In this document: positions 1-61,073 of the stretch, one piece after another
Layout: the number at the start of each line of letters is the position of its first letter
Position numbering within the stretch: position 1 is the first letter of the stretch
DNA from: Actinomycetes bacterium
GTDB taxonomy: Bacteria; Actinomycetota; Acidimicrobiia; Acidimicrobiales; Palsa-688
NCBI GenBank assembly: GCA_021850325.1
Contig: JAJZMF010000022.1
Coordinates: 1-61,073, forward strand
Direction: 5' to 3'
Length of the DNA stretch: 61,073 bases
Notes under the pieces: generated by a model
Seen by the model: the letters and a program-made list of their open reading frames with translations, nothing else
Told to the model about the DNA's origin: nothing
The model's database searches: none
Made by a program: the position numbers and the translations under genes

Positions 1-381
1 CGGACCCGGCGCATCGGCTGAATGGATCGTCGAGGACGCCGACAGCCGACGAATCCCAATTGCGCCTGGCCTGGGAGCGGTCTCTACCTGTGCGCAATGC
101 CCGCTTACAACCCTTCGGTGTCGTTCACGGGCACCGGTTTCAACAACAGCGGCGCGTACGGCCAGACAGACCAGATAAACATGGTCGACCAGAACGGGAA
201 TGTGGTCTCCCAGCCATCGAGCATTGGCACGAACGGCGACTTCAATGTGGGTTACGTGGGTAGCGGGACTAATGCCCCGGATAGTGGAATCCGCGTGAGC
301 ACGCTGGGTTCCAGGCTTCCTGTGGCAGTCAAATCGTTTTCGCCTCCCCTCAGCCCGCAGCCACACCCAGCAGGTAGGTGA
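1..381 (+). pseudogene. Truncated, frameshifted G1 (glutamic/A4-type) peptidase-like fragment
   Basis: Two reading frames together resemble the C-terminal half of a G1-family (eqolisin, PF01828) secreted peptidase. In frame 2, from base 2, I read ...ASAEWIVEDAD, which matches the AEWIVE block that carries the catalytic Glu in this family. The downstream strands (PSVSFTGTGF, then DQINMVDQNGNVV, then FNVGYVG) continue in frame 1. The switch falls near bases 85-115, so the fragment as given cannot make one protein. The 5' part lies outside the window. Either a decayed gene or a sequencing indel would explain it. No recognisable domain follows the last strand. Confidence 0.5.
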
Positions 382-864
382 CTGGTGGCGGTCTACGTAA
401 TGCATGGGATGTGGCGCGCTATCTCGCGCCGGAAACGGCCGGCGGCAGGGTGGCGACAAACGCAAGACGGCCTCAGGTCCTGGAACGCCGGTCCGGGAGC
501 GGGAGCCCGGCCCGGCGCCCACAAGTGGTCAATGTGCTTGCTTTTAGCGAAAAAGGTTCTCCCTCTGTTTGGCAAGCGCGTAATCGGTGTTCTGGGCGCC
601 GCCCCACCCTCCGCCGCCACCGTGCATGGTCGCTGGCGTCGGGGTCGGCAGAGCCATCACACGCGAGATTGAAGGGGGGCGGCTCGCAGGTCCGCGGTGA
701 CCCGGCAAACGGCTGGCTCGTCTCGCTCGCCAGTGCGCTCCAGCGGAACGCGGAACCTTCCGCGAATCTTACGCGAACCCAGCTCTCACGGAGGCCCGCT
801 GAGGCCCCGTCCGCGGCGGCGCCCCGTCACTTTGAGCGCGAAAGCCCTGGTCATGAGGTTGGAC
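382..864. other. Non-coding stretch between peptidase remnant and tRNA-Pro
   Basis: About 480 bp with no ORF that resembles a protein family. The open frames crossing it are low-complexity Arg/Gly/Pro/Ser translations typical of high-GC DNA. I see no hairpin with a U-tract, no repeat array and no convincing promoter. It may be decayed coding sequence or the region downstream of the tRNA gene. Confidence 0.4.
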
Positions 865-940
865 TGGTCGGGGAGGCGGGACTTGAACCCGCGGCCTCCT
901 GCTCCCAAAGCAGGTGCGCTACCAACTGCGCTACTCCCCG
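865..940 (-). tRNA. tRNA-Pro (anticodon UGG), CCA encoded
   Basis: On the minus strand a 7-bp acceptor stem CGGGGAG/CTCCCCG closes a complete cloverleaf. The D-loop is GTTGGTAG, the anticodon stem CCTGC/GCAGG encloses loop TTTGGGA (anticodon TGG, proline), and the T-arm is GCGGG TTCAAGT CCCGC. The discriminator A is followed by an encoded CCA at 865-867. A TACCCT box lies upstream on the minus strand, after about 1000, and may be its -10 element. Its position beside gene remnants would also fit a tRNA-associated integration scar, but I see no att-like repeat. Confidence 0.95.
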
Positions 941-1092
941 TGGTCGTTGCTCGAGCGTGCTGACCTGGGTGCTCGCCCCCAGGGTACTGACTGGCTTGCT
1001 GACGGTGACCCCGTAGGCTAGCCGTCCCTGGGCCGGCCGTCGACCAGGGCAGAGATGCCCGATCGGGCGCGTGGCACGCCCAGCGCCGCTGG

Positions 1093-1356
1093 GTGGCACC
1101 AGGCGGGGCACCGGCGTGCGCCGGCCACCGCTATATCGAGCTGTTCGGCACCAACCTGGCCCCCGGCTCTGCGAGCTGCCTGTGGTACAGGGCCGGCGGC
1201 TGCAAGGGAGTGAGCGTACAGGTGGGGGCCAACCAGGCCTTTGTCATCTACGGCTCACCGGGCGTCCTGCTCGTGCTGTCGCCCCCGGGGACGCCGGGCA
1301 CGGTGCCCATAACGGTCGTGGTCGACGGCCGGGCAACAGGGGCACCCGGCCTGTAA
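1093..1356 (+). pseudogene. IPT/TIG-like (Ig-fold) domain remnant
   Basis: The 87-residue frame reads like one IPT/TIG domain: YIELFGTNLAPGSASC, then VSVQVGANQAFVIYG, then LLVLSPPGTPGTVPITVVVDG. This is the usual progression from 'G.nL' to 'P.gt.GtV.vtV..dG' in cell-surface Ig-like repeats. No signal peptide, partner domain or ribosome-binding site precedes it, and the GTG start falls inside an already open frame. It is probably the leftover of a larger secreted protein. A short expressed protein cannot be excluded. Confidence 0.35.
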
Positions 1357-1674
1357 ACCTGCACCGGCACCCCCTCGGCGACTTCACGGGGGCTGGCCTG
1401 GCCGCGGCACGGTACATCCCGGTCGCGGCTCACCGGGGCCTGTCCAGCTCGGACCACGCTTGGTGCCGGGGATGGGCCCGGCCCGGCAGGTCGCGCTGGC
1501 GCGCAGTGCCGTGGGCCGCTGCCCCGTACCCGGGTGCCCGGTCGACGGGCCGGCAGGACCGGGGGGTGCCGGCCGCTGTGAGGTCGTACGAAACCGAGCA
1601 TTAACACGGTCGGGACATTGGGCCGTAGGCAGGGAGATATCATCGGCGGGATAGGGGGCATTACGGGTGAGACG
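1357..1674. other. Upstream region of the nucleoside ABC operon
   Basis: About 320 bp without a credible gene. A TTGGGC/TATCAT pair near 1618-1643 is the only promoter-like match, but its spacing (14 bp) is short. I looked for a purine-riboswitch-like fold, because BMP-type importers are sometimes riboswitch-controlled, and saw none. The immediate leader (GGGTGA before the ATG at 1675) gives a weak ribosome-binding site. Confidence 0.3.
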
Positions 1675-2895
1675 ATGACGACCGGGACCATGCCACCGGC
1701 GTCACCGCGGGCAGACGGGGCGGCCGGTGACCGGAAGCCGGGCCGTGCTCCTCGGTCGGTGGTCGGCTGGGCGGTGCTGCCTGTCTCTGCCCTGGCTGCG
1801 TTGGCTATCGGCGCCGTGCTCATCCTCGCCTTCGGCGCCAACCCCATCACCGGTTACCGCGCTTTGCTGAACGGGGCTTTCGGGGGCAGCTACGCGCTCG
1901 CCAGCACGGCACAGAAGGCGACACCGCTCCTCCTGGTTGCCGCAGGCACCTGTGTCGCCGTGCGGGCCAATGTGTGGAACATCGGGGGTGAGGGCCAGAT
2001 CGTCGCCGGGGCCCTGGCCTCGACGGCGACGGCCCTGGCCCTGCCGGGCCTGCCCGGTTGGCTACTGGTCCCCCTGGTGCTCGTGGTCGCCGCAGCCGGG
2101 GGTGCCCTCTGGGCAGGGGTTGCCGGCGTCTTCAAGGCGTACTTCAACGTGAACGAGATCCTGAGCACGATCATGCTCAACCTGGTCGCCGTCCAGGTCA
2201 TGAACTACCTGCTCTCCGGTCCGATGGTCAACAGGTCGCAGTCTTTCTCGGTGACCGGCCTGATACCGCAGACGAGGCTGTTGTCGTCGCGCTCCTGGCT
2301 GCCCACGCTGGTCCCGGGCACGCAGCTCAACCTGGGCGTACTGGTCGCGTTGGCCGTTGCAGCTGCGGTCTACGTGCTGCTTTGGCACAGCGGCTTCGGC
2401 TTCCGGGCCCGCGCGGTCGGGCTCTCCCCTGAGGCGGCGGCCTATGCGGGCATGTCGGTCAGGCGTACCACCGTGAACGCCATGCTCCTGTCCGGGGCGG
2501 CCTGCGGGCTTGCCGGGGCCGTGCTGGTCTTCGGCTCGATCTCCCACCGGATGGTGACGGACGGCAGCCTGACCGGGTTCACCGGTAACGACGGCTTCAA
2601 CGGGATCGTCGTCGCCCTGTTCGGGGGCCTCAACCCGGCGTGGAGCGTGGTATCGGCGTTCCTGTTCGGAGGGCTGCTGGTGGGGGGCACGGCGATGCAG
2701 GGGGCGACCGGTGTCCCCACCGACCTCGTCACCACCATCGAGGGGCTGGTCGTGGTCTTCGTCGTCTCGATGGACTTCCTGCGCACCGGTGCCCGGCTCC
2801 GCCAGGAGGTGACGGAGCGGGGGGGTGACGGTGACCTGCCCGCCCGGGCACGGTCGCGGTCCCTGGTCCTGCGACTGGCGCGGGCACGGGTATGA
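1675..2895 (+). CDS. Nucleoside-type ABC transporter permease 1
   Basis: Inner-membrane permease of the BMP/nucleoside importer family (YufP-like, PF02653 branched-chain/ribose fold). About ten hydrophobic segments start near residue 27. The motif VWNIGGEGQIVAG after the second segment and the NEILSTIMLN loop are characteristic, and the latter contacts the ATPase. I prefer the ATG at 1675 (GGGTGA upstream) to the TTG at 1618 in the same frame. It is the first gene of a four-gene operon: its stop overlaps the next permease by ATGA, so the two membrane subunits are probably made in equal amounts and pair as a heterodimer. Substrate is inferred from family only. Confidence 0.88.
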   Translation: MTTGTMPPASPRADGAAGDRKPGRAPRSVVGWAVLPVSALAALAIGAVLILAFGANPITGYRALLNGAFGGSYALASTAQKATPLLLVAAGTCVAVRANVWNIGGEGQIVAGALASTATALALPGLPGWLLVPLVLVVAAAGGALWAGVAGVFKAYFNVNEILSTIMLNLVAVQVMNYLLSGPMVNRSQSFSVTGLIPQTRLLSSRSWLPTLVPGTQLNLGVLVALAVAAAVYVLLWHSGFGFRARAVGLSPEAAAYAGMSVRRTTVNAMLLSGAACGLAGAVLVFGSISHRMVTDGSLTGFTGNDGFNGIVVALFGGLNPAWSVVSAFLFGGLLVGGTAMQGATGVPTDLVTTIEGLVVVFVVSMDFLRTGARLRQEVTERGGDGDLPARARSRSLVLRLARARV

Positions 2896-3824
2896 GCCAG
2901 TTCTTCACCTATGCCGTCATAACGGCGACGATCGCCTCAGCTGTGCAGTACGCGGCGCCGTTCCTGCTGGCCGCCCTGGGCGAGACTGTGGGCCAGCGGA
3001 GCGGGGTCCTCAACCTGGGCGTGGACGGGATAATGCTCCTCAGCGCCTTCAGCTGCTACTTCGTCGCCCTGCGGACGGGCAGCGACCTGCTCGGGGTGGT
3101 GGTCGGCATGCTCACAGGAGCCGTCCTGGGGCTGCTGACGGCGTTCATGAGCGTCACCCTGAGGGCCCAGCAGGGGATCAGCGGCATCGGCGTGTACATC
3201 TTGGGCCTTGGTCTGAGCGACCTGCTGTTCGTCCGTTTCGTGGGCACGCCTCTCCCCGTCAGCTCCCTGCCCAATGTCTCCGTACCCGGGTTGTCCCGCC
3301 TACCCGCACTGGGGCCCATGTTCTTCCAGCAGAACTGGTTGGTGTACATAGCGTTCCTCCTGGTCCCGGCGGTGGCGTTCTTCCTTTACCGCACCACCTA
3401 CGGGACCAGGGTGCTCGCGGTTGGCGAGAACCCGGCGGCAGCGGACAGCGTGGGGATCAGCGTCACCCGCACCCGCTACGCGACCGTGGTCTTCGGCTGC
3501 ACCATGGCAGGTCTGGCGGGGTCCACGCTGCTCCTCCTGGACGGTATCTTCCAGGAGAACCTGACCCAGAGCGCGGGGTTCATCGCCGTTGCCCTCGTGT
3601 ACTTCGGGGCCTGGCGCCCCTTCGGCGTGATGACCGGGTCGCTGCTCTACGGAGTGGTCACGGCCGTGGTCCTGCAGTGGAAGTCGCTCGGGATAATCCC
3701 GACCTCGGCCGCGGACCTTGCCGCCACGGCTCCGGCCGTCATAACCGTGCTGGCGCTGGTAGTGCTGGCAGGCCGCTTCAAGCAGCCCTCCTCATTGGGC
3801 AAGGCCTATGTCAGAGGTGCCTGA
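2892..3824 (+). CDS. Nucleoside-type ABC transporter permease 2
   Basis: Second permease of the importer (YufQ-like, PF02653), 310 residues, with about eight to nine hydrophobic segments. The family signature GQRSGVLNLGVDGIMLL lies near residues 35-51, and the cytoplasmic loop GENPAAADSVGISV that couples to the ATPase lies near 178-191. The ATG overlaps the stop of the upstream permease (ATGA), which implies translational coupling. The C-terminus slightly overlaps the originally longer frame of the binding protein, but that gene probably starts further downstream. Confidence 0.9.
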   Translation: MSQFFTYAVITATIASAVQYAAPFLLAALGETVGQRSGVLNLGVDGIMLLSAFSCYFVALRTGSDLLGVVVGMLTGAVLGLLTAFMSVTLRAQQGISGIGVYILGLGLSDLLFVRFVGTPLPVSSLPNVSVPGLSRLPALGPMFFQQNWLVYIAFLLVPAVAFFLYRTTYGTRVLAVGENPAAADSVGISVTRTRYATVVFGCTMAGLAGSTLLLLDGIFQENLTQSAGFIAVALVYFGAWRPFGVMTGSLLYGVVTAVVLQWKSLGIIPTSAADLAATAPAVITVLALVVLAGRFKQPSSLGKAYVRGA

Positions 3825-3894
3825 CCCCGGCCCGGCCCCTGAGGCCGTCACCGCAACGGGTAGGAGCACCTACCCCCGAACAAGGAGGACCACC

Positions 3895-4890
3895 TTGGCA
3901 ACGAGACTCTTGCGAGCACGGGCGCTGTTGGCCGGTGCCGTTGTGCCCGCGGTTGTGGCCGCCGTCCTGCCCGCTGCCACACCTGCGGCGTCGGCTGCGC
4001 CCGTCCTCAAGGTGGCGCTGGTGGCTCCCAGCGCTGTCAACGACCTGGCGTTCACGCAGTCCATGGTGGCGGCATTGAACTCGTTGAAGAAGGCGTACAA
4101 CCTGCGGGTCACGATCTCGGACAACGAGTTCGTCGTCTCGGACGCTGCCAACCTCATCCACCAGTACGCAGCCGAGCACTACAACCTCGTCATCGCCCAC
4201 GGCTCCCAGTACGGGAGCATCCTGCAGCAGCTGGCCCCCAAGTTCCCCAAGGTGTCCTTTGCCTGGGGCACTGCCGGGTCGACCTTCAACCAGCGCAACA
4301 TCTATGCCTACCAGGCGGCCTCCAACCAGGGTGGCTATGTCCAGGGCTACATGGCCGGGATGATCAGCAAGAGCCACGTGATAGGGGTGATCGGCCCGAT
4401 CGACGTGGGCGATGCCCAGCTGTACGTGGACGGGTTCAAGGCGGGTGTGCTGGCTCAGGACCCGAAGGCCACGGTGCACGTCTCGTTCACCGGTTCCTTC
4501 AGTGATGTCAGCCTCATGGCCAGCGCGGCGAAGTCGTATGTGGCCGACGGCGCCGACGTGCTGAGCGGGAGCTCGCAGTCCGTGGTCGGGGCCATCGGTG
4601 TGGCCAAGTCCCGCAACGCGGCCTGGTTCGGCACCCAGTGGGTGCAGACGTCGCTGGCACCCAAGACGGTCGTCTCGTCCCAGGTCTACAACTGGGTACC
4701 CGTCCTGCGCCAGATGTTGGGGCGCATCCGCGTGGGCAAGCTCGGTGGCGAGACGTACACGATCAACCTGGCCAACGGTGGGGAGAAGATCGACTTCAAC
4801 CCCGGTTACAAACTGCCTGCCAAGGTCAAGGCCGAGGCTGACAAGCTCGTGTCGGAGATCGCGCACGGCTCGCTCAAGGTCCCTCAGTAG
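3895..4890 (+). CDS. BMP-family substrate-binding protein (nucleoside-type)
   Basis: Extracytoplasmic binding protein of the Bmp/Med family (PF02608) feeding the two permeases. I choose TTG 3895 over an in-frame ATG at 3808. AAGGAGG lies six bases before the TTG, and the TTG start gives a clean Sec signal peptide (MATRLLRARALLAG, then a hydrophobic core ending ASA-AP). Starting at 3808 would place about 29 odd residues in front of the signal. Family blocks visible include VNDLAFTQS, NLVIAHGSQYG, GYVQGYMAG and VSGSSQSVVGAIGVAK-like segments. There is no lipobox Cys, unlike many BMP proteins, so retention at the membrane is unclear. Mature length is about 300 residues. Confidence 0.88.
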   Translation: MATRLLRARALLAGAVVPAVVAAVLPAATPAASAAPVLKVALVAPSAVNDLAFTQSMVAALNSLKKAYNLRVTISDNEFVVSDAANLIHQYAAEHYNLVIAHGSQYGSILQQLAPKFPKVSFAWGTAGSTFNQRNIYAYQAASNQGGYVQGYMAGMISKSHVIGVIGPIDVGDAQLYVDGFKAGVLAQDPKATVHVSFTGSFSDVSLMASAAKSYVADGADVLSGSSQSVVGAIGVAKSRNAAWFGTQWVQTSLAPKTVVSSQVYNWVPVLRQMLGRIRVGKLGGETYTINLANGGEKIDFNPGYKLPAKVKAEADKLVSEIAHGSLKVPQ

Positions 4891-4914
4891 GGAACCGGGC
4901 ACAGGGACGAGGTC

Positions 4915-6519
4915 ATGGCCGGTACCCCGGAGGTAGCGTCAGCGGGACCGCTCCTGGAAATGCGCGGGATCACCAAGCGTTTCCCCGGGGTGCTGGCCAA
5001 TGACAACGTCGATTTCGACGTGCGCCCCGGGGAGGTCCACGCCCTGTTCGGGGAGAACGGGGCCGGCAAGAGCACGTTGATGCACGTCCTGTACGGCATC
5101 CATCAACCCGACCGGGGCACGATCGCCCTGGGGGGCCGGCCAGTCCGCATCCCGTCGCCTGCTGCCGCCATCGCCATGGGCATCGGCATGGTCCACCAGC
5201 ACTTCATGCTCGTGCCCACCCTCACAGTGGCCGAGAACGTGTCCCTGGGGCTGAAGTCCAGCCGGGGCCCGCTCAAGGACCTGAGCCGGGTGGCGGCCCG
5301 GGTGGAGGAGCTGTCGGAGAGCTATGGCCTGCGTGTGCACCCGTCGGCCAAGGTGTGGCAGCTCTCGGTGGGGGAGCGCCAGCGGGTGGAGATCATCAAA
5401 GCCCTCTACCGGGAGTCACGGCTGCTCGTCCTCGACGAGCCGACGGCAGTGCTGACCCCGGGCGAAGTGGACGAGCTGTTCGCTGCGCTGCGGAAGATGG
5501 CGTCCGAGGGGTGCGGGCTCGTGTTCATCTCCCACAAGATCCGTGAGGTGCTCGGCCTTTCGGACCGGGTCACCGTGCTCAGGGCGGGCCGGCGCGTGGC
5601 GACCGTGCAGGCCGGGGAAGTGAGCGGCGAGCAGCTGGCCGAGATGATGGTCGGTAGGCACATCAACCGTGAGGACCTGACGGCCAGTGCGGTGCCCGGC
5701 AGGGCGCGCCTGTCCGTGAAGGGCCTCGTAGTGAGGGGTGACCGGGGCACCGAGGCCGTACGGGGGGTCTCGCTCGAGGTCAGGGCGGGTGAGATCGTCG
5801 GGATCGCAGGCGTGTCCGGCAATGGCCAGAGGGAGCTGGAGGAGGCGATCGCCGGGCTACGACCGCCGGCGCAGGGTTCGGTGCTCGTGGACGGAGCCGA
5901 GCTGGCTGGTCGGCCCTCGGGGGCAGTGAGGAGGGCCGGCCTCGGCTACGTCCCCGAGGAGAGGATGAGGCACGGGGTGGTGGGGGAGTTCAGCGTGGCG
6001 GAGAACCTGATGCTGGCCAGCTCGAACGACCCGGCCCTCCTCCGGCGTCCCGGGTTCCTGCGCCGCAGGGCGGTGCGCGCCCGGGCACGGGAGCTGGTGG
6101 CGGCCTTCGACGTGCGCACCCCGAGCCTGGCCACGCCGGTGAGGAACCTGTCCGGCGGCAACATCCAGAAGCTGATAGTGGCCCGGGAACTGGCGGCCCA
6201 GCCCAAGGTGTTCCTCGTGGCCCAGCCCACCAGGGGTATTGATGTCACAGCCGCCCGCTACATCCATGAACGCCTGAGGGCAGAGGCGGCAAAAGGCACG
6301 GCGGTGCTGATCGTCTCCGAGGACCTGGACGAGGTGATGACCGTTTCCACCCGGGTCCTCGTGATGTACGAGGGCAGGGTCATCGGCGAGGCCGACCCCC
6401 GCCACACCACGAGGGAGGCGATCGGGCTGATGATGGCCGGTGTCGTCGCAGCCGGAGCCGAGCCGGCCCGGGGCCCCGGAAGAGAGCTCGAGGCCGCAGC
6501 CGACGCCGAGGTGGTCTGA
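4915..6519 (+). CDS. Nucleoside-type ABC transporter, double ATP-binding subunit
   Basis: Energises the upstream permease pair (YufO/RbsA-like, two ABC domains in one 534-residue chain). The first domain has an intact Walker A (GENGAGKST, about residues 43-51), signature LSVGERQRVE and Walker B LLVLDEPTAV. The second has a degenerate Walker A (GVSGNGQRE), signature LSGGNIQK and Walker B-like VFLVAQPTRGID. The asymmetry of one canonical and one degenerate site is normal for this family. It lies 24 bp after the binding-protein gene and is the last gene of the operon. Confidence 0.93.
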   Translation: MAGTPEVASAGPLLEMRGITKRFPGVLANDNVDFDVRPGEVHALFGENGAGKSTLMHVLYGIHQPDRGTIALGGRPVRIPSPAAAIAMGIGMVHQHFMLVPTLTVAENVSLGLKSSRGPLKDLSRVAARVEELSESYGLRVHPSAKVWQLSVGERQRVEIIKALYRESRLLVLDEPTAVLTPGEVDELFAALRKMASEGCGLVFISHKIREVLGLSDRVTVLRAGRRVATVQAGEVSGEQLAEMMVGRHINREDLTASAVPGRARLSVKGLVVRGDRGTEAVRGVSLEVRAGEIVGIAGVSGNGQRELEEAIAGLRPPAQGSVLVDGAELAGRPSGAVRRAGLGYVPEERMRHGVVGEFSVAENLMLASSNDPALLRRPGFLRRRAVRARARELVAAFDVRTPSLATPVRNLSGGNIQKLIVARELAAQPKVFLVAQPTRGIDVTAARYIHERLRAEAAKGTAVLIVSEDLDEVMTVSTRVLVMYEGRVIGEADPRHTTREAIGLMMAGVVAAGAEPARGPGRELEAAADAEVV

Positions 6520-6594
6520 CAGCCCTCGTCTGGGACCGGCCCGGCAACCGCCTACTGCCACGGTCTGCACAGGGCGGAAGCCCTGGAGGCCGGC

Positions 6595-7539
6595 TCACCC
6601 GCCTCTGACCGGCGTGGCCCCTCGGCTCGTGGCGGGAGCGCGGACCAGGTACCACGTCCCTCCGAAGGAGGGGATCCCCTCGCCATTGGCGTTGCCCGGA
6701 CTGCTGTCGCCCGCGTAGGTGTACAAGGGGTACCCGTTGTAGGTCAGCTCCCTGAGCCCGCCTCGGGCCAGCACTCCCAGGTGCCCGCGGACGCCGGGGC
6801 CTGCCCGGGGCACCTGGCCCTTGCCCACCAGTAACGGAGGCCAGATGGACAGGCACCCCGAGGTGCAGGTCAGGTGGCCGGGCCGCTCGTCCGAGAGGAG
6901 GTAGAGGCTCATGCGGCTGCTGTCAGCGAGCACCGGGCCGTAGTGGCGGAGGTCGACGACGACCACGGTGGGCTTCCCTGTTGCCGGGCCGGAGCGGACG
7001 GCACCGGCCCCGGCCACCGGGCCCACGAGCTCGAGGGAGAGCGCCAGGGCGAGCGCTCCGGCACCGAGCAGAGCCCCAGTCGCCCGAGCGGCCGTGGCCA
7101 GCACCCGGCCTCCACGGGGGGCCCGGAGAGCCAAGCGGGCCAGGGCCACCGCTCCCAGGACGCCGAAGGCGGCGAGCTCCAGGCCGCCGGCCCATGCTCC
7201 ATAGGACGTCGGCACCTCCTTGAAGCCGAACAGGCCGACGCTGAGGCTGAGCAGGTAACCGCCCAGAGTGGCCAGAGCGAACAAGGCGGCACCTGCGGGG
7301 ACCACGGGCCCTTTGGTCGCCACCACGAGCACGGCAGAACAGATGGCAGCAGCGAACTGGAGGACGAAGAGCGTACCGATCGTGGGGACCGGCCCGTAAC
7401 CGTTGAAATAGAGGTACAGGTGCAGCGCCCCGCTGCCCGCCAGCACCAGGGCGCCCAGAGCTGCGAAGCCACGCCCGCCCAGGGCCCGCGCCCAGGGCCC
7501 CGGTCCTGCCGCATGCCCACTTACCGTTCCTGTGCTCAT
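6595..7539 (-). CDS. Membrane protein with C-terminal PF03640 'secreted repeat' domain
   Basis: About 314 residues. The N-terminal half has five to six hydrophobic segments (residues about 20-175). The C-terminal half is extracytoplasmic, with two blocks typical of the COG4315/PF03640 repeat: LTCTSGCLSIWPPLLV and LTYNGYPLYTYAGDSSPGN...GGTWYLV. Proteins with this repeat are common in actinobacteria and bind an unknown ligand; some are suggested to be redox-linked. It sits 86 bp downstream of an ASST-family gene on the same strand and is probably co-transcribed with it, so it may be its membrane partner. That pairing is inference. Confidence 0.75.
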   Translation of the reverse strand: MSTGTVSGHAAGPGPWARALGGRGFAALGALVLAGSGALHLYLYFNGYGPVPTIGTLFVLQFAAAICSAVLVVATKGPVVPAGAALFALATLGGYLLSLSVGLFGFKEVPTSYGAWAGGLELAAFGVLGAVALARLALRAPRGGRVLATAARATGALLGAGALALALSLELVGPVAGAGAVRSGPATGKPTVVVVDLRHYGPVLADSSRMSLYLLSDERPGHLTCTSGCLSIWPPLLVGKGQVPRAGPGVRGHLGVLARGGLRELTYNGYPLYTYAGDSSPGNANGEGIPSFGGTWYLVRAPATSRGATPVRGG

Positions 7540-7625
7540 GTCGGTTGTCCCCCGCGCGTCGTGGTCTTGCCTACCCGAGGGTTATTACGCAGGGGCGGTC
7601 CAAGGGGATGGCCCGACCGGCGGGC

Positions 7626-9170
7626 TCAGGCTGGTTTGACCGGGCGTGAGCGGGCGAGCTCACCCCCTGCGCCGTCGAGGGCGACGACGGCGAAGAAGGG
7701 GCCGGCGGAGTTCACGGCCACGGCCGTTTCGAAGCCCGTCCTGGGCTGGGCACCCACCTCGCTGAGCGAGCCCGCGGTCGCTCCGGCAAGGACCACCCAG
7801 CGAGCCAGCGCGGTCGAGCCGTTCCAGCTGGCATAGGCGACAGAGCCGCCAGCCGGGTTGGCCTTTACAGCCAGGGCGGGAGGCTCCGCCGGTACGGCTG
7901 CCCAGTCCTGGGTGTAGGCGCGGTAGGAGTGGTACCCGAGAGGCAGCTCGCCGTCGAGGAGGAGCTCACCTCCGGCCGAGAACTCCGTGAAGTAGGGCTG
8001 GTTGCCCCAGCCCACGAAGGCACGCCCGTCTGCCAGCAGCTGGACGTTGCCCTGGTTGGCGGCGATGAACCCGGCCGGGTGCTCGAACGCCCGGAGAAGG
8101 CGGACATCGCGCGCGGCCTCGTCCACGCCCAGTAGCAGACCTCTTGACCTGCGCTCCTCGTCAGGGCTGCCGCCGTCGTCGAACACGGTCATCAGGTTGT
8201 GCCCGTGAGGGCGCGCGTCGTGCTGCCAGTAGAAGTTGGAGGCCGGGCCCATTTTGAAGTCGGACCGCCGGCCGTTCATCCTCCATATGACGTCACCGCT
8301 CACCCTGTCGATTTTGTAGATCGCCCATGTGTTACGCGCTGATATTATCAGGTTGCCATCGGGCGCCTCGGCGACCGAATTTATGTGGAAATAGTCGAAC
8401 GGGCCGGGTGCGGAGTACCGCTGGTAGGTCTCGTCGATGCCGATATGGCGGTAGCTGTCCCAGTCCATCAGCACCTTGCCCGACGCCAGGTCGACCTCCT
8501 GGGCGTGCCCGGTCAGCACCCGGGCTTTGGACGGGCCGCCCAGCGAGGACAGGTCTGTCACCACGTGGCCGAACGCGGTTATGAACGCAGTGCCCCGGGA
8601 CGTGAGCAGCAGCTCGTGCAGGTCCGCCTGCAGCCCGTCACCTGCTTTCACCGTCAACAGGTCCTGGTAGTGGGTGCCCGCCAGCTGTCCCGTGCCCAAC
8701 CCGTAGCCATTGACCACCTTGCCCTGCCACCAGGTGAGGACGGGCCGCCCCCGGTATGACTGCACCTGGAGGTCGAAGGGCGCCAGGGACGGCATGGGCT
8801 TGAACCAGACCAGTTCACCGCGACGGTCCAGGACCATCAGCCCGGGCTCGCTGTCGCTGACGGGTAGGTAGGTCCGGGCAGCCAGGAAGATGTACCCGGG
8901 GCCTGCCGGGCCGGGGGCGACCTGGTCGACGCGGACGCGGGGCGGCTTGAGGTCGGGCCGGCTCACGAACCGCAGCGGGGTGGCGGAAGGGTGACCGGAG
9001 CCCTCGCCGGCGGTGACCGGCCGGTGCCCGTGCGGCCACTCGTAGCCGGCGAGGCCGGCCAGTGCCAGCGCCGCCAGGCCCCCGCCGGCCCCGGCGAGGA
9101 AGCGGCGCCGGCTCAGGGCCGCTCGGGGCTCCTGGCCGCCCTCGGGCTGGCGCACTACCGGTCCGTTCAT
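7626..9170 (-). CDS. Tat-exported arylsulfotransferase (ASST)-family beta-propeller protein, copy 1
   Basis: Predicted extracytoplasmic protein of the PF14269 arylsulfotransferase family, 514 residues. The frame is open to 9419, but I start at ATG 9170, where AGGAG sits seven bases upstream and a twin-arginine signal follows (SRRRFLAGAGGG plus a hydrophobic stretch). Family blocks are FDYFHINSV (about residue 260), SARNTWAIYKID, WRMNGRRSDF, WQHDARPHGHN (about 315) with conserved histidines, GNVQLLADG, VGWGNQPYFTEF and a C-terminal ASWNGST/GFET strand pair. In characterised ASST enzymes a histidine accepts the sulfuryl group; which His does so here is not known. The gene diverges from the sulfotransferase at 9330 across a phased repeat array. 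Confidence 0.8.
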   Translation of the reverse strand: MNGPVVRQPEGGQEPRAALSRRRFLAGAGGGLAALALAGLAGYEWPHGHRPVTAGEGSGHPSATPLRFVSRPDLKPPRVRVDQVAPGPAGPGYIFLAARTYLPVSDSEPGLMVLDRRGELVWFKPMPSLAPFDLQVQSYRGRPVLTWWQGKVVNGYGLGTGQLAGTHYQDLLTVKAGDGLQADLHELLLTSRGTAFITAFGHVVTDLSSLGGPSKARVLTGHAQEVDLASGKVLMDWDSYRHIGIDETYQRYSAPGPFDYFHINSVAEAPDGNLIISARNTWAIYKIDRVSGDVIWRMNGRRSDFKMGPASNFYWQHDARPHGHNLMTVFDDGGSPDEERRSRGLLLGVDEAARDVRLLRAFEHPAGFIAANQGNVQLLADGRAFVGWGNQPYFTEFSAGGELLLDGELPLGYHSYRAYTQDWAAVPAEPPALAVKANPAGGSVAYASWNGSTALARWVVLAGATAGSLSEVGAQPRTGFETAVAVNSAGPFFAVVALDGAGGELARSRPVKPA

Positions 9171-9195
9171 ATGAGTGCTCCTAGCAAGCGTAATT

Positions 9196-9253
9196 GTGAC
9201 AGGTCGGTGATCATCTGTAACGGAACTGTGATGGTCTGTAACAGTTGTGTGAG
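9196..9253 (+). promoter_or_regulatory. Six phased GTRAC-like half-sites (predicted response-regulator array)
   Basis: Half-sites GTGAC 9196, GTGAT 9207, GTAAC 9217, GTGAT 9228, GTAAC 9238 and GTGAG 9249 are spaced 11, 10, 11, 10, 11 bp, so all lie on one face of the helix. Each pair forms GTRAC-N6-GTGAK, and the pairs repeat every 21 bp. The array fills the intergenic region between the two divergent ASST-locus operons. OmpR-family regulators such as MtrA typically bind direct repeats of this kind. Thirteen bases (GTAACAGTTGTGT) recur exactly upstream of the response-regulator gene at 51069. Confidence 0.7.
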
Positions 9254-9329
9254 AGCCGCAGCGTGCACAGTTTACGGCACTTTGCTGCGCGGTATTGTGC
9301 CGCCACACCCGTAGTGAAGGAGCGGTTTC

Positions 9330-10037
9330 ATGAAGGTAATCGGCGCAGGCCTGCCCCGCACGGCGACGCTCACCCAGAAGCTGGCACTGGAGACGCTCGG
9401 CTTCGCCCCCTGCTACCACATGGTGAGCGTCCTCTCCGACCTGTCCCTGGTGCCGCGCTGGCGGGAGGCCTTGGAAGGGCGAGGGGAGTGGGACGAGATC
9501 TTCGGTGCCTACGCGGCCACGGTCGACTGGCCGGGGGCGTTCTTCTACCGGGAGCTCATGGAGGCCTACCCCGAGGCCAAGGTCCTGCTCAGCGTACGGC
9601 CGGGCGAAGCCTGGGAGCAGAGCATGGCCTCGACCATCTGGGGGGTCTTCTACGGGGACATGCTCATGTGCGACCTCTCGACAGCCTGGGGACGCGTCGA
9701 TGCCGGATGGGCGTCGTACATCGCCCTCATGAAGCAGATGTGGGAGAAGAGCGGGCTGCTGGCCGGGGAGGACGGTCCCGGTGACGGCTCCATGGCCCGG
9801 GCCATGGAGCGCTACAACGCCGAGGTCAAGGCCACTGTCCCCGCCGACCGGCTGCTCGTGTGGTCGCCGGCGGACGGCTGGGGCCCGCTGTGCGACTTCC
9901 TCGAGGTCCCAGTGCCCGAGGCGCCCCTGCCCCGTGTGAACGACTCGCAGGCGTTCGCGGAGCGCATCATCTCCTCTGCACTGGCAGCGATCAACCGCTG
10001 GGCCGGTGCGCAGGCGGTGATGGCTGCGCCCAAGTGA
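9330..10037 (+). CDS. Cytosolic sulfotransferase (Sulfotransfer_4 type)
   Basis: About 235 residues, no signal peptide. It resembles the PF17784 sulfotransferases that use PAPS. The N-terminal 5'-phosphosulfate-binding loop reads GLPRTATLTQ (the usual GxPRTGT with Gly replaced by Ala), followed by LGFAPCYHM. A second family block is PEAKVLLSVRPGEAW near residues 84-98. The start has a good ribosome-binding site (AAGGAG). Its stop overlaps the next gene's GTG (GTGA), so the exporter-ASST fusion is translationally coupled to it. The acceptor is unknown. Confidence 0.8.
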   Translation: MKVIGAGLPRTATLTQKLALETLGFAPCYHMVSVLSDLSLVPRWREALEGRGEWDEIFGAYAATVDWPGAFFYRELMEAYPEAKVLLSVRPGEAWEQSMASTIWGVFYGDMLMCDLSTAWGRVDAGWASYIALMKQMWEKSGLLAGEDGPGDGSMARAMERYNAEVKATVPADRLLVWSPADGWGPLCDFLEVPVPEAPLPRVNDSQAFAERIISSALAAINRWAGAQAVMAAPK

Positions 10038-13030
10038 GCACCTCAGGGCCCGCGGTCGCCGCGGCCCCTACCGGCGGGCAGTCGACGCCCGGCGGGGCAG
10101 GGCACAGCGGGCCCGGGTACCCCGGAGCAGGGCCGGCCCGCCCCGGCCTCCTGCTCGGGGTGAGCTGTGCCGCGCAGTTCATGGTCATCCTCGACCTCTC
10201 GATCGTCAATGTCGCCCTGCCATCCGTGCAGGCGAGCCTGTCTTTCTCGAGCACGGGCCTGCAGTGGGTGGTGGACGCCTACGCCATCGTGTTCGCGGGC
10301 ACGCTCATGCTCGGCGGCAGGGTCGCCGACCACTTCGGCCTCCGGCGGACCTTCGTTGCCGCTCTGGGCCTCTTCTCGTTGACCTCGCTGGTCGGTGGCC
10401 TTGCCGTTGACTCGGGGATGCTGGTGGTGGCCAGGGCCGCCCAGGGCCTGAGCGGGGCCCTGATGGCCGCCACCTCGCTGGCGGTGATAACCGCATCGTT
10501 CCCGGCCGGGCAGGCGCGGAACCGGGCCATCGGCCTCTGGGGGGCCATGAACGGTGCCGGGGGGGCGGTCGGCACCCTGGCTGGTGGGGTGCTGACCCAG
10601 GAAGCGGGCTGGAGATGGGTGCTCCTCATCAACCCGCCCATCGGCCTGGCCGCGGCCTTTGTCGCCTACCGGGTGGTCACCGGGCACGGGCGGGGCACGC
10701 GGGCCGGCTTCGACGTGGTGGGAGCAGCGACGCTGACCGCGGGCCAGTTGGTACTGGTGTACGGGGTGGTCCAGGGCGGCCAGCTCGGCTGGGCCGCCCC
10801 GGGCGCGGTGGTGCCCATGCTCGTGGGGGCGGGGCTGTTGGGGCTCTTCGCGCTCGTCGAGACCCGGGCGCGCAACCCGCTCGTGCCGCTGCGCTCACTG
10901 AGCCGCCCGGTGAAGGTGGCCAACCTCATCGTCCTCCTCTTCAGTGCCTCGCTGTTCTCAATGTGGTACGTCAGCTCGCTCTACCTCCAGCAGGTGCTGG
11001 GCCTCTCGCCCCTGGCGACCGGCCTGGCCTTCCTGCCCATGGCGCTCGCCATCTTCGCGGTGGCCTCCCGGGCCGGGCGACTGGTCGGCCGTCTGGGGGT
11101 GCGGGCCGTCCTCGGCAGCGGCCTGCTCCTCATGGCCGTGGGCATGCTCCTGTTGGCCCGTGCCGTCCCCTCGGGCAGTGCATGGGCGTACGTGGTGCTG
11201 CCCGGTGTGCTCACTGCGGCCGGTATCGGGCTCTCCATCGTGCCCTCCACCATCTATGCCACCCAGGGGGCGGCCCGAGCCCAGGCGGGCATGGCCTCGG
11301 GCCTGGTCAACACGGCGCGCCAAGCGGGAGCGGGGATCGGGCTGGCCCTGCTCGTGTCGCTTGCCACCAGGCAGACGAGCGCCGAGGTGGCCCGACAGGT
11401 CGGCGTGCCCCAGGCTCTCACCGACGGCTTCCGCCTGGCGTACCTGGCCGGGGCTGCCTGCGTGGTGGCCGCCCTGGTGGTGACCATCGCCTGGGCCCGC
11501 CCTGCGGCACCCTCCGGTGTGCCCAGCGACCGTCGGGCCCTGGTGGCGCTCGTCGCCACGCTGGCATGCTTCATCGGGGCGGACCTCGGCCTGGCCCGGG
11601 GCGCAGGTGCCCCCATCGGGGAGTACACCACGGCGTCGACGTGGAGCTTCGTCACCCAGCCCGGTCTGCACCCGCCCAAGGTGGTGGCGGACGCGGCAGC
11701 ACCTGGCGCCCACCTACCGGGCGACGTGCTCGTCGCCAACTTCTACAACCTGGGTTACGGGCCCATGTACGGCCAGAGCGGGCCGCTGGTGCTGGGGCGG
11801 GGGCTGCAGCCGGTCTGGTTCCACCCGGTGCCCAAGGACGTTGTGGCGTCCAACCTCGAGGAGCAGGCCTACCTGGGCCATCCCGTGCTCACCTGGTGGC
11901 AGGGCGTCGTCTCCTCGACCGGCGCCACCGAGAGCGGCGAGGACGTCGTCGTCAACCAGCACTACCGGACCGTGGCCCGCCTGCGGGGCCGGGACGGCTG
12001 GGTCATCACCATGCACGAGATGATCCTCCAGGGCCACTACGCGTGGGTGACTGCCAGCAAGGACGTGCCCATGGACCTGTCCCGCTACGGAGGCAGCGTG
12101 GACGGGGTCCTCGACGACTCGGCGGTACAGGAGTACGACCTGCGGACCGGCCGGCTCGTCTACACCTGGGACGCCCTTCACCACGTGCCTCTGAGCAGTT
12201 CCCACGCTCAGCCTCCGGCCAACGGCTTCCCCTGGGACGCCTACCACGCCAACTCCATAAGCCTGGCGCCGGGGGGAAGGTTCCTGGTGTCCATGCGCAA
12301 CACATGGGCCGCCTACATGGTCGACGAGCACAGCGGCAGCGTGCAGTGGCAGCTGGGGGGCAGGGGCTCGACCATTGCCGTGCCGGCCCGGGCCACGTTC
12401 CGCTGGCAGCACGATGTGAAGCTCACCCGGCCCGACCAGGTGACCCTGTTCAACGACAACTGTTGCGAGATAACAGGGGCGGGCACCTACCTCGCCCCCT
12501 CCGGGCCGTCGGCGGCCGAGGTGCTACGCCTGCACCTGTCCCAGCACCGCGCCGGCCTGGAGGCGGCCTACCGGCGGGGGCCCCACTACTCCGCGGCCTA
12601 CATGGGCAACGTGGAGCTGCTCCCCGACGGCAACGTCTTCGTGGGCTGGGGGTCGCAACCGAACTTCAGCGAGTTCTCCCCCGGGGGCAGGCTGCTGATG
12701 GACGCTGCCTTCCCGGGCCCGGACCTCAGCTACCGGGCGCTGGTCGCCCGGTGGTCGGCCACCCCTTGGTACCCACCGGTGGGCGCGGCCCGGTCCGTGC
12801 CCGGCGGCACCGCCGTCTACGCCAGCTGGAACGGTGCGACCGGGGTCGTGGCCTGGCGGGTGCTCGCCGGCAGCTCACCCCAGCGGCTGGGCAGGGTGGC
12901 CGAAGCCCGTTCGTCCGGGTTCGAGACTGCCCTGAGGGCGCCCTCGACCGGTTTCTACCAGGTCCAGGCCCTGGGCCGGGCGGGCCAGGTCCTCGGCACC
13001 TCCAAGGTGTTCAGGCCCGCCCCCCGCTAG
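10034..13030 (+). CDS. MFS exporter fused to an extracytoplasmic arylsulfotransferase-family domain (copy 2)
   Basis: A 998-residue two-part protein. Residues about 38-490 form a 14-segment DHA2 (EmrB/QacA-type) exporter with the motifs LDLSIVNVALP, GRVADHFGLRR and WRWVLLINPP. Residues about 545-990 are a PF14269 ASST beta-propeller: AYHANSISL (about 737), SMRNTWAAYMVD, FRWQHDV (about 791), GNVELLPDG, VGWGSQPNFSEF and ASWNGAT. A further hydrophobic segment at about 500-520 (LVALVATLACFIGADLGLA) is a likely 15th helix that would place the ASST domain outside the cytoplasm, as its Tat-exported paralogues would be. The GTG start overlaps the sulfotransferase stop (GTGA); the frame is open further upstream. 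I know of no described exporter-ASST fusion. Confidence 0.83.
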   Translation: MSTSGPAVAAAPTGGQSTPGGAGHSGPGYPGAGPARPGLLLGVSCAAQFMVILDLSIVNVALPSVQASLSFSSTGLQWVVDAYAIVFAGTLMLGGRVADHFGLRRTFVAALGLFSLTSLVGGLAVDSGMLVVARAAQGLSGALMAATSLAVITASFPAGQARNRAIGLWGAMNGAGGAVGTLAGGVLTQEAGWRWVLLINPPIGLAAAFVAYRVVTGHGRGTRAGFDVVGAATLTAGQLVLVYGVVQGGQLGWAAPGAVVPMLVGAGLLGLFALVETRARNPLVPLRSLSRPVKVANLIVLLFSASLFSMWYVSSLYLQQVLGLSPLATGLAFLPMALAIFAVASRAGRLVGRLGVRAVLGSGLLLMAVGMLLLARAVPSGSAWAYVVLPGVLTAAGIGLSIVPSTIYATQGAARAQAGMASGLVNTARQAGAGIGLALLVSLATRQTSAEVARQVGVPQALTDGFRLAYLAGAACVVAALVVTIAWARPAAPSGVPSDRRALVALVATLACFIGADLGLARGAGAPIGEYTTASTWSFVTQPGLHPPKVVADAAAPGAHLPGDVLVANFYNLGYGPMYGQSGPLVLGRGLQPVWFHPVPKDVVASNLEEQAYLGHPVLTWWQGVVSSTGATESGEDVVVNQHYRTVARLRGRDGWVITMHEMILQGHYAWVTASKDVPMDLSRYGGSVDGVLDDSAVQEYDLRTGRLVYTWDALHHVPLSSSHAQPPANGFPWDAYHANSISLAPGGRFLVSMRNTWAAYMVDEHSGSVQWQLGGRGSTIAVPARATFRWQHDVKLTRPDQVTLFNDNCCEITGAGTYLAPSGPSAAEVLRLHLSQHRAGLEAAYRRGPHYSAAYMGNVELLPDGNVFVGWGSQPNFSEFSPGGRLLMDAAFPGPDLSYRALVARWSATPWYPPVGAARSVPGGTAVYASWNGATGVVAWRVLAGSSPQRLGRVAEARSSGFETALRAPSTGFYQVQALGRAGQVLGTSKVFRPAPR

Positions 13031-13076
13031 AGGCCCGGGACCGAGGGCGCAGATGCCTGCTTGCCGGGCACGCCGG

Positions 13077-13107
13077 TACGACCGGGGCCGACCAGGCCCC
13101 GGTCGTA
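13077..13107. terminator. Bidirectional terminator-like hairpin
   Basis: A perfect 13-bp stem (TACGACCGGGGCC and its complement) with a 5-nt loop GACCA lies between the convergent MFS-ASST and small lipoprotein genes. It has no U-tract, as is common for actinobacterial terminators. Confidence 0.7.
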
Positions 13108-13122
13108 GCACCGGTGCCGTGC

Positions 13123-13305
13123 TCAGTAGCCGGGCGCCCTGGTGGTGCTGGTGGTGGAGCCGTGGCCACTCGAGCCGCCACATGCAGTGGGCACGAACAC
13201 CAGGGCCCCCAGGACCACCACAGCGGCCACGGCACGCGCCGTGCCGGTTCTCAGCGCCCCGGCCAGGGGGCGTTCATCCCGATGAGGACGTTCCACGGCA
13301 CCCAA
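13123..13305 (-). CDS. Small predicted lipoprotein
   Basis: Sixty residues: a basic N-terminus, a hydrophobic core (AVAAVVVLGALVF), a lipobox-like PTAC with Cys42 and a short Gly/Ser/Thr tail. The start is TTG, with an in-frame GTG three codons later as an alternative; neither has a strong ribosome-binding site. It is convergent with the MFS-ASST fusion. The tail is too short for a folded domain. The Pro at lipobox position -3 is atypical, so lipidation is uncertain. I do not recognise a family. Confidence 0.45.
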   Translation of the reverse strand: MGAVERPHRDERPLAGALRTGTARAVAAVVVLGALVFVPTACGGSSGHGSTTSTTRAPGY

Positions 13306-13428
13306 GCCTAACCCTGGCGGGTACCTGAGCTGAAGGTCCAGCGGTGACGGGCACAGGACTGTTACATGTGTGACCGCCAGTGCCGGTGGGGAAGGGCCGG
13401 TGCCCGGTGCCGGGCCGTGCCGGTGACG

Positions 13429-14724
13429 CTAGAGCCGGCCGAGGCGGTAGGACAGCGAAGGGCCCTTGACGGCGCCCCCGGTGACCACCGGGACGGTGGC
13501 CGAGAGCGGGCCGAGCTGGACCCGGACAGAGGCCACACGCTCGCCCGCAGCCAGTTGGTGGAGCCGGGGCCCCTCGATGACGGGCATCTGCTGGACGCTG
13601 AGCCGGGCCGTCTGGCCCGGGACGGTGAGGAAGCTCACCGGGACCGTCGTGGAGGCGGTCGTCGATGCTCCCCAGGGGCTCCTCACGTCGATCACCCTGG
13701 TCCCCGAGGGCAGGACGGTGACCTGGCGGAGCTGGGCGAACGCTGCGTTCACGAGCAGCTGGGCGTCGGAGAGCGCGCTGGCCAGGGGCTGCACGCCGGT
13801 CGCCCCCAGGACCGCCCCGAGGACCGTCAGCTCCCGGCCGGCCACCCTGCGCCGGGCGGCGAAGACGAAGTTGCCGCCGGCGGGCACCGTGGAGCCGGTC
13901 TTGACCCCGATGATCCCGTCCGTGCCGAGCACCCTGTCGTAGTTGTAGACGGTGCCGGCGACGGGCAGGTCCACCTGTGGCATGGCGACGACCTGGCGCA
14001 GGACGGGGTTGGCCATTACAACGGCAGCCAGCTTGACCATGTCGGCAGCGGTGCCCACGCTGTTGGGGTCCAGCCCGGAGGCATCGGCCAGGTGCGTCTG
14101 GTCCAGGTGCAGCGCCGCGGCCTCGGCGTTCATCTTCTGCACGAAGGCAGGCAGGCTGCCCGCGTCCCAGGTGGCCACCATGTCCGCGACATTGTCGGCG
14201 GAGGGTATGAGCATCGCCTCGAGGGCCTGGAGCTCGGTCAGCTGCTCGCCGGCCTGGACGGGTACCAGTGACTCGGACTGGGCGAGCTCGGCGGGGTAGG
14301 CGGCCGCCTCTGCCGGGCTCACGGTGAGGACGGGCCCCTGCTGGCCCGGGCGCAGTGGGTGGTCCTTCAGGAGGACCAGGGAGGTTATGAGCTTGGTCAC
14401 GCTGGCCAGGGGGCGGACAACCGTGGCGTTGACGCCGCCCAGGTCGGCGACGCCCTGGATCTCGACGTCGGCTGCGCCCAGGGCCGGCCAGGGCATCGGG
14501 GCCATCGTCCCGGGGGCCACCACCTCAGCGGGGAGCACCACCGAGGCCACGGCCGGGGGCACAGCCCGCGCCACCTGTACGCCGACGAACACCGCCCCCA
14601 GCACCGCCAGCACCACCAGGGCGGCCACCAGTCGCCTGAGGGCGATGACTGCGCCCCCGGCCCGACCGCTCCGAGGTCCTCGGTACGGGGGACGGTGGCC
14701 GCTGTAAGCCGTCGGCTGGGTCAT
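13429..14724 (-). CDS. D-alanyl-D-alanine carboxypeptidase (S11, PBP5-like)
   Basis: Low-molecular-weight penicillin-binding protein that trims the terminal D-Ala of peptidoglycan stem peptides outside the membrane. The frame is open to 15450 across trigger factor, but the protein begins at ATG 14724, giving 431 residues with one N-terminal helix (LRRLVAALVVLAVLGAVFVGV). Catalytic motifs are SxxK as SVTK in LASVTKLITS and KTG as GVKTGSTVPAGG. The second motif, normally SxN, reads S-A-D in IPSADNVADM. Divergent from tig. It fits the wall-synthesis theme of the mre/rod cluster further downstream. Confidence 0.87.
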   Translation of the reverse strand: MTQPTAYSGHRPPYRGPRSGRAGGAVIALRRLVAALVVLAVLGAVFVGVQVARAVPPAVASVVLPAEVVAPGTMAPMPWPALGAADVEIQGVADLGGVNATVVRPLASVTKLITSLVLLKDHPLRPGQQGPVLTVSPAEAAAYPAELAQSESLVPVQAGEQLTELQALEAMLIPSADNVADMVATWDAGSLPAFVQKMNAEAAALHLDQTHLADASGLDPNSVGTAADMVKLAAVVMANPVLRQVVAMPQVDLPVAGTVYNYDRVLGTDGIIGVKTGSTVPAGGNFVFAARRRVAGRELTVLGAVLGATGVQPLASALSDAQLLVNAAFAQLRQVTVLPSGTRVIDVRSPWGASTTASTTVPVSFLTVPGQTARLSVQQMPVIEGPRLHQLAAGERVASVRVQLGPLSATVPVVTGGAVKGPSLSYRLGRL

Positions 14725-14832
14725 GGAGAGGTCGCGTCGCGGCACCTGGGCAATCTTAGGGACGGCGACAGCCCGCCCCCACCCGCGCCGGGGGCTCAAC
14801 CTGGTCCTGGCGAGGTAGGCTCCGCTTCCTAT

Positions 14833-16218
14833 ATGAAAGCCGAAGTCGCTGAGTTGGACGGTAACAGGGTCCGCATCTCGGTCGAGGTCGACCAGGCGGA
14901 GGTGGACCAGGCCATCGACGAGACCTTCGTCCGCCTGGCCCGCGAGCTGGCGGTCCCCGGGTTCCGCAAGGGCAAGGTGCCCCGCAAGGTCATCGAGGCC
15001 CGGGTGGGGCGCCCCGCGGCGCGCCTGGACGCCATAGAGCACCATGTCCCGTACTGGTACGCCCGCGCCGTCAACGACCGGAGCGTGGACGTGATCACCG
15101 AGCCCGAGATCGAGCTGACCGGGGGACAGGACGACGGGGCCCTGTCGTTCGATGCCCTGGTCGAGGTCCGGCCACGCCTCGAGCTGGAGGGCTACGACGG
15201 TCTCAAGGTGACGGTACCCAGCCCCGAGGTGACCCCGGAGGACGTGCAGGCCCAGGTGGACCGGCTCCGGGGCAACTTCGCCGAGCTGGCTGTGGTCGAG
15301 CGCGAGGCACGTGCCGGGGACAGCGTGGTGGTGGACATGGCCGCCACCCGGGACGGCAAGGCTGTTCCCGGCATGGCCTACACCGACTACTCGGTGGAGC
15401 TCGGCTCGGGCAACGACCTGCCCGAGCTGGACGAGCACCTCCCGGGCCACGGGGCCGGGGCGACGGTGACCTTCGACGCCGAGATCGGTGGGGGCAGCGC
15501 CCAGGTGGAGGTCCTGGTGAAGCAGGTCCAGGAGAAGGTCCTCCCGGAGGAGACCGACGAATGGGCCGCGGACGCTTCCGAGTTCTCCACCGTGGCCGAG
15601 CTACGGGCCGACATCGAGAAGCGTATGAAGGAGATCAAGCAGGTGCAGGCGGCGGTCAGCCTGCGCAACAACACCCTGGAGGCCCTGGTGGCCCTGGTGC
15701 AGGAGGAGCCTCCGGCGGTCCTGGTGGACGCCGAGGTCAGGCGCATGGCGGAGGAGCTGGGCAACCGGCTCGACGCCCAGGGCGTCCCTCTGCCCCGGTA
15801 CCTGGAGGCCATCGGGCGCACCGTCGAGGAGGTGATCGCCGAACTGCGCGGCCAGGCGGTCCCCAACGTCAAGGCGGACCTGGCCCTGCGCGCCGTTGCC
15901 GATGCCGTGGGCATAGAGCCATCGGAGTCCGAGATGGACGACTTCCTCGCCCGCCTCGCTGCTCAGGCGGGCCTGCCGGCCGAGCCCTTCAAGCAAGAGG
16001 TCGAGCGCACAGGACGGCGGCAGGCGGTACGCTCGGACTTGAGGAAGAGCAAGGCCTTCGACTGGGTGGTCGAGCACGCCGAGGTGACTGACGAGGATGG
16101 TAGCCCGGTGGACGCGGCAGCTTTGAGACGGGGCGTTCAGGAAGCCGAGGACGGCGCTGATGCCCGTGGTGCCGGGGCTGCGGTCGAGGCCGGGTCAGCC
16201 GGGACGGAAGGGGAGTAG
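14833..16218 (+). CDS. tig: Trigger factor, ribosome-bound chaperone
   Basis: Chaperone at the ribosomal exit tunnel. The 461-residue protein starts at ATG 14833: the sequence before it in the same frame is antisense to the carboxypeptidase. The ribosome-binding signature GFRKGKVPR is at residues 43-51, an FKBP-like PPIase domain follows (about 150-240), and the C-terminal helical domain ends in an acidic Gly/Ala-rich tail. There is no Shine-Dalgarno before the ATG. A TAGGCT -10-like box ends 11 nt upstream, so a very short or absent leader is possible. The stop directly abuts the clpP start. Confidence 0.95.
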   Translation: MKAEVAELDGNRVRISVEVDQAEVDQAIDETFVRLARELAVPGFRKGKVPRKVIEARVGRPAARLDAIEHHVPYWYARAVNDRSVDVITEPEIELTGGQDDGALSFDALVEVRPRLELEGYDGLKVTVPSPEVTPEDVQAQVDRLRGNFAELAVVEREARAGDSVVVDMAATRDGKAVPGMAYTDYSVELGSGNDLPELDEHLPGHGAGATVTFDAEIGGGSAQVEVLVKQVQEKVLPEETDEWAADASEFSTVAELRADIEKRMKEIKQVQAAVSLRNNTLEALVALVQEEPPAVLVDAEVRRMAEELGNRLDAQGVPLPRYLEAIGRTVEEVIAELRGQAVPNVKADLALRAVADAVGIEPSESEMDDFLARLAAQAGLPAEPFKQEVERTGRRQAVRSDLRKSKAFDWVVEHAEVTDEDGSPVDAAALRRGVQEAEDGADARGAGAAVEAGSAGTEGE

Positions 16219-16851
16219 GTGAGGGTCGTCAGTCAGTACCACGTACCGGGGATCTTCGAGCAGACCAACCGGGGGGAGCGCGGCTACGACCTGTTCTCCC
16301 GGATGCTCGAGGAGAACATCGTCTTCCTGGGCACGCCCATCGACGACTACGTGGCCAATGCCGTCTGCGCCCAGCTCCTGTACCTCGAGTACAAGAACCC
16401 GGACAAGGACATCAGCATCTACATCAACTCGCCGGGCGGGGACATAACGGCGTTGTTCGCGGTGTACGACACCATGAAGTTCGTCCGCAACGACATCTCG
16501 ACCTTCTGCTACGGCCAGGCCGCCTCGGCCGCCGCCGTGATCCTGGCGGGCGGGACCAAGGGCAAGCGCTATGCGCTCCCCCATGCCCGCATCCTCCTGC
16601 ACCAGCCCTACGGGGGTGCAGCCGGGCAGGCCGCGGACATAGAGATCCAGGCCAAGGAGATCATCCGCATGCGGGACCTGCTCAACGAGATGATCGGCGT
16701 CGACACCGGGCAGACCCTGGAGAAGGTGCAGGCCGATACGGACCGGGACTTCATCATGAGCGCCGCGGAGGCTCAGCAGTACGGCATCATTGACGAAGTG
16801 ATAACGACACGTGAGCTGGCCGGCGTACCCCAGGCCGCCGGCGTAGCCTGA
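16219..16851 (+). CDS. clpP: ATP-dependent Clp protease proteolytic subunit
   Basis: Serine protease that forms tetradecameric rings and works with ClpX. It has 210 residues with a GTG start immediately after the tig stop. The catalytic Ser is about residue 103 (GQAASAAAV), His about 128 (ILLHQP) and Asp about 173 ([11 protein letters not shown]). The substrate-fold block NSPGGD is at 70-75. Immediately followed by clpX, 11 bp away. Only one clpP copy is seen here; actinobacteria often carry two. Confidence 0.97.
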
Positions 16852-16862
16852 GGAGCACGGTC

Positions 16863-18140
16863 ATGGCCAAGTTCGGCGAGTCGAGCGAGCTTGTCAAGTG
16901 CTCCTTTTGCGGCAAGTCGCAGAAGCAGGTCAAGAAGCTCATCGCCGGTCCCGGCGTCTACATCTGTGATGAGTGCATCGACCTGTGCAACGACATAATC
17001 GAGGAGGAGCTCTCGGAGCCGGCTGAGGTCCGCTTCGACGAGCTGCCCAAGCCGGCCGAGATCTTCAACTTCCTGAACGACTACGTGATCGGCCAGGAGC
17101 GGGCCAAGAAGATCCTCTCGGTGGCCGTCTACAACCACTACAAGCGCGTCCAGGCGGGTGGTTACGCCGACGGTGACGTGGAGCTGCAGAAGTCCAACAT
17201 CCTGCTCCTCGGCCCAACAGGGTGCGGCAAGACCTTCCTGGCCCAGACCCTGGCCAAGATGCTCAACGTACCCTTCGCCATCGCAGACGCCACAGCCCTC
17301 ACCGAGGCCGGTTACGTGGGCGAGGACGTGGAGAACATCCTGCTCAAGCTCATCCAGGCCGCTGACTACGACATCAAGAAGGCCGAGACGGGGATCATCT
17401 ACATCGACGAGATCGACAAGATCGCCCGTAAGAGCGAGAACCCTTCCATCACCCGGGACGTGTCGGGCGAGGGGGTCCAGCAGGCGTTGCTCAAGATCCT
17501 GGAGGGCACCACTGCCTCGGTGCCGCCCCAGGGGGGGCGCAAGCACCCCCACCAGGAGTTCATCCAGATCGACACCACCAACGTGCTGTTCATCTGTGGT
17601 GGCGCCTTCGCCGGGCTCGACCGGATAGTCCAGAGCCGGTTGGGCAAGCAGGGCATCGGGTTCCGCGCCGAGATCCGTCGGGCGAACGAGGCGGACGAGG
17701 ACGAACTGCTGTCCCACGTCCTGCCCGAGGACCTGCTCAAGTTCGGGCTCATACCGGAGTTCGTGGGCCGTCTGCCGGTGATCGGTACGGTGTCCAACCT
17801 GGACAAGGAAGCGCTGGTGCGCATCCTCACCGAGCCCAAGAACGCCCTGGTCAAGCAGTACCGTAAGGTGTTCGAGCTGGACGGTGTGGAGCTGGAGTTC
17901 ACCGAGGACGCCCTGCATGCGGTGGCGGAGCAGGCCATGCTGCGGGGGACCGGCGCACGAGGCCTCCGGGCGATCCTCGAGGAGGTCCTGCTCGAGGTGA
18001 TGTACGACCTCCCGAGCCGTTCGGACATCGGCAAGTGCGTCATCGACCGGTCGGTCGTGCTGGAGAAGGTCAACCCGACACTGGTGCCGAGGACCGACGT
18101 GGTCCACAAGGAGCCCCGGCCCCGGCGGGCGGCCAGCTAG
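16863..18140 (+). CDS. clpX: ClpX, AAA+ unfoldase of ClpXP
   Basis: Recognises and unfolds substrates for ClpP. The 425-residue protein has an N-terminal zinc-binding domain with Cys13, Cys16, Cys35 and Cys38. Walker A is GPTGCGKT near residue 117, and Walker B/sensor IIYIDEIDK lies near 178. The ClpP-binding IGF-type loop is visible as QGIGF. It is normal in length and intact. Confidence 0.97.
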
Positions 18141-18261
18141 GCCTCGGGGCCTTGGTCGGCGTGGGCGGGCGCCGGGCGGTTGCGGGGGTGGGGCTGTGCG
18201 CAGGTCCCCTCCCGGGTGGCCGTCCGATGGGCGGGGCCGCGGAGGAGGGTACTCGGAGCCG

Positions 18262-19584
18262 ATGAACCTGGGTGAGGCACTGGCCTGGCTCGACCGGCAC
18301 CAGAACCTGGAACGGATACTGGCGGACCGGAGGTTGTCCGCGCCCCGGCCCGAGAGGATGCGTCGCTTCGCCCACCTGCTCGGCGACCCCCAGGGGGCCT
18401 ACCCCGTCCTGCACCTGACCGGCACCAACGGCAAGACCTCGGCAGCCCGGGCCCTGACCCAGCTCCTCGTGGCCAAGGGCCTGAGCGTGGGCACCTTCAC
18501 GAGCCCCCACCTGGAAGCCCTCAACGAGCGGATGACCACGAACGGGGTGCCGATCGACGACCGGGACCTGGCAGAGGTCCTCTCCGACCTGGCCGGCCTG
18601 GAGCACCTCCTGGGCGAGGAGATGAGGCCCACCTGGTTCGAGGTCCTCGCTGCTGCCGGGTTCCGCTACTTCGCCGACAGGCCGGTCGACGTCGCCGTGG
18701 TCGAGGTGGGGATGGGTGGCCGGTGGGACGCCACGAACGTGGCCCACGGCCAGGTCAGCGTGGTGACCAACGTCCGGCTCGACCACACCGAGCTGCTCGG
18801 GCCGACCAGGGAGCACATTGCGACCGAGAAGGCGGGCATTGTCAAACCCGGTTCCACCCTGGTGCTGGGGGAGACCGACCCCGCCCTGTACGACATCTTC
18901 GCCGCCCAGGAGCCCGAGGCCATCTGGTTGGCGGGCCGCGACTATGCGGTCGAGAGCAACGTCGTGGCGGTGGGGGGCAGGCTCCTCGACCTGCGCACCC
19001 CGGGAGCAAGCTACGAGGGGGTCTACCTGGACCTGCACGGCGCGCACCAGGGGCACAACTTCGCCTGCGCGCTGGCGGCTGCCGAGGCTTTTTTCGGGGC
19101 GCCACTGGAGCCGGACCTGGTGGCGGAGGCTGCGGCCATGGTCCGCTCCCCGGGCCGGATGGAGGTGGTGAGCCAGGCCCCTCTGGTCGTCCTGGACGGG
19201 GCGAAGAACGTGGCCGGAGCGGAATGCTTCGCCCGGGCGGTGAGCGAGGAGTTCGCCCTCCGGGGCAGGGTGATGGTGGTGGGCATGTTGGGGGGCAAGG
19301 ACGCCCGGGAGATGCTCGAGGCACTGGAGGCCGTCTCGTGCCGTCTGGTCGTGACCTGCCCGCCCCCCTCCCCTCGGGCCCAGCCTGCCGAGGAGGTCGC
19401 CGAGGTGGCCCGCCGCATGGGCTGCCAGGCCCTGGCCACTGCGTCGGTCGCCGACGCCCTCGAGGTGGCCCTGGGTGAGGTGGGCGAGGGGGAGGCGGTG
19501 CTGGTGACGGGTTCGCTGTACGTCGTGGGGGCGGCGAGGTCGCTCCTGGCCCGGCGCCCCGAGACGGGGGCGGCCAGGCCCTGA
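18262..19584 (+). CDS. folC: Dihydrofolate synthase / folylpolyglutamate synthase
   Basis: Adds L-glutamate to dihydropteroate or folates (Mur-ligase fold, cytosolic). I start at ATG 18262; an in-frame GTG-type start at 18196 has no support. P-loop TGTNGKTSAAR near residue 53, SPHLEALNERM near 82, the VEVGMGGRWDATN block and the C-terminal HxxH-less glutamate-ligase domain with DGAKN are all visible. In several actinobacteria valS lies between clpX and folC; here only 121 bp separate them. Confidence 0.93.
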   Translation: MNLGEALAWLDRHQNLERILADRRLSAPRPERMRRFAHLLGDPQGAYPVLHLTGTNGKTSAARALTQLLVAKGLSVGTFTSPHLEALNERMTTNGVPIDDRDLAEVLSDLAGLEHLLGEEMRPTWFEVLAAAGFRYFADRPVDVAVVEVGMGGRWDATNVAHGQVSVVTNVRLDHTELLGPTREHIATEKAGIVKPGSTLVLGETDPALYDIFAAQEPEAIWLAGRDYAVESNVVAVGGRLLDLRTPGASYEGVYLDLHGAHQGHNFACALAAAEAFFGAPLEPDLVAEAAAMVRSPGRMEVVSQAPLVVLDGAKNVAGAECFARAVSEEFALRGRVMVVGMLGGKDAREMLEALEAVSCRLVVTCPPPSPRAQPAEEVAEVARRMGCQALATASVADALEVALGEVGEGEAVLVTGSLYVVGAARSLLARRPETGAARP

Positions 19585-19650
19585 AGGCGCAGGGTCTGGT
19601 GGCGCGGGCCGAGGTGCGCCTGTCACAGCCCCGCCCGCTGCGGGGCCCGC

Positions 19651-19656
19651 TAACCT
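19651..19656 (+). promoter_or_regulatory. -10 box of a probable leaderless ndk transcript
   Basis: TAACCT is followed by nine bases and then the GTG of ndk. The same geometry is found for rplU. Transcription would start at or next to the start codon, so no Shine-Dalgarno is expected, and none is seen. Confidence 0.5.
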
Positions 19657-19665
19657 GCGACGGTT

Positions 19666-20091
19666 GTGGAACAGCGAGAGGCAACCCTCATAATCTGCAA
19701 GCCGGACGCCGTGGAGAGAGGCCTTGTGGGCGAGGTGCTCGCCCGCTTCGAACGGCGTGGCATGCGGCTCCTGCGCGCCGAACTGCGTCAGATAGACAAC
19801 GGGACGGCCGCCCGCCACTACGCCGAGCACGTCGGCAAGCCCTTCTACGACAGCCTGATCGCGCACATCACCCGCAGCCCGGCCCTCCTGGCGGTGGTGG
19901 AAGGGCCGGAGGGGACGTGGCAGATCGTCCGCCAGATGATGGGCACGACCAACCCGGCTCAGGCCGCACCGGGCACGATCCGGGGTGACCTGGCGGTGTC
20001 GCTGACCGAGAACGTCATCCACGGCTCGGACGGGCCGGAGTCGGCCCAGCGGGAGATCGCATTGTTCTTCCCCGACCTGGCGAGCTCCTGA
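19666..20091 (+). CDS. ndk: Nucleoside diphosphate kinase
   Basis: Transfers the gamma-phosphate from ATP to NDPs through a phospho-histidine. The 141-residue protein has the usual KPDAVERGLVGEVL N-terminus and the active-site block NVIHGSD, with His at about residue 119. The GTG start is chosen because an upstream TTG has no ribosome-binding site and the N-terminus fits the family. It lies between folC and mreB as in other Acidimicrobiia-type clusters. Confidence 0.96.
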   Translation: MEQREATLIICKPDAVERGLVGEVLARFERRGMRLLRAELRQIDNGTAARHYAEHVGKPFYDSLIAHITRSPALLAVVEGPEGTWQIVRQMMGTTNPAQAAPGTIRGDLAVSLTENVIHGSDGPESAQREIALFFPDLASS

Positions 20092-20188
20092 GCCTGGTGA
20101 GCCCCGCCTCGGGACGGGCTGGCGATAGGCCACCGCAGCCGTTACCCTTAATGGGGACTGCCCCGGCGCTCGAGGAGGCTCCCTGACC

Positions 20189-21217
20189 GTGCGCGACAGA
20201 TTCCTCTCATCCTTCAGACGGGGCCTTGCCGTTGACCTCGGCACAGCCAATACTCTCGTCTACCTCCAGGGCCGCGGCATCGTGCTCAACGAGCCATCGG
20301 TCGTGGCGATCGACGCCCGCGACGCCCGTCCCCTGGCTGTCGGCTTGGAGGCCAAGCGGATGATCGGCCGGACGCCGGCCCATATCCAGGCCGTGAGGCC
20401 GTTGCGTGACGGTGTGATCGCCAATTTCGAAATCTGCGAGAAGATGTTGGCGTACTTCATCCGCCGGGTGCACCCGAGCCGGTTCTCGAAGCCGGACATG
20501 GTCATCTGTGTACCCTCAGGGGTAACCGGTGTGGAGAAGAGGGCGGTGATGGACGCCGCGGAGGCAGCCGGGGCGCGCCAGGCCTGGATAATCGAGGAGC
20601 CCATGGCGGCGGCCATAGGAGCTGGCCTGCCGGTGCACGAGCCCACCGGCAACATGGTGGTGGACATCGGGGGCGGTACCACGGAAGTGGCTGTGATCTC
20701 GATGGGCGGCATCGTGACCAGCCAGTCGGTGCGCATTGCGGGTGACGAGCTGGACGAGGCCATCATCGCCTTCATCAAAAAGGAGTACAGCCTCGCCCTG
20801 GGCGAGCGCACGGCAGAGGAGATCAAGATCGCGCTCGGCTCGGCCTGCACGCTGCAGGAGGAGGTGAGCGCCGAGATCCGGGGCCGCGACCTCATCAGCG
20901 GCCTGCCCAAGACCATCGTCACCACGACCGAGGAGATCCGCGAGGCGATCGAGGAGCCGGTGGCAGCGATCGTCGACGCCGTCAAGGTAACCCTCGACAA
21001 GACCCCGCCGGAACTGGCGGCGGACATCATGGAGCAGGGGATCGTCCTGACCGGAGGGGGTGCCCTGCTGCACGGGCTGGACGCCCGCTTGGCGGCCGAG
21101 ACGGGTATGCCCATCGTCATAGCGGACAACCCTCTCCAGTCGGTGGCGTTCGGTAGCGGGCAGTGCCTGGAGCAGCTGCCCGTGCTCTCCGACGTGCTGA
21201 TGACCAGTTCCCGCTAG
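20189..21217 (+). CDS. mreB: Rod-shape actin homologue MreB
   Basis: Forms membrane-associated filaments that guide lateral wall synthesis. 342 residues. The actin-fold phosphate-1 motif is VDLGTANTLVY near the N-terminus, phosphate-2 is VVDIGGGTTEVAV and the adenosine motif is LTGGGALL. The GTG start follows AGGAGG at a 10-bp spacing. It is first of mreB-mreC-mreD-mrdA-rodA. A TACCCT box about 40 bp upstream may be its promoter. Confidence 0.97.
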   Translation: MRDRFLSSFRRGLAVDLGTANTLVYLQGRGIVLNEPSVVAIDARDARPLAVGLEAKRMIGRTPAHIQAVRPLRDGVIANFEICEKMLAYFIRRVHPSRFSKPDMVICVPSGVTGVEKRAVMDAAEAAGARQAWIIEEPMAAAIGAGLPVHEPTGNMVVDIGGGTTEVAVISMGGIVTSQSVRIAGDELDEAIIAFIKKEYSLALGERTAEEIKIALGSACTLQEEVSAEIRGRDLISGLPKTIVTTTEEIREAIEEPVAAIVDAVKVTLDKTPPELAADIMEQGIVLTGGGALLHGLDARLAAETGMPIVIADNPLQSVAFGSGQCLEQLPVLSDVLMTSSR

Positions 21218-21231
21218 CGCGGTCCGCAGCG

Positions 21232-22068
21232 GTGCCAGCTGCCCGGCGCCCGAGGGGCCGGTTCCTCCTGCTGTTGGTCGTCCTGGCCGGGGTGACCCTG
21301 GTGACGCTGAGCGGCAGGAGCGGCAACGGCGGCGTTTTTGCCCGAGCCCGGTCCTACGCCGCACAGGTCCTGGGGCCGGTCCAGTCCGGCCTGCATTCCG
21401 CCCTGGCCCCGGTGGGCAACTTCATATCGGGCGCGCTGGAGTACCGCTCACTGGAGCGCCAGAACCAGCTCCTGCGCCAGGAGCTGGCCGCGCAGCAGTC
21501 GGCCGCGGTGCAGGCCCAGAGCCAGATCGCACAGGCCGACCAGGTGCTGGCACAGGAGCACCTGGGGTACCTGGCCAAGGTCCCCACGGTCGCCGCCCAG
21601 GTGGTCGATGTAGGAGGTTCGAACTTCGAGCAGACCGTCGAGGTCAACCGCGGCAGCTCGAGCGGGATCGTGGTCGGTCAGCCCGTGGTGGACGGAGGTG
21701 GCCTCATCGGCAGCGTGACCTCGGTGTCACGGCACCTGGCCACGGTCACCCTGCTCGACAACCCCTCGTTCTCGGTCGGGGTGCGTGACGTGCGCAGCGG
21801 TGCCGTGGGGGTGGCCCTGGGGGAGGGGCAGGGTAACAACGACCAGGTGATCAACGTCAACGTGGGCCAACGGGTGCGCAAGGGCGATTACCTCGTCACC
21901 AGCGGGCTGCCCCTCGAGCACTTCCCGGCCGGAGTACCGGTGGGCAGGGTCAGTTCGGTGTTCAGCCCGGTGGGAGGCTTCCAGCTGTCGGTCTCGATGC
22001 ACCCCATAGCGGACCTGGCGGACGTCCAGTTCGTGCGGGTCCTGCTGTGGTCCCCCCAGACCGGGTGA
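21232..22068 (+). CDS. mreC: Rod-shape protein MreC
   Basis: Bitopic membrane protein linking MreB to periplasmic/wall enzymes. I start at GTG 21232, after the mreB stop, giving 278 residues. Only one N-terminal helix (FLLLLVVLAGVTLVTL) is present. A coiled coil rich in Gln/Leu follows (about residues 75-115, SLERQNQLLRQEL), then two beta-barrel domains containing VNRGSSSGI and GDYLVTSGL. Its stop overlaps mreD. Confidence 0.92.
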   Translation: MPAARRPRGRFLLLLVVLAGVTLVTLSGRSGNGGVFARARSYAAQVLGPVQSGLHSALAPVGNFISGALEYRSLERQNQLLRQELAAQQSAAVQAQSQIAQADQVLAQEHLGYLAKVPTVAAQVVDVGGSNFEQTVEVNRGSSSGIVVGQPVVDGGGLIGSVTSVSRHLATVTLLDNPSFSVGVRDVRSGAVGVALGEGQGNNDQVINVNVGQRVRKGDYLVTSGLPLEHFPAGVPVGRVSSVFSPVGGFQLSVSMHPIADLADVQFVRVLLWSPQTG

Positions 22069-22694
22069 GCGGCCCTTCGGCGCGGCGCGCCCTCAGGGTA
22101 CTGGGCCTCCTGCTCGTCGGGCTGGTGGTGCAGACGACCTTCGGTGCCGACCTCCGGGCCCACACCTTCGCTCCCGACATCATGTTGCTGCTGGCTGTGA
22201 TGGCCGGGTTCAGCGGGGGTGCCGACGCCGGAACGGTCATCGGCTTCGGCAGCGGGCTGCTGAGCGACCTGACGTTGCAGGGCACGCCCTTTGGCCTTTC
22301 GGCCCTTGCCTTCTGCCTGGTCGGCTTCGCCGTGGGGTGGACGAGGGACAACTTGCTGCGCACCAGGCTGGCGATCGCGCCGCTGGTAGCCGCGGGTGGG
22401 ACCCTGTTCGGGGTGTTCGTGTTCGTGGCCATCGGCTACGTGCTTGGCCAGTCACAGTTGGTCACCCCGGGGAAGCGTTGGTTGGTGGTGCTGGCAGTGG
22501 TGGAGGCGGCCTGGTCGGTGGTGTTCAGCCTCCCGGTGGCCTGGCTCTTCGAGCTGGCCCTCCGGGGCCCCCAGCTGCCGGTGTCGGCTCTGGGCGAGGT
22601 GACCTCGGCCGCCGCCGGCGACACCGCCTCCCGCCGGCGGGTGCCGGCCCCCCGGGCGCGACGCCGACGCCGGGCCCGGGCCAAGGTACGGTGA
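22065..22694 (+). CDS. mreD: Rod-shape protein MreD
   Basis: Polytopic partner of MreC. I choose GTG 22065, which overlaps the mreC stop (GTGA), rather than GTG 22047. The 209-residue protein has five to six hydrophobic segments and the typical FGSGLLSDLTLQGTPFGLSAL block. The C-terminus is a basic Arg-rich tail. Weakly conserved family, so the call leans on context as well as sequence. Confidence 0.88.
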   Translation: MSGPSARRALRVLGLLLVGLVVQTTFGADLRAHTFAPDIMLLLAVMAGFSGGADAGTVIGFGSGLLSDLTLQGTPFGLSALAFCLVGFAVGWTRDNLLRTRLAIAPLVAAGGTLFGVFVFVAIGYVLGQSQLVTPGKRWLVVLAVVEAAWSVVFSLPVAWLFELALRGPQLPVSALGEVTSAAAGDTASRRRVPAPRARRRRRARAKVR

Positions 22695-22698
22695 AGCA

Positions 22699-24699
22699 GT
22701 GGCGCAACCGGTGAGCCCCCCGCCCGGCGAGCCGTCCTCGGTGCACGTGCGGGCCGTGGCGGTGCTGGTTGTCGTTGTCTGTCTCTTCGGCACCCTGCTC
22801 GGGCGTCTCTGGTACCTCCAGGGCGTCGAGTCCAAGGCCCCTCAGCTGAGGACGGCTGTGGGGGAAGGACTGCAGACCATCTACCTCCCGGCTCCGCGAG
22901 GCGAGATCTTCGACCGCAACGGCCAGCTCCTGGCCGGCAACCGGGTCGAGGAGGTGGTGACGGTCAACCCGGGGGCCTACGCCGCCCACCCGCAGATCGC
23001 CCGGGAGCTGTCAGCCCTGCTGGGCGAGCCGGTCCCGGTCGTGACTGCGGCCATGAACAACCCCCAGTACAGCCCCTACCAGCCGGTACCGGTGGCGACC
23101 GGTGTGAGCCAGTCCGTGGTGCTGGCCATCGACGAGAACCAGCAGCTGCTGCCCGGTGTGCAGGTCCAAGCCGAGCCCGTGCGCTACTACCCTCACGCCA
23201 CCACCATGGCCAACATCATCGGCTACGTGAGCCAGATCACGGCCTCCGAGTACAACGCGTTCAAGTCGGAGACCTGCGGGGCCGGCGTGCCCTGCTACCA
23301 GCCCAACTCGGAGATCGGCCAGGCCGGCGTGGAGGCGACCTTCGAGAAGTACCTCCGGGGCGTCCCGGGCAAGGAGGTGGTCCAGGTCGACTCCCAGGGC
23401 CACGTGCTGGCCACGGTGAGCGAGACACCGCCCGTGCCCGGCGACGACCTGGTGCTCTCGGTCTCCCTCCGGGACCAGACGGCAGCGGTCAACGCCCTGC
23501 AGCAAGGCATGATCAGCGCCCGGACCGGACCGGTGGACATAGCCAGCGGCTACCACTACAGGGCGCCGGCCGCCTCGATGGTGGTCGAGGACCCCCGTAA
23601 CGGCCAGATCCTGGCCCTGGCGACAGCACCCGACTACAACCCCAACGACTTCCTGAGCGGCATCAGTGTGGCCCGCTGGAAGTACTACAACAACCCGGCC
23701 AACCACTTCCCGCTGCTCGACAGGGCCATCAGCGAGGGCTATGCACCCGGGTCGACCTGGAAGCTGATCACGGCAACGGCACAGCTCGACTACGGGCTGC
23801 GCGGCGCCTACCAGATCTACAACGACACAGGCAGCTTCACCGTGGGGACGCAGGTGTTCCACGACAATGCCGACAGCGGCTTCGGCCCCGTGGACCTCTC
23901 CGAGGCCATCACCGTTTCGAGCGACGCCTACTTCTACAGCCTGGGCTACCAGTTCTGGCAGCTCTGGGCGGGGCAGAAGGGGCACCCCGAGTACCTGCAG
24001 AAGATGGCGTCCCTGTACGGGCTCGGTCGCTACAGCGGGATCCAGCTGCCCGGGGAGGGGCCCGGCCTGGTCCCGAGCCAGCAGGTGTTCACCCGGGAGC
24101 ACCAGCAGTACCCCAAGGCCTACCCGGACCCGTACTTCTACCCCGGGCAGGAGGTGCTGGAGGCGATCGGGCAGGGTGCCGACAGCGTCACGCCGCTGCA
24201 ATTGGCCGATGCCTACGCCACCTTCGCCAACGGGGGGACCCTGTACGTGCCCCAGGTCGCGCTGGCGATCGAGAAGCCGGGCAACGGGGACCGGCCCAGC
24301 AACCGGGTCGTCAAGCTGTTCACCAAGCAGGTCAAGGACCACGTGCCCATGCCGGACAGCATCGGGCGGGCGGCCATGCTCAGCGGCTTCGAGGGCGTGA
24401 CCACCAACGTCGCCCTGGGCACGGCGGGCACCGCCTTCCAGAACTTCCCGCTCAGCCAGTACCCGGTGGCGGGCAAGACAGGGACGGCTCAGGTCGGCCC
24501 GGTCTTCTCGGCCGTGGGCTGGCCCAAGTACATCCAGGACACGTCGGTCTTCTCCAGCTTCGCGCCCGCCACCGCCCCCCGCTACGTGGTCGACGCCGTC
24601 TTCGAGCAGGCCGGGTACGGCGCCAGCATCGCCGCTCCCGCCGTCCGTCAGGAGTACATGACACTGTTCAACCTCAACCACCCGGCCAAGAAGGGCTGA
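22699..24699 (+). CDS. mrdA: Penicillin-binding protein 2 (transpeptidase, elongasome)
   Basis: Class B PBP that crosslinks peptidoglycan with RodA. 666 residues with one N-terminal helix, a PBP dimerisation domain and a transpeptidase domain. The active-site Ser is near residue 352 (PGSTWKL), the SxD-type second motif is SSDAYFY near 408, and KTG is at GKTGTAQ near 592. GTG start, four bases after mreD. Normal for the family. Confidence 0.95.
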   Translation: MAQPVSPPPGEPSSVHVRAVAVLVVVVCLFGTLLGRLWYLQGVESKAPQLRTAVGEGLQTIYLPAPRGEIFDRNGQLLAGNRVEEVVTVNPGAYAAHPQIARELSALLGEPVPVVTAAMNNPQYSPYQPVPVATGVSQSVVLAIDENQQLLPGVQVQAEPVRYYPHATTMANIIGYVSQITASEYNAFKSETCGAGVPCYQPNSEIGQAGVEATFEKYLRGVPGKEVVQVDSQGHVLATVSETPPVPGDDLVLSVSLRDQTAAVNALQQGMISARTGPVDIASGYHYRAPAASMVVEDPRNGQILALATAPDYNPNDFLSGISVARWKYYNNPANHFPLLDRAISEGYAPGSTWKLITATAQLDYGLRGAYQIYNDTGSFTVGTQVFHDNADSGFGPVDLSEAITVSSDAYFYSLGYQFWQLWAGQKGHPEYLQKMASLYGLGRYSGIQLPGEGPGLVPSQQVFTREHQQYPKAYPDPYFYPGQEVLEAIGQGADSVTPLQLADAYATFANGGTLYVPQVALAIEKPGNGDRPSNRVVKLFTKQVKDHVPMPDSIGRAAMLSGFEGVTTNVALGTAGTAFQNFPLSQYPVAGKTGTAQVGPVFSAVGWPKYIQDTSVFSSFAPATAPRYVVDAVFEQAGYGASIAAPAVRQEYMTLFNLNHPAKKG

Positions 24700-24701
24700 C
24701 C

Positions 24702-25916
24702 GTGCTCACCAGGCCACCCGCGGCCCGACCCGTGCCCGCCCCCCCGGCCAGCGGCCCACCGGCACCCCGCCGCCAGGTGGCCGTACCGGCCTGGCGCCAC
24801 GTCGACCTCTCGCTCGTCCTCGCCACCGCTGCCATCTCCGCCCTCGGGGTGCTCATGGTCTACTCGACCACCCGGTTCGGGCTGGCGACCGCCGGTGGTA
24901 ACCCTCAGTCGGAGATGAAGAAGCAGCTCATCTACGCCGTACTGGGCGCGGCTGCTTTCGTGGGGACAGCCCTGTTCGACTACCGCCGCTACCTGGCGTG
25001 GGCACCGGCACTGTACGTGGGGAGCCTGCTCATGCTGCTCGCCACCTTTGTCATCGGGCGGCGCACGCTGGGTGCGACGTCGTGGATACAGGTCGGGAGC
25101 TTCCAGTTCGAGCCCTCCGAGGTGGTGAAGGTGACCCTCGTGCTGTCGCTGGCCGCTCTGCTCGCCAGCCGCAAGGGCGAGGTGACGGGCCGGCTCCTAC
25201 TGGTCGTGCTGGGCCTCGCCATGGTCCCGTTCCTCCTGATCTTCAAGCAGAACGCCCTGGGCAGCGCCATGGTGCTCGCTGTCGTGCTGGTGGGCATGCT
25301 CCTGATGGCGGGTACGAGGGGCCGCCACATGGTCGCGCTGGCTCTGGTGGCGGCCATCGGCATCGGTGGGGTCGTCCAGCTGGGCGTGCTCAAGCAGTAC
25401 CAGAAGGACCGGTTGACCACCTTCCTCACGGCACCGAGCGGCCTGGGCCAGGGCACGGTCAGCACCAGCAACCCCTACGCAGCAACCATCCAGTACAACC
25501 TCGACCAGTCCAAGACGGCCATTGCCGACGGGGGTATTTACGGCAAGGGGTTGTTCAACGGGTTGCTGACAAACCTGTCGTACGTACCCAACCAGTCCAC
25601 CGACTTCATCTTCACCTCGGTCGCCGAACAGTTCGGCTTCGTGGGTTCGGCGCTCCTGCTCGCCCTGTTCGTACTGGTCATCTGGCGCACCTGGCGAGCG
25701 GCCGTCCGCAGCCGCGACCTGGCCGGCACCCTGATCTGCACCGGGGTGCTCAGCATGCTCACATTCCAGGTGTTCGAGAACATCGGCATGACGATGGGCA
25801 TCATGCCCGTCGCCGGCATAACCCTCCCGTTCATGAGCTACGGCGGCTCGTCGATGGTTGTGGACTGGGTGGCTGTCGGGCTGGTGGTCAACGTGGGCAT
25901 GCGCCGTTCCAGCTGA
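24702..25916 (+). CDS. rodA: RodA, SEDS peptidoglycan glycosyltransferase
   Basis: Polymerises lipid II, paired with PBP2. 404 residues, about ten hydrophobic segments. SEDS blocks FQPSE-like (here FEPSEVVKV), the AIADGGIYGKGLFNG loop and the C-terminal LPFMSYGGSSM are present. The first 30 residues are a Pro/Ala-rich cytoplasmic tail. The GTG start is two bases after the mrdA stop. Confidence 0.95.
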   Translation: MLTRPPAARPVPAPPASGPPAPRRQVAVPAWRHVDLSLVLATAAISALGVLMVYSTTRFGLATAGGNPQSEMKKQLIYAVLGAAAFVGTALFDYRRYLAWAPALYVGSLLMLLATFVIGRRTLGATSWIQVGSFQFEPSEVVKVTLVLSLAALLASRKGEVTGRLLLVVLGLAMVPFLLIFKQNALGSAMVLAVVLVGMLLMAGTRGRHMVALALVAAIGIGGVVQLGVLKQYQKDRLTTFLTAPSGLGQGTVSTSNPYAATIQYNLDQSKTAIADGGIYGKGLFNGLLTNLSYVPNQSTDFIFTSVAEQFGFVGSALLLALFVLVIWRTWRAAVRSRDLAGTLICTGVLSMLTFQVFENIGMTMGIMPVAGITLPFMSYGGSSMVVDWVAVGLVVNVGMRRSS

Positions 25917-26329
25917 ACCGTCCGGTCAGGGCGCCGGCTTGGCCACCTGGGGTGGCTACACTCGTAGTGAAATGTCCTCATCTCCAGGTGCGGAGCAGCA
26001 CGACAGCCCGGCGGCCACCGGCGGGCGGCCGTGATGTTGCGCATCTGGCACCGCTTGTGCGTGAGCTTCGCGAAGCGGCGACGTGAGGCCTCGGCGCCGG
26101 CGTCCTCCACGGACCGGCCGGCCCGTGCCCCGGCACCTCGTGGCCCCGGGTGGCGACCACCCGGCCGAGAGGGCGCCGGCCAGGGCGCAAGCCCACAGGT
26201 TTCCATGGTTGGGGCGCGCGACGGCGCGCGACGGGTCTCGGCTGTGACCCGTCGGGGGCACCTCCGGGTGACCTCGTCGCGACGCGCGCCGGGCATGCGC
26301 AGCATGCCCACTTTGAAGGGAAGATCTCG
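25917..26329 (+). other. Long leader/intergenic region upstream of rng
   Basis: About 410 bp. A TACACT box near 25958 precedes a long leader. The leader contains a perfect 12-bp palindrome (GCTTCGCGAAGC, 26065-26076) and several GC-rich inverted repeats between 26100 and 26300. Frames crossing it are not family-like. RNase E leaders in other bacteria fold and feed back on the enzyme, so this may be an autoregulatory 5' UTR; that is inference. Confidence 0.4.
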
Positions 26330-28372
26330 ATGTCCGAACCACTGCTCGGCGAAGCAGCCGACCTGGCTCCCGGGCCGGCGCCCTCCAGCGCCGATGCCGG
26401 GGACGCCTCTTACGACCAGACAGACGGGGGAGCCGACGAAGCCGGTGCCGGTGGGCTGAACCGCAACCGACGGCGCCGGCGTGGGTCCCGTGGGGGCCGG
26501 AGCCGTCGCGGCACTGCGCAGGCCGGCATGTCCCAGGACGACGACGAACCGGGTGCCGAGCCTGTTCCGGAGGAGCAGGGCCGACGCCCCGGCACCCCGG
26601 CGCCTGTGCCGGCCTCCACCGCTCCGCCCGTACGGGCGAAGGGGCCGGCCCGGCCGGCCTCCCACGACGAGGCCCCCTCGGAGGGGCCGGAGGCGGGCGG
26701 GGACGAGGCGGGGGAGGCGCGCCGGCCCCGCATCGGTGATACGCGCCCCGGCTCGCCACCGGTGGTGAACAAGCGCCGTACCCGGCGGACCGACGAGGCG
26801 GTCAAGGCACAGGACGAGCCGTCCGAGGGCCCTGGCGCGGCCGCGACCGGCGGCCAGGAGAGGCTGGAGGCGACATCCGGAGAGGGGCGGCCCCGCCGGC
26901 CCCGGCGCAAGCGGCAGAGCGGTACAGGTCCGTCCGACGCCGGGCCCGTGCAGCCCGTGGAAGCCATCCTCCTGGACGAGCGGCCGCCCGAGGTGGCGTC
27001 CCCTGCCCCGACCGGTGGGCGCGCCGGCCGCAGGGCGGCGCTGGACAAGCGCAGCCGGGCCCTCGGCCGTTACCTGATGGTGGTCCACGTGGGCCCGACG
27101 GCCACTCAGATCGCCGTGCTCGAGGGCCGGTCGCTCATCGAGCACTACGTGTCCCGCCCGACCGATGACACCACGCAGATCGACGGCAACATCTACCTGG
27201 GCCGCGTGCAGAACGTGCTCCCGGGCATGGAAGCCGCCTTCGTTGACATAGGTACGCCCAAGAACGCCGTCCTGTACCGCGGGGACCTGCGTTACGACGA
27301 CGACGAGGTGGGCCCGGCAGCGGAGGACGCCAGCAAGCCGACACGCGGCCGGCTGGGCGGGGCGGCCCGGGACGCCCGTATCGAACAGCTCCTCCGCACG
27401 GGCCAGAACATCATCTGCCAGGTGACCAAGAACCCCATCGGGACCAAGGGCGCACGGCTCACCCAGGAGGTCTCCCTGCCGGGCCGGTTCGTCGTGCTCA
27501 TCCCCAACAGCGACACCTACGGCATCTCCAAGCGGCTGGCCGACGACGAGCGCAAGAGGCTGCGCAAGATCCTGGACGAGATCCGGCCGGCCGGCCACGG
27601 GCTCATCGTGCGCACGGCGGCGGAGGGGGCGAGCGCCGACGAGCTCGGCCGGGACGTGGCCCGCTTGCTGCGCCAGTGGGAGCAGGTCCAGCAGCTGGCG
27701 TCCACGTCCCGGGCGCCGCAACTGCTCTACCGGGAGCCGGACCTGGCAGTGCGGGTCATCCGGGAGGAGTTCAACCGGGACTACCGGGGCGTCGTGATAG
27801 ACGACCCACGGCTCTACGACCAGGTCAAGGAGTACGTTTCCAGCATCACCCCCGAGCTCGCCGACCGGGTCGAGCTGGTGAGCCCGGCGAGCGAGGCCCT
27901 TCCTCTCTTCGAGCGTTTCCGTGTGCACGAACAGGTGCACAAGGCCCTGGACCGCAAGGTGTGGCTGCCCTCGGGTGGCTCGCTCATCATCGAGCGCACC
28001 GAGGCCCTGACGGTCATCGACGTGAACACGGGCAAGAACGTGGGCACCTCCAACCTGGAAGAGACCGTCTTCCGCAACAACCTCGAGGCCGCTGAGGAGA
28101 TCGCCCGCCAGCTGCGCCTGCGGGACATCGGGGGCATCATCGTCATCGACTTCATCGACATGGAGGTGATGGCGAACCGGGCCGAGGTGATCAGGACCTT
28201 CCGGGAGGCCCTGGCCCGGGACAAGACCCGTTCCCAGGTGTTCGACATATCCGAGCTCGGCCTCGTGGAGATGACGCGCAAGCGCATCTCCGAAGGCCTG
28301 GTCGAGTCCTATTCGCAGACCTGCCCGACCTGCGGCGGGAGAGGCATCGTCTTCGACGAGTCACTGCTGTGA
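26330..28372 (+). CDS. rng: Ribonuclease E/G
   Basis: Single-strand endoribonuclease for mRNA turnover and rRNA processing. I start at ATG 26330 (GAAGGGAAG upstream), giving 680 residues. Residues 1-about 245 are disordered, basic and Pro/Arg-rich, as in actinobacterial RNase E. An S1 domain begins near 249, followed by the catalytic DNase I-like core with IDVNTGKNVG (about 564-572) and the zinc-link CPTCGGRG (about 664-672). Symbol rng or rne is equally acceptable. Followed after a terminator by unrelated convergent genes. Confidence 0.92.
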   Translation: MSEPLLGEAADLAPGPAPSSADAGDASYDQTDGGADEAGAGGLNRNRRRRRGSRGGRSRRGTAQAGMSQDDDEPGAEPVPEEQGRRPGTPAPVPASTAPPVRAKGPARPASHDEAPSEGPEAGGDEAGEARRPRIGDTRPGSPPVVNKRRTRRTDEAVKAQDEPSEGPGAAATGGQERLEATSGEGRPRRPRRKRQSGTGPSDAGPVQPVEAILLDERPPEVASPAPTGGRAGRRAALDKRSRALGRYLMVVHVGPTATQIAVLEGRSLIEHYVSRPTDDTTQIDGNIYLGRVQNVLPGMEAAFVDIGTPKNAVLYRGDLRYDDDEVGPAAEDASKPTRGRLGGAARDARIEQLLRTGQNIICQVTKNPIGTKGARLTQEVSLPGRFVVLIPNSDTYGISKRLADDERKRLRKILDEIRPAGHGLIVRTAAEGASADELGRDVARLLRQWEQVQQLASTSRAPQLLYREPDLAVRVIREEFNRDYRGVVIDDPRLYDQVKEYVSSITPELADRVELVSPASEALPLFERFRVHEQVHKALDRKVWLPSGGSLIIERTEALTVIDVNTGKNVGTSNLEETVFRNNLEAAEEIARQLRLRDIGGIIVIDFIDMEVMANRAEVIRTFREALARDKTRSQVFDISELGLVEMTRKRISEGLVESYSQTCPTCGGRGIVFDESLL

Positions 28373-28384
28373 TGCGCCGGCGCG

Positions 28385-28425
28385 ACCGGGTGGCGGACGC
28401 CTTGCGCGGCGCACCGCCGCCCGGT
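28385..28425. terminator. Hairpin between convergent rng and DinB-like gene
   Basis: ACCGGGTGGCGG pairs with CCGCCGCCCGGT (one G-T wobble) around a GC-rich loop that can itself fold. Its position between convergent stops fits a bidirectional terminator. Confidence 0.55.
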
Positions 28426-28433
28426 GGCCGTGC

Positions 28434-29027
28434 TCAGTGGGCCGGCCGAGGGGTGCGGCCCGTGAAGGCTGCGAACGCCTCCCAGGGGGTGGCGTCGGCG
28501 GGTGCTCCCACCTCGGCCCCGTAAGGGCTTCCCGGTCCCATGGCGTCCCGGTACTCAGGCTTCAGCATCGAGCGGGCAGCCTCCAGAGCGGGGCCGGCCA
28601 GGTCGTCGGCCAGTACGCCGGTGCCGGAGGTCGAGACCGCGAGGTCCCAGCTGTGCGCGGCCAGTTCCGTCAGGTACATGTCGACCAGGGTGCTGCCGTC
28701 GTAGGTCTCGCCCCAGGGCATGGTGACAGTCCGGGTGAGCGCCGTGCTCTCCGACCAGGCGGCTCGGGCCTCGCCGGCCAGGCGGCGCAGGGCGGCAGCG
28801 GCCTCGTCCAGCTCCAACGAGGGGAACTCCTCGTTGACGGGTTGCTCGCCCCGGCCCAGGGCGGCGGCGCGCCCGGCTGCCCCGACCATGTGGCTGACAA
28901 GGGTGGCGACGTCCCAGCCCGGGCATGGTGTGGCGCGGGCCAGGTCGGCCGGCGTGACGGCGGCGACGACCTGGGCTGCCTGGTCGTATGACTGGTAGAA
29001 GGCGTTGCGGTGGTCTGTTGTGCTCAT
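28434..29027 (-). CDS. TIGR03086-type DinB-like/mycothiol-dependent maleylpyruvate isomerase-fold protein
   Basis: A 197-residue helical protein of the PF11716 group. The start is ATG 29027 (AGGAG six bases upstream); an upstream in-frame start at 29057 is not used. Visible are the N-terminal TPCPGWDVATLVSHMVG block with the metal-ligand His, and HSWDLAVSTSG with a second His. Family members are metal-dependent and often use mycothiol, the actinobacterial thiol, but the specific reaction cannot be told. Divergent from the WYL regulator, which probably controls it. Confidence 0.82.
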   Translation of the reverse strand: MSTTDHRNAFYQSYDQAAQVVAAVTPADLARATPCPGWDVATLVSHMVGAAGRAAALGRGEQPVNEEFPSLELDEAAAALRRLAGEARAAWSESTALTRTVTMPWGETYDGSTLVDMYLTELAAHSWDLAVSTSGTGVLADDLAGPALEAARSMLKPEYRDAMGPGSPYGAEVGAPADATPWEAFAAFTGRTPRPAH

Positions 29028-29100
29028 GTGGCTCCTTTTTTTAGGTCCAGGCGACATGTTGCCCGATGTAAGTGGCCACCTCCTGTCCTATTTGTTGGCG

Positions 29101-29106
29101 TAGCTT
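29101..29106 (+). promoter_or_regulatory. -10 box of a probable leaderless WYL-regulator transcript
   Basis: TAGCTT is followed by seven bases and the GTG start, with no Shine-Dalgarno in between. The divergent intergenic region (29028-29113) also contains ACATGTTGCCCGATGT, a loose dyad that could be an operator. Confidence 0.35.
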
Positions 29107-29113
29107 GTGCTCA

Positions 29114-30151
29114 GTGCGCGCCGACCGCCTGGTAGCCATCCTGTTGCTGCTGCAGGCCCACGGTCAGCTCACCGTGAGGCAGATCGCGGACGAACTGGAG
29201 ACGGCTGAGCGGACCGTGCGTCGCGACCTCGACGCCCTCTGCATGGCCGGCGTGCCGCTGTACGCGCAGCGCGGTCGCGGGGGCGGATGGGCCCTTGTCG
29301 GGGGCTACCGTACTGACCTGACCGGGCTGACGGCCGACGAGGCGCGGCTCCTGCTCATGGCGACCGGCCCCGGCCCGGCCGCCTCCCTGGGGCCCGGGGT
29401 GCCCGAGGGGCTGGAGATGGCCCGGCGCAAGCTGCTCGCCGCGCTCCCCGAGCCCCTGCGCGCCCAGGTGGAGCCGGCGTCGCGCGCTCTGCTGTTCGAC
29501 AACTCCCGCTGGGGACCTGTGCCCGAGGGGCCCGTTGGTGCCCCTCCGGCGCCGGCGGGCGACAGCCCCGGCGACGGGCCGGCCGAGCGCCACCTGGAGG
29601 AGCTCAGGCGGGCTGTGGTCACGGCCCGTCAGGTGGACATGGTCTACGAACCCCCGGGACGGCCTGCCGAAGCGCGCCGCGTCCACCCCCACGGCCTGGT
29701 GTGCAAGCGGGGCGTCTGGTACCTGGTGGCGACGGCGGAGGCCGGGCTGCGCACGTACCGGGTGTCGCGGGTGCGGTCGTTGTCGGTGACCGAGGACGCG
29801 GTGGTGACCCCTCCCGGCTTCGACCTGGCGACGTCCTGGGCCTCGACGAGCAGCAGGGTGGGGGGACCTGCCGGCTCGGGCCTGGAGGTGGAGGTGGAGG
29901 TGCAGGTGGCGCAGCTGGCCCGGTTCAGGGCCATGGTCGGAGCCTGGTGGCAGGTGGCCGAGCTGGGCCCGGCCACCGATGGGCGGGTGAGGGCAGTGGT
30001 CCGGTTCCCCAACCCGTACGTGGCCGCTACCGAGATGGCCGCCCTGGCCGACTTCCTCGAGGTGCTCCACCCGGCCGAGGTGAGGGCCGAGATGGCCGAG
30101 CGGGGCCGGCGCCTGGTTGCGACCTACGGCCAGCCCGGGCTGACGCCCTGA
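29114..30151 (+). CDS. HTH/WYL-domain transcriptional regulator
   Basis: DeoR-like winged helix (residues about 1-55: VRQIADELETAERTVRRDLDAL) plus WYL ligand-sensing domain (about 180-240, with the eponymous WYL in GVWYLVATAEAG) and a C-terminal WCX extension. Start GTG 29114 gives MRADRLVAILLLLQ, the typical family N-terminus; the GTG at 29072 adds an unlikely Cys-rich leader. Divergent from the DinB-like gene. This pairing is common in actinobacteria, where the regulator usually acts on its neighbour. Confidence 0.88.
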   Translation: MRADRLVAILLLLQAHGQLTVRQIADELETAERTVRRDLDALCMAGVPLYAQRGRGGGWALVGGYRTDLTGLTADEARLLLMATGPGPAASLGPGVPEGLEMARRKLLAALPEPLRAQVEPASRALLFDNSRWGPVPEGPVGAPPAPAGDSPGDGPAERHLEELRRAVVTARQVDMVYEPPGRPAEARRVHPHGLVCKRGVWYLVATAEAGLRTYRVSRVRSLSVTEDAVVTPPGFDLATSWASTSSRVGGPAGSGLEVEVEVQVAQLARFRAMVGAWWQVAELGPATDGRVRAVVRFPNPYVAATEMAALADFLEVLHPAEVRAEMAERGRRLVATYGQPGLTP

Positions 30152-30212
30152 TCAGCACCGGCCCGGGCCCCAGCCACCTGTCGCTGGGCGAGGGGGCACG
30201 GGACGGCGGTTG

Positions 30213-30758
30213 CTACCTTGCCTGGTAGAGCGCAGTCAGGGTGGCGCGGGCCAGCACGTTGAAGGTGATGTTGAAGCCCAGGATCGCCGGAGTGGCGTCG
30301 GCTCCCACCTCCAGGTGCTCGACCTTCAGGGCGTGCACGGCGAAGATGTAGCGGTGCGCCCTGTCCCCGCGGGGCGGGGCGGCACCGATATAGCCGGCCT
30401 GGCCGCCGTCATTGCGCAACTGGACGGCCCCCCCGGGCATCCGGGTGCCCGAGGGGTCACCGGCACCCTGGGCGAGCTCGGTCACCGAACGGGGCAGGTT
30501 GGCCACTGCCCAGTGCCAGAAGCCGCTCCCGGTAGGGGCGTCCGGGTCGTAACAGGTGACGGCGAAGCTGGCGGTGGCCTCAGGGAACCCGGACCAGCGC
30601 AGGTGGGGGCTCACGTCGTGGCCTCCGGCACCGTTCCATGCGCTCACGTGGATGTTGGGCAGCTCGCCCCCGTCGACCAGGTCGTCACTCGCGAGAGCGA
30701 AGCCCGGGACGGGGGGGAGAAGGTCATAGGGGTTCGGGCTCTGCTGGCGTTCGAGCAT
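30213..30758 (-). CDS. PEBP-family (YbhB/YbcL, Raf kinase inhibitor-like) protein
   Basis: 181 residues. I prefer ATG 30758 because GGAGG lies six bases before it; TTG 30770 is the upstream alternative. PEBP blocks are SPHLRWSGFP, CYDPDAPTGSGFWHWAVANLP and YIGAAPPRGDRAHRYIF. Function in bacteria is not settled. Same strand as citrate synthase but separated from it by a strong hairpin, so probably its own unit. Confidence 0.88.
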   Translation of the reverse strand: MLERQQSPNPYDLLPPVPGFALASDDLVDGGELPNIHVSAWNGAGGHDVSPHLRWSGFPEATASFAVTCYDPDAPTGSGFWHWAVANLPRSVTELAQGAGDPSGTRMPGGAVQLRNDGGQAGYIGAAPPRGDRAHRYIFAVHALKVEHLEVGADATPAILGFNITFNVLARATLTALYQAR

Positions 30759-30785
30759 GGTTGCCTCCAAGTGGCCAGGGCTGGT

Positions 30786-30825
30786 GTGAGTGCTCCCGGC
30801 CTGTCCTGGCCGGGAGCCTACTCAC
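30786..30825 (-). terminator. Terminator hairpin of citrate synthase
   Basis: A perfect 10-bp stem (GCTCCCGGCC/GGCCGGGAGC, 6-nt loop) is extended by GTGAGT/ACTCAC across a small internal mismatch. It lies 41 bp past the gltA stop on the minus strand. Confidence 0.7.
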
Positions 30826-30865
30826 GACGCTCACGCTGACAGGGCCCCGCAGGGCCGGGCCTGGT

Positions 30866-32170
30866 TCAGACGCCGGGGCGACTGGGCACCGTGCGCTCGG
30901 TGGGCCCGGTGTAGAACTGGGTGGGCCGCCCGATGCGGTTGGGGCCGGTGGCCATCTCCATGCAGTGCGCGACCCAGCCCGCGCTGCGCCCGAGCACGAA
31001 CAGCGGCGTGAACATGGCGTCGGGGAAGCCGATGGCCCGGTAGATGATGCCCGAGTAGAAGTCGACGTTGGGGTACAGCCGCCGGGATATGAAGTAGTCG
31101 TCGGCGAGAGCCACCTCCTCGAGCTTCATGGCGATCTCGAGCAGGGGGTCGGCGGGAGCCAGCTTCTCGACCAGGTCCAGGGCGACCTGGCGTATGACGC
31201 GCGCCCGGGCGTCGGTCGTCTTGTACACGCGGTGTCCGAAGCCCATCAGGCGGAAGGGGTCGTTCTTGTCCTTGGCCTTGTCGACTATGGCGCTGAGGGG
31301 CTTGCCTGAGTCCTTGATCTCCTGCAGCATGCGGATCACCTCCTGGTTGGCACCCCCGTGCAGAGGGCCCCAGAGGGCGTTGATGGCAGCCGAGGCGCTG
31401 GCGTAGAAGGAGGCACCGGACGAGGCGACCATACGCAGAGTTGCGGTCGAGCAGTTGAGCTCGTGGTCGGCGTGCAGGACGAGCAGCGTGTTCAGGGCAC
31501 GGGCCGTGGCTTCGTCAGGCAGCTGCTCGTGGCCGGGGACGGAGAAGCAGAGCTGCAGGAAGTCCTCGACGTAGTCGAGGGACCGGTTGCTGCGTCCCCT
31601 CGGGACGCCCCGGAGGACGGAGTGGGCGTACCCGGCGAAGACCGGTACGGACGAGAGGAGACGGATGCCCGCCCGCTCCACCCGGGCCACCGGGCTCAGC
31701 GAGGCGTCGTCGTCGGCGTAGGCGTTCAGCGCCTCGGTGGCGATCGAGAGCATCGCCATGGGGTGCATGGACTGCGGGAAGGTGTCGAAGAGCCGCTCGA
31801 TGCCCACGTGCAGCACGAGGCCGGGGTCACGGACCTTGGCCACGAAGTCGTCCGCCTGCTGGGGGCTGGGCAGCTCACCGTACATAAGGAGGTAGGCGAC
31901 CTCCAGGAACGAGTGCGAGGTCGCCAGCTGCTCGACCGGGTAGCCGCGGAAGTAGAGGCGCCCGGCCTCCCCGTCGACGAAGGTGATACCCGACTGGTAC
32001 GCGGCCGTGTCGGCGTAGCCCGGGTCGTACACAGCGAGGCCGTGCTGACCGAGCGAGCTCACGTCGAGCATGGTGCGCCCCAAAGCCGGTCGGTCCACCG
32101 CGAGCTCGATGGTCTCACCACCTACTGCCAGGGTCGCCGGCCCGTTGTTTTCTGGAGCGGAACTGGGCAT
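30866..32170 (-). CDS. gltA: Citrate synthase
   Basis: Condenses acetyl-CoA with oxaloacetate (TCA entry). 434 residues, near the length of hexameric type II enzymes. Catalytic His in GPLHGGAN, His in MGFGHRVYK and Asp in PNVDFYSG are all present, as is the HADHELNCSTATLR block. AAGGAGG lies 12 bases before the ATG. It interrupts the usual rng-rplU order and is divergent from rplU. Confidence 0.95.
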   Translation of the reverse strand: MPSSAPENNGPATLAVGGETIELAVDRPALGRTMLDVSSLGQHGLAVYDPGYADTAAYQSGITFVDGEAGRLYFRGYPVEQLATSHSFLEVAYLLMYGELPSPQQADDFVAKVRDPGLVLHVGIERLFDTFPQSMHPMAMLSIATEALNAYADDDASLSPVARVERAGIRLLSSVPVFAGYAHSVLRGVPRGRSNRSLDYVEDFLQLCFSVPGHEQLPDEATARALNTLLVLHADHELNCSTATLRMVASSGASFYASASAAINALWGPLHGGANQEVIRMLQEIKDSGKPLSAIVDKAKDKNDPFRLMGFGHRVYKTTDARARVIRQVALDLVEKLAPADPLLEIAMKLEEVALADDYFISRRLYPNVDFYSGIIYRAIGFPDAMFTPLFVLGRSAGWVAHCMEMATGPNRIGRPTQFYTGPTERTVPSRPGV

Positions 32171-32286
32171 CGTGCCGAGCCCTCCTTTCTTCTGTCCTCT
32201 CGTCGTGGCAGCCTACCTTTGGCCCGTGATCGCTGGCACATGGGCTGCGCGTCGTGCCGCCCCGGGACCTGGTGGCGCGGAACCGT

Positions 32287-32292
32287 TATACT
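32287..32292 (+). promoter_or_regulatory. -10 box TATACT, leaderless rplU promoter
   Basis: TATACT ends nine bases before the rplU GTG, the same distance as TAACCT to ndk, so the mRNA likely begins at the start codon. No good -35 element is visible. Confidence 0.6.
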
Positions 32293-32301
32293 CGGACCCT
32301 T

Positions 32302-32616
32302 GTGTACGCAGTGATCAAGACAGGCGGCAAGCAGGAGCGCGTCGAAGAGGGCCAGCGCTTGGCGGTCGAGCTCCTCGGCGTCGCCGAGGGCGAGGAGGTC
32401 TCGTTCTCCCCGTTGATGCTCGTGGACGGTGCCACCGTGCTCTCCAGGCCGGCGGAGCTGGCCGGGGCCAGGGTGACAGCCCGCGTGGTGGGGGAGGAGA
32501 AGGGCCCCAAGATCCATGGGTTCGTCTACAAGCCCAAGACCCGTGGCCGGCGCAAGTGGGGCCACAGACAGCGTTACAGCACCATCCAAGTGACCTCGAT
32601 CTCCCGGGAGGCCTGA
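32302..32616 (+). CDS. rplU: 50S ribosomal protein L21
   Basis: 104-residue large-subunit protein. The GTG at 32302 gives MYAVIKTGGKQERVEEG, the standard L21 N-terminus. The frame is open upstream to 32254, but that part would lie in the promoter. C-terminal RNA-binding block KPKTRGRRKWGHRQRYS is present. Cotranscribed with rpmA three bases later. Confidence 0.95.
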   Translation: MYAVIKTGGKQERVEEGQRLAVELLGVAEGEEVSFSPLMLVDGATVLSRPAELAGARVTARVVGEEKGPKIHGFVYKPKTRGRRKWGHRQRYSTIQVTSISREA

Positions 32617-32619
32617 TCC

Positions 32620-32886
32620 GTGTCCAAGACCAAAGGTGGCGGCAGCACCCGTAACGGGCGCGACAGCGCAGCCCAGCGCCTCGGTGTCAAGGTCTTCGAC
32701 GGCGGTGCCGTGAGCGCCGGGTCGATCATCGTGCGCCAGAGGGGCACGCGTTTTCATCCAGGCTCGGGCGTGGGCCGGGGCTCCGACGACACGTTGTTCG
32801 CCCTGGTCGACGGACAGGTCCGTTTCGCCAGCCGGAACGGGCGTCGCCTGGTCGACGTACAGCCTCCGGTCGCCGCCGGCAGCTGA
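32620..32886 (+). CDS. rpmA: 50S ribosomal protein L27
   Basis: 88 residues, GTG start, N-terminus [17 protein letters not shown] near the peptidyl transferase centre, followed by [20 protein letters not shown]. There is no Firmicutes-type cleavable N-terminal extension. The sequence is intact. Confidence 0.96.
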
Positions 32887-32959
32887 AGCCGTCCTCTCCC
32901 TGAGCGCTCGCCACAGGCCGGCCCCGTGGCCGGCGTGACCAGGTCGCCGGAGCGCAGCC

Positions 32960-34207
32960 TTGTTCGTTGACGAGTGCCAGATCCATGTGAAGGCGGGTGA
33001 CGGGGGAGCGGGCGCGGTCTCCTTCCGGCGCGAGGCGCACGTGGCCGAGGGAGGCCCGGACGGGGGGGACGGGGGTAACGGCGGGGACGTGTGGCTGGTC
33101 GCAGACCACAACGTGGCCTCACTGCTCTCGTTCAAGGACCACCCCCACCGCCGTGCCACCTCCGGGTCGCACGGCATGGGCAAGGGCAGGCACGGCCGTT
33201 CCGGCACGGGCACGGACGTGCCGGTGCCGGAGGGCACGGTCGTGCGAGACCAGGCCGGCACCGTGCTCGCAGAGCTGAACGAGCCCGGTACCCGCTGGCT
33301 GGCTGCCAAAGGGGGGCAGGGGGGCCGGGGCAACGCCCGGTTCCTGTCCAACCGGCGCCGTGCTCCGGCGTTCGCAGAGCAGGGCGAGGCGGGCGAGGAG
33401 CACTGGTACGACCTGGAGCTCAAGCTCATGGCCGACGTGGCCCTGGTGGGCTTCCCCAATGCCGGCAAGTCCACGCTGATCTCGCGCGTGTCGGCCGCCA
33501 AGCCGAAGGTGGCCGACTACCCCTTCACCACGCTCGAGCCCCACCTCGGGGTGGTCCGTTTCGACGACCACGAGTTCGTGGCGGCGGACATCCCGGGCCT
33601 GGTCGAGGGAGCAAGCGAGGGACGGGGGCTCGGCTACCGGTTCCTGCGCCACATCGAACGTGCCCGCGTCCTGCTCGTCCTGGTCGACCTGGCCCCCGTC
33701 GACGGCCGCTCGCCCCGGGACCAGGAAGAGGTCCTGCTCCATGAGCTGGGGAACTACCGGCCCGAGCTCCTGGAGCGCCCCCGCCTGGTCGTAGGGTCGC
33801 GGGCAGACCTGGTCGACGAGCAGGTCAGGGCGCTGGCTGTCGCTGCGGACCTGCCCGTCATCTCGGCGGTGACCGGGGAAGGGCTTTCCTGGCTGCTGGG
33901 CCACCTGGGGGAGATGGTGGCGGAGGCCCGGGCTAGGACCTCGGTGGTGCGTGAGGTCGTCGTCCACCGTCCCGTGCCCGCCGGGGTCCAGGTGGAGCGG
34001 GCACCGGACGGGTCGCTGGTGGTCAGGGGGCGTCAGGCGGAGAGGGCGGTGGCTCTTTCCGACCTCACGGACGCCGGTGCCCTCGCCTACGCCCAGGGAC
34101 GCCTGAGGCACCTGGGAGTGGACCGCGCCCTGGCCCGGGCCGGTGCCCGCCGGGGTGACCTGGTGCGTATCGGCCGCTTCGAGTTCGAATGGGAACCCGA
34201 CCTGTGA
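32960..34207 (+). CDS. obg: Obg GTPase
   Basis: Essential large-subunit-associated GTPase. 415 residues starting at TTG 32960 (GGAG seven bases upstream). The Gly-rich Obg fold occupies 1-about 157, the G domain about 158-325 and the C-terminal OCT domain the rest. G1 is GFPNAGKST near 164 and G3 is DIPGLVEGASEG near 210. The guanine-specifying G4 motif, normally NKxD, reads GSRAD (about 279-283): Asn and Lys are replaced by Ser and Arg. The SA(V/K) G5-like SAVTGEG follows. Overlaps proB. Confidence 0.94.
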   Translation: MFVDECQIHVKAGDGGAGAVSFRREAHVAEGGPDGGDGGNGGDVWLVADHNVASLLSFKDHPHRRATSGSHGMGKGRHGRSGTGTDVPVPEGTVVRDQAGTVLAELNEPGTRWLAAKGGQGGRGNARFLSNRRRAPAFAEQGEAGEEHWYDLELKLMADVALVGFPNAGKSTLISRVSAAKPKVADYPFTTLEPHLGVVRFDDHEFVAADIPGLVEGASEGRGLGYRFLRHIERARVLLVLVDLAPVDGRSPRDQEEVLLHELGNYRPELLERPRLVVGSRADLVDEQVRALAVAADLPVISAVTGEGLSWLLGHLGEMVAEARARTSVVREVVVHRPVPAGVQVERAPDGSLVVRGRQAERAVALSDLTDAGALAYAQGRLRHLGVDRALARAGARRGDLVRIGRFEFEWEPDL

Positions 34208-35316
34208 GCGCAGCCGGGGCGGGCCATGGGCGGACGGTGGTGGTCAAGATCGGCTCGTCGTCGATAACCGACGCGCAGGGCCGCGTCGCCCGGGCGGCTC
34301 TGGACAAGCTGTGCGCCGAGGTGGCCGAGCTGCACGTGAACGGGGACCAGGTCGTCGTCGTGAGCAGTGGTGCCGTGGCGGCAGGCCTGCACGTGCTCGG
34401 CATCCATCCCCGCCCCAGTGACCCAGCCGTGCTCCAGGCGGTGTCGGCTGTCGGCCAGAGCCGCTTGATGGGCCACTACGAGCGGGGTTTCGAAGCGGTC
34501 GGCCTGTCCTGCGGACAGGTCCTCCTGGCCCCGCTGGACTTCTTCAACCGGGCCCAGTACCTCCACGCCCGCCAGACCCTGAACGTCCTGCTGGGGCTGG
34601 GAGTGGTGCCGGTGGTCAACGAGAACGACGCCGTGGCCGACGACGAGATCCGTTTTGGCGACAACGACCGGCTGGCGGCCCTGGTCGCCCACCTCGTTCA
34701 GGCGGACCTGCTGGTCCTGCTGACCGATGCTGCCGGCCTGTTCACCGCCGACCCGCGCCGGGACGAGGGTGCCCGGCTGGTCGAAGAGGTGGCCGAGGTG
34801 GACCAGGTGCTGTCGCTGGCCGGGGGGCCGGGCAGCGAGCGGGGGAGCGGCGGTATGGCTTCCAAGTTGGCGGCGGCCAAGATCGCAGCCTGGTCCGGGG
34901 TGCCGGTGGTCATCGCCTCGGCCGAGCGTCCCCGGGTGCTGCCGGACGCCGTCAACGGTGTGAGCGGTGTCGGGACGCTGGTGCGGGCCCGACCGGCCCG
35001 CCTCCCCGCCCGCAAGCTCTGGATAGCCTTCGCGCTGGCGCCCACGGGGAGGGTGGTGGTGGACGACGGGGCAAAGAGGGCGCTCCTGGAACGGGGGGTG
35101 TCGCTGCTACCTGCAGGGGTCACCGCCGTCACGGGCGAGTTCCAAGCTGACGAGGCCGTGGAGCTGGCCGGACCGGACGGGGCTGTGTTCGCCAAGGGCC
35201 TGGTCAGGCACAGTGCCAAGGCACTGGCCGAGTGGGCCGGCCGGCGCAGCAGCGACCTGCCTGCCGAGGTACCGGCCGAGGTCGTCCACCGGGACGACCT
35301 GGTGCTGCTGCCCTGA
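34204..35316 (+). CDS. proB: Glutamate 5-kinase
   Basis: First step of proline synthesis, phosphorylating the gamma-carboxyl of glutamate. 370 residues: amino-acid kinase domain (VVVKIGSSSI at the N-terminus, NENDAVADDEIRFGDND near 140-157, GSGGMASKLAAAK) plus a C-terminal PUA domain from about 275. I choose GTG 34204, overlapping the obg stop (GTGA), over ATG 34189. The usual partner proA is not adjacent. Last gene of the cluster before a convergent gene. Confidence 0.94.
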   Translation: MSAAGAGHGRTVVVKIGSSSITDAQGRVARAALDKLCAEVAELHVNGDQVVVVSSGAVAAGLHVLGIHPRPSDPAVLQAVSAVGQSRLMGHYERGFEAVGLSCGQVLLAPLDFFNRAQYLHARQTLNVLLGLGVVPVVNENDAVADDEIRFGDNDRLAALVAHLVQADLLVLLTDAAGLFTADPRRDEGARLVEEVAEVDQVLSLAGGPGSERGSGGMASKLAAAKIAAWSGVPVVIASAERPRVLPDAVNGVSGVGTLVRARPARLPARKLWIAFALAPTGRVVVDDGAKRALLERGVSLLPAGVTAVTGEFQADEAVELAGPDGAVFAKGLVRHSAKALAEWAGRRSSDLPAEVPAEVVHRDDLVLLP

Positions 35317-35325
35317 GCAGGCGGT

Positions 35326-36258
35326 TCAGGAGCCCACGCTGCACATACCCCATGCAGCGAACACGCTGAGCGGTACGGCACCGGTGCAGCCGCCCTTGGG
35401 GAACGAGGCGACGTAGGCCCACGTGCCGCCCGGAGGGCGCCGGAAGGCGACCTCGTCAGCGAACTGCGCCAACAGCTCGTGGCCGGCAGGGGTCCCCGGA
35501 GCCGCCTCGGCTGTGAGCGAGGGGAGGAACCGGGTGATGGCCCAGTCGTAGCCAGTGGCCGGCTGCACGGCGTAGAACACCGAGCCCGGGACGGTCGCCT
35601 GCACGTCGATGGCACTGAGGCCGGCCCCTCCGGGGTTGACGGCGACCCAGGCAGCGCGCAGCTCCGGCCCGAGGCCGGACGGCGTGGGCGCGTTGGTGGC
35701 GGGCGAGCTCTCCAGGGCGCTGGCAAGGCCCGGGCTGACCGCAGGAGAGTGGGCCGCCTCGGTGTACGGCTGGAGAGGGGCATTGCTCACGGGTGCCGCG
35801 CCGGGGGCTGTCGTGGCCGGGCGTGCCGACGCCGTGGAGCCGGTAGCGGTCGAGCCGGGTGCCCCGGCCGTAGTCGTGGTCACCGATCGGGCTGTCGCGG
35901 CGGAGGTGCCGGTCGGGCTCGTTCGTCGCGTTGTCGGGGAAGGTGCGTGCCCCGGGGGCCGGGTGGCGGCAGTCGTGCTGCGCAGGGCCCGGGCGGCGGC
36001 CCCGGTCAAGCGGACGCTGCCGCTCGGGCCGGGCAACGAGAGCACCACCAGGCCGGCCCCCACTGCGAGCATTGCCGCTCCGGCCAGGGCGAGGGACGTA
36101 CGGGGCCCGAGGTGCCGGCGCCCCGCCGGGGCCCCGCCAGAGGGCACGGCAGCGGTGCCGGCCGGCGGCGTGTCGTCGGTGCCGGGCCGGTGGCCGGGGG
36201 CCGGTCCCGGGGCTGGCTGCGCGGCGTGTCTGGGCCGGTACTGGGGCACGTAGCTCAT
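35326..36258 (-). CDS. Membrane-anchored hypothetical protein with Ser/Thr/Ala/Pro linker
   Basis: 310 residues from ATG 36258 (a GTG two codons earlier is also possible). A Pro-rich cytoplasmic N-terminus is followed by one helix (SLALAGAAMLAVGAGLVVLSL, about 55-75), a long Thr/Ala/Pro/Ser-rich linker (about 90-190) and a compact C-terminal domain (about 195-310) containing GLSAIDVQATVPGSVFYAVQ and two Cys near the end (GGC, GMC) that could form a disulfide. No family recognised; architecture is that of a wall-spanning anchored domain. Confidence 0.65.
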   Translation of the reverse strand: MSYVPQYRPRHAAQPAPGPAPGHRPGTDDTPPAGTAAVPSGGAPAGRRHLGPRTSLALAGAAMLAVGAGLVVLSLPGPSGSVRLTGAAARALRSTTAATRPPGHAPSPTTRRTSPTGTSAATARSVTTTTAGAPGSTATGSTASARPATTAPGAAPVSNAPLQPYTEAAHSPAVSPGLASALESSPATNAPTPSGLGPELRAAWVAVNPGGAGLSAIDVQATVPGSVFYAVQPATGYDWAITRFLPSLTAEAAPGTPAGHELLAQFADEVAFRRPPGGTWAYVASFPKGGCTGAVPLSVFAAWGMCSVGS

Positions 36259-36384
36259 TCTCACCGATGGAGCGCCTCCGGGCGCGGACCCTGCCCGGCG
36301 AGGTCGCCGACCCGGGGGTGACCGCAGGCCCGCGCTCTCACGGCGCCACCGGTACTAGGTTGACCGCTGGCCCGGTCTTCGGCC

Positions 36385-36424
36385 ACCGGGTGCACCGAGG
36401 ACGAACCGGGTGCACCGAGGACGA
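36385..36424 (+). repeat. Perfect 20-bp tandem duplication upstream of gnd
   Basis: The unit accgggtgcaccgaggacga occurs twice head to tail and ends 20 bp before the gnd start, next to its ribosome-binding site. It may be a replication-slippage duplication or a paired binding site. Confidence 0.8.
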
Positions 36425-36444
36425 ACTGCCAAGGAGGTTCCACC

Positions 36445-37464
36445 GTGCAGCTGGGGATGGTCGGGCTTGGGCGCATGGGCGCCAACATGGTGCGGCGGCT
36501 GATGCGCGCCGGGCACACCTGCGTCGTCTACGACGTCAACCAGGGTGCCGTGCGGGCACTGGAGCAGGAGGGCGCCACCGGGTCGGCGAGCCTGGAGGAC
36601 TTCGTCTCCAAGCTCGAGCTTCCTCGTGCCGCCTGGGTGATGGTGCCGGCGGGGTACACGGGTGAGACCGTCACCAACCTGGCCGGTCTGCTCTCGCCGG
36701 GGGACACCGTGATAGACGGGGGCAACTCCCACTACCACGACGACATCAGCCGGGCCGCCAAGTTGCGTGAGCGCGGGCTGCACTACGTGGACGTCGGAAC
36801 GAGCGGCGGCGTGTTCGGCCTGGAGCGGGGTTACTGCCTGATGATCGGGGGGGAACCGGGGCCCGTCGCCCGGCTCGAGCCGATCTTCGCCGCCATCGCC
36901 CCGGGAGCGGGAGCGGCTCCCCGTACGGACGGGCGCACCGGAGAGCTCGCCCCCTCCGAAAAGGGCTACCTCCACTGCGGTCCGGCAGGTGCCGGTCATT
37001 TCGTGAAGATGGTCCACAACGGCATCGAGTACGGGGTGATGGCTGCCTACGCCGAGGGGCTCGGGGTGCTGGCCAAGGCCAACATCGGCAAATCGGCAAA
37101 TGCCGCCTACGATGCCGAGAACACGCCTCTGGCCGACCCCGAGCACTACCAGTACGACTTCGACATCGCGGAGGTGACCGAGCTGTGGCGGCGTGGCAGC
37201 GTGGTCGCCTCCTGGCTCCTGGACCTCACGGCCCACGCCCTGCACCTCGACCCCGACCTGTCGACCTTCGAGGGACGGGTCTCCGACTCGGGAGAGGGGC
37301 GCTGGACCATTAAGGCGGCCATCGACGAGGCCGTGCCCGCCCACGTGCTCACCGCTGCGCTCTACGAGCGCTTCAGCAGCCGGGGTGAGGCCGAGTTCGC
37401 CGACAAGGTGCTCTCGGCGATGCGCAAGGAGTTCGGCGGCCACGCCGAGCAAGCCCACAGTTAG
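36445..37464 (+). CDS. gnd: 6-phosphogluconate dehydrogenase, decarboxylating (short form)
   Basis: Converts 6-phosphogluconate to ribulose-5-phosphate. 339 residues, the short NAD-type family rather than the roughly 470-residue NADP form. Rossmann GLGRMG at 7-12, substrate block [15 protein letters not shown] and catalytic [13 protein letters not shown] are present. GTG start with a strong AAGGAGG. It is followed by a DUF711 gene, 10 bp away. The sugar output could feed the pentose-phosphate pool used by the araBD operon downstream. Confidence 0.92.
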
Positions 37465-37474
37465 GCCGGCCGGG

Positions 37475-38647
37475 GTGCCATCCCCCCTTCCCCCGGTGCG
37501 GGCCCTGACCCTCGGGCTGGCGGGAAGGCACCCACTGGACGCGGAGGCACTGGCGTGGGGCGCCGAGCTGCTGCGCTCGGCGTCCGGGGCGGTGGCCGGT
37601 GCGGGCTACGAGGTTCAGACCCTGAGGCTGTCCAGCCGGCCGCTTCTGGCCGACATGCCCGGGTGCTCCCAGGTCGAACTGGACGGTTACCTGGGCTGGC
37701 TCCAGGACGAGCTCGACCGCCTGGGTGTGGCGTTCATGTCGTTGGGCCCGGTGGGCGCGGTCCCGGCGCAACTGGCCCGGGTGCCCGAACTGGCAGCCAT
37801 GCTCGCCCCCCGCCCCGCTCTCAACTGGTCGGTCATGGTGGCGGAGGCCGGGGGCCGCCTGGACGTGGCCGCCGCCGAGCAGGCGGGTAGGGCCATGGCA
37901 CTGTTGGCAGGAGCCGACGAGGAGGGCCTCGGGAACTTCCGTTTCGCTGCCACGGCCTGTGTCCGCCCGGGCACCCCCTTCTTCCCGGCTGCCTACCACG
38001 ACGGCCCACCGGCGCTGAGCGTGGCGCTGCAGGGCGCAGGGGTGCTGGCCCTGGCGCTCGGGGGAGGGGCAAGCCTCGGGGAGGTGAGCGCCCGGGTGGC
38101 GCAACAGGTGGAGCAATCGGCGGCACCGGTGGTGGAGCTCTGCCGGGCCGTGTGCGGCGAGGCCGGTGCTGCGTTCGCCGGGGTGGACCTCTCCCCGGCA
38201 CCGGGGCCGGGCGCCAGCGTGGTGGCGGCACTGGAGGAGGCGGGCCTGGGCCCGTTCGGCGGCCCCGGCACCCTGGCCCTGTGCGCCGCCGTCACCTCGG
38301 GCCTGCAGTCGACCTCCCTGCCCACCTGCGGGTACTGCGGCCTGATGCTGCCGGTCATGGAGGACCCGGTACTGGCGGGACGCTGGGAGGAGGGCCGGGT
38401 CGGCCTGGACCAGCTGCTCACGTACTCGGCCGTCTGCGGGACGGGCCTGGACACGGTGCCCGTGCCGGGGGGCACCTCGCCCTCCGACCTGGCACGGGTG
38501 GTGGCGGACATGGCCAGCCTCGCCGTCCGGTACTCCAAGCCCCTGTCTGCTCGGCTCATGCCCGTACCGGGTGCGTCCCCCGGCCAGCTCAGCCGCTTCA
38601 GCTCGCCGTACCTCGTCAACACGGTGGTGAAGCCGGTCTCGGGCTGA
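37475..38647 (+). CDS. DUF711/UPF0210 family protein
   Basis: About 390 residues. The closing blocks are diagnostic of PF05167: AGVDLSPAPGPGASVVAALEE, a GYCGLMLPVMED segment with paired Cys, YSAVCGTGLDTVPVPGG and KPLSARLMPVPG...FSSPYLVNT. The family has no assigned biochemical role. The start is uncertain: GTG 37475 or GTG 37496 (MRALTLGLAG). It lies 10 bp after gnd, so is probably co-transcribed. Confidence 0.82.
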   Translation: MPSPLPPVRALTLGLAGRHPLDAEALAWGAELLRSASGAVAGAGYEVQTLRLSSRPLLADMPGCSQVELDGYLGWLQDELDRLGVAFMSLGPVGAVPAQLARVPELAAMLAPRPALNWSVMVAEAGGRLDVAAAEQAGRAMALLAGADEEGLGNFRFAATACVRPGTPFFPAAYHDGPPALSVALQGAGVLALALGGGASLGEVSARVAQQVEQSAAPVVELCRAVCGEAGAAFAGVDLSPAPGPGASVVAALEEAGLGPFGGPGTLALCAAVTSGLQSTSLPTCGYCGLMLPVMEDPVLAGRWEEGRVGLDQLLTYSAVCGTGLDTVPVPGGTSPSDLARVVADMASLAVRYSKPLSARLMPVPGASPGQLSRFSSPYLVNTVVKPVSG

Positions 38648-38774
38648 GCCCGGCGCGCCGGGCCTGCGAGCAGGCATCGGTGGCGGGAGGGCACCAGTGC
38701 CCGGGGCCGCGGGTGGCCAGGCCCGGCCCGGGCCGGCTTTTACGGCTGGCCGGCAGGAAGGGTATGGTCAGGCC

Positions 38775-39746
38775 ATGGAGTACACCAACCTCGGCCGGAC
38801 CGGCCTCTCCGTCAGCCGTCTTTGCCTGGGCACGATGAACTTTGGCCCTCTCACAGACGAACAGACCTCTTTTGCCATCATGGACCGCGCCCACGAGGTG
38901 GGCCTCAACTTCTTCGACACCGCCAATGTCTACGGTCGTGACATCGGCCGTGGCGCCACGGAGCAGATCGTCGGGCGCTGGTTCGCGCAGGGGGGCGGGC
39001 GCCGGGAGCGCACCGTCATAGCCACCAAGCTGTACGGGGCGATGGGAGATTGGCCGAACGAGGGCAGGCTCTCTGCGCTCAACATCAGGAGGGCCTGCGA
39101 TGCCTCCCTGCGGCGCATGCAGACCGACTACATCGACCTCTACCAGATGCACCACATCGACCGGACCACGCCCTGGGACGAGGTCTGGGAGGGCATGGAG
39201 GTGCTGCGCCAGCAGGGCAAGATCCTCTACGTGGGCTCGTCCAACTTCGGGGGCTGGCACATCGCGCAGGCCCAGGAGACGGCACGGGCGCGTCACTTCA
39301 TGGGCCTGGTGAGCGAGCAGTGCATCTACAACCTGCTCACCCGGGACGTCGAGCGCGAGGTCCTGCCCGCAGCTGCCAACTACGGCCTGGGCGTCATCCC
39401 GTGGTCGCCGCTCCACGGTGGCCTGCTCGGTGGCGTGGTGCGCAAGGAGCGCGAGGGCAAGCGCCGGCTGGAAGGCAGGGCGGCGGAGACGCTGCAGGCC
39501 AAGCGGGCCGAGATCGAGGCCTATGAGGCGCTCTGCGACGACCTGGGCGCCGAGCCGTCCGTCGTTGCCCTCTCCTGGCTCCTGAGCCGTCCCGAGGTCA
39601 CGGCGCCGATCATCGGGCCCCGCACGGCAGAGCAGCTCGAGGGAGCGTTGGCGGCCCTGGAGCTCCAGTTGGACGAAAGAGCCCAGGCCAGGCTGGAGGA
39701 GCTCTTCCCCGGGCACAAGACCTCCCCGGAGGACTTCGCCTGGTAG
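38775..39746 (+). CDS. Aldo/keto reductase
   Basis: NADPH-dependent TIM-barrel oxidoreductase, 323 residues. The catalytic tetrad is visible as Asp48 (FFDTA), Tyr53 (VYG), Lys85 (IATK) and His126 (YQMHH). Cofactor loops GSSNFGGW and IIGPRTAEQLEGAL fit the YajO/Tas-like branch. Start ATG 38775 is preceded by a weak AAGGG. Convergent with the LacI gene; substrate unknown. Confidence 0.9.
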   Translation: MEYTNLGRTGLSVSRLCLGTMNFGPLTDEQTSFAIMDRAHEVGLNFFDTANVYGRDIGRGATEQIVGRWFAQGGGRRERTVIATKLYGAMGDWPNEGRLSALNIRRACDASLRRMQTDYIDLYQMHHIDRTTPWDEVWEGMEVLRQQGKILYVGSSNFGGWHIAQAQETARARHFMGLVSEQCIYNLLTRDVEREVLPAAANYGLGVIPWSPLHGGLLGGVVRKEREGKRRLEGRAAETLQAKRAEIEAYEALCDDLGAEPSVVALSWLLSRPEVTAPIIGPRTAEQLEGALAALELQLDERAQARLEELFPGHKTSPEDFAW

Positions 39747-39750
39747 TGCC

Positions 39751-39778
39751 GGGGTGACCGGACCGGGGTGACCGGACC
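39751..39778. repeat. 14-bp tandem repeat after the aldo/keto reductase gene
   Basis: GGGGTGACCGGACC is repeated twice exactly, and a third copy starts (GGGG) before the following hairpin (ACCGGGGC/GCCCCGGT, 39776-39793). The hairpin is a probable terminator. Confidence 0.7.
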
Positions 39779-39810
39779 GGGGCGTGCCCCGGTGCTAGAC
39801 AGAGCAGCCA

Positions 39811-39890
39811 GTGGTTGGCCCGGGCCGGGCTGGGGGGGACGGCCCGGGGCCGGCCCACGCCGTCCCGGGCCGCCCCGGCCGGGCAACCAC
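39811..39890. terminator. Nested 80-nt inverted repeat between convergent genes
   Basis: The outer arms GTGGTTG/CAACCAC (7 bp) enclose further CCCGG-rich pairing and an inner perfect GGGACGGC/GCCGTCCC stem (39836-39843 with 39859-39866). It sits between the aldo/keto reductase and LacI stops. A bidirectional terminator is the simple reading; a small structured RNA is possible. Confidence 0.5.
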
Positions 39891-39907
39891 GGCGACCGTA
39901 CGGGCCC

Positions 39908-40999
39908 TCAGTCCCCGGCCCAGGGCCCGGCGGTCGTCGACTGGCGGACCACCAGGGTCGGCCCCAGCAGCTCGTGGCGGGCCCCGCCCCCCTGGCGCAG
40001 CTGTTCGAGCAGCACCCGGACCGCCGTCTCCCCCAGAGCTGCGAAGTCCTGGCGGACCGTGGTGAGGGGCGGGCAGAAGTAGGCGGCGTCGGGCGAGTCG
40101 TCGAAGCCCACCAGCGCGACGTCGTCCGGCACCCGCCGGCCGTGCTCGTGGAGCGCCAGCAGGGCCCCGAGCGCCATGGAGTCGTTGCCCACGAAGATGG
40201 CCCGGGCATCGGGCACCTGAGCCAGGACCTGGCCCGCCTCGTAGCCCGAGCGGGCGGTCCAGTCCCCGGCGATGGGGGGGTTGACCCTGGCCCCTGCGGC
40301 CCGCAGTGCCCTGCGCCAGCCCTCCGCCCGTCCTCGGGCGTCGAGCCAGTTCTGAGGCCCGGCAATGTGGAAGACGGTCCCCCGGTCCATCTCCAGCAGG
40401 TGCTCGGTGGCGAGCCTGGCTCCCAGCGCCTGGTCCACGGCCACCACCGACATGTCCCCCCGGGTGTCTCCCTCCACCACCACCACCGGCACGCCCGTGG
40501 CAAGCGACGACACGGCTTCCTGGGCGGACGTGTAGGGCGCGATCAGGGCCAGGGCGTCAACGGACTGGTGCGTCAGCCGCTCGATGGCCTTGCGTACCGA
40601 TCCCCGGTCGGTGCTGTGGACCGTGGCGACCGACACGAAGTACCCGTGCTTCTGTGCCGCTGCTTCTATGCCGAGCAGAGTTGACGCCGGCCCGTAGAAG
40701 CCGGTCCCCAGGGCCACGACGCCCAGGGTCCGGCTCTTGCCGCTGGCCAGCGCCCGCGCCGCAGGGTTGGGCCGGTAGGCGAGCTTGTCGATGGCCGCCA
40801 GCACCCGCGAGCGGGTGAGGTCGCTGACGCTGGGGTGGCCGTTGACCACGCGTGACACGGTCTGGGGCGAGACCCCGGCGAACAGGGCGACGTCGGCGAT
40901 CGACGCCGGCCTGTCGGTCGAGCCGGTCAGTGGTGCTGGGCTGTTAGCGCTCCCGGCCCGCCGGGTTGCCCGGCGGGCCCGGGGCTGGGGACCGGTCAT
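39908..40999 (-). CDS. LacI-family repressor of the araBD-type operon
   Basis: 363 residues. The HTH begins unusually late, near residue 33 (SIADVALFAGVSPQTVSRVVNG), after a Pro/Arg/Ala-rich leader; no better internal start exists. Hinge region YRPNPAARALASG and a periplasmic-binding-protein-like sensor domain follow (GNDSMALGAL, GFDDSPDAAYF). Divergent from araB. An operator-like 14-mer lies over the araB -10 region, and a second lies inside this gene's own 5' end, suggesting looping and autoregulation. Confidence 0.9.
   Translation of the reverse strand: MTGPQPRARRATRRAGSANSPAPLTGSTDRPASIADVALFAGVSPQTVSRVVNGHPSVSDLTRSRVLAAIDKLAYRPNPAARALASGKSRTLGVVALGTGFYGPASTLLGIEAAAQKHGYFVSVATVHSTDRGSVRKAIERLTHQSVDALALIAPYTSAQEAVSSLATGVPVVVVEGDTRGDMSVVAVDQALGARLATEHLLEMDRGTVFHIAGPQNWLDARGRAEGWRRALRAAGARVNPPIAGDWTARSGYEAGQVLAQVPDARAIFVGNDSMALGALLALHEHGRRVPDDVALVGFDDSPDAAYFCPPLTTVRQDFAALGETAVRVLLEQLRQGGGARHELLGPTLVVRQSTTAGPWAGD
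40942..40955 (+). promoter_or_regulatory. Second LacI-type operator-like site (O2), inside the repressor gene
   Basis: TGTTAGCGCT matches ten bases of the TGTTAGCGCTAACA-type LacI consensus, then diverges (CCCG). Its centre is 114 bp from the centre of O1, close to 11 helical turns. Confidence 0.4.
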
Positions 41000-41055
41000 G
41001 TCAACTGCGTCCTCTTCGCCGGGTTATGAGGGAAGAGTAGTGGCCGCAGCACCCG

Positions 41056-41070
41056 TGTGATCGCTAACAT
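41056..41070 (+). promoter_or_regulatory. LacI-type operator O1 overlapping the araB -10 box
   Basis: TGTGATCGCTAACA (41056-41069) is symmetrical at ten of 14 positions around a central CG, as in LacI-family operators. TAACAT (41065-41070) is a good -10 hexamer, and the araB GTG follows eight bases later (leaderless). Repressor bound here would block the promoter. Confidence 0.6.
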
Positions 41071-41078
41071 CGGCCACC

Positions 41079-42764
41079 GTGGGTCAGCCGGCGCTCGCCA
41101 TCGGGGCCGACTTCGGGACCGCTGGGGCAAGGGCTGTCCTGTTGGACCTGGGCTCGGGGGAGGAACTGGCGGTCAGCGAGATCCCCTACCGCCAGGGGGT
41201 CATCGACCGTACGCTACCCGAGGGGGGTGAGCCTCTGCCACCGGACTGGGCCTTGTTCGACCCCCTCGATTACGCAGACGTCCTGTGCCGGTTGGTCACC
41301 GGGGTGACAGCGGGCCTGCCTGCCAGCGCCGGGCACGTCATCGGGATCGGGGTGGACGCAACCTCGTGCAGTGTGGTCCCGGTTGCCGCGGGCGGGGAGC
41401 CGCTGTGCACCCTGCCGGCGTGGCGGGCACGCAGGCATGCCTGGCCCAAGCTCTGGAAGCACCACTCCGCCCAGTACGTGGCGGACCGTCTGACCGAGGT
41501 GGCCCGCGAGCGCGGTGAAGCGTTCCTCGGCCGCTACGGCGGCCGCATCTCCTCGGAGTGGTTCTTCCCCAAGCTCATCCAGATCTGGCTGGAGGACCGG
41601 GCGGTGTACGAGGCGACCAGCGAGCTGGTCGAGGTGACGGACTGGCTCGTCTGGTACCTGACGGGCGCCGAGGTCCGTTCCAGCGGCCCGGCGGCCTACA
41701 AGGCGATGTGGAGCCCCGAAGGGGGCCTGCCCGGCCGGGACTACTTCGAGCAGGCCTTCCCCGGCTTCGGTGACCCCGGTGCCAGGTTCGCCCGCCGGTT
41801 GGCGCCCCTGGGCACGCCGGCGGGCGAGCTGAGGGCGGACCTGGCCGAGCGCCTCGGCCTCCCGGGCGGGGTGGTGGTGGCGGTGGGGAACGTGGACTCC
41901 TTCGTGTCCTTCCCCGGGGCGGGGGCCTCGGGCCCGGGGACCTACGTCATGGTCGTGGGCACCTCGGTGTGCGACATGGTCGTCGCCGAGGAGATGCGGC
42001 CCGTCCCCGGCATAACCGGGGTGGCCAGGGACGGTATCCTGCCCGGGTACTTCGGCTACGAGGCCGGGCAGGCGGCGGTGGGTGACATGCTCGGTTGGTA
42101 CCTGGGCCTCCTGGGCGCGGGGCAGGGTGCCGCAGGGCCCGGCTTCGGAGAGCTCGAAACAGCGGCGGCGCAGCTGAGGCCGGGGGAAACGGGCCTGGTC
42201 GCCCTCGACTGGTGGAACGGCAACCGCAGCATCCTGGGGGACGACACGCTCTCTGCCGTGGTGGCCGGGCTCACCCTGCAGACCACCAGGGCCGACCTGT
42301 ACCGCTGCATGCTCGAGGCGGTGGCCTTCGGGAACCAGGCCGTCATCGACAGCTTCACGCGGGAAGGGGTGGCGGTGCCCGGGATCGTGGCCTGTGGGGG
42401 CATCGCCGAGAAGAGCCCCCTGCTCATGCAGATGATCGCCGATGTCAGCTCGTTGGCGGTGCGGGTGCCGGCTTCGTCCCATGTCCCGGCACGGGGTGCC
42501 GCGCTGTTCGGCGCCGTGGCGGCCGGTCCGGGCCGGGGCGGCTTCGCCGACATCTCCCAGGCCGCAGCCCTCCTGGCGCCACCGGTGGGCAGGGAGTACC
42601 GGCCCAGCCCGGGTGCCCACGCCGCCTACCGCCGCGTCTACGCCCTGTGGACGGCACTGCACGACCAGATGGGCCGGGGCCGGGCCGACCTGTTGCACGA
42701 GCTGAAGGACCTGCGCATGGGTGTGGTCGCCCAGCGCCTCGACCAAGCCAAGGAGGCCATGTGA
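41079..42764 (+). CDS. araB: Ribulokinase (AraB-type FGGY kinase)
   Basis: Phosphorylates L-ribulose (and often other pentuloses). 561 residues, the AraB length. The N-terminal ATPase motif ADFGTAGARAVL, the AraB-specific PPDWALFDPLDY and KLWKHHSAQ...RYGGRISSEWFFPK blocks, and the C-terminal ACGGIAEKSPLLMQM are all present. GTG start, probably leaderless. First gene of araB-araD-dehydrogenase under LacI control. No araA isomerase is nearby. Confidence 0.93.
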   Translation: MGQPALAIGADFGTAGARAVLLDLGSGEELAVSEIPYRQGVIDRTLPEGGEPLPPDWALFDPLDYADVLCRLVTGVTAGLPASAGHVIGIGVDATSCSVVPVAAGGEPLCTLPAWRARRHAWPKLWKHHSAQYVADRLTEVARERGEAFLGRYGGRISSEWFFPKLIQIWLEDRAVYEATSELVEVTDWLVWYLTGAEVRSSGPAAYKAMWSPEGGLPGRDYFEQAFPGFGDPGARFARRLAPLGTPAGELRADLAERLGLPGGVVVAVGNVDSFVSFPGAGASGPGTYVMVVGTSVCDMVVAEEMRPVPGITGVARDGILPGYFGYEAGQAAVGDMLGWYLGLLGAGQGAAGPGFGELETAAAQLRPGETGLVALDWWNGNRSILGDDTLSAVVAGLTLQTTRADLYRCMLEAVAFGNQAVIDSFTREGVAVPGIVACGGIAEKSPLLMQMIADVSSLAVRVPASSHVPARGAALFGAVAAGPGRGGFADISQAAALLAPPVGREYRPSPGAHAAYRRVYALWTALHDQMGRGRADLLHELKDLRMGVVAQRLDQAKEAM

Positions 42765-42837
42765 CAACCCTTAGCCAGTACGGCAACCGGCACCGCCCGG
42801 TCGAGCGGGCCCGGCGGGCCCGAGCGGAGGTGTAGCG

Positions 42838-43542
42838 GTGCTCCAACAGCTGCGGGAGGAGGTCCTGGAGGCCAACCTGGCCCTGGTCCGGCACGGCCTG
42901 GTCGTGCTCACCTGGGGCAATGTCTCGGGTCGGGACGCCGAGACGGGACTGGTGGTGATCAAGCCCTCCGGTCTGGCCTACGGGCGTATGAAGGCATCCG
43001 ACATGGTGGTCGTCTCGCCCAACGGCGAGGTGGTCGAGGGCGACCTGCGCCCCAGCACCGACACGCCCACCCACCTGGCGCTCTACGAGGGCATGCCGGG
43101 CATCGGGGGAGTGGTCCACACCCATTCGACCTGGGCCACCGCGTGGGCGCAGGCCCGCCGGGCCGTCCCCGTCCTGGGGACGACGCACGCCGACATGTGC
43201 CCCGGCCCGGTAGGTGTGACCCGCCACCTGTCGGGCGCCGAGGTGGCCGGCGGCTACGAGGCGGCCACGGGCAGGGTCGTCCTGGAGGAGGTCGGCGGGA
43301 GGTCTCCGGGTGAGGTGCCGGCGGTACTGGTGGCCGGCCACGGTCCCTTCTGCTGGGCGTCCAGCGCACAGGCGGCCGTGGAGGTGGCGGTCACCCTGGA
43401 GCAGGTGGCAAAGATGGCGTGGTTGACTGTCGGACTGGGACCGAGTACCGAGGAGGTGGCCTTGCCGGCCTATCTGGTGGAGCAGCATTTCAACCGCAAG
43501 CACGGCCCGGGTGCCTATTACGGCCAGGAGGGCCACCGGTGA
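42838..43542 (+). CDS. araD: L-ribulose-5-phosphate 4-epimerase (AraD-type)
   Basis: Class II aldolase-fold zinc enzyme making D-xylulose-5-phosphate. 234 residues. Zinc ligands fall in VVHTHSTWA and a later GHGPFCWA; TWGNVSGRD and KPSGLAYGRM are the phosphate-binding blocks. GTG start behind GGAGGTG. It follows araB after 73 bp and overlaps the dehydrogenase (GTGA). Confidence 0.93.
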   Translation: MLQQLREEVLEANLALVRHGLVVLTWGNVSGRDAETGLVVIKPSGLAYGRMKASDMVVVSPNGEVVEGDLRPSTDTPTHLALYEGMPGIGGVVHTHSTWATAWAQARRAVPVLGTTHADMCPGPVGVTRHLSGAEVAGGYEAATGRVVLEEVGGRSPGEVPAVLVAGHGPFCWASSAQAAVEVAVTLEQVAKMAWLTVGLGPSTEEVALPAYLVEQHFNRKHGPGAYYGQEGHR

Positions 43543-44522
43543 AGGCCGCCCGGCTCTACGGCGCAGGTGACCTGCGCGTCGGGACGGAGCCTGCTCCCGA
43601 GCCCGGGCCCGGGGAGCAGCTCGTACGGGTGAGCGCCGTCGGGATCTGCGGCTCGGACCTCCATTGGTTCAGCGAGGGGGCCATAGGTGCCACCGGCCTC
43701 AGCAAGCCCCTGGTGCTGGGGCACGAGATGGCCGGGGTGCTGCTGAGCGGCCCGCACGCAGGCGCGCCCGTGGCCATCGACCCGGCCGTGCCCTGCGAGC
43801 GCTGCGAGCGTTGCCGTGAGGGCAACCGTCACCTGTGCCCGGAGGTCGTCTTCGCCGGGCACGGCGCGACAGACGGTGGCCTGCGCGAGCAGATGGCTTG
43901 GCCGGATGCCCAACTGGTGGCCGTCCCCGAGGCCCTCACGCCCGCCGCGACAGCGATGCTGGAGCCCCTGGGCGTCGCCCTGCACGCCCTCGACCTCGGG
44001 TACCGGCACTTTGCCGAGACGGTCGCCATCGTGGGCTGCGGCCCCATCGGGCTCCTGCTCGTAGCTCTGGCGCGCGCCGCCGGGTCGTCCCGGGTGGTCG
44101 CCGTGGAGCCGCTCGCCCACCGACGGGAGGCAGCCGAGCACTTCGGTGCGGACGAGGTCCTGAGCCCGCAGGAGGCCATGGGCCGGGTGGAGGAGGTGGA
44201 CGTGGTCTACGAGGTGGCGGGCAACGACGCTGCCCTGGCCGAGGCCGTGCACCTCGTGCGGCCGGCGGGCCGCCTGGTCGTGGTGGGTATCCCCGACGAC
44301 GACACGAGCACGCTGCCTGCCTCGCAGGCGCGGCGCAAAGGCTTGAGCGTCTATGTGTCGCGGCGGATGAACGAGGCGTACCCGAGGGCGATCACCGTTG
44401 CCCGGCGGGGTGTGCTGGCCCTCGACGAGTTCGTCTCCCACACCTTCCCCATCGACAGGGCGGAGGAGGCCTTCGCCGTGGCGGTACGCCGGGAGGGCCT
44501 GAAGGTGGTCGTGACGATGTAG
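43539..44522 (+). CDS. Zinc-dependent medium-chain alcohol (polyol-type) dehydrogenase
   Basis: 327 residues. I start at GTG 43539, overlapping the araD stop (GTGA). Catalytic zinc ligands are Cys37 (GICGSD) and His62/Glu63 (GHE); the structural zinc site is Cys86, Cys89, Cys92 and Cys100. The NAD(P)-binding loop is GCGPIG near residue 158. Sequence resembles sorbitol/L-iditol dehydrogenases. In this operon it may oxidise a pentitol to L-ribulose, replacing AraA. That role is inference. Confidence 0.88.
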   Translation: MKAARLYGAGDLRVGTEPAPEPGPGEQLVRVSAVGICGSDLHWFSEGAIGATGLSKPLVLGHEMAGVLLSGPHAGAPVAIDPAVPCERCERCREGNRHLCPEVVFAGHGATDGGLREQMAWPDAQLVAVPEALTPAATAMLEPLGVALHALDLGYRHFAETVAIVGCGPIGLLLVALARAAGSSRVVAVEPLAHRREAAEHFGADEVLSPQEAMGRVEEVDVVYEVAGNDAALAEAVHLVRPAGRLVVVGIPDDDTSTLPASQARRKGLSVYVSRRMNEAYPRAITVARRGVLALDEFVSHTFPIDRAEEAFAVAVRREGLKVVVTM

Positions 44523-44547
44523 GCACAGGCCGGGGGTGCCCGGGCCG

Positions 44548-45828
44548 CTACGCGCCTTCTGCCGTTGCCACCGGGCCGACCGGGCCCTGCTCCGTCAGTT
44601 GCACAGGCCGCCTTGCCACCCGGTAGACGACCACGGCACCCAGCGCGGCGGCCAGCACGCATGACAGCGCGCCGGCACCCAGTCCGGCGCGCGCGCCTCC
44701 CTGGGCTATCACCCATCCCACCAGGGGGCCGCCGACCGGGGTGGAGCCCATGAAGGCGACGGCCCACAGGGCCATGACCCGGCCCCGCATGGACGGTGCT
44801 GCGGCAAGCTGGAGCGAGGAGTTCCCCGTGGCGAGGAACGAGACGCTCCCCCAGCCCACCAGGACCAGTGCGCCGTACTCGAGCAGGAGCGAGGGGGACA
44901 GGGCGGCGAGGGCGATGGTGGCCCCGAAGGCGGCGGCGGCCAGGGTCATCGGCCGCAGCCCGGTGCGCCCGCGGGTTGCTGTGAGCAGGCCACCGAGAAC
45001 GGCCCCGATCCCCATGGCGGCCGTCAGGAACCCGTAGGTCTCGGCTCCGCCGTGGAAGGTCCGCCCGGCGACGACCGGGAGGCTCACCTGGAACTCGTAG
45101 GCCACCGTGCCGACCAGGGCCATCATCAGCAAAGGCACGGCAAGCGCAGGGTCACGGGCCACGTAGCGGAGGCCTTCACGCAGCTGGCCGCCCGAGCGGG
45201 GTGCGGCCGGGCTCGGTTGAAGGGTGGCGACGTCCATGGAACGCAGTGAGTAGACCACGGCTACGAAGCTGGCCGCGTTGAGCAGGAAGCAGACGCCGAC
45301 GCCGGCCACGGCAATGACGAGGCCGGCCACGGCCGGCCCTACTGCCCGGGCTGCATTGACCATGGTCGAGTTGAGGCTCACGGCGTTGCGGACGTTCTTG
45401 GCGCCCACCATCTCCAGGACGAAGGCCTGCCGGGAGGGGTTCTCGAAAGCGTTGTTGAGGCCCAGTGCCAGGGCCAGGACGCACAGCTCCCAGAAGGTGA
45501 CGAGGTGCGCCACGGCCAGGATGCCCAGGACGAGGGCCTGCACGCCCATGAGCGCCTGCAGCACGACCATCAGGCGGCGTTTGTCGCCGCGGTCGGCGAT
45601 CACCCCGGCATAGGGGCCGAGCACGAGGACCGGCAGGGTCTGGACGGCGACCACGAGGCCCAGGTCGGTGGCCGAGCGGGTGAGGCTGAAGACCAACCAG
45701 GACTGGGCCACCGACTGCATCCAGGTGCCGACCAGCGATACCGACTGGCCGATGAAATAGCGGCGGAAGTTGGGCACCGCCAGCGCGGAGAAGGTGCGGC
45801 GGAGCTGGGAAGCCACGGCGAGGTTCAC
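44548..45828 (-). CDS. MFS exporter (DHA3/EntS-like)
   Basis: 426 residues, 12 predicted helices, with the N-terminal block PNFRRYFIGQSVSLVGTWMQ and AGVIADRGDKRRLM typical of the MFS_3 group. The GTG start overlaps the marR stop (GTGA on the minus strand), so it is the translationally coupled second gene of a MarR-controlled pair. Probably exports a toxic or signalling compound sensed by MarR; the substrate is not evident. Confidence 0.88.
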   Translation of the reverse strand: MNLAVASQLRRTFSALAVPNFRRYFIGQSVSLVGTWMQSVAQSWLVFSLTRSATDLGLVVAVQTLPVLVLGPYAGVIADRGDKRRLMVVLQALMGVQALVLGILAVAHLVTFWELCVLALALGLNNAFENPSRQAFVLEMVGAKNVRNAVSLNSTMVNAARAVGPAVAGLVIAVAGVGVCFLLNAASFVAVVYSLRSMDVATLQPSPAAPRSGGQLREGLRYVARDPALAVPLLMMALVGTVAYEFQVSLPVVAGRTFHGGAETYGFLTAAMGIGAVLGGLLTATRGRTGLRPMTLAAAAFGATIALAALSPSLLLEYGALVLVGWGSVSFLATGNSSLQLAAAPSMRGRVMALWAVAFMGSTPVGGPLVGWVIAQGGARAGLGAGALSCVLAAALGAVVVYRVARRPVQLTEQGPVGPVATAEGA

Positions 45829-46322
45829 CGGCCGGCCTCGTCAACAGGTGCGGGCTTGAGCCGCTCGGCCAATGTCTCCAGGACAGGCGTGGCTGCCGCC
45901 AGGGCGGCCAGCTCGGGTGGGGAGAGCTCCTCCAACAGGTGCGACAGGGCGTCGTCGCGCTCGGCCAGGACCTTGTCGACCAGTGCGCTGCCGGCCGGGG
46001 TGGCACTGAGCAGCCAGACACGGCGGTCCGTGGCCCCCGCGTGCCTCTCCAGGAGGCCGGAGCGCTCCAGGCGGGCCACCAGACGCGACAGCATGGTGGG
46101 GTTCAGGCCGCAGAAGGCGGCCATGTCCGACATGCTGGCCGGTCCCCGTCGCACTGCGACCAGGAGGACGTCGACCTCGGTGGTGGTCAGCCGGCCTGCG
46201 GCACCGGTGGGCCGCAGCCGTCGGGACACTCGTGCCAGGGCGATACGCAAGCGGGCCGGGTCCAGGCCGGACGGGGCCGAGAGCGGGCCGTCGGAGGCCT
46301 GCACCTGCGCTGTGCGTGCCAT
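45825..46322 (-). CDS. MarR-family transcriptional regulator
   Basis: 165 residues. Winged-helix block SMSDMAAFCGLNPTMLSRLVARLERSGLLER and wing DRRVWLLSATPAG are intact. ATG 46322 follows AGGAGG. A perfect 16-bp palindrome overlaps its extended -10 box, so autorepression of this regulator-exporter pair is very likely. Confidence 0.92.
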   Translation of the reverse strand: MARTAQVQASDGPLSAPSGLDPARLRIALARVSRRLRPTGAAGRLTTTEVDVLLVAVRRGPASMSDMAAFCGLNPTMLSRLVARLERSGLLERHAGATDRRVWLLSATPAGSALVDKVLAERDDALSHLLEELSPPELAALAAATPVLETLAERLKPAPVDEAGR

Positions 46323-46360
46323 GCCCCGTCGCCTCCTACCGCCGCCTGTCCTCTAACACT

Positions 46361-46381
46361 TGCTTGCCGGCAAGCATTCTA
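46361..46381 (-). promoter_or_regulatory. MarR operator palindrome plus extended -10 promoter
   Basis: TGCTTGCCGGCAAGCA (46361-46376) is a perfect 16-bp palindrome. On the minus strand it is immediately preceded by TGCTAGAAT, an extended -10 (TGn-TAGAAT, hexamer 46376-46381). Predicted transcription start falls inside the palindrome. TTGC...GCAA dyads are typical MarR targets. Confidence 0.75.
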
Positions 46382-46384
46382 GCA

Positions 46385-46405
46385 CCCGGGCGGCGCCCGC
46401 CCGGG
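46385..46405. repeat. 9-bp inverted repeat upstream of the marR promoter
   Basis: CCCGGGCGG/CCGCCCGGG with a 3-nt loop, directly upstream of the extended -10. It may be a second protein-binding dyad or a terminator for transcripts from either side. Confidence 0.4.
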
Positions 46406-46470
46406 AGCCTTGTTGCGGTGCCGGGGCACCTCCGGTCACAGCACGTGGTGGGCAGGACCGGGCCCCGGGT

Positions 46471-46491
46471 GGGAAGGCCCCAGGCCTTCCC
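46471..46491 (-). terminator. Hairpin after the NUDIX gene
   Basis: GGGAAGGCC/GGCCTTCCC, perfect 9-bp stem with 3-nt loop, 12 bp past the NUDIX stop on the minus strand. Confidence 0.6.
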
Positions 46492-46502
46492 GGAGGAAGG
46501 CC

Positions 46503-47072
46503 CTAGGTAACGGGGCCCTGACGCCTGGGGTCGCCGGCCAGGGGGGTGCGGGCGGGCCCCCCGGCCTGCATGGCGGCCTTCCACACCTCGAGCACCGGCA
46601 GCTCCTGGTCGGGGAAGGCCAGCTCGTGGGCCCCGGGCAGCTCGTCGGGCAGCGCCCAGCGGATCTCGCTCACCTCGCCCGGTTGCGGGCGGGGCTCGTC
46701 GGGCCCGGCCAGCTCGGCGAAGTAGTAGATGTTGAGCGTCGAGTCGGGGGGTGCCCCGTCACCCGGGCCGCTCCCGTAGGTGTCCATCCACATCCCGGCC
46801 AGGCCGGTGACGTCGACCCGGAGCCCGGTCTCCTCCTCCAGTTCGCGTACAGCGGTGAGCACCGGGTGCTCACCGGGGTCGCAGAAGCCTCCCGGGACGT
46901 CCCACAGTCCCTTCCACGGGTCGTGGGCACGGCGTACGAGCAGGAGCCGGCCCCGGTGGGTGACCAGGGCCCCGGCGCAGGGTTTGGGGTTGCGCCAGTG
47001 CTCGGCCCCACAGTTCGTGCAGGTCACGGGCGGTAGCTGGGGCAGGGCAGCAGCACAGGACGGGCAGAACAC
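46503..47072 (-). CDS. NUDIX hydrolase with N-terminal zinc ribbon
   Basis: 189 residues. Cys3, Cys6, Cys18 and Cys21 form a zinc ribbon as in NADH pyrophosphatase-like proteins. The Nudix box (residues 62-84: GFCDPGEHPVLTAVRELEEE then TGL) has every metal-binding residue. The GTG start (MFCPSC) gives the canonical ribbon. Substrate could be NAD(H), ADP-ribose or another nucleotide; the chain is shorter than NudC. It stands alone between two exporter units. Confidence 0.9.
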   Translation of the reverse strand: MFCPSCAAALPQLPPVTCTNCGAEHWRNPKPCAGALVTHRGRLLLVRRAHDPWKGLWDVPGGFCDPGEHPVLTAVRELEEETGLRVDVTGLAGMWMDTYGSGPGDGAPPDSTLNIYYFAELAGPDEPRPQPGEVSEIRWALPDELPGAHELAFPDQELPVLEVWKAAMQAGGPARTPLAGDPRRQGPVT

Positions 47073-47156
47073 CCCGGCATGCTAACCGGTGGCGCCGACG
47101 GCGCCCGACGGGCAACCTTGCCGGGTGGGACGAGCGCCCGCCTCTCGGCGCCGTCT

Positions 47157-48905
47157 TCAGGCTGCTTCGTGGTGGGTGGCGACCTGCGCCGTGGCCCGGG
47201 AGCGGCGCCCATCGGGAACGAAGAGGACCAGGGGCACCAGCGCAACGAGCAGGACGGCCATGAGCAGGAACGACCTGGTCAGGGACCCCGCCTCGTTGCC
47301 TGTGTGCACGGCGACCGAGGTGGCGATGGCGACCGCCACGATGGCCCCGCCCTGGCGGCCGGCCCCCCGTAGGCCGGTGATGGCGCCGACGTCGTCGGGG
47401 GCGAGCTCGATGGAGGCGTTGTTGGCAGCAGGTGCCGAGAGGCCGATGCCTAGCCCGGTGATCGTGGCGCCGATGGTGAGCCAGACGTAGGGGGTCCCCA
47501 CGAGGGGGTGCACCGACACCATCACCAGGCCGGCGGCGATCAGGGCGATCCCTCCCACGATGGGGACGCGGTAGCCGGTGCGGTGGATGAGCACCGAGGC
47601 CACCACGGCCAGGAGGATCTCGCCCACGGCGCGTGCCGTGAGCAACGTCCCCGACGCGAGCGGGCTCAGCCCGTAGCGGTCCTCGGCGAAGAGGGGCACC
47701 AGGGCACCGAAGCCGATCGCGCACGCACCCCACACGGTGTTGATGGCGTTGGTCGCCTGGAAGGCGCGGCCCTTCAGCAGGCGCAGAGGTACGACCGGGT
47801 TCTCGACCCGTGCCGCCCGGCGCAGGAACTGCCACCCGCACCCCAGCGCCAAAAGTGCGGGCAGGGAGACCTGTGGCGACAACAGGCCGGCGGAGCGGTT
47901 GCCCAGGTCGGTTATGGCCAGCATCAGGCCGAGGACGGCGCCCCCCATGAGCATGGCGCCCACGATGTCGGGCCGGCCCGGGCGCCGGGTGCTGTCGGGG
48001 AGAGCGCGCCACGCCAGGAGGGTGAAGGCCGTCCCGATGGGCACGTTGACCAGGAAGACGCCCCGCCACGACCAGGTGCTCAGGATCACGCCTCCGATGA
48101 TCGGCCCCACCAGGGCACCGAGCGGGAAGATGCTGGAGAACAGGCCCAACGCCTTCTGGCGGGACCGGGGCGGGAAGACCTCCATCACGATGCCACTGGC
48201 CGAGGGGAGGAAGGCGGCACCTCCGGCGGCCTGCAGGGCGCGCAGGCCGATGAGCAGGCCGATGTCGCTGACCATCCCGCAGAGAAGGGAACTGGCCGTG
48301 AAGAGCACGGCGGCACCTACGAACACCCTCTTGCGGCCCAGGTTGTCGGCCACCCGCCCCGCTATGGGCATGGCCACGACGAGGCCCAACTGGTAGGCGG
48401 TCATGGTCCAGCTGGTCCAGTTGAGGCCGGCGTGCAGGGCTCGGTTCAGGGTGGGGAGCCCGGTGGCGACGATGGTGCCGTCGAGGGAGGACATGAACAG
48501 CGCGATGGAGGCGATGGCGAACACCGCCCAAGGCCCGTGGAGGCCGCTGCCGGGCGCCGGGGCCTCGGCGCCGGCGGGCGCTGCGATCGGAGCGGGGGCC
48601 GGCCCGTCGGCTACGGGAAGACCGGTGGACCGGCCGGCAGGGCGTCCCCAGCGTACGGCGGGGACGCCGAAGGGAGAGGTGTGCGAGCCGGGGTAGTAAC
48701 TGCCCGGAGAGGTGTTGCGGCGCCTCCGGCGCTCCAGGCCAGGTGCTCGGCGGGCCAACAAACCGGGCCTGGCGTCCCGCTTCGGCGCAGGGAGGGCATC
48801 GGGCGCGGGCTCGGTCCTCTCGCTGTCACCTGCACCGCCGGGCACCCATTGGGAACGCAAAAAGAACTCCTGGTCGTCATGGCCCCTGAAGCCGGGGCCG
48901 GGCAC
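47157..48905 (-). CDS. MFS exporter, DHA2 (EmrB/QacA) family, 14 helices
   Basis: Up to 582 residues. The first transmembrane helix begins only near residue 123 (WAVFAIASIALFMSSLDGTIV), so about 120 residues of Pro/Arg/Ala-rich sequence would precede it. The start is uncertain: GTG 48905 is the longest, with a GTG about 19 codons later and TTGs further on. Motifs GRVADNLGRKRVF and WRGVFLVNVPIG are standard. Possible promoter upstream: TTGCTC-N18-TACCCT. Drug/metabolite exporter, substrate unknown. Confidence 0.85.
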   Translation of the reverse strand: MPGPGFRGHDDQEFFLRSQWVPGGAGDSERTEPAPDALPAPKRDARPGLLARRAPGLERRRRRNTSPGSYYPGSHTSPFGVPAVRWGRPAGRSTGLPVADGPAPAPIAAPAGAEAPAPGSGLHGPWAVFAIASIALFMSSLDGTIVATGLPTLNRALHAGLNWTSWTMTAYQLGLVVAMPIAGRVADNLGRKRVFVGAAVLFTASSLLCGMVSDIGLLIGLRALQAAGGAAFLPSASGIVMEVFPPRSRQKALGLFSSIFPLGALVGPIIGGVILSTWSWRGVFLVNVPIGTAFTLLAWRALPDSTRRPGRPDIVGAMLMGGAVLGLMLAITDLGNRSAGLLSPQVSLPALLALGCGWQFLRRAARVENPVVPLRLLKGRAFQATNAINTVWGACAIGFGALVPLFAEDRYGLSPLASGTLLTARAVGEILLAVVASVLIHRTGYRVPIVGGIALIAAGLVMVSVHPLVGTPYVWLTIGATITGLGIGLSAPAANNASIELAPDDVGAITGLRGAGRQGGAIVAVAIATSVAVHTGNEAGSLTRSFLLMAVLLVALVPLVLFVPDGRRSRATAQVATHHEAA

Positions 48906-48981
48906 CTGGCGGTGGCCTGAGGTACCGGTCTACGTCTGGGACCAGGGTAGACGACCCGTGGGTGGTTGAGCAATCGTTTTT

Positions 48982-50007
48982 TCAGACCTGGCGCTTCGCT
49001 GGCGGCGGTGCGGTGGAGCTACGCAGCACGAGGACGGGGGCCGGCTCGCGCACGACCACGTCTTGGGGAGGGCTCCCCGACAACTGGGCCAGCAGCGACT
49101 TCACGGCCTGGACCCCCACCTCGTAGTAGGGCATCTTGACCGTGGTGAGGGGCGGCCAGGTGTGCTCGGCCACCCATTCGTCGTGGTACGCGACCACAGA
49201 GATGTCGCCCGGTACGTCGAGGCCCAGCCGGCGCAGCGCGGTGAGCGCCCCGATGGCCCCGTTGACGTTGGCGACCACGAGGCCGGTCGGCCGGGGTTCG
49301 CTCGTCACCAGGCTCTCTGCTGCTGCCGCCGCGGCCTCGGGGGAGTAGCCGAGCCGGCGCACCCAGCACTCACGCCGGCGCAGGCCGGCCTCGTGCAGCG
49401 CCAGGGCGTAGCCCTGTTCCCTGCGGCGGGCGATGTCGCTGTGGGGCACACCACCGATGAGCGCGACCTTCGTGTGGCCCAGCGAGACCAGGTGCTCGGT
49501 CGCCAGCCGCGCCCCGGCCACGTCGTCCATCACCACCGACCCTCTGCGCCCGGGGGTGCGCGAGGTGACCAGGACGATGCGGGCATCGTTGGCCACCAGG
49601 CTCTCGAGGGCCTGGTCGCTGAGGTCGTCGGTCCTCTGGAGCAGGAAGCCGTCCACCCGCCCCTCTCCCACCAGCCGGCGGACGGTGTCGCTACCGGCCG
49701 TGATGGCGTTCGAGCGTCCGATGAGCAGGGTGTACTCCTCGGCTTCGGCGGCGGCGGTGGCCCCGCTCAGCAGGTCTGCGAAGAGGGGGCTGCTGACATC
49801 GGGGATGATGAGGGCCAGCGTCCGTGACCGGGCCAGCCGCAACGCACGACCGGCGTAGTTGGCCGTGTAGTTGAGGTCCCGGGCAGCTCTCAGGACCCGG
49901 TCGCGGGTGTCGGGACGGGTCCGGAGCTTGGGGTCCTCGTTGAGCACACGTGAAGCCACCGAAACGGACACGCCCGCCATGCGGGCGATCTGGCTGAGCG
50001 TGGCCAC
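48982..50007 (-). CDS. LacI-family transcriptional regulator (orphan)
   Basis: 341 residues. I start at GTG 50007, giving MATLSQIARMAGVSVSVASRVLNED, a normal LacI N-terminus, although the frame is open to 50487. Sensor domain blocks IIPDVSSPLFADLL, ARLATEHLVSLGH and YHDEWVAEHTWPPLTTV are typical. No sugar operon is adjacent, so its targets are elsewhere; the neighbouring DHA2 exporter is one candidate. Confidence 0.9.
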   Translation of the reverse strand: MATLSQIARMAGVSVSVASRVLNEDPKLRTRPDTRDRVLRAARDLNYTANYAGRALRLARSRTLALIIPDVSSPLFADLLSGATAAAEAEEYTLLIGRSNAITAGSDTVRRLVGEGRVDGFLLQRTDDLSDQALESLVANDARIVLVTSRTPGRRGSVVMDDVAGARLATEHLVSLGHTKVALIGGVPHSDIARRREQGYALALHEAGLRRRECWVRRLGYSPEAAAAAAESLVTSEPRPTGLVVANVNGAIGALTALRRLGLDVPGDISVVAYHDEWVAEHTWPPLTTVKMPYYEVGVQAVKSLLAQLSGSPPQDVVVREPAPVLVLRSSTAPPPAKRQV

Positions 50008-50084
50008 GGGCCCAATCGTAGGGGCGTTCCCGGCCCCGCCGGTAAGCCGGGACTGCCGGCCCCGGCCTACCCGGCGCCGGGGGG

Positions 50085-50441
50085 CTAGCTGGCTGCCCGA
50101 AGGCCGGTGGGGGCCGCCAGCGCCGCGAGGGCCTGTTCGACGTTGGCGACCACCGGTACCAGCCGGTCCAGGCCCACCAGGTCGAGCACCCGGTTGACCG
50201 AGGGACGGGGAGAGCACACCGCCACGGCCGAGCCGGTCTCCCGGGAGCGGCGGAGGGCTCCGATCAGGGCGCCGATGCCGCTCGAGTCGACGAAGGCCAC
50301 CCCGGAGAGGTCGAGCACCAGGCGCGGGACCGCCACCAGGTCGTCCAGCACCGCTCTCAGTTCGTCGACCGTGAGGAACTCCAGGTTGCCAACGACCTGG
50401 CAGATCGTGACGTGCCCAACGTTGCGCAGCACAGCTCTCAT
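50085..50441 (-). CDS. STAS-domain protein (anti-sigma-factor antagonist-like) 2
   Basis: 118 residues, one STAS domain. The phosphorylatable block FVDSSGIGALIGALRR is intact. ATG 50441 follows AAAGGGG. It lies downstream of a second STAS gene on the same strand. Anti-anti-sigma factors normally oppose an RsbW-type kinase, but none is in the window. Confidence 0.88.
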   Translation of the reverse strand: MRAVLRNVGHVTICQVVGNLEFLTVDELRAVLDDLVAVPRLVLDLSGVAFVDSSGIGALIGALRRSRETGSAVAVCSPRPSVNRVLDLVGLDRLVPVVANVEQALAALAAPTGLRAAS

Positions 50442-50544
50442 CACCGGCCCCTTTCCAGCCCTGTCGTCGAAGGCTCCCAGGTAGCATCGCCTCCCAACAT
50501 TGGCCGGGGCTCAGAACAAGCTGAGAGTTGCCTGATGCCCTCGC

Positions 50545-50889
50545 TCAGGCGGTCACGGGAGCGCTCAACAGCTCCTGGGCCGCACCCACGTCCTCGGCCA
50601 CCTGGACCACACGGGGCAGGCCGACCAGGTTGAGCACCCGGTAGACAGAGGGCCGGAGCCCGCAGACCACAGTCGACAGGCCCATCTCCCTCACCCGGCG
50701 GATGGCGCCTATGAGGGCGCCGATGCCGGCGGAGTCGATGAAGGTGGTCCCCGAGAGGTCGAAGACCACGTGCCGGTCCGCGGGGAGCTGGGCCACGGTG
50801 GAGCGGAAGAGCGACACCGTCATGTACTCGAGGTTGCCGTCGACGTGGCAGACGGTCACGGCGCCCTCTTGGTGCAGTTCAACGTCCAT
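50545..50889 (-). CDS. STAS-domain protein (anti-sigma-factor antagonist-like) 1
   Basis: 114 residues. Two ATGs lie six bases apart (50895 and 50889). AGGGAG abuts the first and lies seven bases before the second, so 50889 (MDVELHQEGAV) is the better start. The target serine is in FIDSAGIGALIGAIRR. It is divergent from the response regulator and resembles STAS protein 2 closely enough to be a tandem duplicate (both share the SGIGALIGA core and RPSV.RVL.LVGL). Confidence 0.88.
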   Translation of the reverse strand: MDVELHQEGAVTVCHVDGNLEYMTVSLFRSTVAQLPADRHVVFDLSGTTFIDSAGIGALIGAIRRVREMGLSTVVCGLRPSVYRVLNLVGLPRVVQVAEDVGAAQELLSAPVTA

Positions 50890-50956
50890 GGTCATGCTCC
50901 CTTCGTCGGCCCACAACCATGCTCCGCGATTTGGACCGGGATAGGCGCGAGGTTCG

Positions 50957-50972
50957 GTAACAGTTGTGTAAC
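50957..50972 (+). promoter_or_regulatory. GTAAC-N6-GTAAC box upstream of the response-regulator operon
   Basis: A direct repeat of GTAAC with an 11-bp period, in the divergent region between STAS 1 and the regulator. Thirteen bases (GTAACAGTTGTGT) are identical to the last pair of the array at 9238-9253. It fits autoregulation by the encoded OmpR-type regulator. Confidence 0.6.
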
Positions 50973-51068
50973 GGCTCGGGCAGCACGGGCGTCGGGGTGA
51001 CGTTGGGTGCCAAGATGGTGCCGCCGTTGCCCCGTGGTCGTGGGCCCCCGGGGAAGAGCGGGTGCGTA

Positions 51069-51752
51069 GTGCCAGTTCACATCCTGCTGATAGACGACGA
51101 CGCCAACATCCGGGCCTCACTGGGCATGGTGCTCCGCCAGGAGGGCTACACCGTTTCGGAGGCGGGCAGTGGCGAGGAGGCCCTGAACAGCTTCCACCTC
51201 CACCCCGCCGACGTGGTCCTGGTCGACCTGATGCTGCCCGGCGTGGACGGCTTCGAGGTCACCCGGCAGCTGCGGAGGTCGAGCGACGTGCCGGTGATCG
51301 TGGTGTCGGCCCGGACCGACACCCACGACATCGTGGCGGGCCTCGAAGCGGGGGCGGACGACTACCTCACCAAGCCGGTCATGGCCAAGGAGCTCTCAGC
51401 CCGCATCCGCGCCCTGATGCGCCGGGCCATGTCGACGTCCCGGGAAGGGCCGGTGATCTGCGTGGGAGACCTCGAGATCCGCCCGGACGCAGGGACGGTG
51501 CACCGGGGTGGGGTGGAACTGGCGCTGACCCGGACCGAGTTCCGCCTGCTCTGCGAACTGGCCAGCAGGCCCGGCTCCGTCATGGACCGGCCCCAGCTGC
51601 TCAACCGGGTGTGGGGCTACGACTACTTCGGCGACACCCGCCTCGTGGACGTGCACATCGGCCGGCTACGGGCCAAGGTCGAGCGGGACCCCTCCAGGCC
51701 GGAGGTGGTGGTCACGGTGCGGGGCCTCGGTTACAAGCTGCAGGGGCTGTGA
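51069..51752 (+). CDS. MtrA-like OmpR-family response regulator
   Basis: 227 residues from GTG 51069. Receiver domain with phospho-acceptor Asp53 (VDLMLPG), acidic pocket IDDD at 8-11 and conserved Lys in DDYLTKP. The C-terminal winged helix has LTRTEFRLLCELA and DTRLVDVHIGRLRAKVERDP, very close to MtrA. Overlaps the kinase gene by GTGA. With the downstream kinase and GerMN lipoprotein it mirrors mtrA-mtrB-lpqB. Predicted to bind the GTRAC boxes at 50957 and 9196. Confidence 0.9.
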   Translation: MPVHILLIDDDANIRASLGMVLRQEGYTVSEAGSGEEALNSFHLHPADVVLVDLMLPGVDGFEVTRQLRRSSDVPVIVVSARTDTHDIVAGLEAGADDYLTKPVMAKELSARIRALMRRAMSTSREGPVICVGDLEIRPDAGTVHRGGVELALTRTEFRLLCELASRPGSVMDRPQLLNRVWGYDYFGDTRLVDVHIGRLRAKVERDPSRPEVVVTVRGLGYKLQGL

Positions 51753-53176
51753 GCGGGGCACGGCGCTTCGGTTTGCGGGCACGGGCCACTGCGAGCTTCG
51801 CGGCCGGTGCCGCACTGTTGTCGGTGGCGCTGGCCGCGGCCAGCTTCGGCCTCGCCCATCACTACCTGTTGGCGCAGCGCGAGGCCTCCGCCACCACCGA
51901 GACCTACCAGGACGCCCGCCTGGTGCGACGTGACCTGTTGTTCGGGGTGGGCCTCCGGGTCGAAGACGTGCTCTCCTCGTTCACCGTCCCCCAGGGCACG
52001 GTGCTCTTCGTCTACCAGCGGGGCAAGTGGTACTCGGCCTCGGTCGCCATCGGGGAGGCGGCGGGCACGTCGCGGCCCGTCGCCCTGCCCGAGGCCCTGG
52101 TGTCCATGGTCGTCGGTGGCCAGCCGGCCCGTCAGCGGGTGATGTCCGGGGGCCAGCCCGCAATAGCGGTGGGGGTCCCCCTGGGGACCGAGGGCGCCGA
52201 TTACTTCGAAGTCCACTCGCTGCGGGAGCTGGCGCGCACCCTGGACCTTTTGGCGGTGGTGCTCGCTGCCTGCGCCGCGGCCACGACCCTCGGTGGGCTG
52301 CTGATCGGACGTTGGTTGAGCGGGAGGCTGGTGCGGCCCCTCAACGCCACGGCGGAGGTGGCGGCGGCCATAGCGGGTGGTGCCCTGGACAAGCGCCTGC
52401 CCGTGGACGGGGACCCCGACCTGGCCGTCCTCGCCCACTCGTTCAACGACATGGTGGAAGCGCTCGCCGAACGCATGCGGCGCGACGCCCGCTTCGCATC
52501 GGACGTCAGCCACGAGCTCCGGTCCCCGCTTACGACCGTGCAGGCGAGCGTCGAGCTGTTGGCCGGGTGCCGTCCCCGGCTTGACGCGCAGGGCCAGCGG
52601 GCGCTCGACCTGCTCAGCGGGGAGGTGGGGCGCTTCTCGACCATGGTCCAGGAGCTGCTCGAGATATCGCGCTCAGACGCCGGGGCGCTCGGCCTGGACC
52701 TGGAGGAGCTGGCGCTGGCCGACCTGGTGGCGAACACGGTGGCCGCCTGGTCCGGCGAGCGCGTCCCGGTCGCGGTCCCGCCGGCCGCCGCCAACGTCTG
52801 GGTGGCTGCCGACCGGCGGCGCTTCCAGCGGGCCCTGGTGAACGTCCTGGAGAACGCCCGTACCTATGGCGGCGGCCCGGTCGGCGTAGGGGTGGCCGTC
52901 GATGGCGCCTGGGCCCGGGTCAGTGTGGACGACGCCGGTCCCGGGGTGGCACCGGGGGAGCGCGAGGTGGTCTTCGAGCGCTTCTACCGGGGTGCTGTCG
53001 CCGGCCGGCGGGGGGACGCGTCCGGCACCGGCCTGGGCCTGTCCCTGGTGCGCGAGCACATGCGTGCCCACGGCGGGGACGTGGCTGTCACCGAGCGCCC
53101 GGGGGGAGGGGCGCGCTTCGTGCTCAGCCTGCCGGTGTTGCACCTGGACGGCCCGGGGACTACCGGTGAACGCTAG
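51749..53176 (+). CDS. MtrB-like sensor histidine kinase
   Basis: 475 residues from GTG 51749. Two helices (about 12-34 and about 168-190) flank an extracytoplasmic sensor of roughly 130 residues, followed by HAMP (RLVRPLNATAEVAAAIAGG), a DHp with His255 in DVSHELRSPL, and an HATPase domain (NVLENA, DDAGPGV, GTGLGLSL). Translationally coupled to the regulator and overlapping the next lipoprotein gene by 11 bp. Confidence 0.92.
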   Translation: MSGARRFGLRARATASFAAGAALLSVALAAASFGLAHHYLLAQREASATTETYQDARLVRRDLLFGVGLRVEDVLSSFTVPQGTVLFVYQRGKWYSASVAIGEAAGTSRPVALPEALVSMVVGGQPARQRVMSGGQPAIAVGVPLGTEGADYFEVHSLRELARTLDLLAVVLAACAAATTLGGLLIGRWLSGRLVRPLNATAEVAAAIAGGALDKRLPVDGDPDLAVLAHSFNDMVEALAERMRRDARFASDVSHELRSPLTTVQASVELLAGCRPRLDAQGQRALDLLSGEVGRFSTMVQELLEISRSDAGALGLDLEELALADLVANTVAAWSGERVPVAVPPAAANVWVAADRRRFQRALVNVLENARTYGGGPVGVGVAVDGAWARVSVDDAGPGVAPGEREVVFERFYRGAVAGRRGDASGTGLGLSLVREHMRAHGGDVAVTERPGGGARFVLSLPVLHLDGPGTTGER

Positions 53177-53762
53177 GGTGGCCCGCTCGGGAGCCCAGGG
53201 CCTGGTGGCGTTGGTCATGGCGGGAGCGTTGGCCGGATGTGACGTCGGCCCTCAGAGCGCTCCCCAGGCATTGAACGCCCGCCAGGTGCCCTACGCCCTC
53301 CATCCCCCTTCGCACCGCTCGCCCGTCCCCGTGGAACCGGGGCTTCGGGAGGCGTTGGTGACCGTCTACATGGAGGGCCGCAACGACCGCCTGGTGGCGG
53401 TGGTCCGAAGGGTGGCTTACCCGGTGACCCTGGAGGAGCTGCTCGGTGCACTGGCCAACGGGCCCAGCGCGGTCGAGTCCAACCAGGGGATGGTCAGCCC
53501 GGCGTCGTCGGTCGGGCCCTTGGGGGTGGGCCTGCCCAGGGACGGGGTGGTACCTGTGTACCTGCCGGCCTCCTTCGCCAGCCTGGGCGGCCAGGACCAG
53601 GTTGTAGCGGCTGCGCAGATCGTCTACACCGTGACCGGGGTGCGCGGGGTGCGAGGCGCGCTGGTCTACGTGGGAGGAGTGGTCGCCCAGGTGCCCAAGG
53701 CAGACGGGAACCTGGCCAACGGCCCGTTGACCCGGAGCGACTACGCCCCGATGGCGCCGTGA
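53166..53762 (+). CDS. GerMN-domain lipoprotein (LpqB-like, short)
   Basis: 198 residues from GTG 53166, overlapping the kinase gene. Lipoprotein signal with lipobox LAGC and Cys25. The rest is one GerMN domain (about 55-175; ALVTVYMEGRND, EELLGALANGP, AAAQIVYTVTG). LpqB of mycobacteria is about three times longer and has a propeller domain after GerMN; here that part is missing, but the next gene encodes a propeller-type ASST protein. Probably modulates the kinase at the outer face of the membrane. Confidence 0.83.
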   Translation: MNARVARSGAQGLVALVMAGALAGCDVGPQSAPQALNARQVPYALHPPSHRSPVPVEPGLREALVTVYMEGRNDRLVAVVRRVAYPVTLEELLGALANGPSAVESNQGMVSPASSVGPLGVGLPRDGVVPVYLPASFASLGGQDQVVAAAQIVYTVTGVRGVRGALVYVGGVVAQVPKADGNLANGPLTRSDYAPMAP

Positions 53763-53804
53763 CGGCGCCGGTGATGTGCATCGGACGAAACAGGAGGTAT
53801 GGCA

Positions 53805-55361
53805 GTGGACAGGTTGCTGGGACGGCGCGAGGTACTGGGTGCCCTTGGTGCCGGAGCCGTCGGCACGCTGGCTGGCAGGGGGCTGGGAGGCGCCGGCCGG
53901 GCGGTGGGAGGGCTCGCCGAGCTGGGGGGACGAGGGGGTGCGCCGATCTCCGCCGGTTTGGCGCCGCTCGCCTCCCGGGCCACCACGGCGACCGGGCAGG
54001 TCCAGCGCTTCCTGTCCCGCCCCGACCTGCAGCCGGCAGCGGTGCAGCTGGTGACGGCGCTGCCCGGGCAGGCTCCTGGCCTGGTCCTGATGGACAGCCA
54101 CGCCGGACCGGGCCAGCAGGGACCTCTCCTGCTCGACAGCTCCGGGCAGGTGGTGTGGTTCAACCCGCTGTCGGCCGGCGCCACCCCCGCGCTACGGGCC
54201 TTCAACGTGAGCCTCCAGCAGTACGGCGGGCGTCCGGTGCTGGCCTGGTTCCAGGGGGCGGTGGTGGACGCCCACGGCCAGGGCCACTACGTGCTGGTCG
54301 ACAAGTCGTACCGGACCGTGGCCAAGGTCTTCGGCGCCAACGGCCTGCAGGGCGACCTGCACGAGTTCTTCGTCACCCCGAGGGGCTCGGCCATCTTCAC
54401 CTGTTACGGGACGCAGGAGGCGGACCTGTCACACCTGGGCGGGCCGCGCCACGGCGCCTACTTCTACGGTGTGGTCCAGGAGGTCGACATCGCCACGGGC
54501 AAGCTCCTCTGGCAGTGGCGCAGCGACCAGCACGTGCCTCTCTCCGACTCCTATGCCCCCCTCGGCAGCCACATGACCGTGCCCTGGGACTACCTGCACA
54601 TCAACTCGGTGTCCGTGGACGGCGCCGGTGACTTCCTCATCTCGGCCCGCAATACCTGGTGCGTCTACAAGGTGAGCCGGGCGACCGGCGCTGTGCTGTG
54701 GCGGATGGGGGGCAAACGCAGCCAGTTCCGTTTCGGGCCTGATGCCCAGTTCGCCTGGCAGCACCACGTGGTGGCCCATGCGGGTGGCCTGGTGAGCATC
54801 TTCGACAACGGTTCGGGCGACTACGTCACCGAACCACAGTCGCGGGGGATCGTGCTCAGGGTGAACGAGAAGGCGCGCACCGCCGACCTGGTGCTCCAGT
54901 TCACCCACCCGGGCCAGCCGGTCCGGGCCGGTGCCCTGGGGAGCGTGCAGCTCCTCCCCGACGGCCACGTGTTCGTGGGATGGGGCGCAGAGGCGGCCTT
55001 CACCGAGTACGACAGCAAGGGCCGGCCCGTGCTGGACGGGCGGCTCGCTGGCCACGGCATCGAGTCCTACCGGGCCTTCCGCTCGCAGTGGCAGGGATCG
55101 CCGCCCGACGTGCCCGCCGTGGCTCTCAGAAGTGCCGGGAACGGCACCGAGGTGGCCGTCAGCTGGAACGGCGCCACTGCCGTTGACCACTGGGTGGTCA
55201 TGGGCGGCAGCTCGACGGGTTCCCTCTCCGCCCTCGGCCAGGCCCCCAGGCGGGGGTTCGAGACTCTGATCAGCGTCCCTCAGCGGCACACCTACCTGGC
55301 CGTCCAGGCCGTGGGCCGCGACGGTCGCCTCCTGGGGAGGTCGCGGGCCGTGCGAGCCTGA
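53805..55361 (+). CDS. Tat-exported arylsulfotransferase-family beta-propeller protein, copy 3
   Basis: 518 residues. AGGAGG (53792-53797) is one base from ATG 53799 but seven from GTG 53805, so I choose the GTG. A twin-arginine signal follows (GRREVLGALGAGAVG). PF14269 blocks: LHINSVSV (about 265), SARNTWCVYKVS, WRMGGKRSQFRFG, FAWQHHV (about 318; the WQHD of the other two copies is WQHH here), GSVQLLPDG, VGWGAEAAFTEY and SWNGAT. It lies 42 bp after the GerMN gene, as fourth gene of the two-component operon. Confidence 0.8.
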   Translation: MDRLLGRREVLGALGAGAVGTLAGRGLGGAGRAVGGLAELGGRGGAPISAGLAPLASRATTATGQVQRFLSRPDLQPAAVQLVTALPGQAPGLVLMDSHAGPGQQGPLLLDSSGQVVWFNPLSAGATPALRAFNVSLQQYGGRPVLAWFQGAVVDAHGQGHYVLVDKSYRTVAKVFGANGLQGDLHEFFVTPRGSAIFTCYGTQEADLSHLGGPRHGAYFYGVVQEVDIATGKLLWQWRSDQHVPLSDSYAPLGSHMTVPWDYLHINSVSVDGAGDFLISARNTWCVYKVSRATGAVLWRMGGKRSQFRFGPDAQFAWQHHVVAHAGGLVSIFDNGSGDYVTEPQSRGIVLRVNEKARTADLVLQFTHPGQPVRAGALGSVQLLPDGHVFVGWGAEAAFTEYDSKGRPVLDGRLAGHGIESYRAFRSQWQGSPPDVPAVALRSAGNGTEVAVSWNGATAVDHWVVMGGSSTGSLSALGQAPRRGFETLISVPQRHTYLAVQAVGRDGRLLGRSRAVRA

Positions 55362-55364
55362 GGC

Positions 55365-56006
55365 TCAGGGCTCCGTGGGCGCCGTGCGCGGCCACCCCGG
55401 GCCGCGCTCCATGCGCAGGGCCAGGTTGACCGCGTGGTCCCCCAGCCGCTCGTAGAACCGGCCCACCAGCGTCACCTGGGCGCCGGTCGACGCGGGCATG
55501 TGGGAGGCGGCCACCTCGTCGGTGAGGCGCTGGTGCAGTATGTCGAGCTCCTCGTCCGCCTCGTCCAGGTCTGCCGCAGCGGCGTCGCCGGTGGCGTACG
55601 CGCGCGCCGCGCTCTGCCACATCTCGGTGGCCACCTCGGACATCCGCTGCACTATCCCCCGGCTCAGGGGGGACATGGTGAGCCCCAGGTTGGCCACCGC
55701 CCGCTGGGCTATGTGCTCGGCCAGGTCGGCGCTCCGCTCCAGCTCGGGCAGGACGAGCAGCAGGCCTACGAGGCGGCGCAATTGGGGGTTGTCGGGGGCC
55801 AGGCGCTCGAACTCCTCCCAGATGCGGGCACTGAGGGCGTCCGTCAGCTCGTCCACCGAATGGTCGGCGGCGACTATGCGGCGGGCCTCGGCCGTCTCGG
55901 CGCCGAGCAGGGCGTCGGTGGCACCCGCCAGCGCCTCGGCCACCATGGAGAAGACCTGTACGACCTCCCGCTCGATCGGTGGCAGAGAAACGCCGGCGCT
56001 TTCCAT
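55365..56006 (-). CDS. phoU: PhoU-like phosphate regulator
   Basis: 213 residues with two PhoU helical repeats. Metal-binding-type motifs include ELERSADLAEHIAQRA and YERLGDHAVNLALR. PhoU links phosphate uptake to phosphate-responsive two-component signalling. Convergent with ASST copy 3 (three bases apart) and divergent from the phosphate transporter across an 11-bp repeat array. No Shine-Dalgarno precedes the ATG; TAGAAA eight bases upstream may give a leaderless mRNA. Confidence 0.92.
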   Translation of the reverse strand: MESAGVSLPPIEREVVQVFSMVAEALAGATDALLGAETAEARRIVAADHSVDELTDALSARIWEEFERLAPDNPQLRRLVGLLLVLPELERSADLAEHIAQRAVANLGLTMSPLSRGIVQRMSEVATEMWQSAARAYATGDAAAADLDEADEELDILHQRLTDEVAASHMPASTGAQVTLVGRFYERLGDHAVNLALRMERGPGWPRTAPTEP

Positions 56007-56060
56007 GGGCTACGTTTCTACCCGCCCGAGCGGGTGGTCCCGGTGCAGGGGGGACCGATT

Positions 56061-56148
56061 GTTCGCTTGCTGTTCACTTTGGGTTCATGCAGCGTACATC
56101 CGAGGGTCGGGTGCCGTTCACTCCGAGCGGGGACACTGTTCGCGTGCC
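56061..56148 (+). promoter_or_regulatory. PHO-box-like array of 11-bp direct repeats
   Basis: Eight consecutive 11-bp units: GTTCGCTTGCT, GTTCACTTTGG, GTTCATGCAGC, GTACATCCGAG, GGTCGGGTGCC, GTTCACTCCGA, GCGGGGACACT and GTTCGCGTGCC. Seven start with G and four to six match the GKTCA core of actinobacterial PHO boxes; only the seventh has lost it. It fills the gap between phoU and the phosphate transporter and is the expected PhoP target. Confidence 0.72.
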
Positions 56149-56203
56149 TGCATGTACCGACCAACCGGTCGTGAGCGGGCCCGTGGGGGAGAGGGCCTGA
56201 ACC

Positions 56204-57697
56204 ATGAGCCTCGCACCCCCACCGCCCCGCACCCTGCCCGGCCGCCTGGCTCTGAACGAGGCGCTCGACAACGCCCCGGTGAGCCGGTTCCACCGCAGGG
56301 CCGTCCTCATCTCGGGCGTGGGCTTCTTCACCGATGCCTACGACCTCTTCGTCATCAGCACCGTTGCTTCGTTGGTGGCAGCTCAATGGAAGCTCTCGAC
56401 CACCCAGACCAGCTGGGTCTCGGGTGCGGCTGTGCTGGGCGCCTTCTTCGGGGCCATCGTGCTCGGCCGCATGGCCGACATGGTCGGGCGCAAGAGGGTC
56501 TACGCCCTTGTCGCGGCCATCATGATCATCGGCGCCCTGGCCTCGGCGGCCTCACCGAGCTTCGTGTGGCTGGTGGTCTCCCGCTTCGTGCTCGGCCTCG
56601 GTGTCGGCGGTGACTACCCCGTGTCAGCGGTGCTCATGAGCGAGTACTCGAACCGGGCTGACCGGGGGAGGCTTGTGGGGATGGTGTTCGCCATGCAGGC
56701 CCTCGGCCTCGTGGTGGGCCCGCTCGTCGCCCTGGGTTTCGTGCTCCCCGGTGTCAGCGCCGGTCTGACCTGGCGTCTCCTGCTCGGCCTCGGCGCCGTG
56801 CCGGCCGCGGCCGTCGTCTACCTCCGGGCGCGCATGCCCGAGTCGCCCCGGTTCCAGGCCGCGGTGCTGGGCCGGCACGCCAAGGCGGCGCGCGAGATGG
56901 CAGCCTTCTCCGACGGCGTGGTGGGTGACCAGGGAGAGCCACTGGCGCCGGGGGCGCCCGGGCCCGCTCTGTCGGCCCGGGAAGGCCGTGCGGCACGGCT
57001 GGGCCTGGGCGACATCCTCCGGGACAAGCGCCTTCTGGTGCTGCTCCTGGCCACCTCGGGCACCTGGTTCCTCTTCGACTACGCCTACTACGGGAACACC
57101 CTGTCGCTGCCGGTGATCCTGAAGGGCGTCGACCCTGCGGCCGGGACGGCGGCCAAGCTGGCCCTGTCCCTGGCCATGTTCGTCGTGTTCGCCGTCCCGG
57201 GCTATGCCCTGGCCGTCTGGCGGATGGACCGGATCGGGCACCGGCGCCTCCAGTTGACCGGCTTCGCCGCCATGGCGGCCGCATTCGTCCTGCTGGCCGC
57301 GGTACCGGCGCTCACCACCACCGTCGCCGCCTTTGTGGCCGTGTTCGGGGTCAGCTACTTCTTCGTCGAGTTCGGGCCCAACACCACCACCTTCGTCCTG
57401 CCGTCAGAGGTCTTCCCCGTCTCGGCCCGCACGACGGGCCACGGCATCGCCGCCGGCACGGGCAAGCTCGGGGCCTTCGTGGGTGTGTTCCTCGTGCCGT
57501 CCCTGCAGAGCAGCGTGGGCCTGAGAGGCATGCTCGCCATTGCCAGTGCATTTGCCGTGGGTGGCCTCCTGCTCACCCTCCTCCTGCCCGAGCCCGCGGG
57601 CCGCAGCCTCGAGGAGCTGAGCGGTGACGCCCCGTTCGCCGAGGTGGAGGCGCAGGTGCCCCGTCGAGCGTTGGGGGCGGCGGAGCTGTCTGCCTAG
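56204..57697 (+). CDS. MFS phosphate:H+ symporter (PHS family)
   Basis: 497 residues, 12 helices. The phosphate-symporter signatures GFFTDAYDLF (about 41-50), GVGGDYPVSAVLMSEY and FGPNTTTFVLPSEVFP are present, matching Pho84/PHT-type proteins. ATG 56204 is preceded by GAGAGGG. The PHO-box-like array upstream and divergent phoU support phosphate uptake regulated by phosphate starvation. Confidence 0.88.
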   Translation: MSLAPPPPRTLPGRLALNEALDNAPVSRFHRRAVLISGVGFFTDAYDLFVISTVASLVAAQWKLSTTQTSWVSGAAVLGAFFGAIVLGRMADMVGRKRVYALVAAIMIIGALASAASPSFVWLVVSRFVLGLGVGGDYPVSAVLMSEYSNRADRGRLVGMVFAMQALGLVVGPLVALGFVLPGVSAGLTWRLLLGLGAVPAAAVVYLRARMPESPRFQAAVLGRHAKAAREMAAFSDGVVGDQGEPLAPGAPGPALSAREGRAARLGLGDILRDKRLLVLLLATSGTWFLFDYAYYGNTLSLPVILKGVDPAAGTAAKLALSLAMFVVFAVPGYALAVWRMDRIGHRRLQLTGFAAMAAAFVLLAAVPALTTTVAAFVAVFGVSYFFVEFGPNTTTFVLPSEVFPVSARTTGHGIAAGTGKLGAFVGVFLVPSLQSSVGLRGMLAIASAFAVGGLLLTLLLPEPAGRSLEELSGDAPFAEVEAQVPRRALGAAELSA

Positions 57698-57702
57698 TCC
57701 CG

Positions 57703-57721
57703 CCTCCCCCCGCTCGGGAGG
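57703..57721. terminator. Short hairpin between convergent genes
   Basis: CCTCCC/GGGAGG, 6-bp stem with 7-nt loop, just past the phosphate transporter stop. Weak but well placed. Confidence 0.4.
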
Positions 57722-58117
57722 TCAACCGGGCCAGCCGGTACCCGCCACCTGTGGCTGGCGGGCCAGGCAGGACAGGAGGCCGCCCGTCTTCGGCCCACGC
57801 CCCAGGTCCCGGGTGTAGAAGGTGACCACCTCCAGGCCACCCACGCCCTTACGTGCCGGACCGACGCGGTCCACCTCGGGACGTTGCCGACAACGCCGTG
57901 CCTCCCGTCCCGCGACGTTCGCCGTCGTCCCGGGTTTGAAGAGCACCTGCAACTGGTACGGAGGCCGGCACTGGCCGGCGCAGGCCAGCGCGTGCGGGCC
58001 GCGCCCGGTCGTGGTGGCCAGCAGCACGACCATGGCTACGACGACACTGACGCCGACGGCAACAGTGAACCGTCGGGCCGACGGCCGGGGCCGGGCGCGT
58101 TGGGACGGGGTCTGCAA
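57722..58117 (-). CDS. Small secreted or anchored hypothetical protein
   Basis: 131 residues from TTG 58117 (no ATG in frame upstream). A basic N-terminus is followed by one hydrophobic helix (VAVGVSVVVAMVVLLATT, about 18-36) and an extracytoplasmic part with four Cys (LACAGQC, RRCRQ, LSCLARQ). The segment LQVLFKPGTTANVAG and later VVTFYTRD look like a small alpha/beta fold. I do not recognise a family. Convergent with the phosphate transporter. Confidence 0.5.
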   Translation of the reverse strand: MQTPSQRARPRPSARRFTVAVGVSVVVAMVVLLATTTGRGPHALACAGQCRPPYQLQVLFKPGTTANVAGREARRCRQRPEVDRVGPARKGVGGLEVVTFYTRDLGRGPKTGGLLSCLARQPQVAGTGWPG

Positions 58118-58196
58118 CGGTGCCTCAGGCTAGCGCCACCGGCAAGCACCCGGTTGTCGTGAGGGCCATGTGCCCCCCACGGTGAGGTGGGCCTAG

Positions 58197-59009
58197 TTGT
58201 CGGGCAGCCCCGACGGGGGCAAGACTTGTCGCGTGGGGCCTCCACGGGTGGTGCAGATGTTGCCCGAGGACAGCACCTTCGCAGCCCGCCTGGTGAGGTC
58301 GCGGACGGACCGGTACGGGGCCATGTCGCCGGCCATCTGGCGGGCGGCGGAGGGCGCCGAGGAGGTGCAACGGGCTGAGCTGGCACAGATGGTGACCAGG
58401 GGTGACGTTGTGGCGTTGCGCACCGGGAGCGGCTTCGCCGTGGCCCAGTTGCGGGGTAACGACTGCTTCCTGGACGACTTCGCCGTCAGCGACCCTGGGT
58501 TGTGGGAGAGCGACGGGACGGCCCTCCTGCTCGATTGCTGGGAGGGGGTGCACGCCATGGGGGCCACCGGTGCCCGGGTGGCCAGTGCCGGGGCTGACCC
58601 GGCCAAGAGCGCCATGCTCAGGTCGTTGGGCCTGGTGGTGGGCGAGCAGTGGTGGGCGAAGCCGGTGGCCCCGCAGACGCCGGCCGCCGCAGGGGGACAG
58701 CTGCAGGGCCCCGGGTTCCGGGCGCTCGTGGGGCCGGCCCCGCCCGGTTACGACCCCGGGGGCCCGGTTGCCTTCGTGCGCTACCTCGGGCCCTCCGGCG
58801 ACCTGTCCGAGGTCGAGTCCCGAGCGGCCCAGGCAGGAGCGGCCCTGGTGGTGGTGCCCGAGCGCCCGGGTGGGGACCGCGAGGGAGAGCTCGAGAGCCG
58901 GGGTTACGAGGTGGCTGTCCAGTGGTACCTCGGGACGCCGTCCCGGCCGGTGCCGGGCCTCGCCAGGGGGGAGGGCGAAGCCCGGCGGCCGGAGGGGGTC
59001 AGCCCTTGA
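58197..59009 (+). CDS. GNAT-like acetyltransferase, putative
   Basis: Up to 270 residues. The middle part (about 60-155) follows the GNAT order: a beta strand VVALRTGSGFAVAQL, the acidic DDFAVSDPGLWESDGTALLLDCWEG resembling motif A's strand and helix, then MLRSLGLVVGEQWW. The classic Q/RxxGxG/A loop is poorly kept (SDGTALL), so acetyl-CoA use is uncertain. Start unclear: TTG 58197, GTG 58233 or ATG 58257. Its 3' end overlaps the sugar permease gene by 11 bp, tail to tail. Confidence 0.55.
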   Translation: MSGSPDGGKTCRVGPPRVVQMLPEDSTFAARLVRSRTDRYGAMSPAIWRAAEGAEEVQRAELAQMVTRGDVVALRTGSGFAVAQLRGNDCFLDDFAVSDPGLWESDGTALLLDCWEGVHAMGATGARVASAGADPAKSAMLRSLGLVVGEQWWAKPVAPQTPAAAGGQLQGPGFRALVGPAPPGYDPGGPVAFVRYLGPSGDLSEVESRAAQAGAALVVVPERPGGDREGELESRGYEVAVQWYLGTPSRPVPGLARGEGEARRPEGVSP

Positions 59010-59844
59010 CCGCCCCCGAGGTGAGGCCGGAGACCACGGCCTTGCGGAAGACGAGCACCAGGATGGCGATGGGCACGACGGCCACCACGCTGGCGGCGAA
59101 CAGGGTGCCGTAGGGCACCGTGTACTGGGATCCGAAGGTGGCGATCCCGACCGGGATGGTGCGCATGTTGTTCTGCTGGTTGAACGAGAGCGCCATGAGG
59201 AACTCCGTCCAGCAGGCGGTGAAGGTGAAGACCCCGGCCGTGAATATGCCCGGCGTCACCTGGGGGACCACCACGGACCACAGCGTGCGCAGCGCTCCGG
59301 CCCCGTCCACCCGGGCGCTCTCCTCCATGGACATGGAGATGCCGAGGAAGTAGTTGCGCAGGATCCAGATGGCGAAGGGCAGGTTGAACGCCGTATAGGG
59401 GAAGATGAGGGCCTGGTAGCTGTTGAGCCAGCCCAGGTCGCGCATGATGAGGTAGAGCGGGGCGATGACGGCGATCTGGGGGAAGACCGAGATCATGAGC
59501 AGGGACACCATGACCGGGTACTTGCCCCTGACCGGGAGCCGGGCCAGGGCGTACCCGGCCAGCGTGCCCAGTACGAGGACGAGCGTTGTCGCGCACACGG
59601 CCACGACCACCGAGTTGAGGACGTACCGTCCGAAGGTGTACTCGCCGAAGGCGGCCTGGAAGTTCGCTGTGCTCACCGGGCTGGGGAAGAACTGCGGCGG
59701 GTAGGCACCGACGCCGGCCGTGGTCTTGAAGGCCGAGGCGATCAGCCAGTACATGGGGACGAGCACGAAGAGCGCGATGAGCAGCGCCCCCAGGTTGACC
59801 CAGGTGAAGACTGCCCGCCAGCCGGAACGTGTGCGGTTACGCAT
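58999..59844 (-). CDS. Sugar ABC transporter permease, MalG/LacG type
   Basis: 281 residues, six helices, with the EAA coupling loop EESARVDGAGALRTLWSVVVPQVTPG. CUT1-family inner-membrane permease for a di- or oligosaccharide or similar solute. Overlaps the preceding permease gene by 8 bp. Its ATPase is not encoded here; CUT1 importers often share one MsmK-type ATPase. Confidence 0.92.
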   Translation of the reverse strand: MRNRTRSGWRAVFTWVNLGALLIALFVLVPMYWLIASAFKTTAGVGAYPPQFFPSPVSTANFQAAFGEYTFGRYVLNSVVVAVCATTLVLVLGTLAGYALARLPVRGKYPVMVSLLMISVFPQIAVIAPLYLIMRDLGWLNSYQALIFPYTAFNLPFAIWILRNYFLGISMSMEESARVDGAGALRTLWSVVVPQVTPGIFTAGVFTFTACWTEFLMALSFNQQNNMRTIPVGIATFGSQYTVPYGTLFAASVVAVVPIAILVLVFRKAVVSGLTSGAVKG

Positions 59845-60787
59845 TGGGAGTCTCCTTGCCCACCTGCGCCTTGAACGCCCTCAGGAAGACCAGGCACATC
59901 ACGAGCACGATCACCGCCGTGGTGGTGGCCACTGCGGCGCCCGGCCCGAAGTCCAGGTTGGTGAACATTGTGTTGTAGCCCAGCATGGCCAGGGACTGGG
60001 TGGAGGTGCCCGGCCCGCCGGTGGTCAGCACGTAGGGGAGGTCGAACAGCCCGAAGGCCTGCAGGACACGGAAGAGCACTGCGATGCCGAGCGTCGGCCT
60101 GAGCAGGGGCAGCGTCACCCGCCAGAAGGTCTTCCAGCCGTTGGCCCCGTCCACCTCGGAGGCCTCGAAGAGCTCGCTGGGGATCATCACCAGACCGGCC
60201 AGGACGATGATGGTCACGAAGGGGGTGGTCTTCCAGACATCGGCGAACATGAGGGCGACCGTGGCCGAGAACGGCTGCCCGAGGATGTTGTGGAACACGC
60301 CGCTCAGCACGCCGTAACTGGCGTTGTAGATGTAGCTCCACAGCTCGGCCGACACGACCGTGATGAGGGACCAGGGGATGAGCAGGATGGCCATCATGAG
60401 GCCCCGTCCCTGGGTCATCCGCTCGAGGACGAGGGCGAAGATGGTGCCCAGTGCCACCTCGACCACCACGGTGACGACCGTGTAGACGGTGGTGAACCAG
60501 AGGGCGTGGTGCCAGAGGCTGGCTCCCAGCACTATCGAATAGTTGTTGGCCGTGAGGCCCTGGAAGGAGAAGCCGGCGCCGGTCACGTTGACGTTCTCGA
60601 ACGACACGAAGATCGAGAACAGGATGGGGAAGATGGTGAAGGCCCCGATGACGACCAGGGCGGGGGAAGCGAACCCCCACCCCATGCGCGCCAAGCTGCG
60701 CGTCATGCGGTCCCGGCCCACCCTGGGAGGCACCTGCGTGCCTGGCAGGGAGGCTGGGTTCACCGGTGCCACTTGGGTAGATGCCAT
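59837..60787 (-). CDS. Sugar ABC transporter permease, MalF/LacF type
   Basis: 316 residues from ATG 60787 (CGGAG upstream; the frame is open to 60856, but the longer start lies in the hairpin). About six helices and the EAA loop ELFEASEVDGANGWKTFWRVTLPLLRPTLG. Pairs with the MalG-type permease. It lies behind a strong hairpin after the binding-protein gene. Confidence 0.92.
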   Translation of the reverse strand: MASTQVAPVNPASLPGTQVPPRVGRDRMTRSLARMGWGFASPALVVIGAFTIFPILFSIFVSFENVNVTGAGFSFQGLTANNYSIVLGASLWHHALWFTTVYTVVTVVVEVALGTIFALVLERMTQGRGLMMAILLIPWSLITVVSAELWSYIYNASYGVLSGVFHNILGQPFSATVALMFADVWKTTPFVTIIVLAGLVMIPSELFEASEVDGANGWKTFWRVTLPLLRPTLGIAVLFRVLQAFGLFDLPYVLTTGGPGTSTQSLAMLGYNTMFTNLDFGPGAAVATTTAVIVLVMCLVFLRAFKAQVGKETPNA

Positions 60788-60815
60788 GGCGGCTCCGTTC
60801 GCTCGGTGGGGTGTG

Positions 60816-60856
60816 GTGGCACGACGGCCCCGCACGGGGCGGGGCCGTCGTGCCAC
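60816..60856 (-). terminator. 17-bp hairpin between binding-protein and permease genes
   Basis: A perfect 17-bp stem (GTGGCACGACGGCCCCG and its complement) with a 7-nt loop in a 120-bp intercistronic gap. In ABC operons such hairpins stabilise the upstream binding-protein mRNA and reduce read-through into the permeases. Confidence 0.65.
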
Positions 60857-60907
60857 GGGTGCTATTCGGTCAACTGCTGCAGTTGTCCTTGTACCCGCAG
60901 GTCAGGC

Positions 60908-61073
60908 TCACAGCCCGCTGGAGCTGAGGGCCGAGCTGACCTGGCTCGCCATGGCCTTGGCTGCCGCCGCCGGGCTGGTCGAGCCGGCCAGGGCGGAGTT
61001 CATGTTGGTGTAGATGGCCTGGGAGATCTTCGGGTAGTTGGGGTTCTGGGCCGGCCTGGGCACCAGCTTGGTG
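60908..61073 (-). CDS. Sugar ABC transporter substrate-binding protein, C-terminal fragment
   Basis: The minus-strand frame entering from the window end reads TKLVPRPAQNPNYPKIS, then QAIYTNMNSALAG and a C-terminal AAKAMASQVSSAL helix before TGA. This is the usual end of CUT1 extracellular binding proteins. It is the first gene of this operon within view; about 54 residues are present and the rest lies outside the window. Confidence 0.85.
   Translation of the reverse strand, partial: TKLVPRPAQNPNYPKISQAIYTNMNSALAGSTSPAAAAKAMASQVSSALSSSGL

Follow-up and report, generated by a model that had tools for sequence, protein, structure and literature searches.

Why should an arylsulfotransferase (ASST) be joined to a membrane exporter in a single polypeptide, and why should the gene for this fusion overlap that of a cytosolic sulfotransferase (ST)? 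Sulfotransfer_4 proteins use PAPS, and ASSTs move sulfuryl groups between aryl compounds without PAPS. Both kinds of enzyme meet in one locus of the window, by which we mean the whole 61,073-nucleotide stretch of DNA analysed here. The answer we favour, with moderate confidence, is an export-coupled, two-step sulfuryl relay formed by the PF17784 ST, the MFS-ASST fusion and a Tat-exported ASST. We infer the relay, its activity and the identity of its donor and acceptor; the computed basis consists of gene content, a 4-nt gene overlap, conservation, catalytic residues, predicted fold and helices, and the genomic PAPS supply. The relevant features of the window are these:

6595..7539, minus strand: PF03640 membrane protein, judged to lie outside the conserved system (no relative found in 131 loci)
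7626..9170, minus strand: Tat-exported arylsulfotransferase (PF14269), the partner ASST (Tat-ASST), about 514 aa (profile and twin-arginine motif)
9171..9329, no strand: region of 159 bp between the divergent Tat-ASST and ST genes (coordinates only), their probable promoter region
9330..10037, plus strand: PF17784 (Sulfotransfer_4) PAPS-type cytosolic ST, 235 aa (profile, P-loop)
10034..13030, plus strand: MFS-ASST fusion, 998 aa, GTG start (MFS_1 and PF14269, full-length relatives, model)
10142..11494, plus strand: MFS part of the fusion, DHA2/EfpA-like, 14 transmembrane helices, residues 37-487 (model)
11528..11593, plus strand: 15th hydrophobic helix of the fusion, residues 499-520 (hydropathy, model)
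11636..13027, plus strand: ASST propeller and C-terminal beta domain of the fusion, residues 535-998 (Cpz4 match, residue columns)
53799..55361, plus strand: third ASST of the window, RR motif, PF14269 (profile, tree)

A first-pass annotation had claimed a four-gene locus here, and open reading frames and profile matches bear out all four genes. The coordinates also confirm its divergent Tat-ASST and ST genes and the overlap of the ST stop with the GTG start of the fusion. The longest Tat-ASST frame is 7626-9419 on the minus strand, with the likely start at the ATG at 9170, just ahead of the twin-arginine motif SRRRFLAGAGGG; the protein matches PF14269 at 159.9 bits (cut-off 27). The ST covers the whole PF17784 profile at 206.2 bits (cut-off 22.8). 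Its stop codon TGA (10035-10037) overlaps by 4 nt the likely GTG start of the fusion at 10034. The fusion matches MFS_1 at 158.5 bits and PF14269 at 116.4 bits (cut-off 27), and its stop codon at 13028-13030 corrects the locus end earlier placed near 13305. An 898-aa frame (10615-13311) that crosses the fusion gene in another frame was judged spurious, and the plus-strand frame 13366-14271 was rejected as a gene, by judgement. The fourth gene encodes a protein with five hydrophobic stretches and a single PF03640 match (52.7 bits, cut-off 24.4). A tblastn search (E 1e-3) of 131 loci, which include all 78 from the ASST scan described below, found no relative of it, and we therefore do not count it in the system, of which it had been proposed as a component. 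The third ASST of the window possibly is a further member: its nearest rows in the tree adjoin fusion cassettes in L061 and L068, followed by L069 and L062.

Is the fusion real, and does its neighbourhood recur? In one scan we gathered 78 related loci, fetched for their ASST, and in 42 of them a single reading frame encodes both the MFS and the ASST part, so an assembly accident is unlikely and we rejected an artefactual fused frame. (Contig ends truncate several of these 42, and the MFS part of L118 spans two frames.) The source genome carries a second ST/fusion pair, alike in kind and gene order, with frames that do not overlap, and other genomes have such pairs too; together these observations exclude a chance arrangement. 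The first-pass annotation had made conservation of the neighbourhood beyond the source genome decisive for its proposal, and the neighbourhood is indeed conserved in other genomes. The pairing itself stands in part: of the 42 fusion loci, 14 have the ST gene directly before the fusion, 17 have it anywhere in the stretch and 28 lack it at the directly upstream position; five of the 42 have fewer than 800 bases upstream. An additional ASST occurs near the fusion in 28/42 fusion loci. Clustering of the genes from 82 loci gave ASST and ST as the two most widespread groups. The Tat-ASST of the window sits in a clade of eight rows (SH-aLRT 99). Seven of these come from stretches in which a fusion-type ASST is also present; the remaining one, L010, is 16 kb away from the source genome's second cassette. 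Since loci were selected by their ASST, this clade indicates recurrence, not exclusivity. The search for full-length relatives scored at most two candidates per genome and its list of matches is incomplete, so its own tally of fusions may be too low; among the matches listed most span the MFS part alone. Within the window's own order the distribution is sparse, with PF14269 of any kind in 23/158 genomes and the fusion seen in three. Two more ASST matches, inspected by eye, lie in long frames of 1013 aa (G231) and 1119 aa (G110) and were not counted as fusions.

The association of ST and fusion was also examined at the level of whole genomes. We drew 151 genomes from the order to which G499, one of the fusion genomes, belongs. 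In this draw, any PF17784 gene being counted and not just the fusion-adjacent kind, 11/11 fusion genomes have one, compared with 20/140 of the others (Fisher p 5e-9, kinship uncorrected) and with 10/41 of those that have an ASST match and no fusion (p 6e-6, kinship uncorrected). PF17784 was not found in 4 of the 38 genomes, of unstated completeness, that lie behind fusion-type loci. The pairing in 14/42 loci and the genome-level association suggest that the product of the ST is what the fusion handles. A PAPS supply is at times encoded close by. APS kinase makes PAPS, and its gene lies inside three of the 42 fusion loci (L075, L080 and L091), against 0.16 expected if one copy is assumed per 3.2 Mb. 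In L185, fusion, Tat-ASST, ST and APS kinase form a tight gene row; at two of its three joints the genes overlap by ATGA.

Both enzymes have relatives of known structure. In caprazamycin biosynthesis in Streptomyces, the PAPS-dependent Cpz8 charges a phenolic donor, which is then used by the PAPS-independent ASST Cpz4 (PMC4257720, PMC6731281). The nearest solved sequence to our ST is 9kf1 (E 3e-39), which is probably Cpz8, as it belongs to the same deposit series as the Cpz4 entries 9kf4 and 9kf6. The ST P-loop, GAGLPRTATLTQK, reads PRTAT, with Ala for Gly, in place of the PRTGT type that we take to be the usual 5'-phosphosulfate loop motif; the nine MFS-adjacent STs that were read have the same substitution. 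The solved structure nearest to the ASST domains of the window is Cpz4, for folds among the matches listed. The Tat-ASST matches it at E 5.5e-99 (9kf4), and residues 534-996 of the fusion superimpose on 9kf6 with Z 48.3 and rmsd 1.9 Å over 445 residues at 35% identity (9kf4: Z 46.1). The superposition values come from an AlphaFold2 model of the fusion built from 107 sequences (pLDDT 90.7, pTM 0.88), which provides the ASST structure prediction that had been suggested and shows a Cpz4-like propeller. MFS chains dominate the best 50 structural matches to this model, so the absence of E. coli ASST (EcASST) among them is uninformative on fold.

Catalytic histidine geometry had been named as the feature on which the ASST assignment should stand or fall. 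H661, H738, N740 and H793 of the fusion are invariant in 107/107 aligned rows, and R755 is kept in 105/107; the alignment holds 40 fusions and 67 single ASSTs, two short fusion frames and 31 of the 95 available single ASSTs having been left out. Columns 738, 740, 755 and 793 align with H356, N358, R374 and H436 of EcASST (3elq), residues with catalytic roles in the published account, where His436 is the nucleophile (PMC13426309). The equivalent of EcASST His252 is H661, placed via the Cpz4 alignment and not via 3elq.

On which side of the membrane would this enzyme work? In the model, 14 exporter helices are followed by a 15th and then by the propeller. The MFS part superimposes on EfpA (8ufd) with Z 42.6 and rmsd 3.4 Å over 460 residues, and with 14 helices and an MFS fold in both model and EfpA match it is of the DHA2 type. 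With 214.5 bits it falls below the 230.2-bit cut-off of efflux_EmrB (TIGR00711) and is therefore described as exporter-like and not filed as EmrB. In the model, helix 15 would place the C-terminal ASST domain outside. By eye, the five unfused members of the fusion ASSTs' clade in the tree have a signal-peptide-like stretch at the position of helix 15, followed by similar sequence. The fusion ASST is thus likely extracytoplasmic. An Arg-rich linker, also noted by eye, precedes helix 15.

The relay would then run as follows. The cytosolic PF17784 enzyme would charge a small carrier, probably a phenol, with the sulfuryl group of PAPS. The resulting aryl sulfate would leave the cell through the DHA2-type part of the fusion, the direction of transport being assumed. 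Outside, the ASST domain held there by helix 15 would take the sulfuryl onto the catalytic H793, the separately Tat-exported ASST would do likewise with its own catalytic histidine, and both might pass it to acceptors beyond the membrane. An inside-to-outside relay had been put forward in the first-pass annotation; the helices, the signal-peptide-like N-termini and the APS kinase fit it, while the step from a PAPS-dependent ST to an ASST had already been described. Several observations weigh against the relay: the fusion loci with no ST directly upstream, the genomes in which PF17784 was not found, the failure to find a type III PKS in three genomes (see below), the score below the EmrB cut-off, the altered P-loop, the sparse distribution in the window's own order and the second cassette with its non-overlapping frames. 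It is tempting to go further and to speculate, tentatively, that soil Actinomycetota possess machinery devoted to sulfation at the cell surface. With export and sulfuryl transfer combined in a single polypeptide, the PAPS-charged aryl sulfate could be handed directly from the transport path to the outside catalytic histidine, and further exported ASSTs could spread sulfuryl groups to surface polymers or secreted compounds. Some genomes might, on this equally speculative extension, hold the path from APS to extracellular transfer in a single gene row. The carrier might even be lipid-like, given that the MFS part is near EfpA, a pump with a lipid-bound structure (8x6x, among the structural matches listed).

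Could the same genes serve another purpose? The MFS part is closest, among the matches listed, to multidrug pumps such as EfpA, and this would suit a conjugate-and-expel detoxification in which phenolic toxicants are sulfated by the ST and pumped out by the MFS part, with a secondary role for the ASST. Sulfatase-like genes that encode CxPxR motifs occur in several loci, so cleavage of sulfate esters may take place outside the cell, where the ASST could retake sulfuryl groups from such esters for any phenol present. We consider both parts of this explanation unlikely: detoxification would need less than a conserved fusion to a catalytically intact ASST, one or more extra ASSTs and sometimes an APS kinase.

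The exporter might instead carry the acceptor, the fusion sulfating its own cargo on exit, using a donor of other origin, while the ST acts in parallel. The 28/42 fusion loci that lack an ST directly upstream would agree with this, as would Cpz4, which acts on a secreted antibiotic; the 14 paired loci and the genome-level association speak against it, and we regard it as quite improbable. We give least credence to a dispersed, caprazamycin-like set for tailoring a secondary metabolite whose scaffold genes lie elsewhere in the genome. In its favour, the solved structures that come nearest to the two enzymes are Cpz4 and the probable Cpz8. Type III PKS Cpz6 makes the phenolic donor of caprazamycin sulfation, and no type III PKS (PF02797) was found in the three genomes searched (G000, the source genome, G287 and G173). 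No scaffold-making family was recognised among ten neighbour proteins scanned and a few more, and a tailoring set does not sit well with ASST and ST being the most widespread gene groups of the loci.

The relay we favour is best judged against what is known. No entry title among the best 50 structural matches names an MFS-ASST fusion, and the literature searched, with few subscription papers among it, describes neither such a fusion nor a linked exported relay in titles or the beginnings of abstracts. Within that scope, the earlier remark that no described system with this layout was known holds for the exporter fusion and not for the step from PAPS-ST to ASST, which is known from Cpz8 and Cpz4. 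Compared with DHA2 pumps (EfpA, EmrB, QacA), the MFS part has the same 14-helix fold, but it is followed by a 15th helix and a 460-residue enzyme. Compared with the AssT of uropathogenic E. coli (3elq), the fusion shares the propeller and the four aligned catalytic residues, but its ASST is very distant in sequence (profile match 7e-05), and E. coli AssT is a single periplasmic enzyme, for which we know of no linked PAPS-ST. The caprazamycin system comes closest, with a PAPS-type ST and a PF14269-like ASST that the window ASSTs match by sequence and fold. In contrast to it, one ASST of the window is joined to an exporter of 14 helices and would probably lie outside, a Tat-exported ASST is added, an APS kinase adjoins in some genomes, and no type III PKS was found in the three genomes checked. 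New relative to caprazamycin are thus the exporter fusion and, likely, the extracytoplasmic setting. The proposed chemistry would, by analogy, follow the logic of Cpz8 and Cpz4, shifted to the cell surface and tied to an exporter. If the relay is real, bacteria could sulfate molecules on the far side of the membrane, where there is no PAPS. The conserved set of a PAPS-charging enzyme, an exporter and ASSTs, sometimes with an APS kinase, offers a direct genetic handle on donor and acceptor, and its layout would carry two-step sulfation beyond antibiotic biosynthesis, the setting from which it has been known until now.

The locus lies on a contig that the window covers entirely (C45, 61,073 bases), one of the 49 contigs of a 3.18-Mb source genome, G000. 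This genome holds five copies of PF14269, the PAPS-independent arylsulfotransferase (ASST) family, and three of PF17784, the PAPS-type sulfotransferase family. The relevant features are as follows.

Features of the window and of the second cassette in G000 (contig C36; stretches L009 and L010)
6595-7539, reverse strand, membrane protein with a PF03640 match
7626-9170, reverse strand, Tat-type ASST
9330-10037, forward strand, PF17784 sulfotransferase
10034-13030, forward strand, MFS-ASST fusion
53799-55361, third ASST of the window
L009 8612-9310, PF17784 gene, upstream of the second fusion
L009 9346-12336, second MFS-ASST fusion, 996 aa
L010 8389-10047, Tat-ASST about 16 kb beyond the second fusion

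In the window, the likely GTG start of the fusion overlaps the stop codon of the sulfotransferase gene (GTGA), and the corresponding overlap in G287, a genome of the same genus, is ATGA. This overlap is not universal, since about 35 bases separate the two frames in the second G000 cassette. The closest tree relatives of the third window ASST adjoin fusion cassettes in loci L061 and L068, then L069 and L062. In the window, a transporter ATPase with two ABC domains (4915-6519) adjoins permease-like frames (2892-4890); judged by eye, they read like a sugar or nucleoside importer. LacI-type regulator-like and ABC sugar-importer-like genes, also recognized by eye, lie just upstream of the second cassette (L009:2608-7015).

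The neighbourhood from which the first-pass annotation had proposed an extracytoplasmic sulfuryl-transfer system proved to be conserved beyond its source genome. When the fusion protein was compared with 395 genomes of the class, with at most two candidates scored per genome, full-length relatives appeared among the matches listed in three genomes: G000 (two), G287, and G173, which belongs to another family. A PF17784 gene lies directly upstream of all four. The system is sparse within the window's order, where PF14269 of any kind was found in 23 of 158 genomes and PF17784 in 46 (42 above the cut-off). A collection of genome contigs was also scanned with the fusion-type ASST domain, and the best 80 of 171 relatives were kept, giving 78 loci. 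Acidimicrobiaceae, Acidimicrobiales, Solirubrobacterales and one Streptosporangiales bin are among the sources given in their record titles; L065 and L095 correspond to the G287 and G173 loci already described. The ASST shares a single frame with an MFS part in 42 of the 78, several of which end at contig edges, and one of which (L118) has its MFS part split across two frames. The sulfotransferase gene is immediately upstream of the fusion in 14/42 loci, five of the 42 having fewer than 800 bases upstream; it occurs anywhere within the stretch in 17, and an additional ASST in 28. The divergent layout of the window, with a Tat-ASST on one strand and sulfotransferase plus fusion on the other, recurs in L067 and L069, and in many remaining loci another ASST on the same strand precedes the fusion instead.

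The P-loop of sulfotransferases adjoining the MFS frame reads PRTAT in 9/9 loci (window: 9342-9380), and PRTGT or GRTGT in many other PF17784 genes of the same set. A further gene group, one member of which matches the PF00884 sulfatase family, occurs in nine loci (L071:11298-13226, L077, L081, L103, L111, L117, L123 and L129 among them); eight of its nine members carry a C-x-P-x-R motif, which we take to be the formylglycine signal, and the ninth is a fragment.

The association was also assessed at the genome level, in a sample of 151 genomes drawn from the order to which G499 belongs; G499 was selected for having the fusion. PF17784 was present in 31 of these, and an MFS-fused ASST in 11 (G488, G490, G492, G497, G499, G507, G510, G514, G564, G658 and G659); the MFS part is visible in the locus sequence for ten, and G564 was called from its E-value and a 1005-aa frame, tabulated with one internal TAG. 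All 11 fusion genomes have a PF17784 gene of some kind, versus 20 of the 140 others (Fisher p 5e-9, uncorrected for kinship) and 10 of the 41 that show an ASST match yet lack the fusion (p 6e-6, likewise uncorrected). Among these, G613 has an unfused fusion-type ASST and G568 a partial match. Of the 38 genomes from which fusion-type loci came, 34 have PF17784; one of the loci, L070, is cut at a contig end.

APS kinase, the source of PAPS, was present in 10/10 genomes tested, G000 included, and also in 11/14 control genomes; the enzyme is common in bacteria. It lies within three of the 42 fusion loci (L075, L080, L091) versus 0.16 expected, assuming one copy per 3.2 Mb. In G658 (contig C220, L185:175-6092), a single strand carries the fusion, the Tat-ASST, the PF17784 sulfotransferase and the APS kinase in that order, with ATGA overlaps where the first gene meets the second and the third meets the fourth. 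In L182 (G659), an APS kinase gene leads straight into an ASST gene, with the sulfotransferase and the fusion alongside.

The catalytic residues of the ASST domain are conserved. The columns of fusion residues H661, H738, N740 and H793 are invariant in 107/107 aligned rows, and R755 is found in 105, in an alignment that leaves out two short fusion frames and 31 of the 95 available single ASSTs. H738, N740, R755 and H793 align with H356, N358, R374 and H436 of E. coli AssT, whose roles are described in PMC13426309, with H436 as the sulfated residue. A Cys-Cys pair at 810-811 is present in 49 of the 107, while the remaining 58 have an alignment gap there; it was invariant in a four-fusion comparison.

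The fusion model built from the 107 sequences (mean pLDDT 90.7, pTM 0.88) contains 14 MFS helices (37-487), a 15th helix (499-520), a beta propeller and a C-terminal beta domain. DHA2 transporters with 14 helices have both termini inside; with the extra helix, the ASST domain would therefore sit outside the membrane. Five unfused members of the fusion-type ASST clade (the second copy in L092, L096, L098, L100, L101) carry, by eye, a signal-peptide-like stretch at the helix-15 position and thereafter resemble the fusions in sequence, which lends independent support to the outside placement. In a quick ASST tree without bootstrap, 48 fusion-type rows form one clade (SH-aLRT 100). Eight had been scored as single: L066 is actually fused, contig ends truncate L070 and L097, and the other five group together in a single clade (98). 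This pattern would be explained by a single fusion event and a later split, or by the reverse. The L097 record is labelled Chlamydiae, yet its ASST nests among actinobacterial sequences, and it is probably a misbinned contig.

The first-pass annotation knew of no described system with this layout. No description of the exporter fusion, the Tat-exported partner or the APS kinase row was found in the accessible literature. As to the chemistry the first-pass statement was too strong, since two-step sulfation from a PAPS-dependent sulfotransferase to an ASST has a published precedent in caprazamycin biosynthesis, where Cpz8 loads a phenolic donor that serves Cpz4 (PMC4257720, PMC6731281). Fusion residues 534-996 match Cpz4 in VIA-align (9kf6, a reaction intermediate: Z 48.3, rmsd 1.9 A, 445 residues; 9kf4: Z 46.1), and the MFS part resembles EfpA (Z 42.6). 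A type III PKS was not found in the three genomes searched (G000, G287, G173), which calls for a donor carrier that is different or made by another route. The locus is genuine and conserved and makes mechanistic sense. It is best read as a version of the Cpz8/Cpz4 relay that is coupled to export, with putative chemistry, donor and acceptor.
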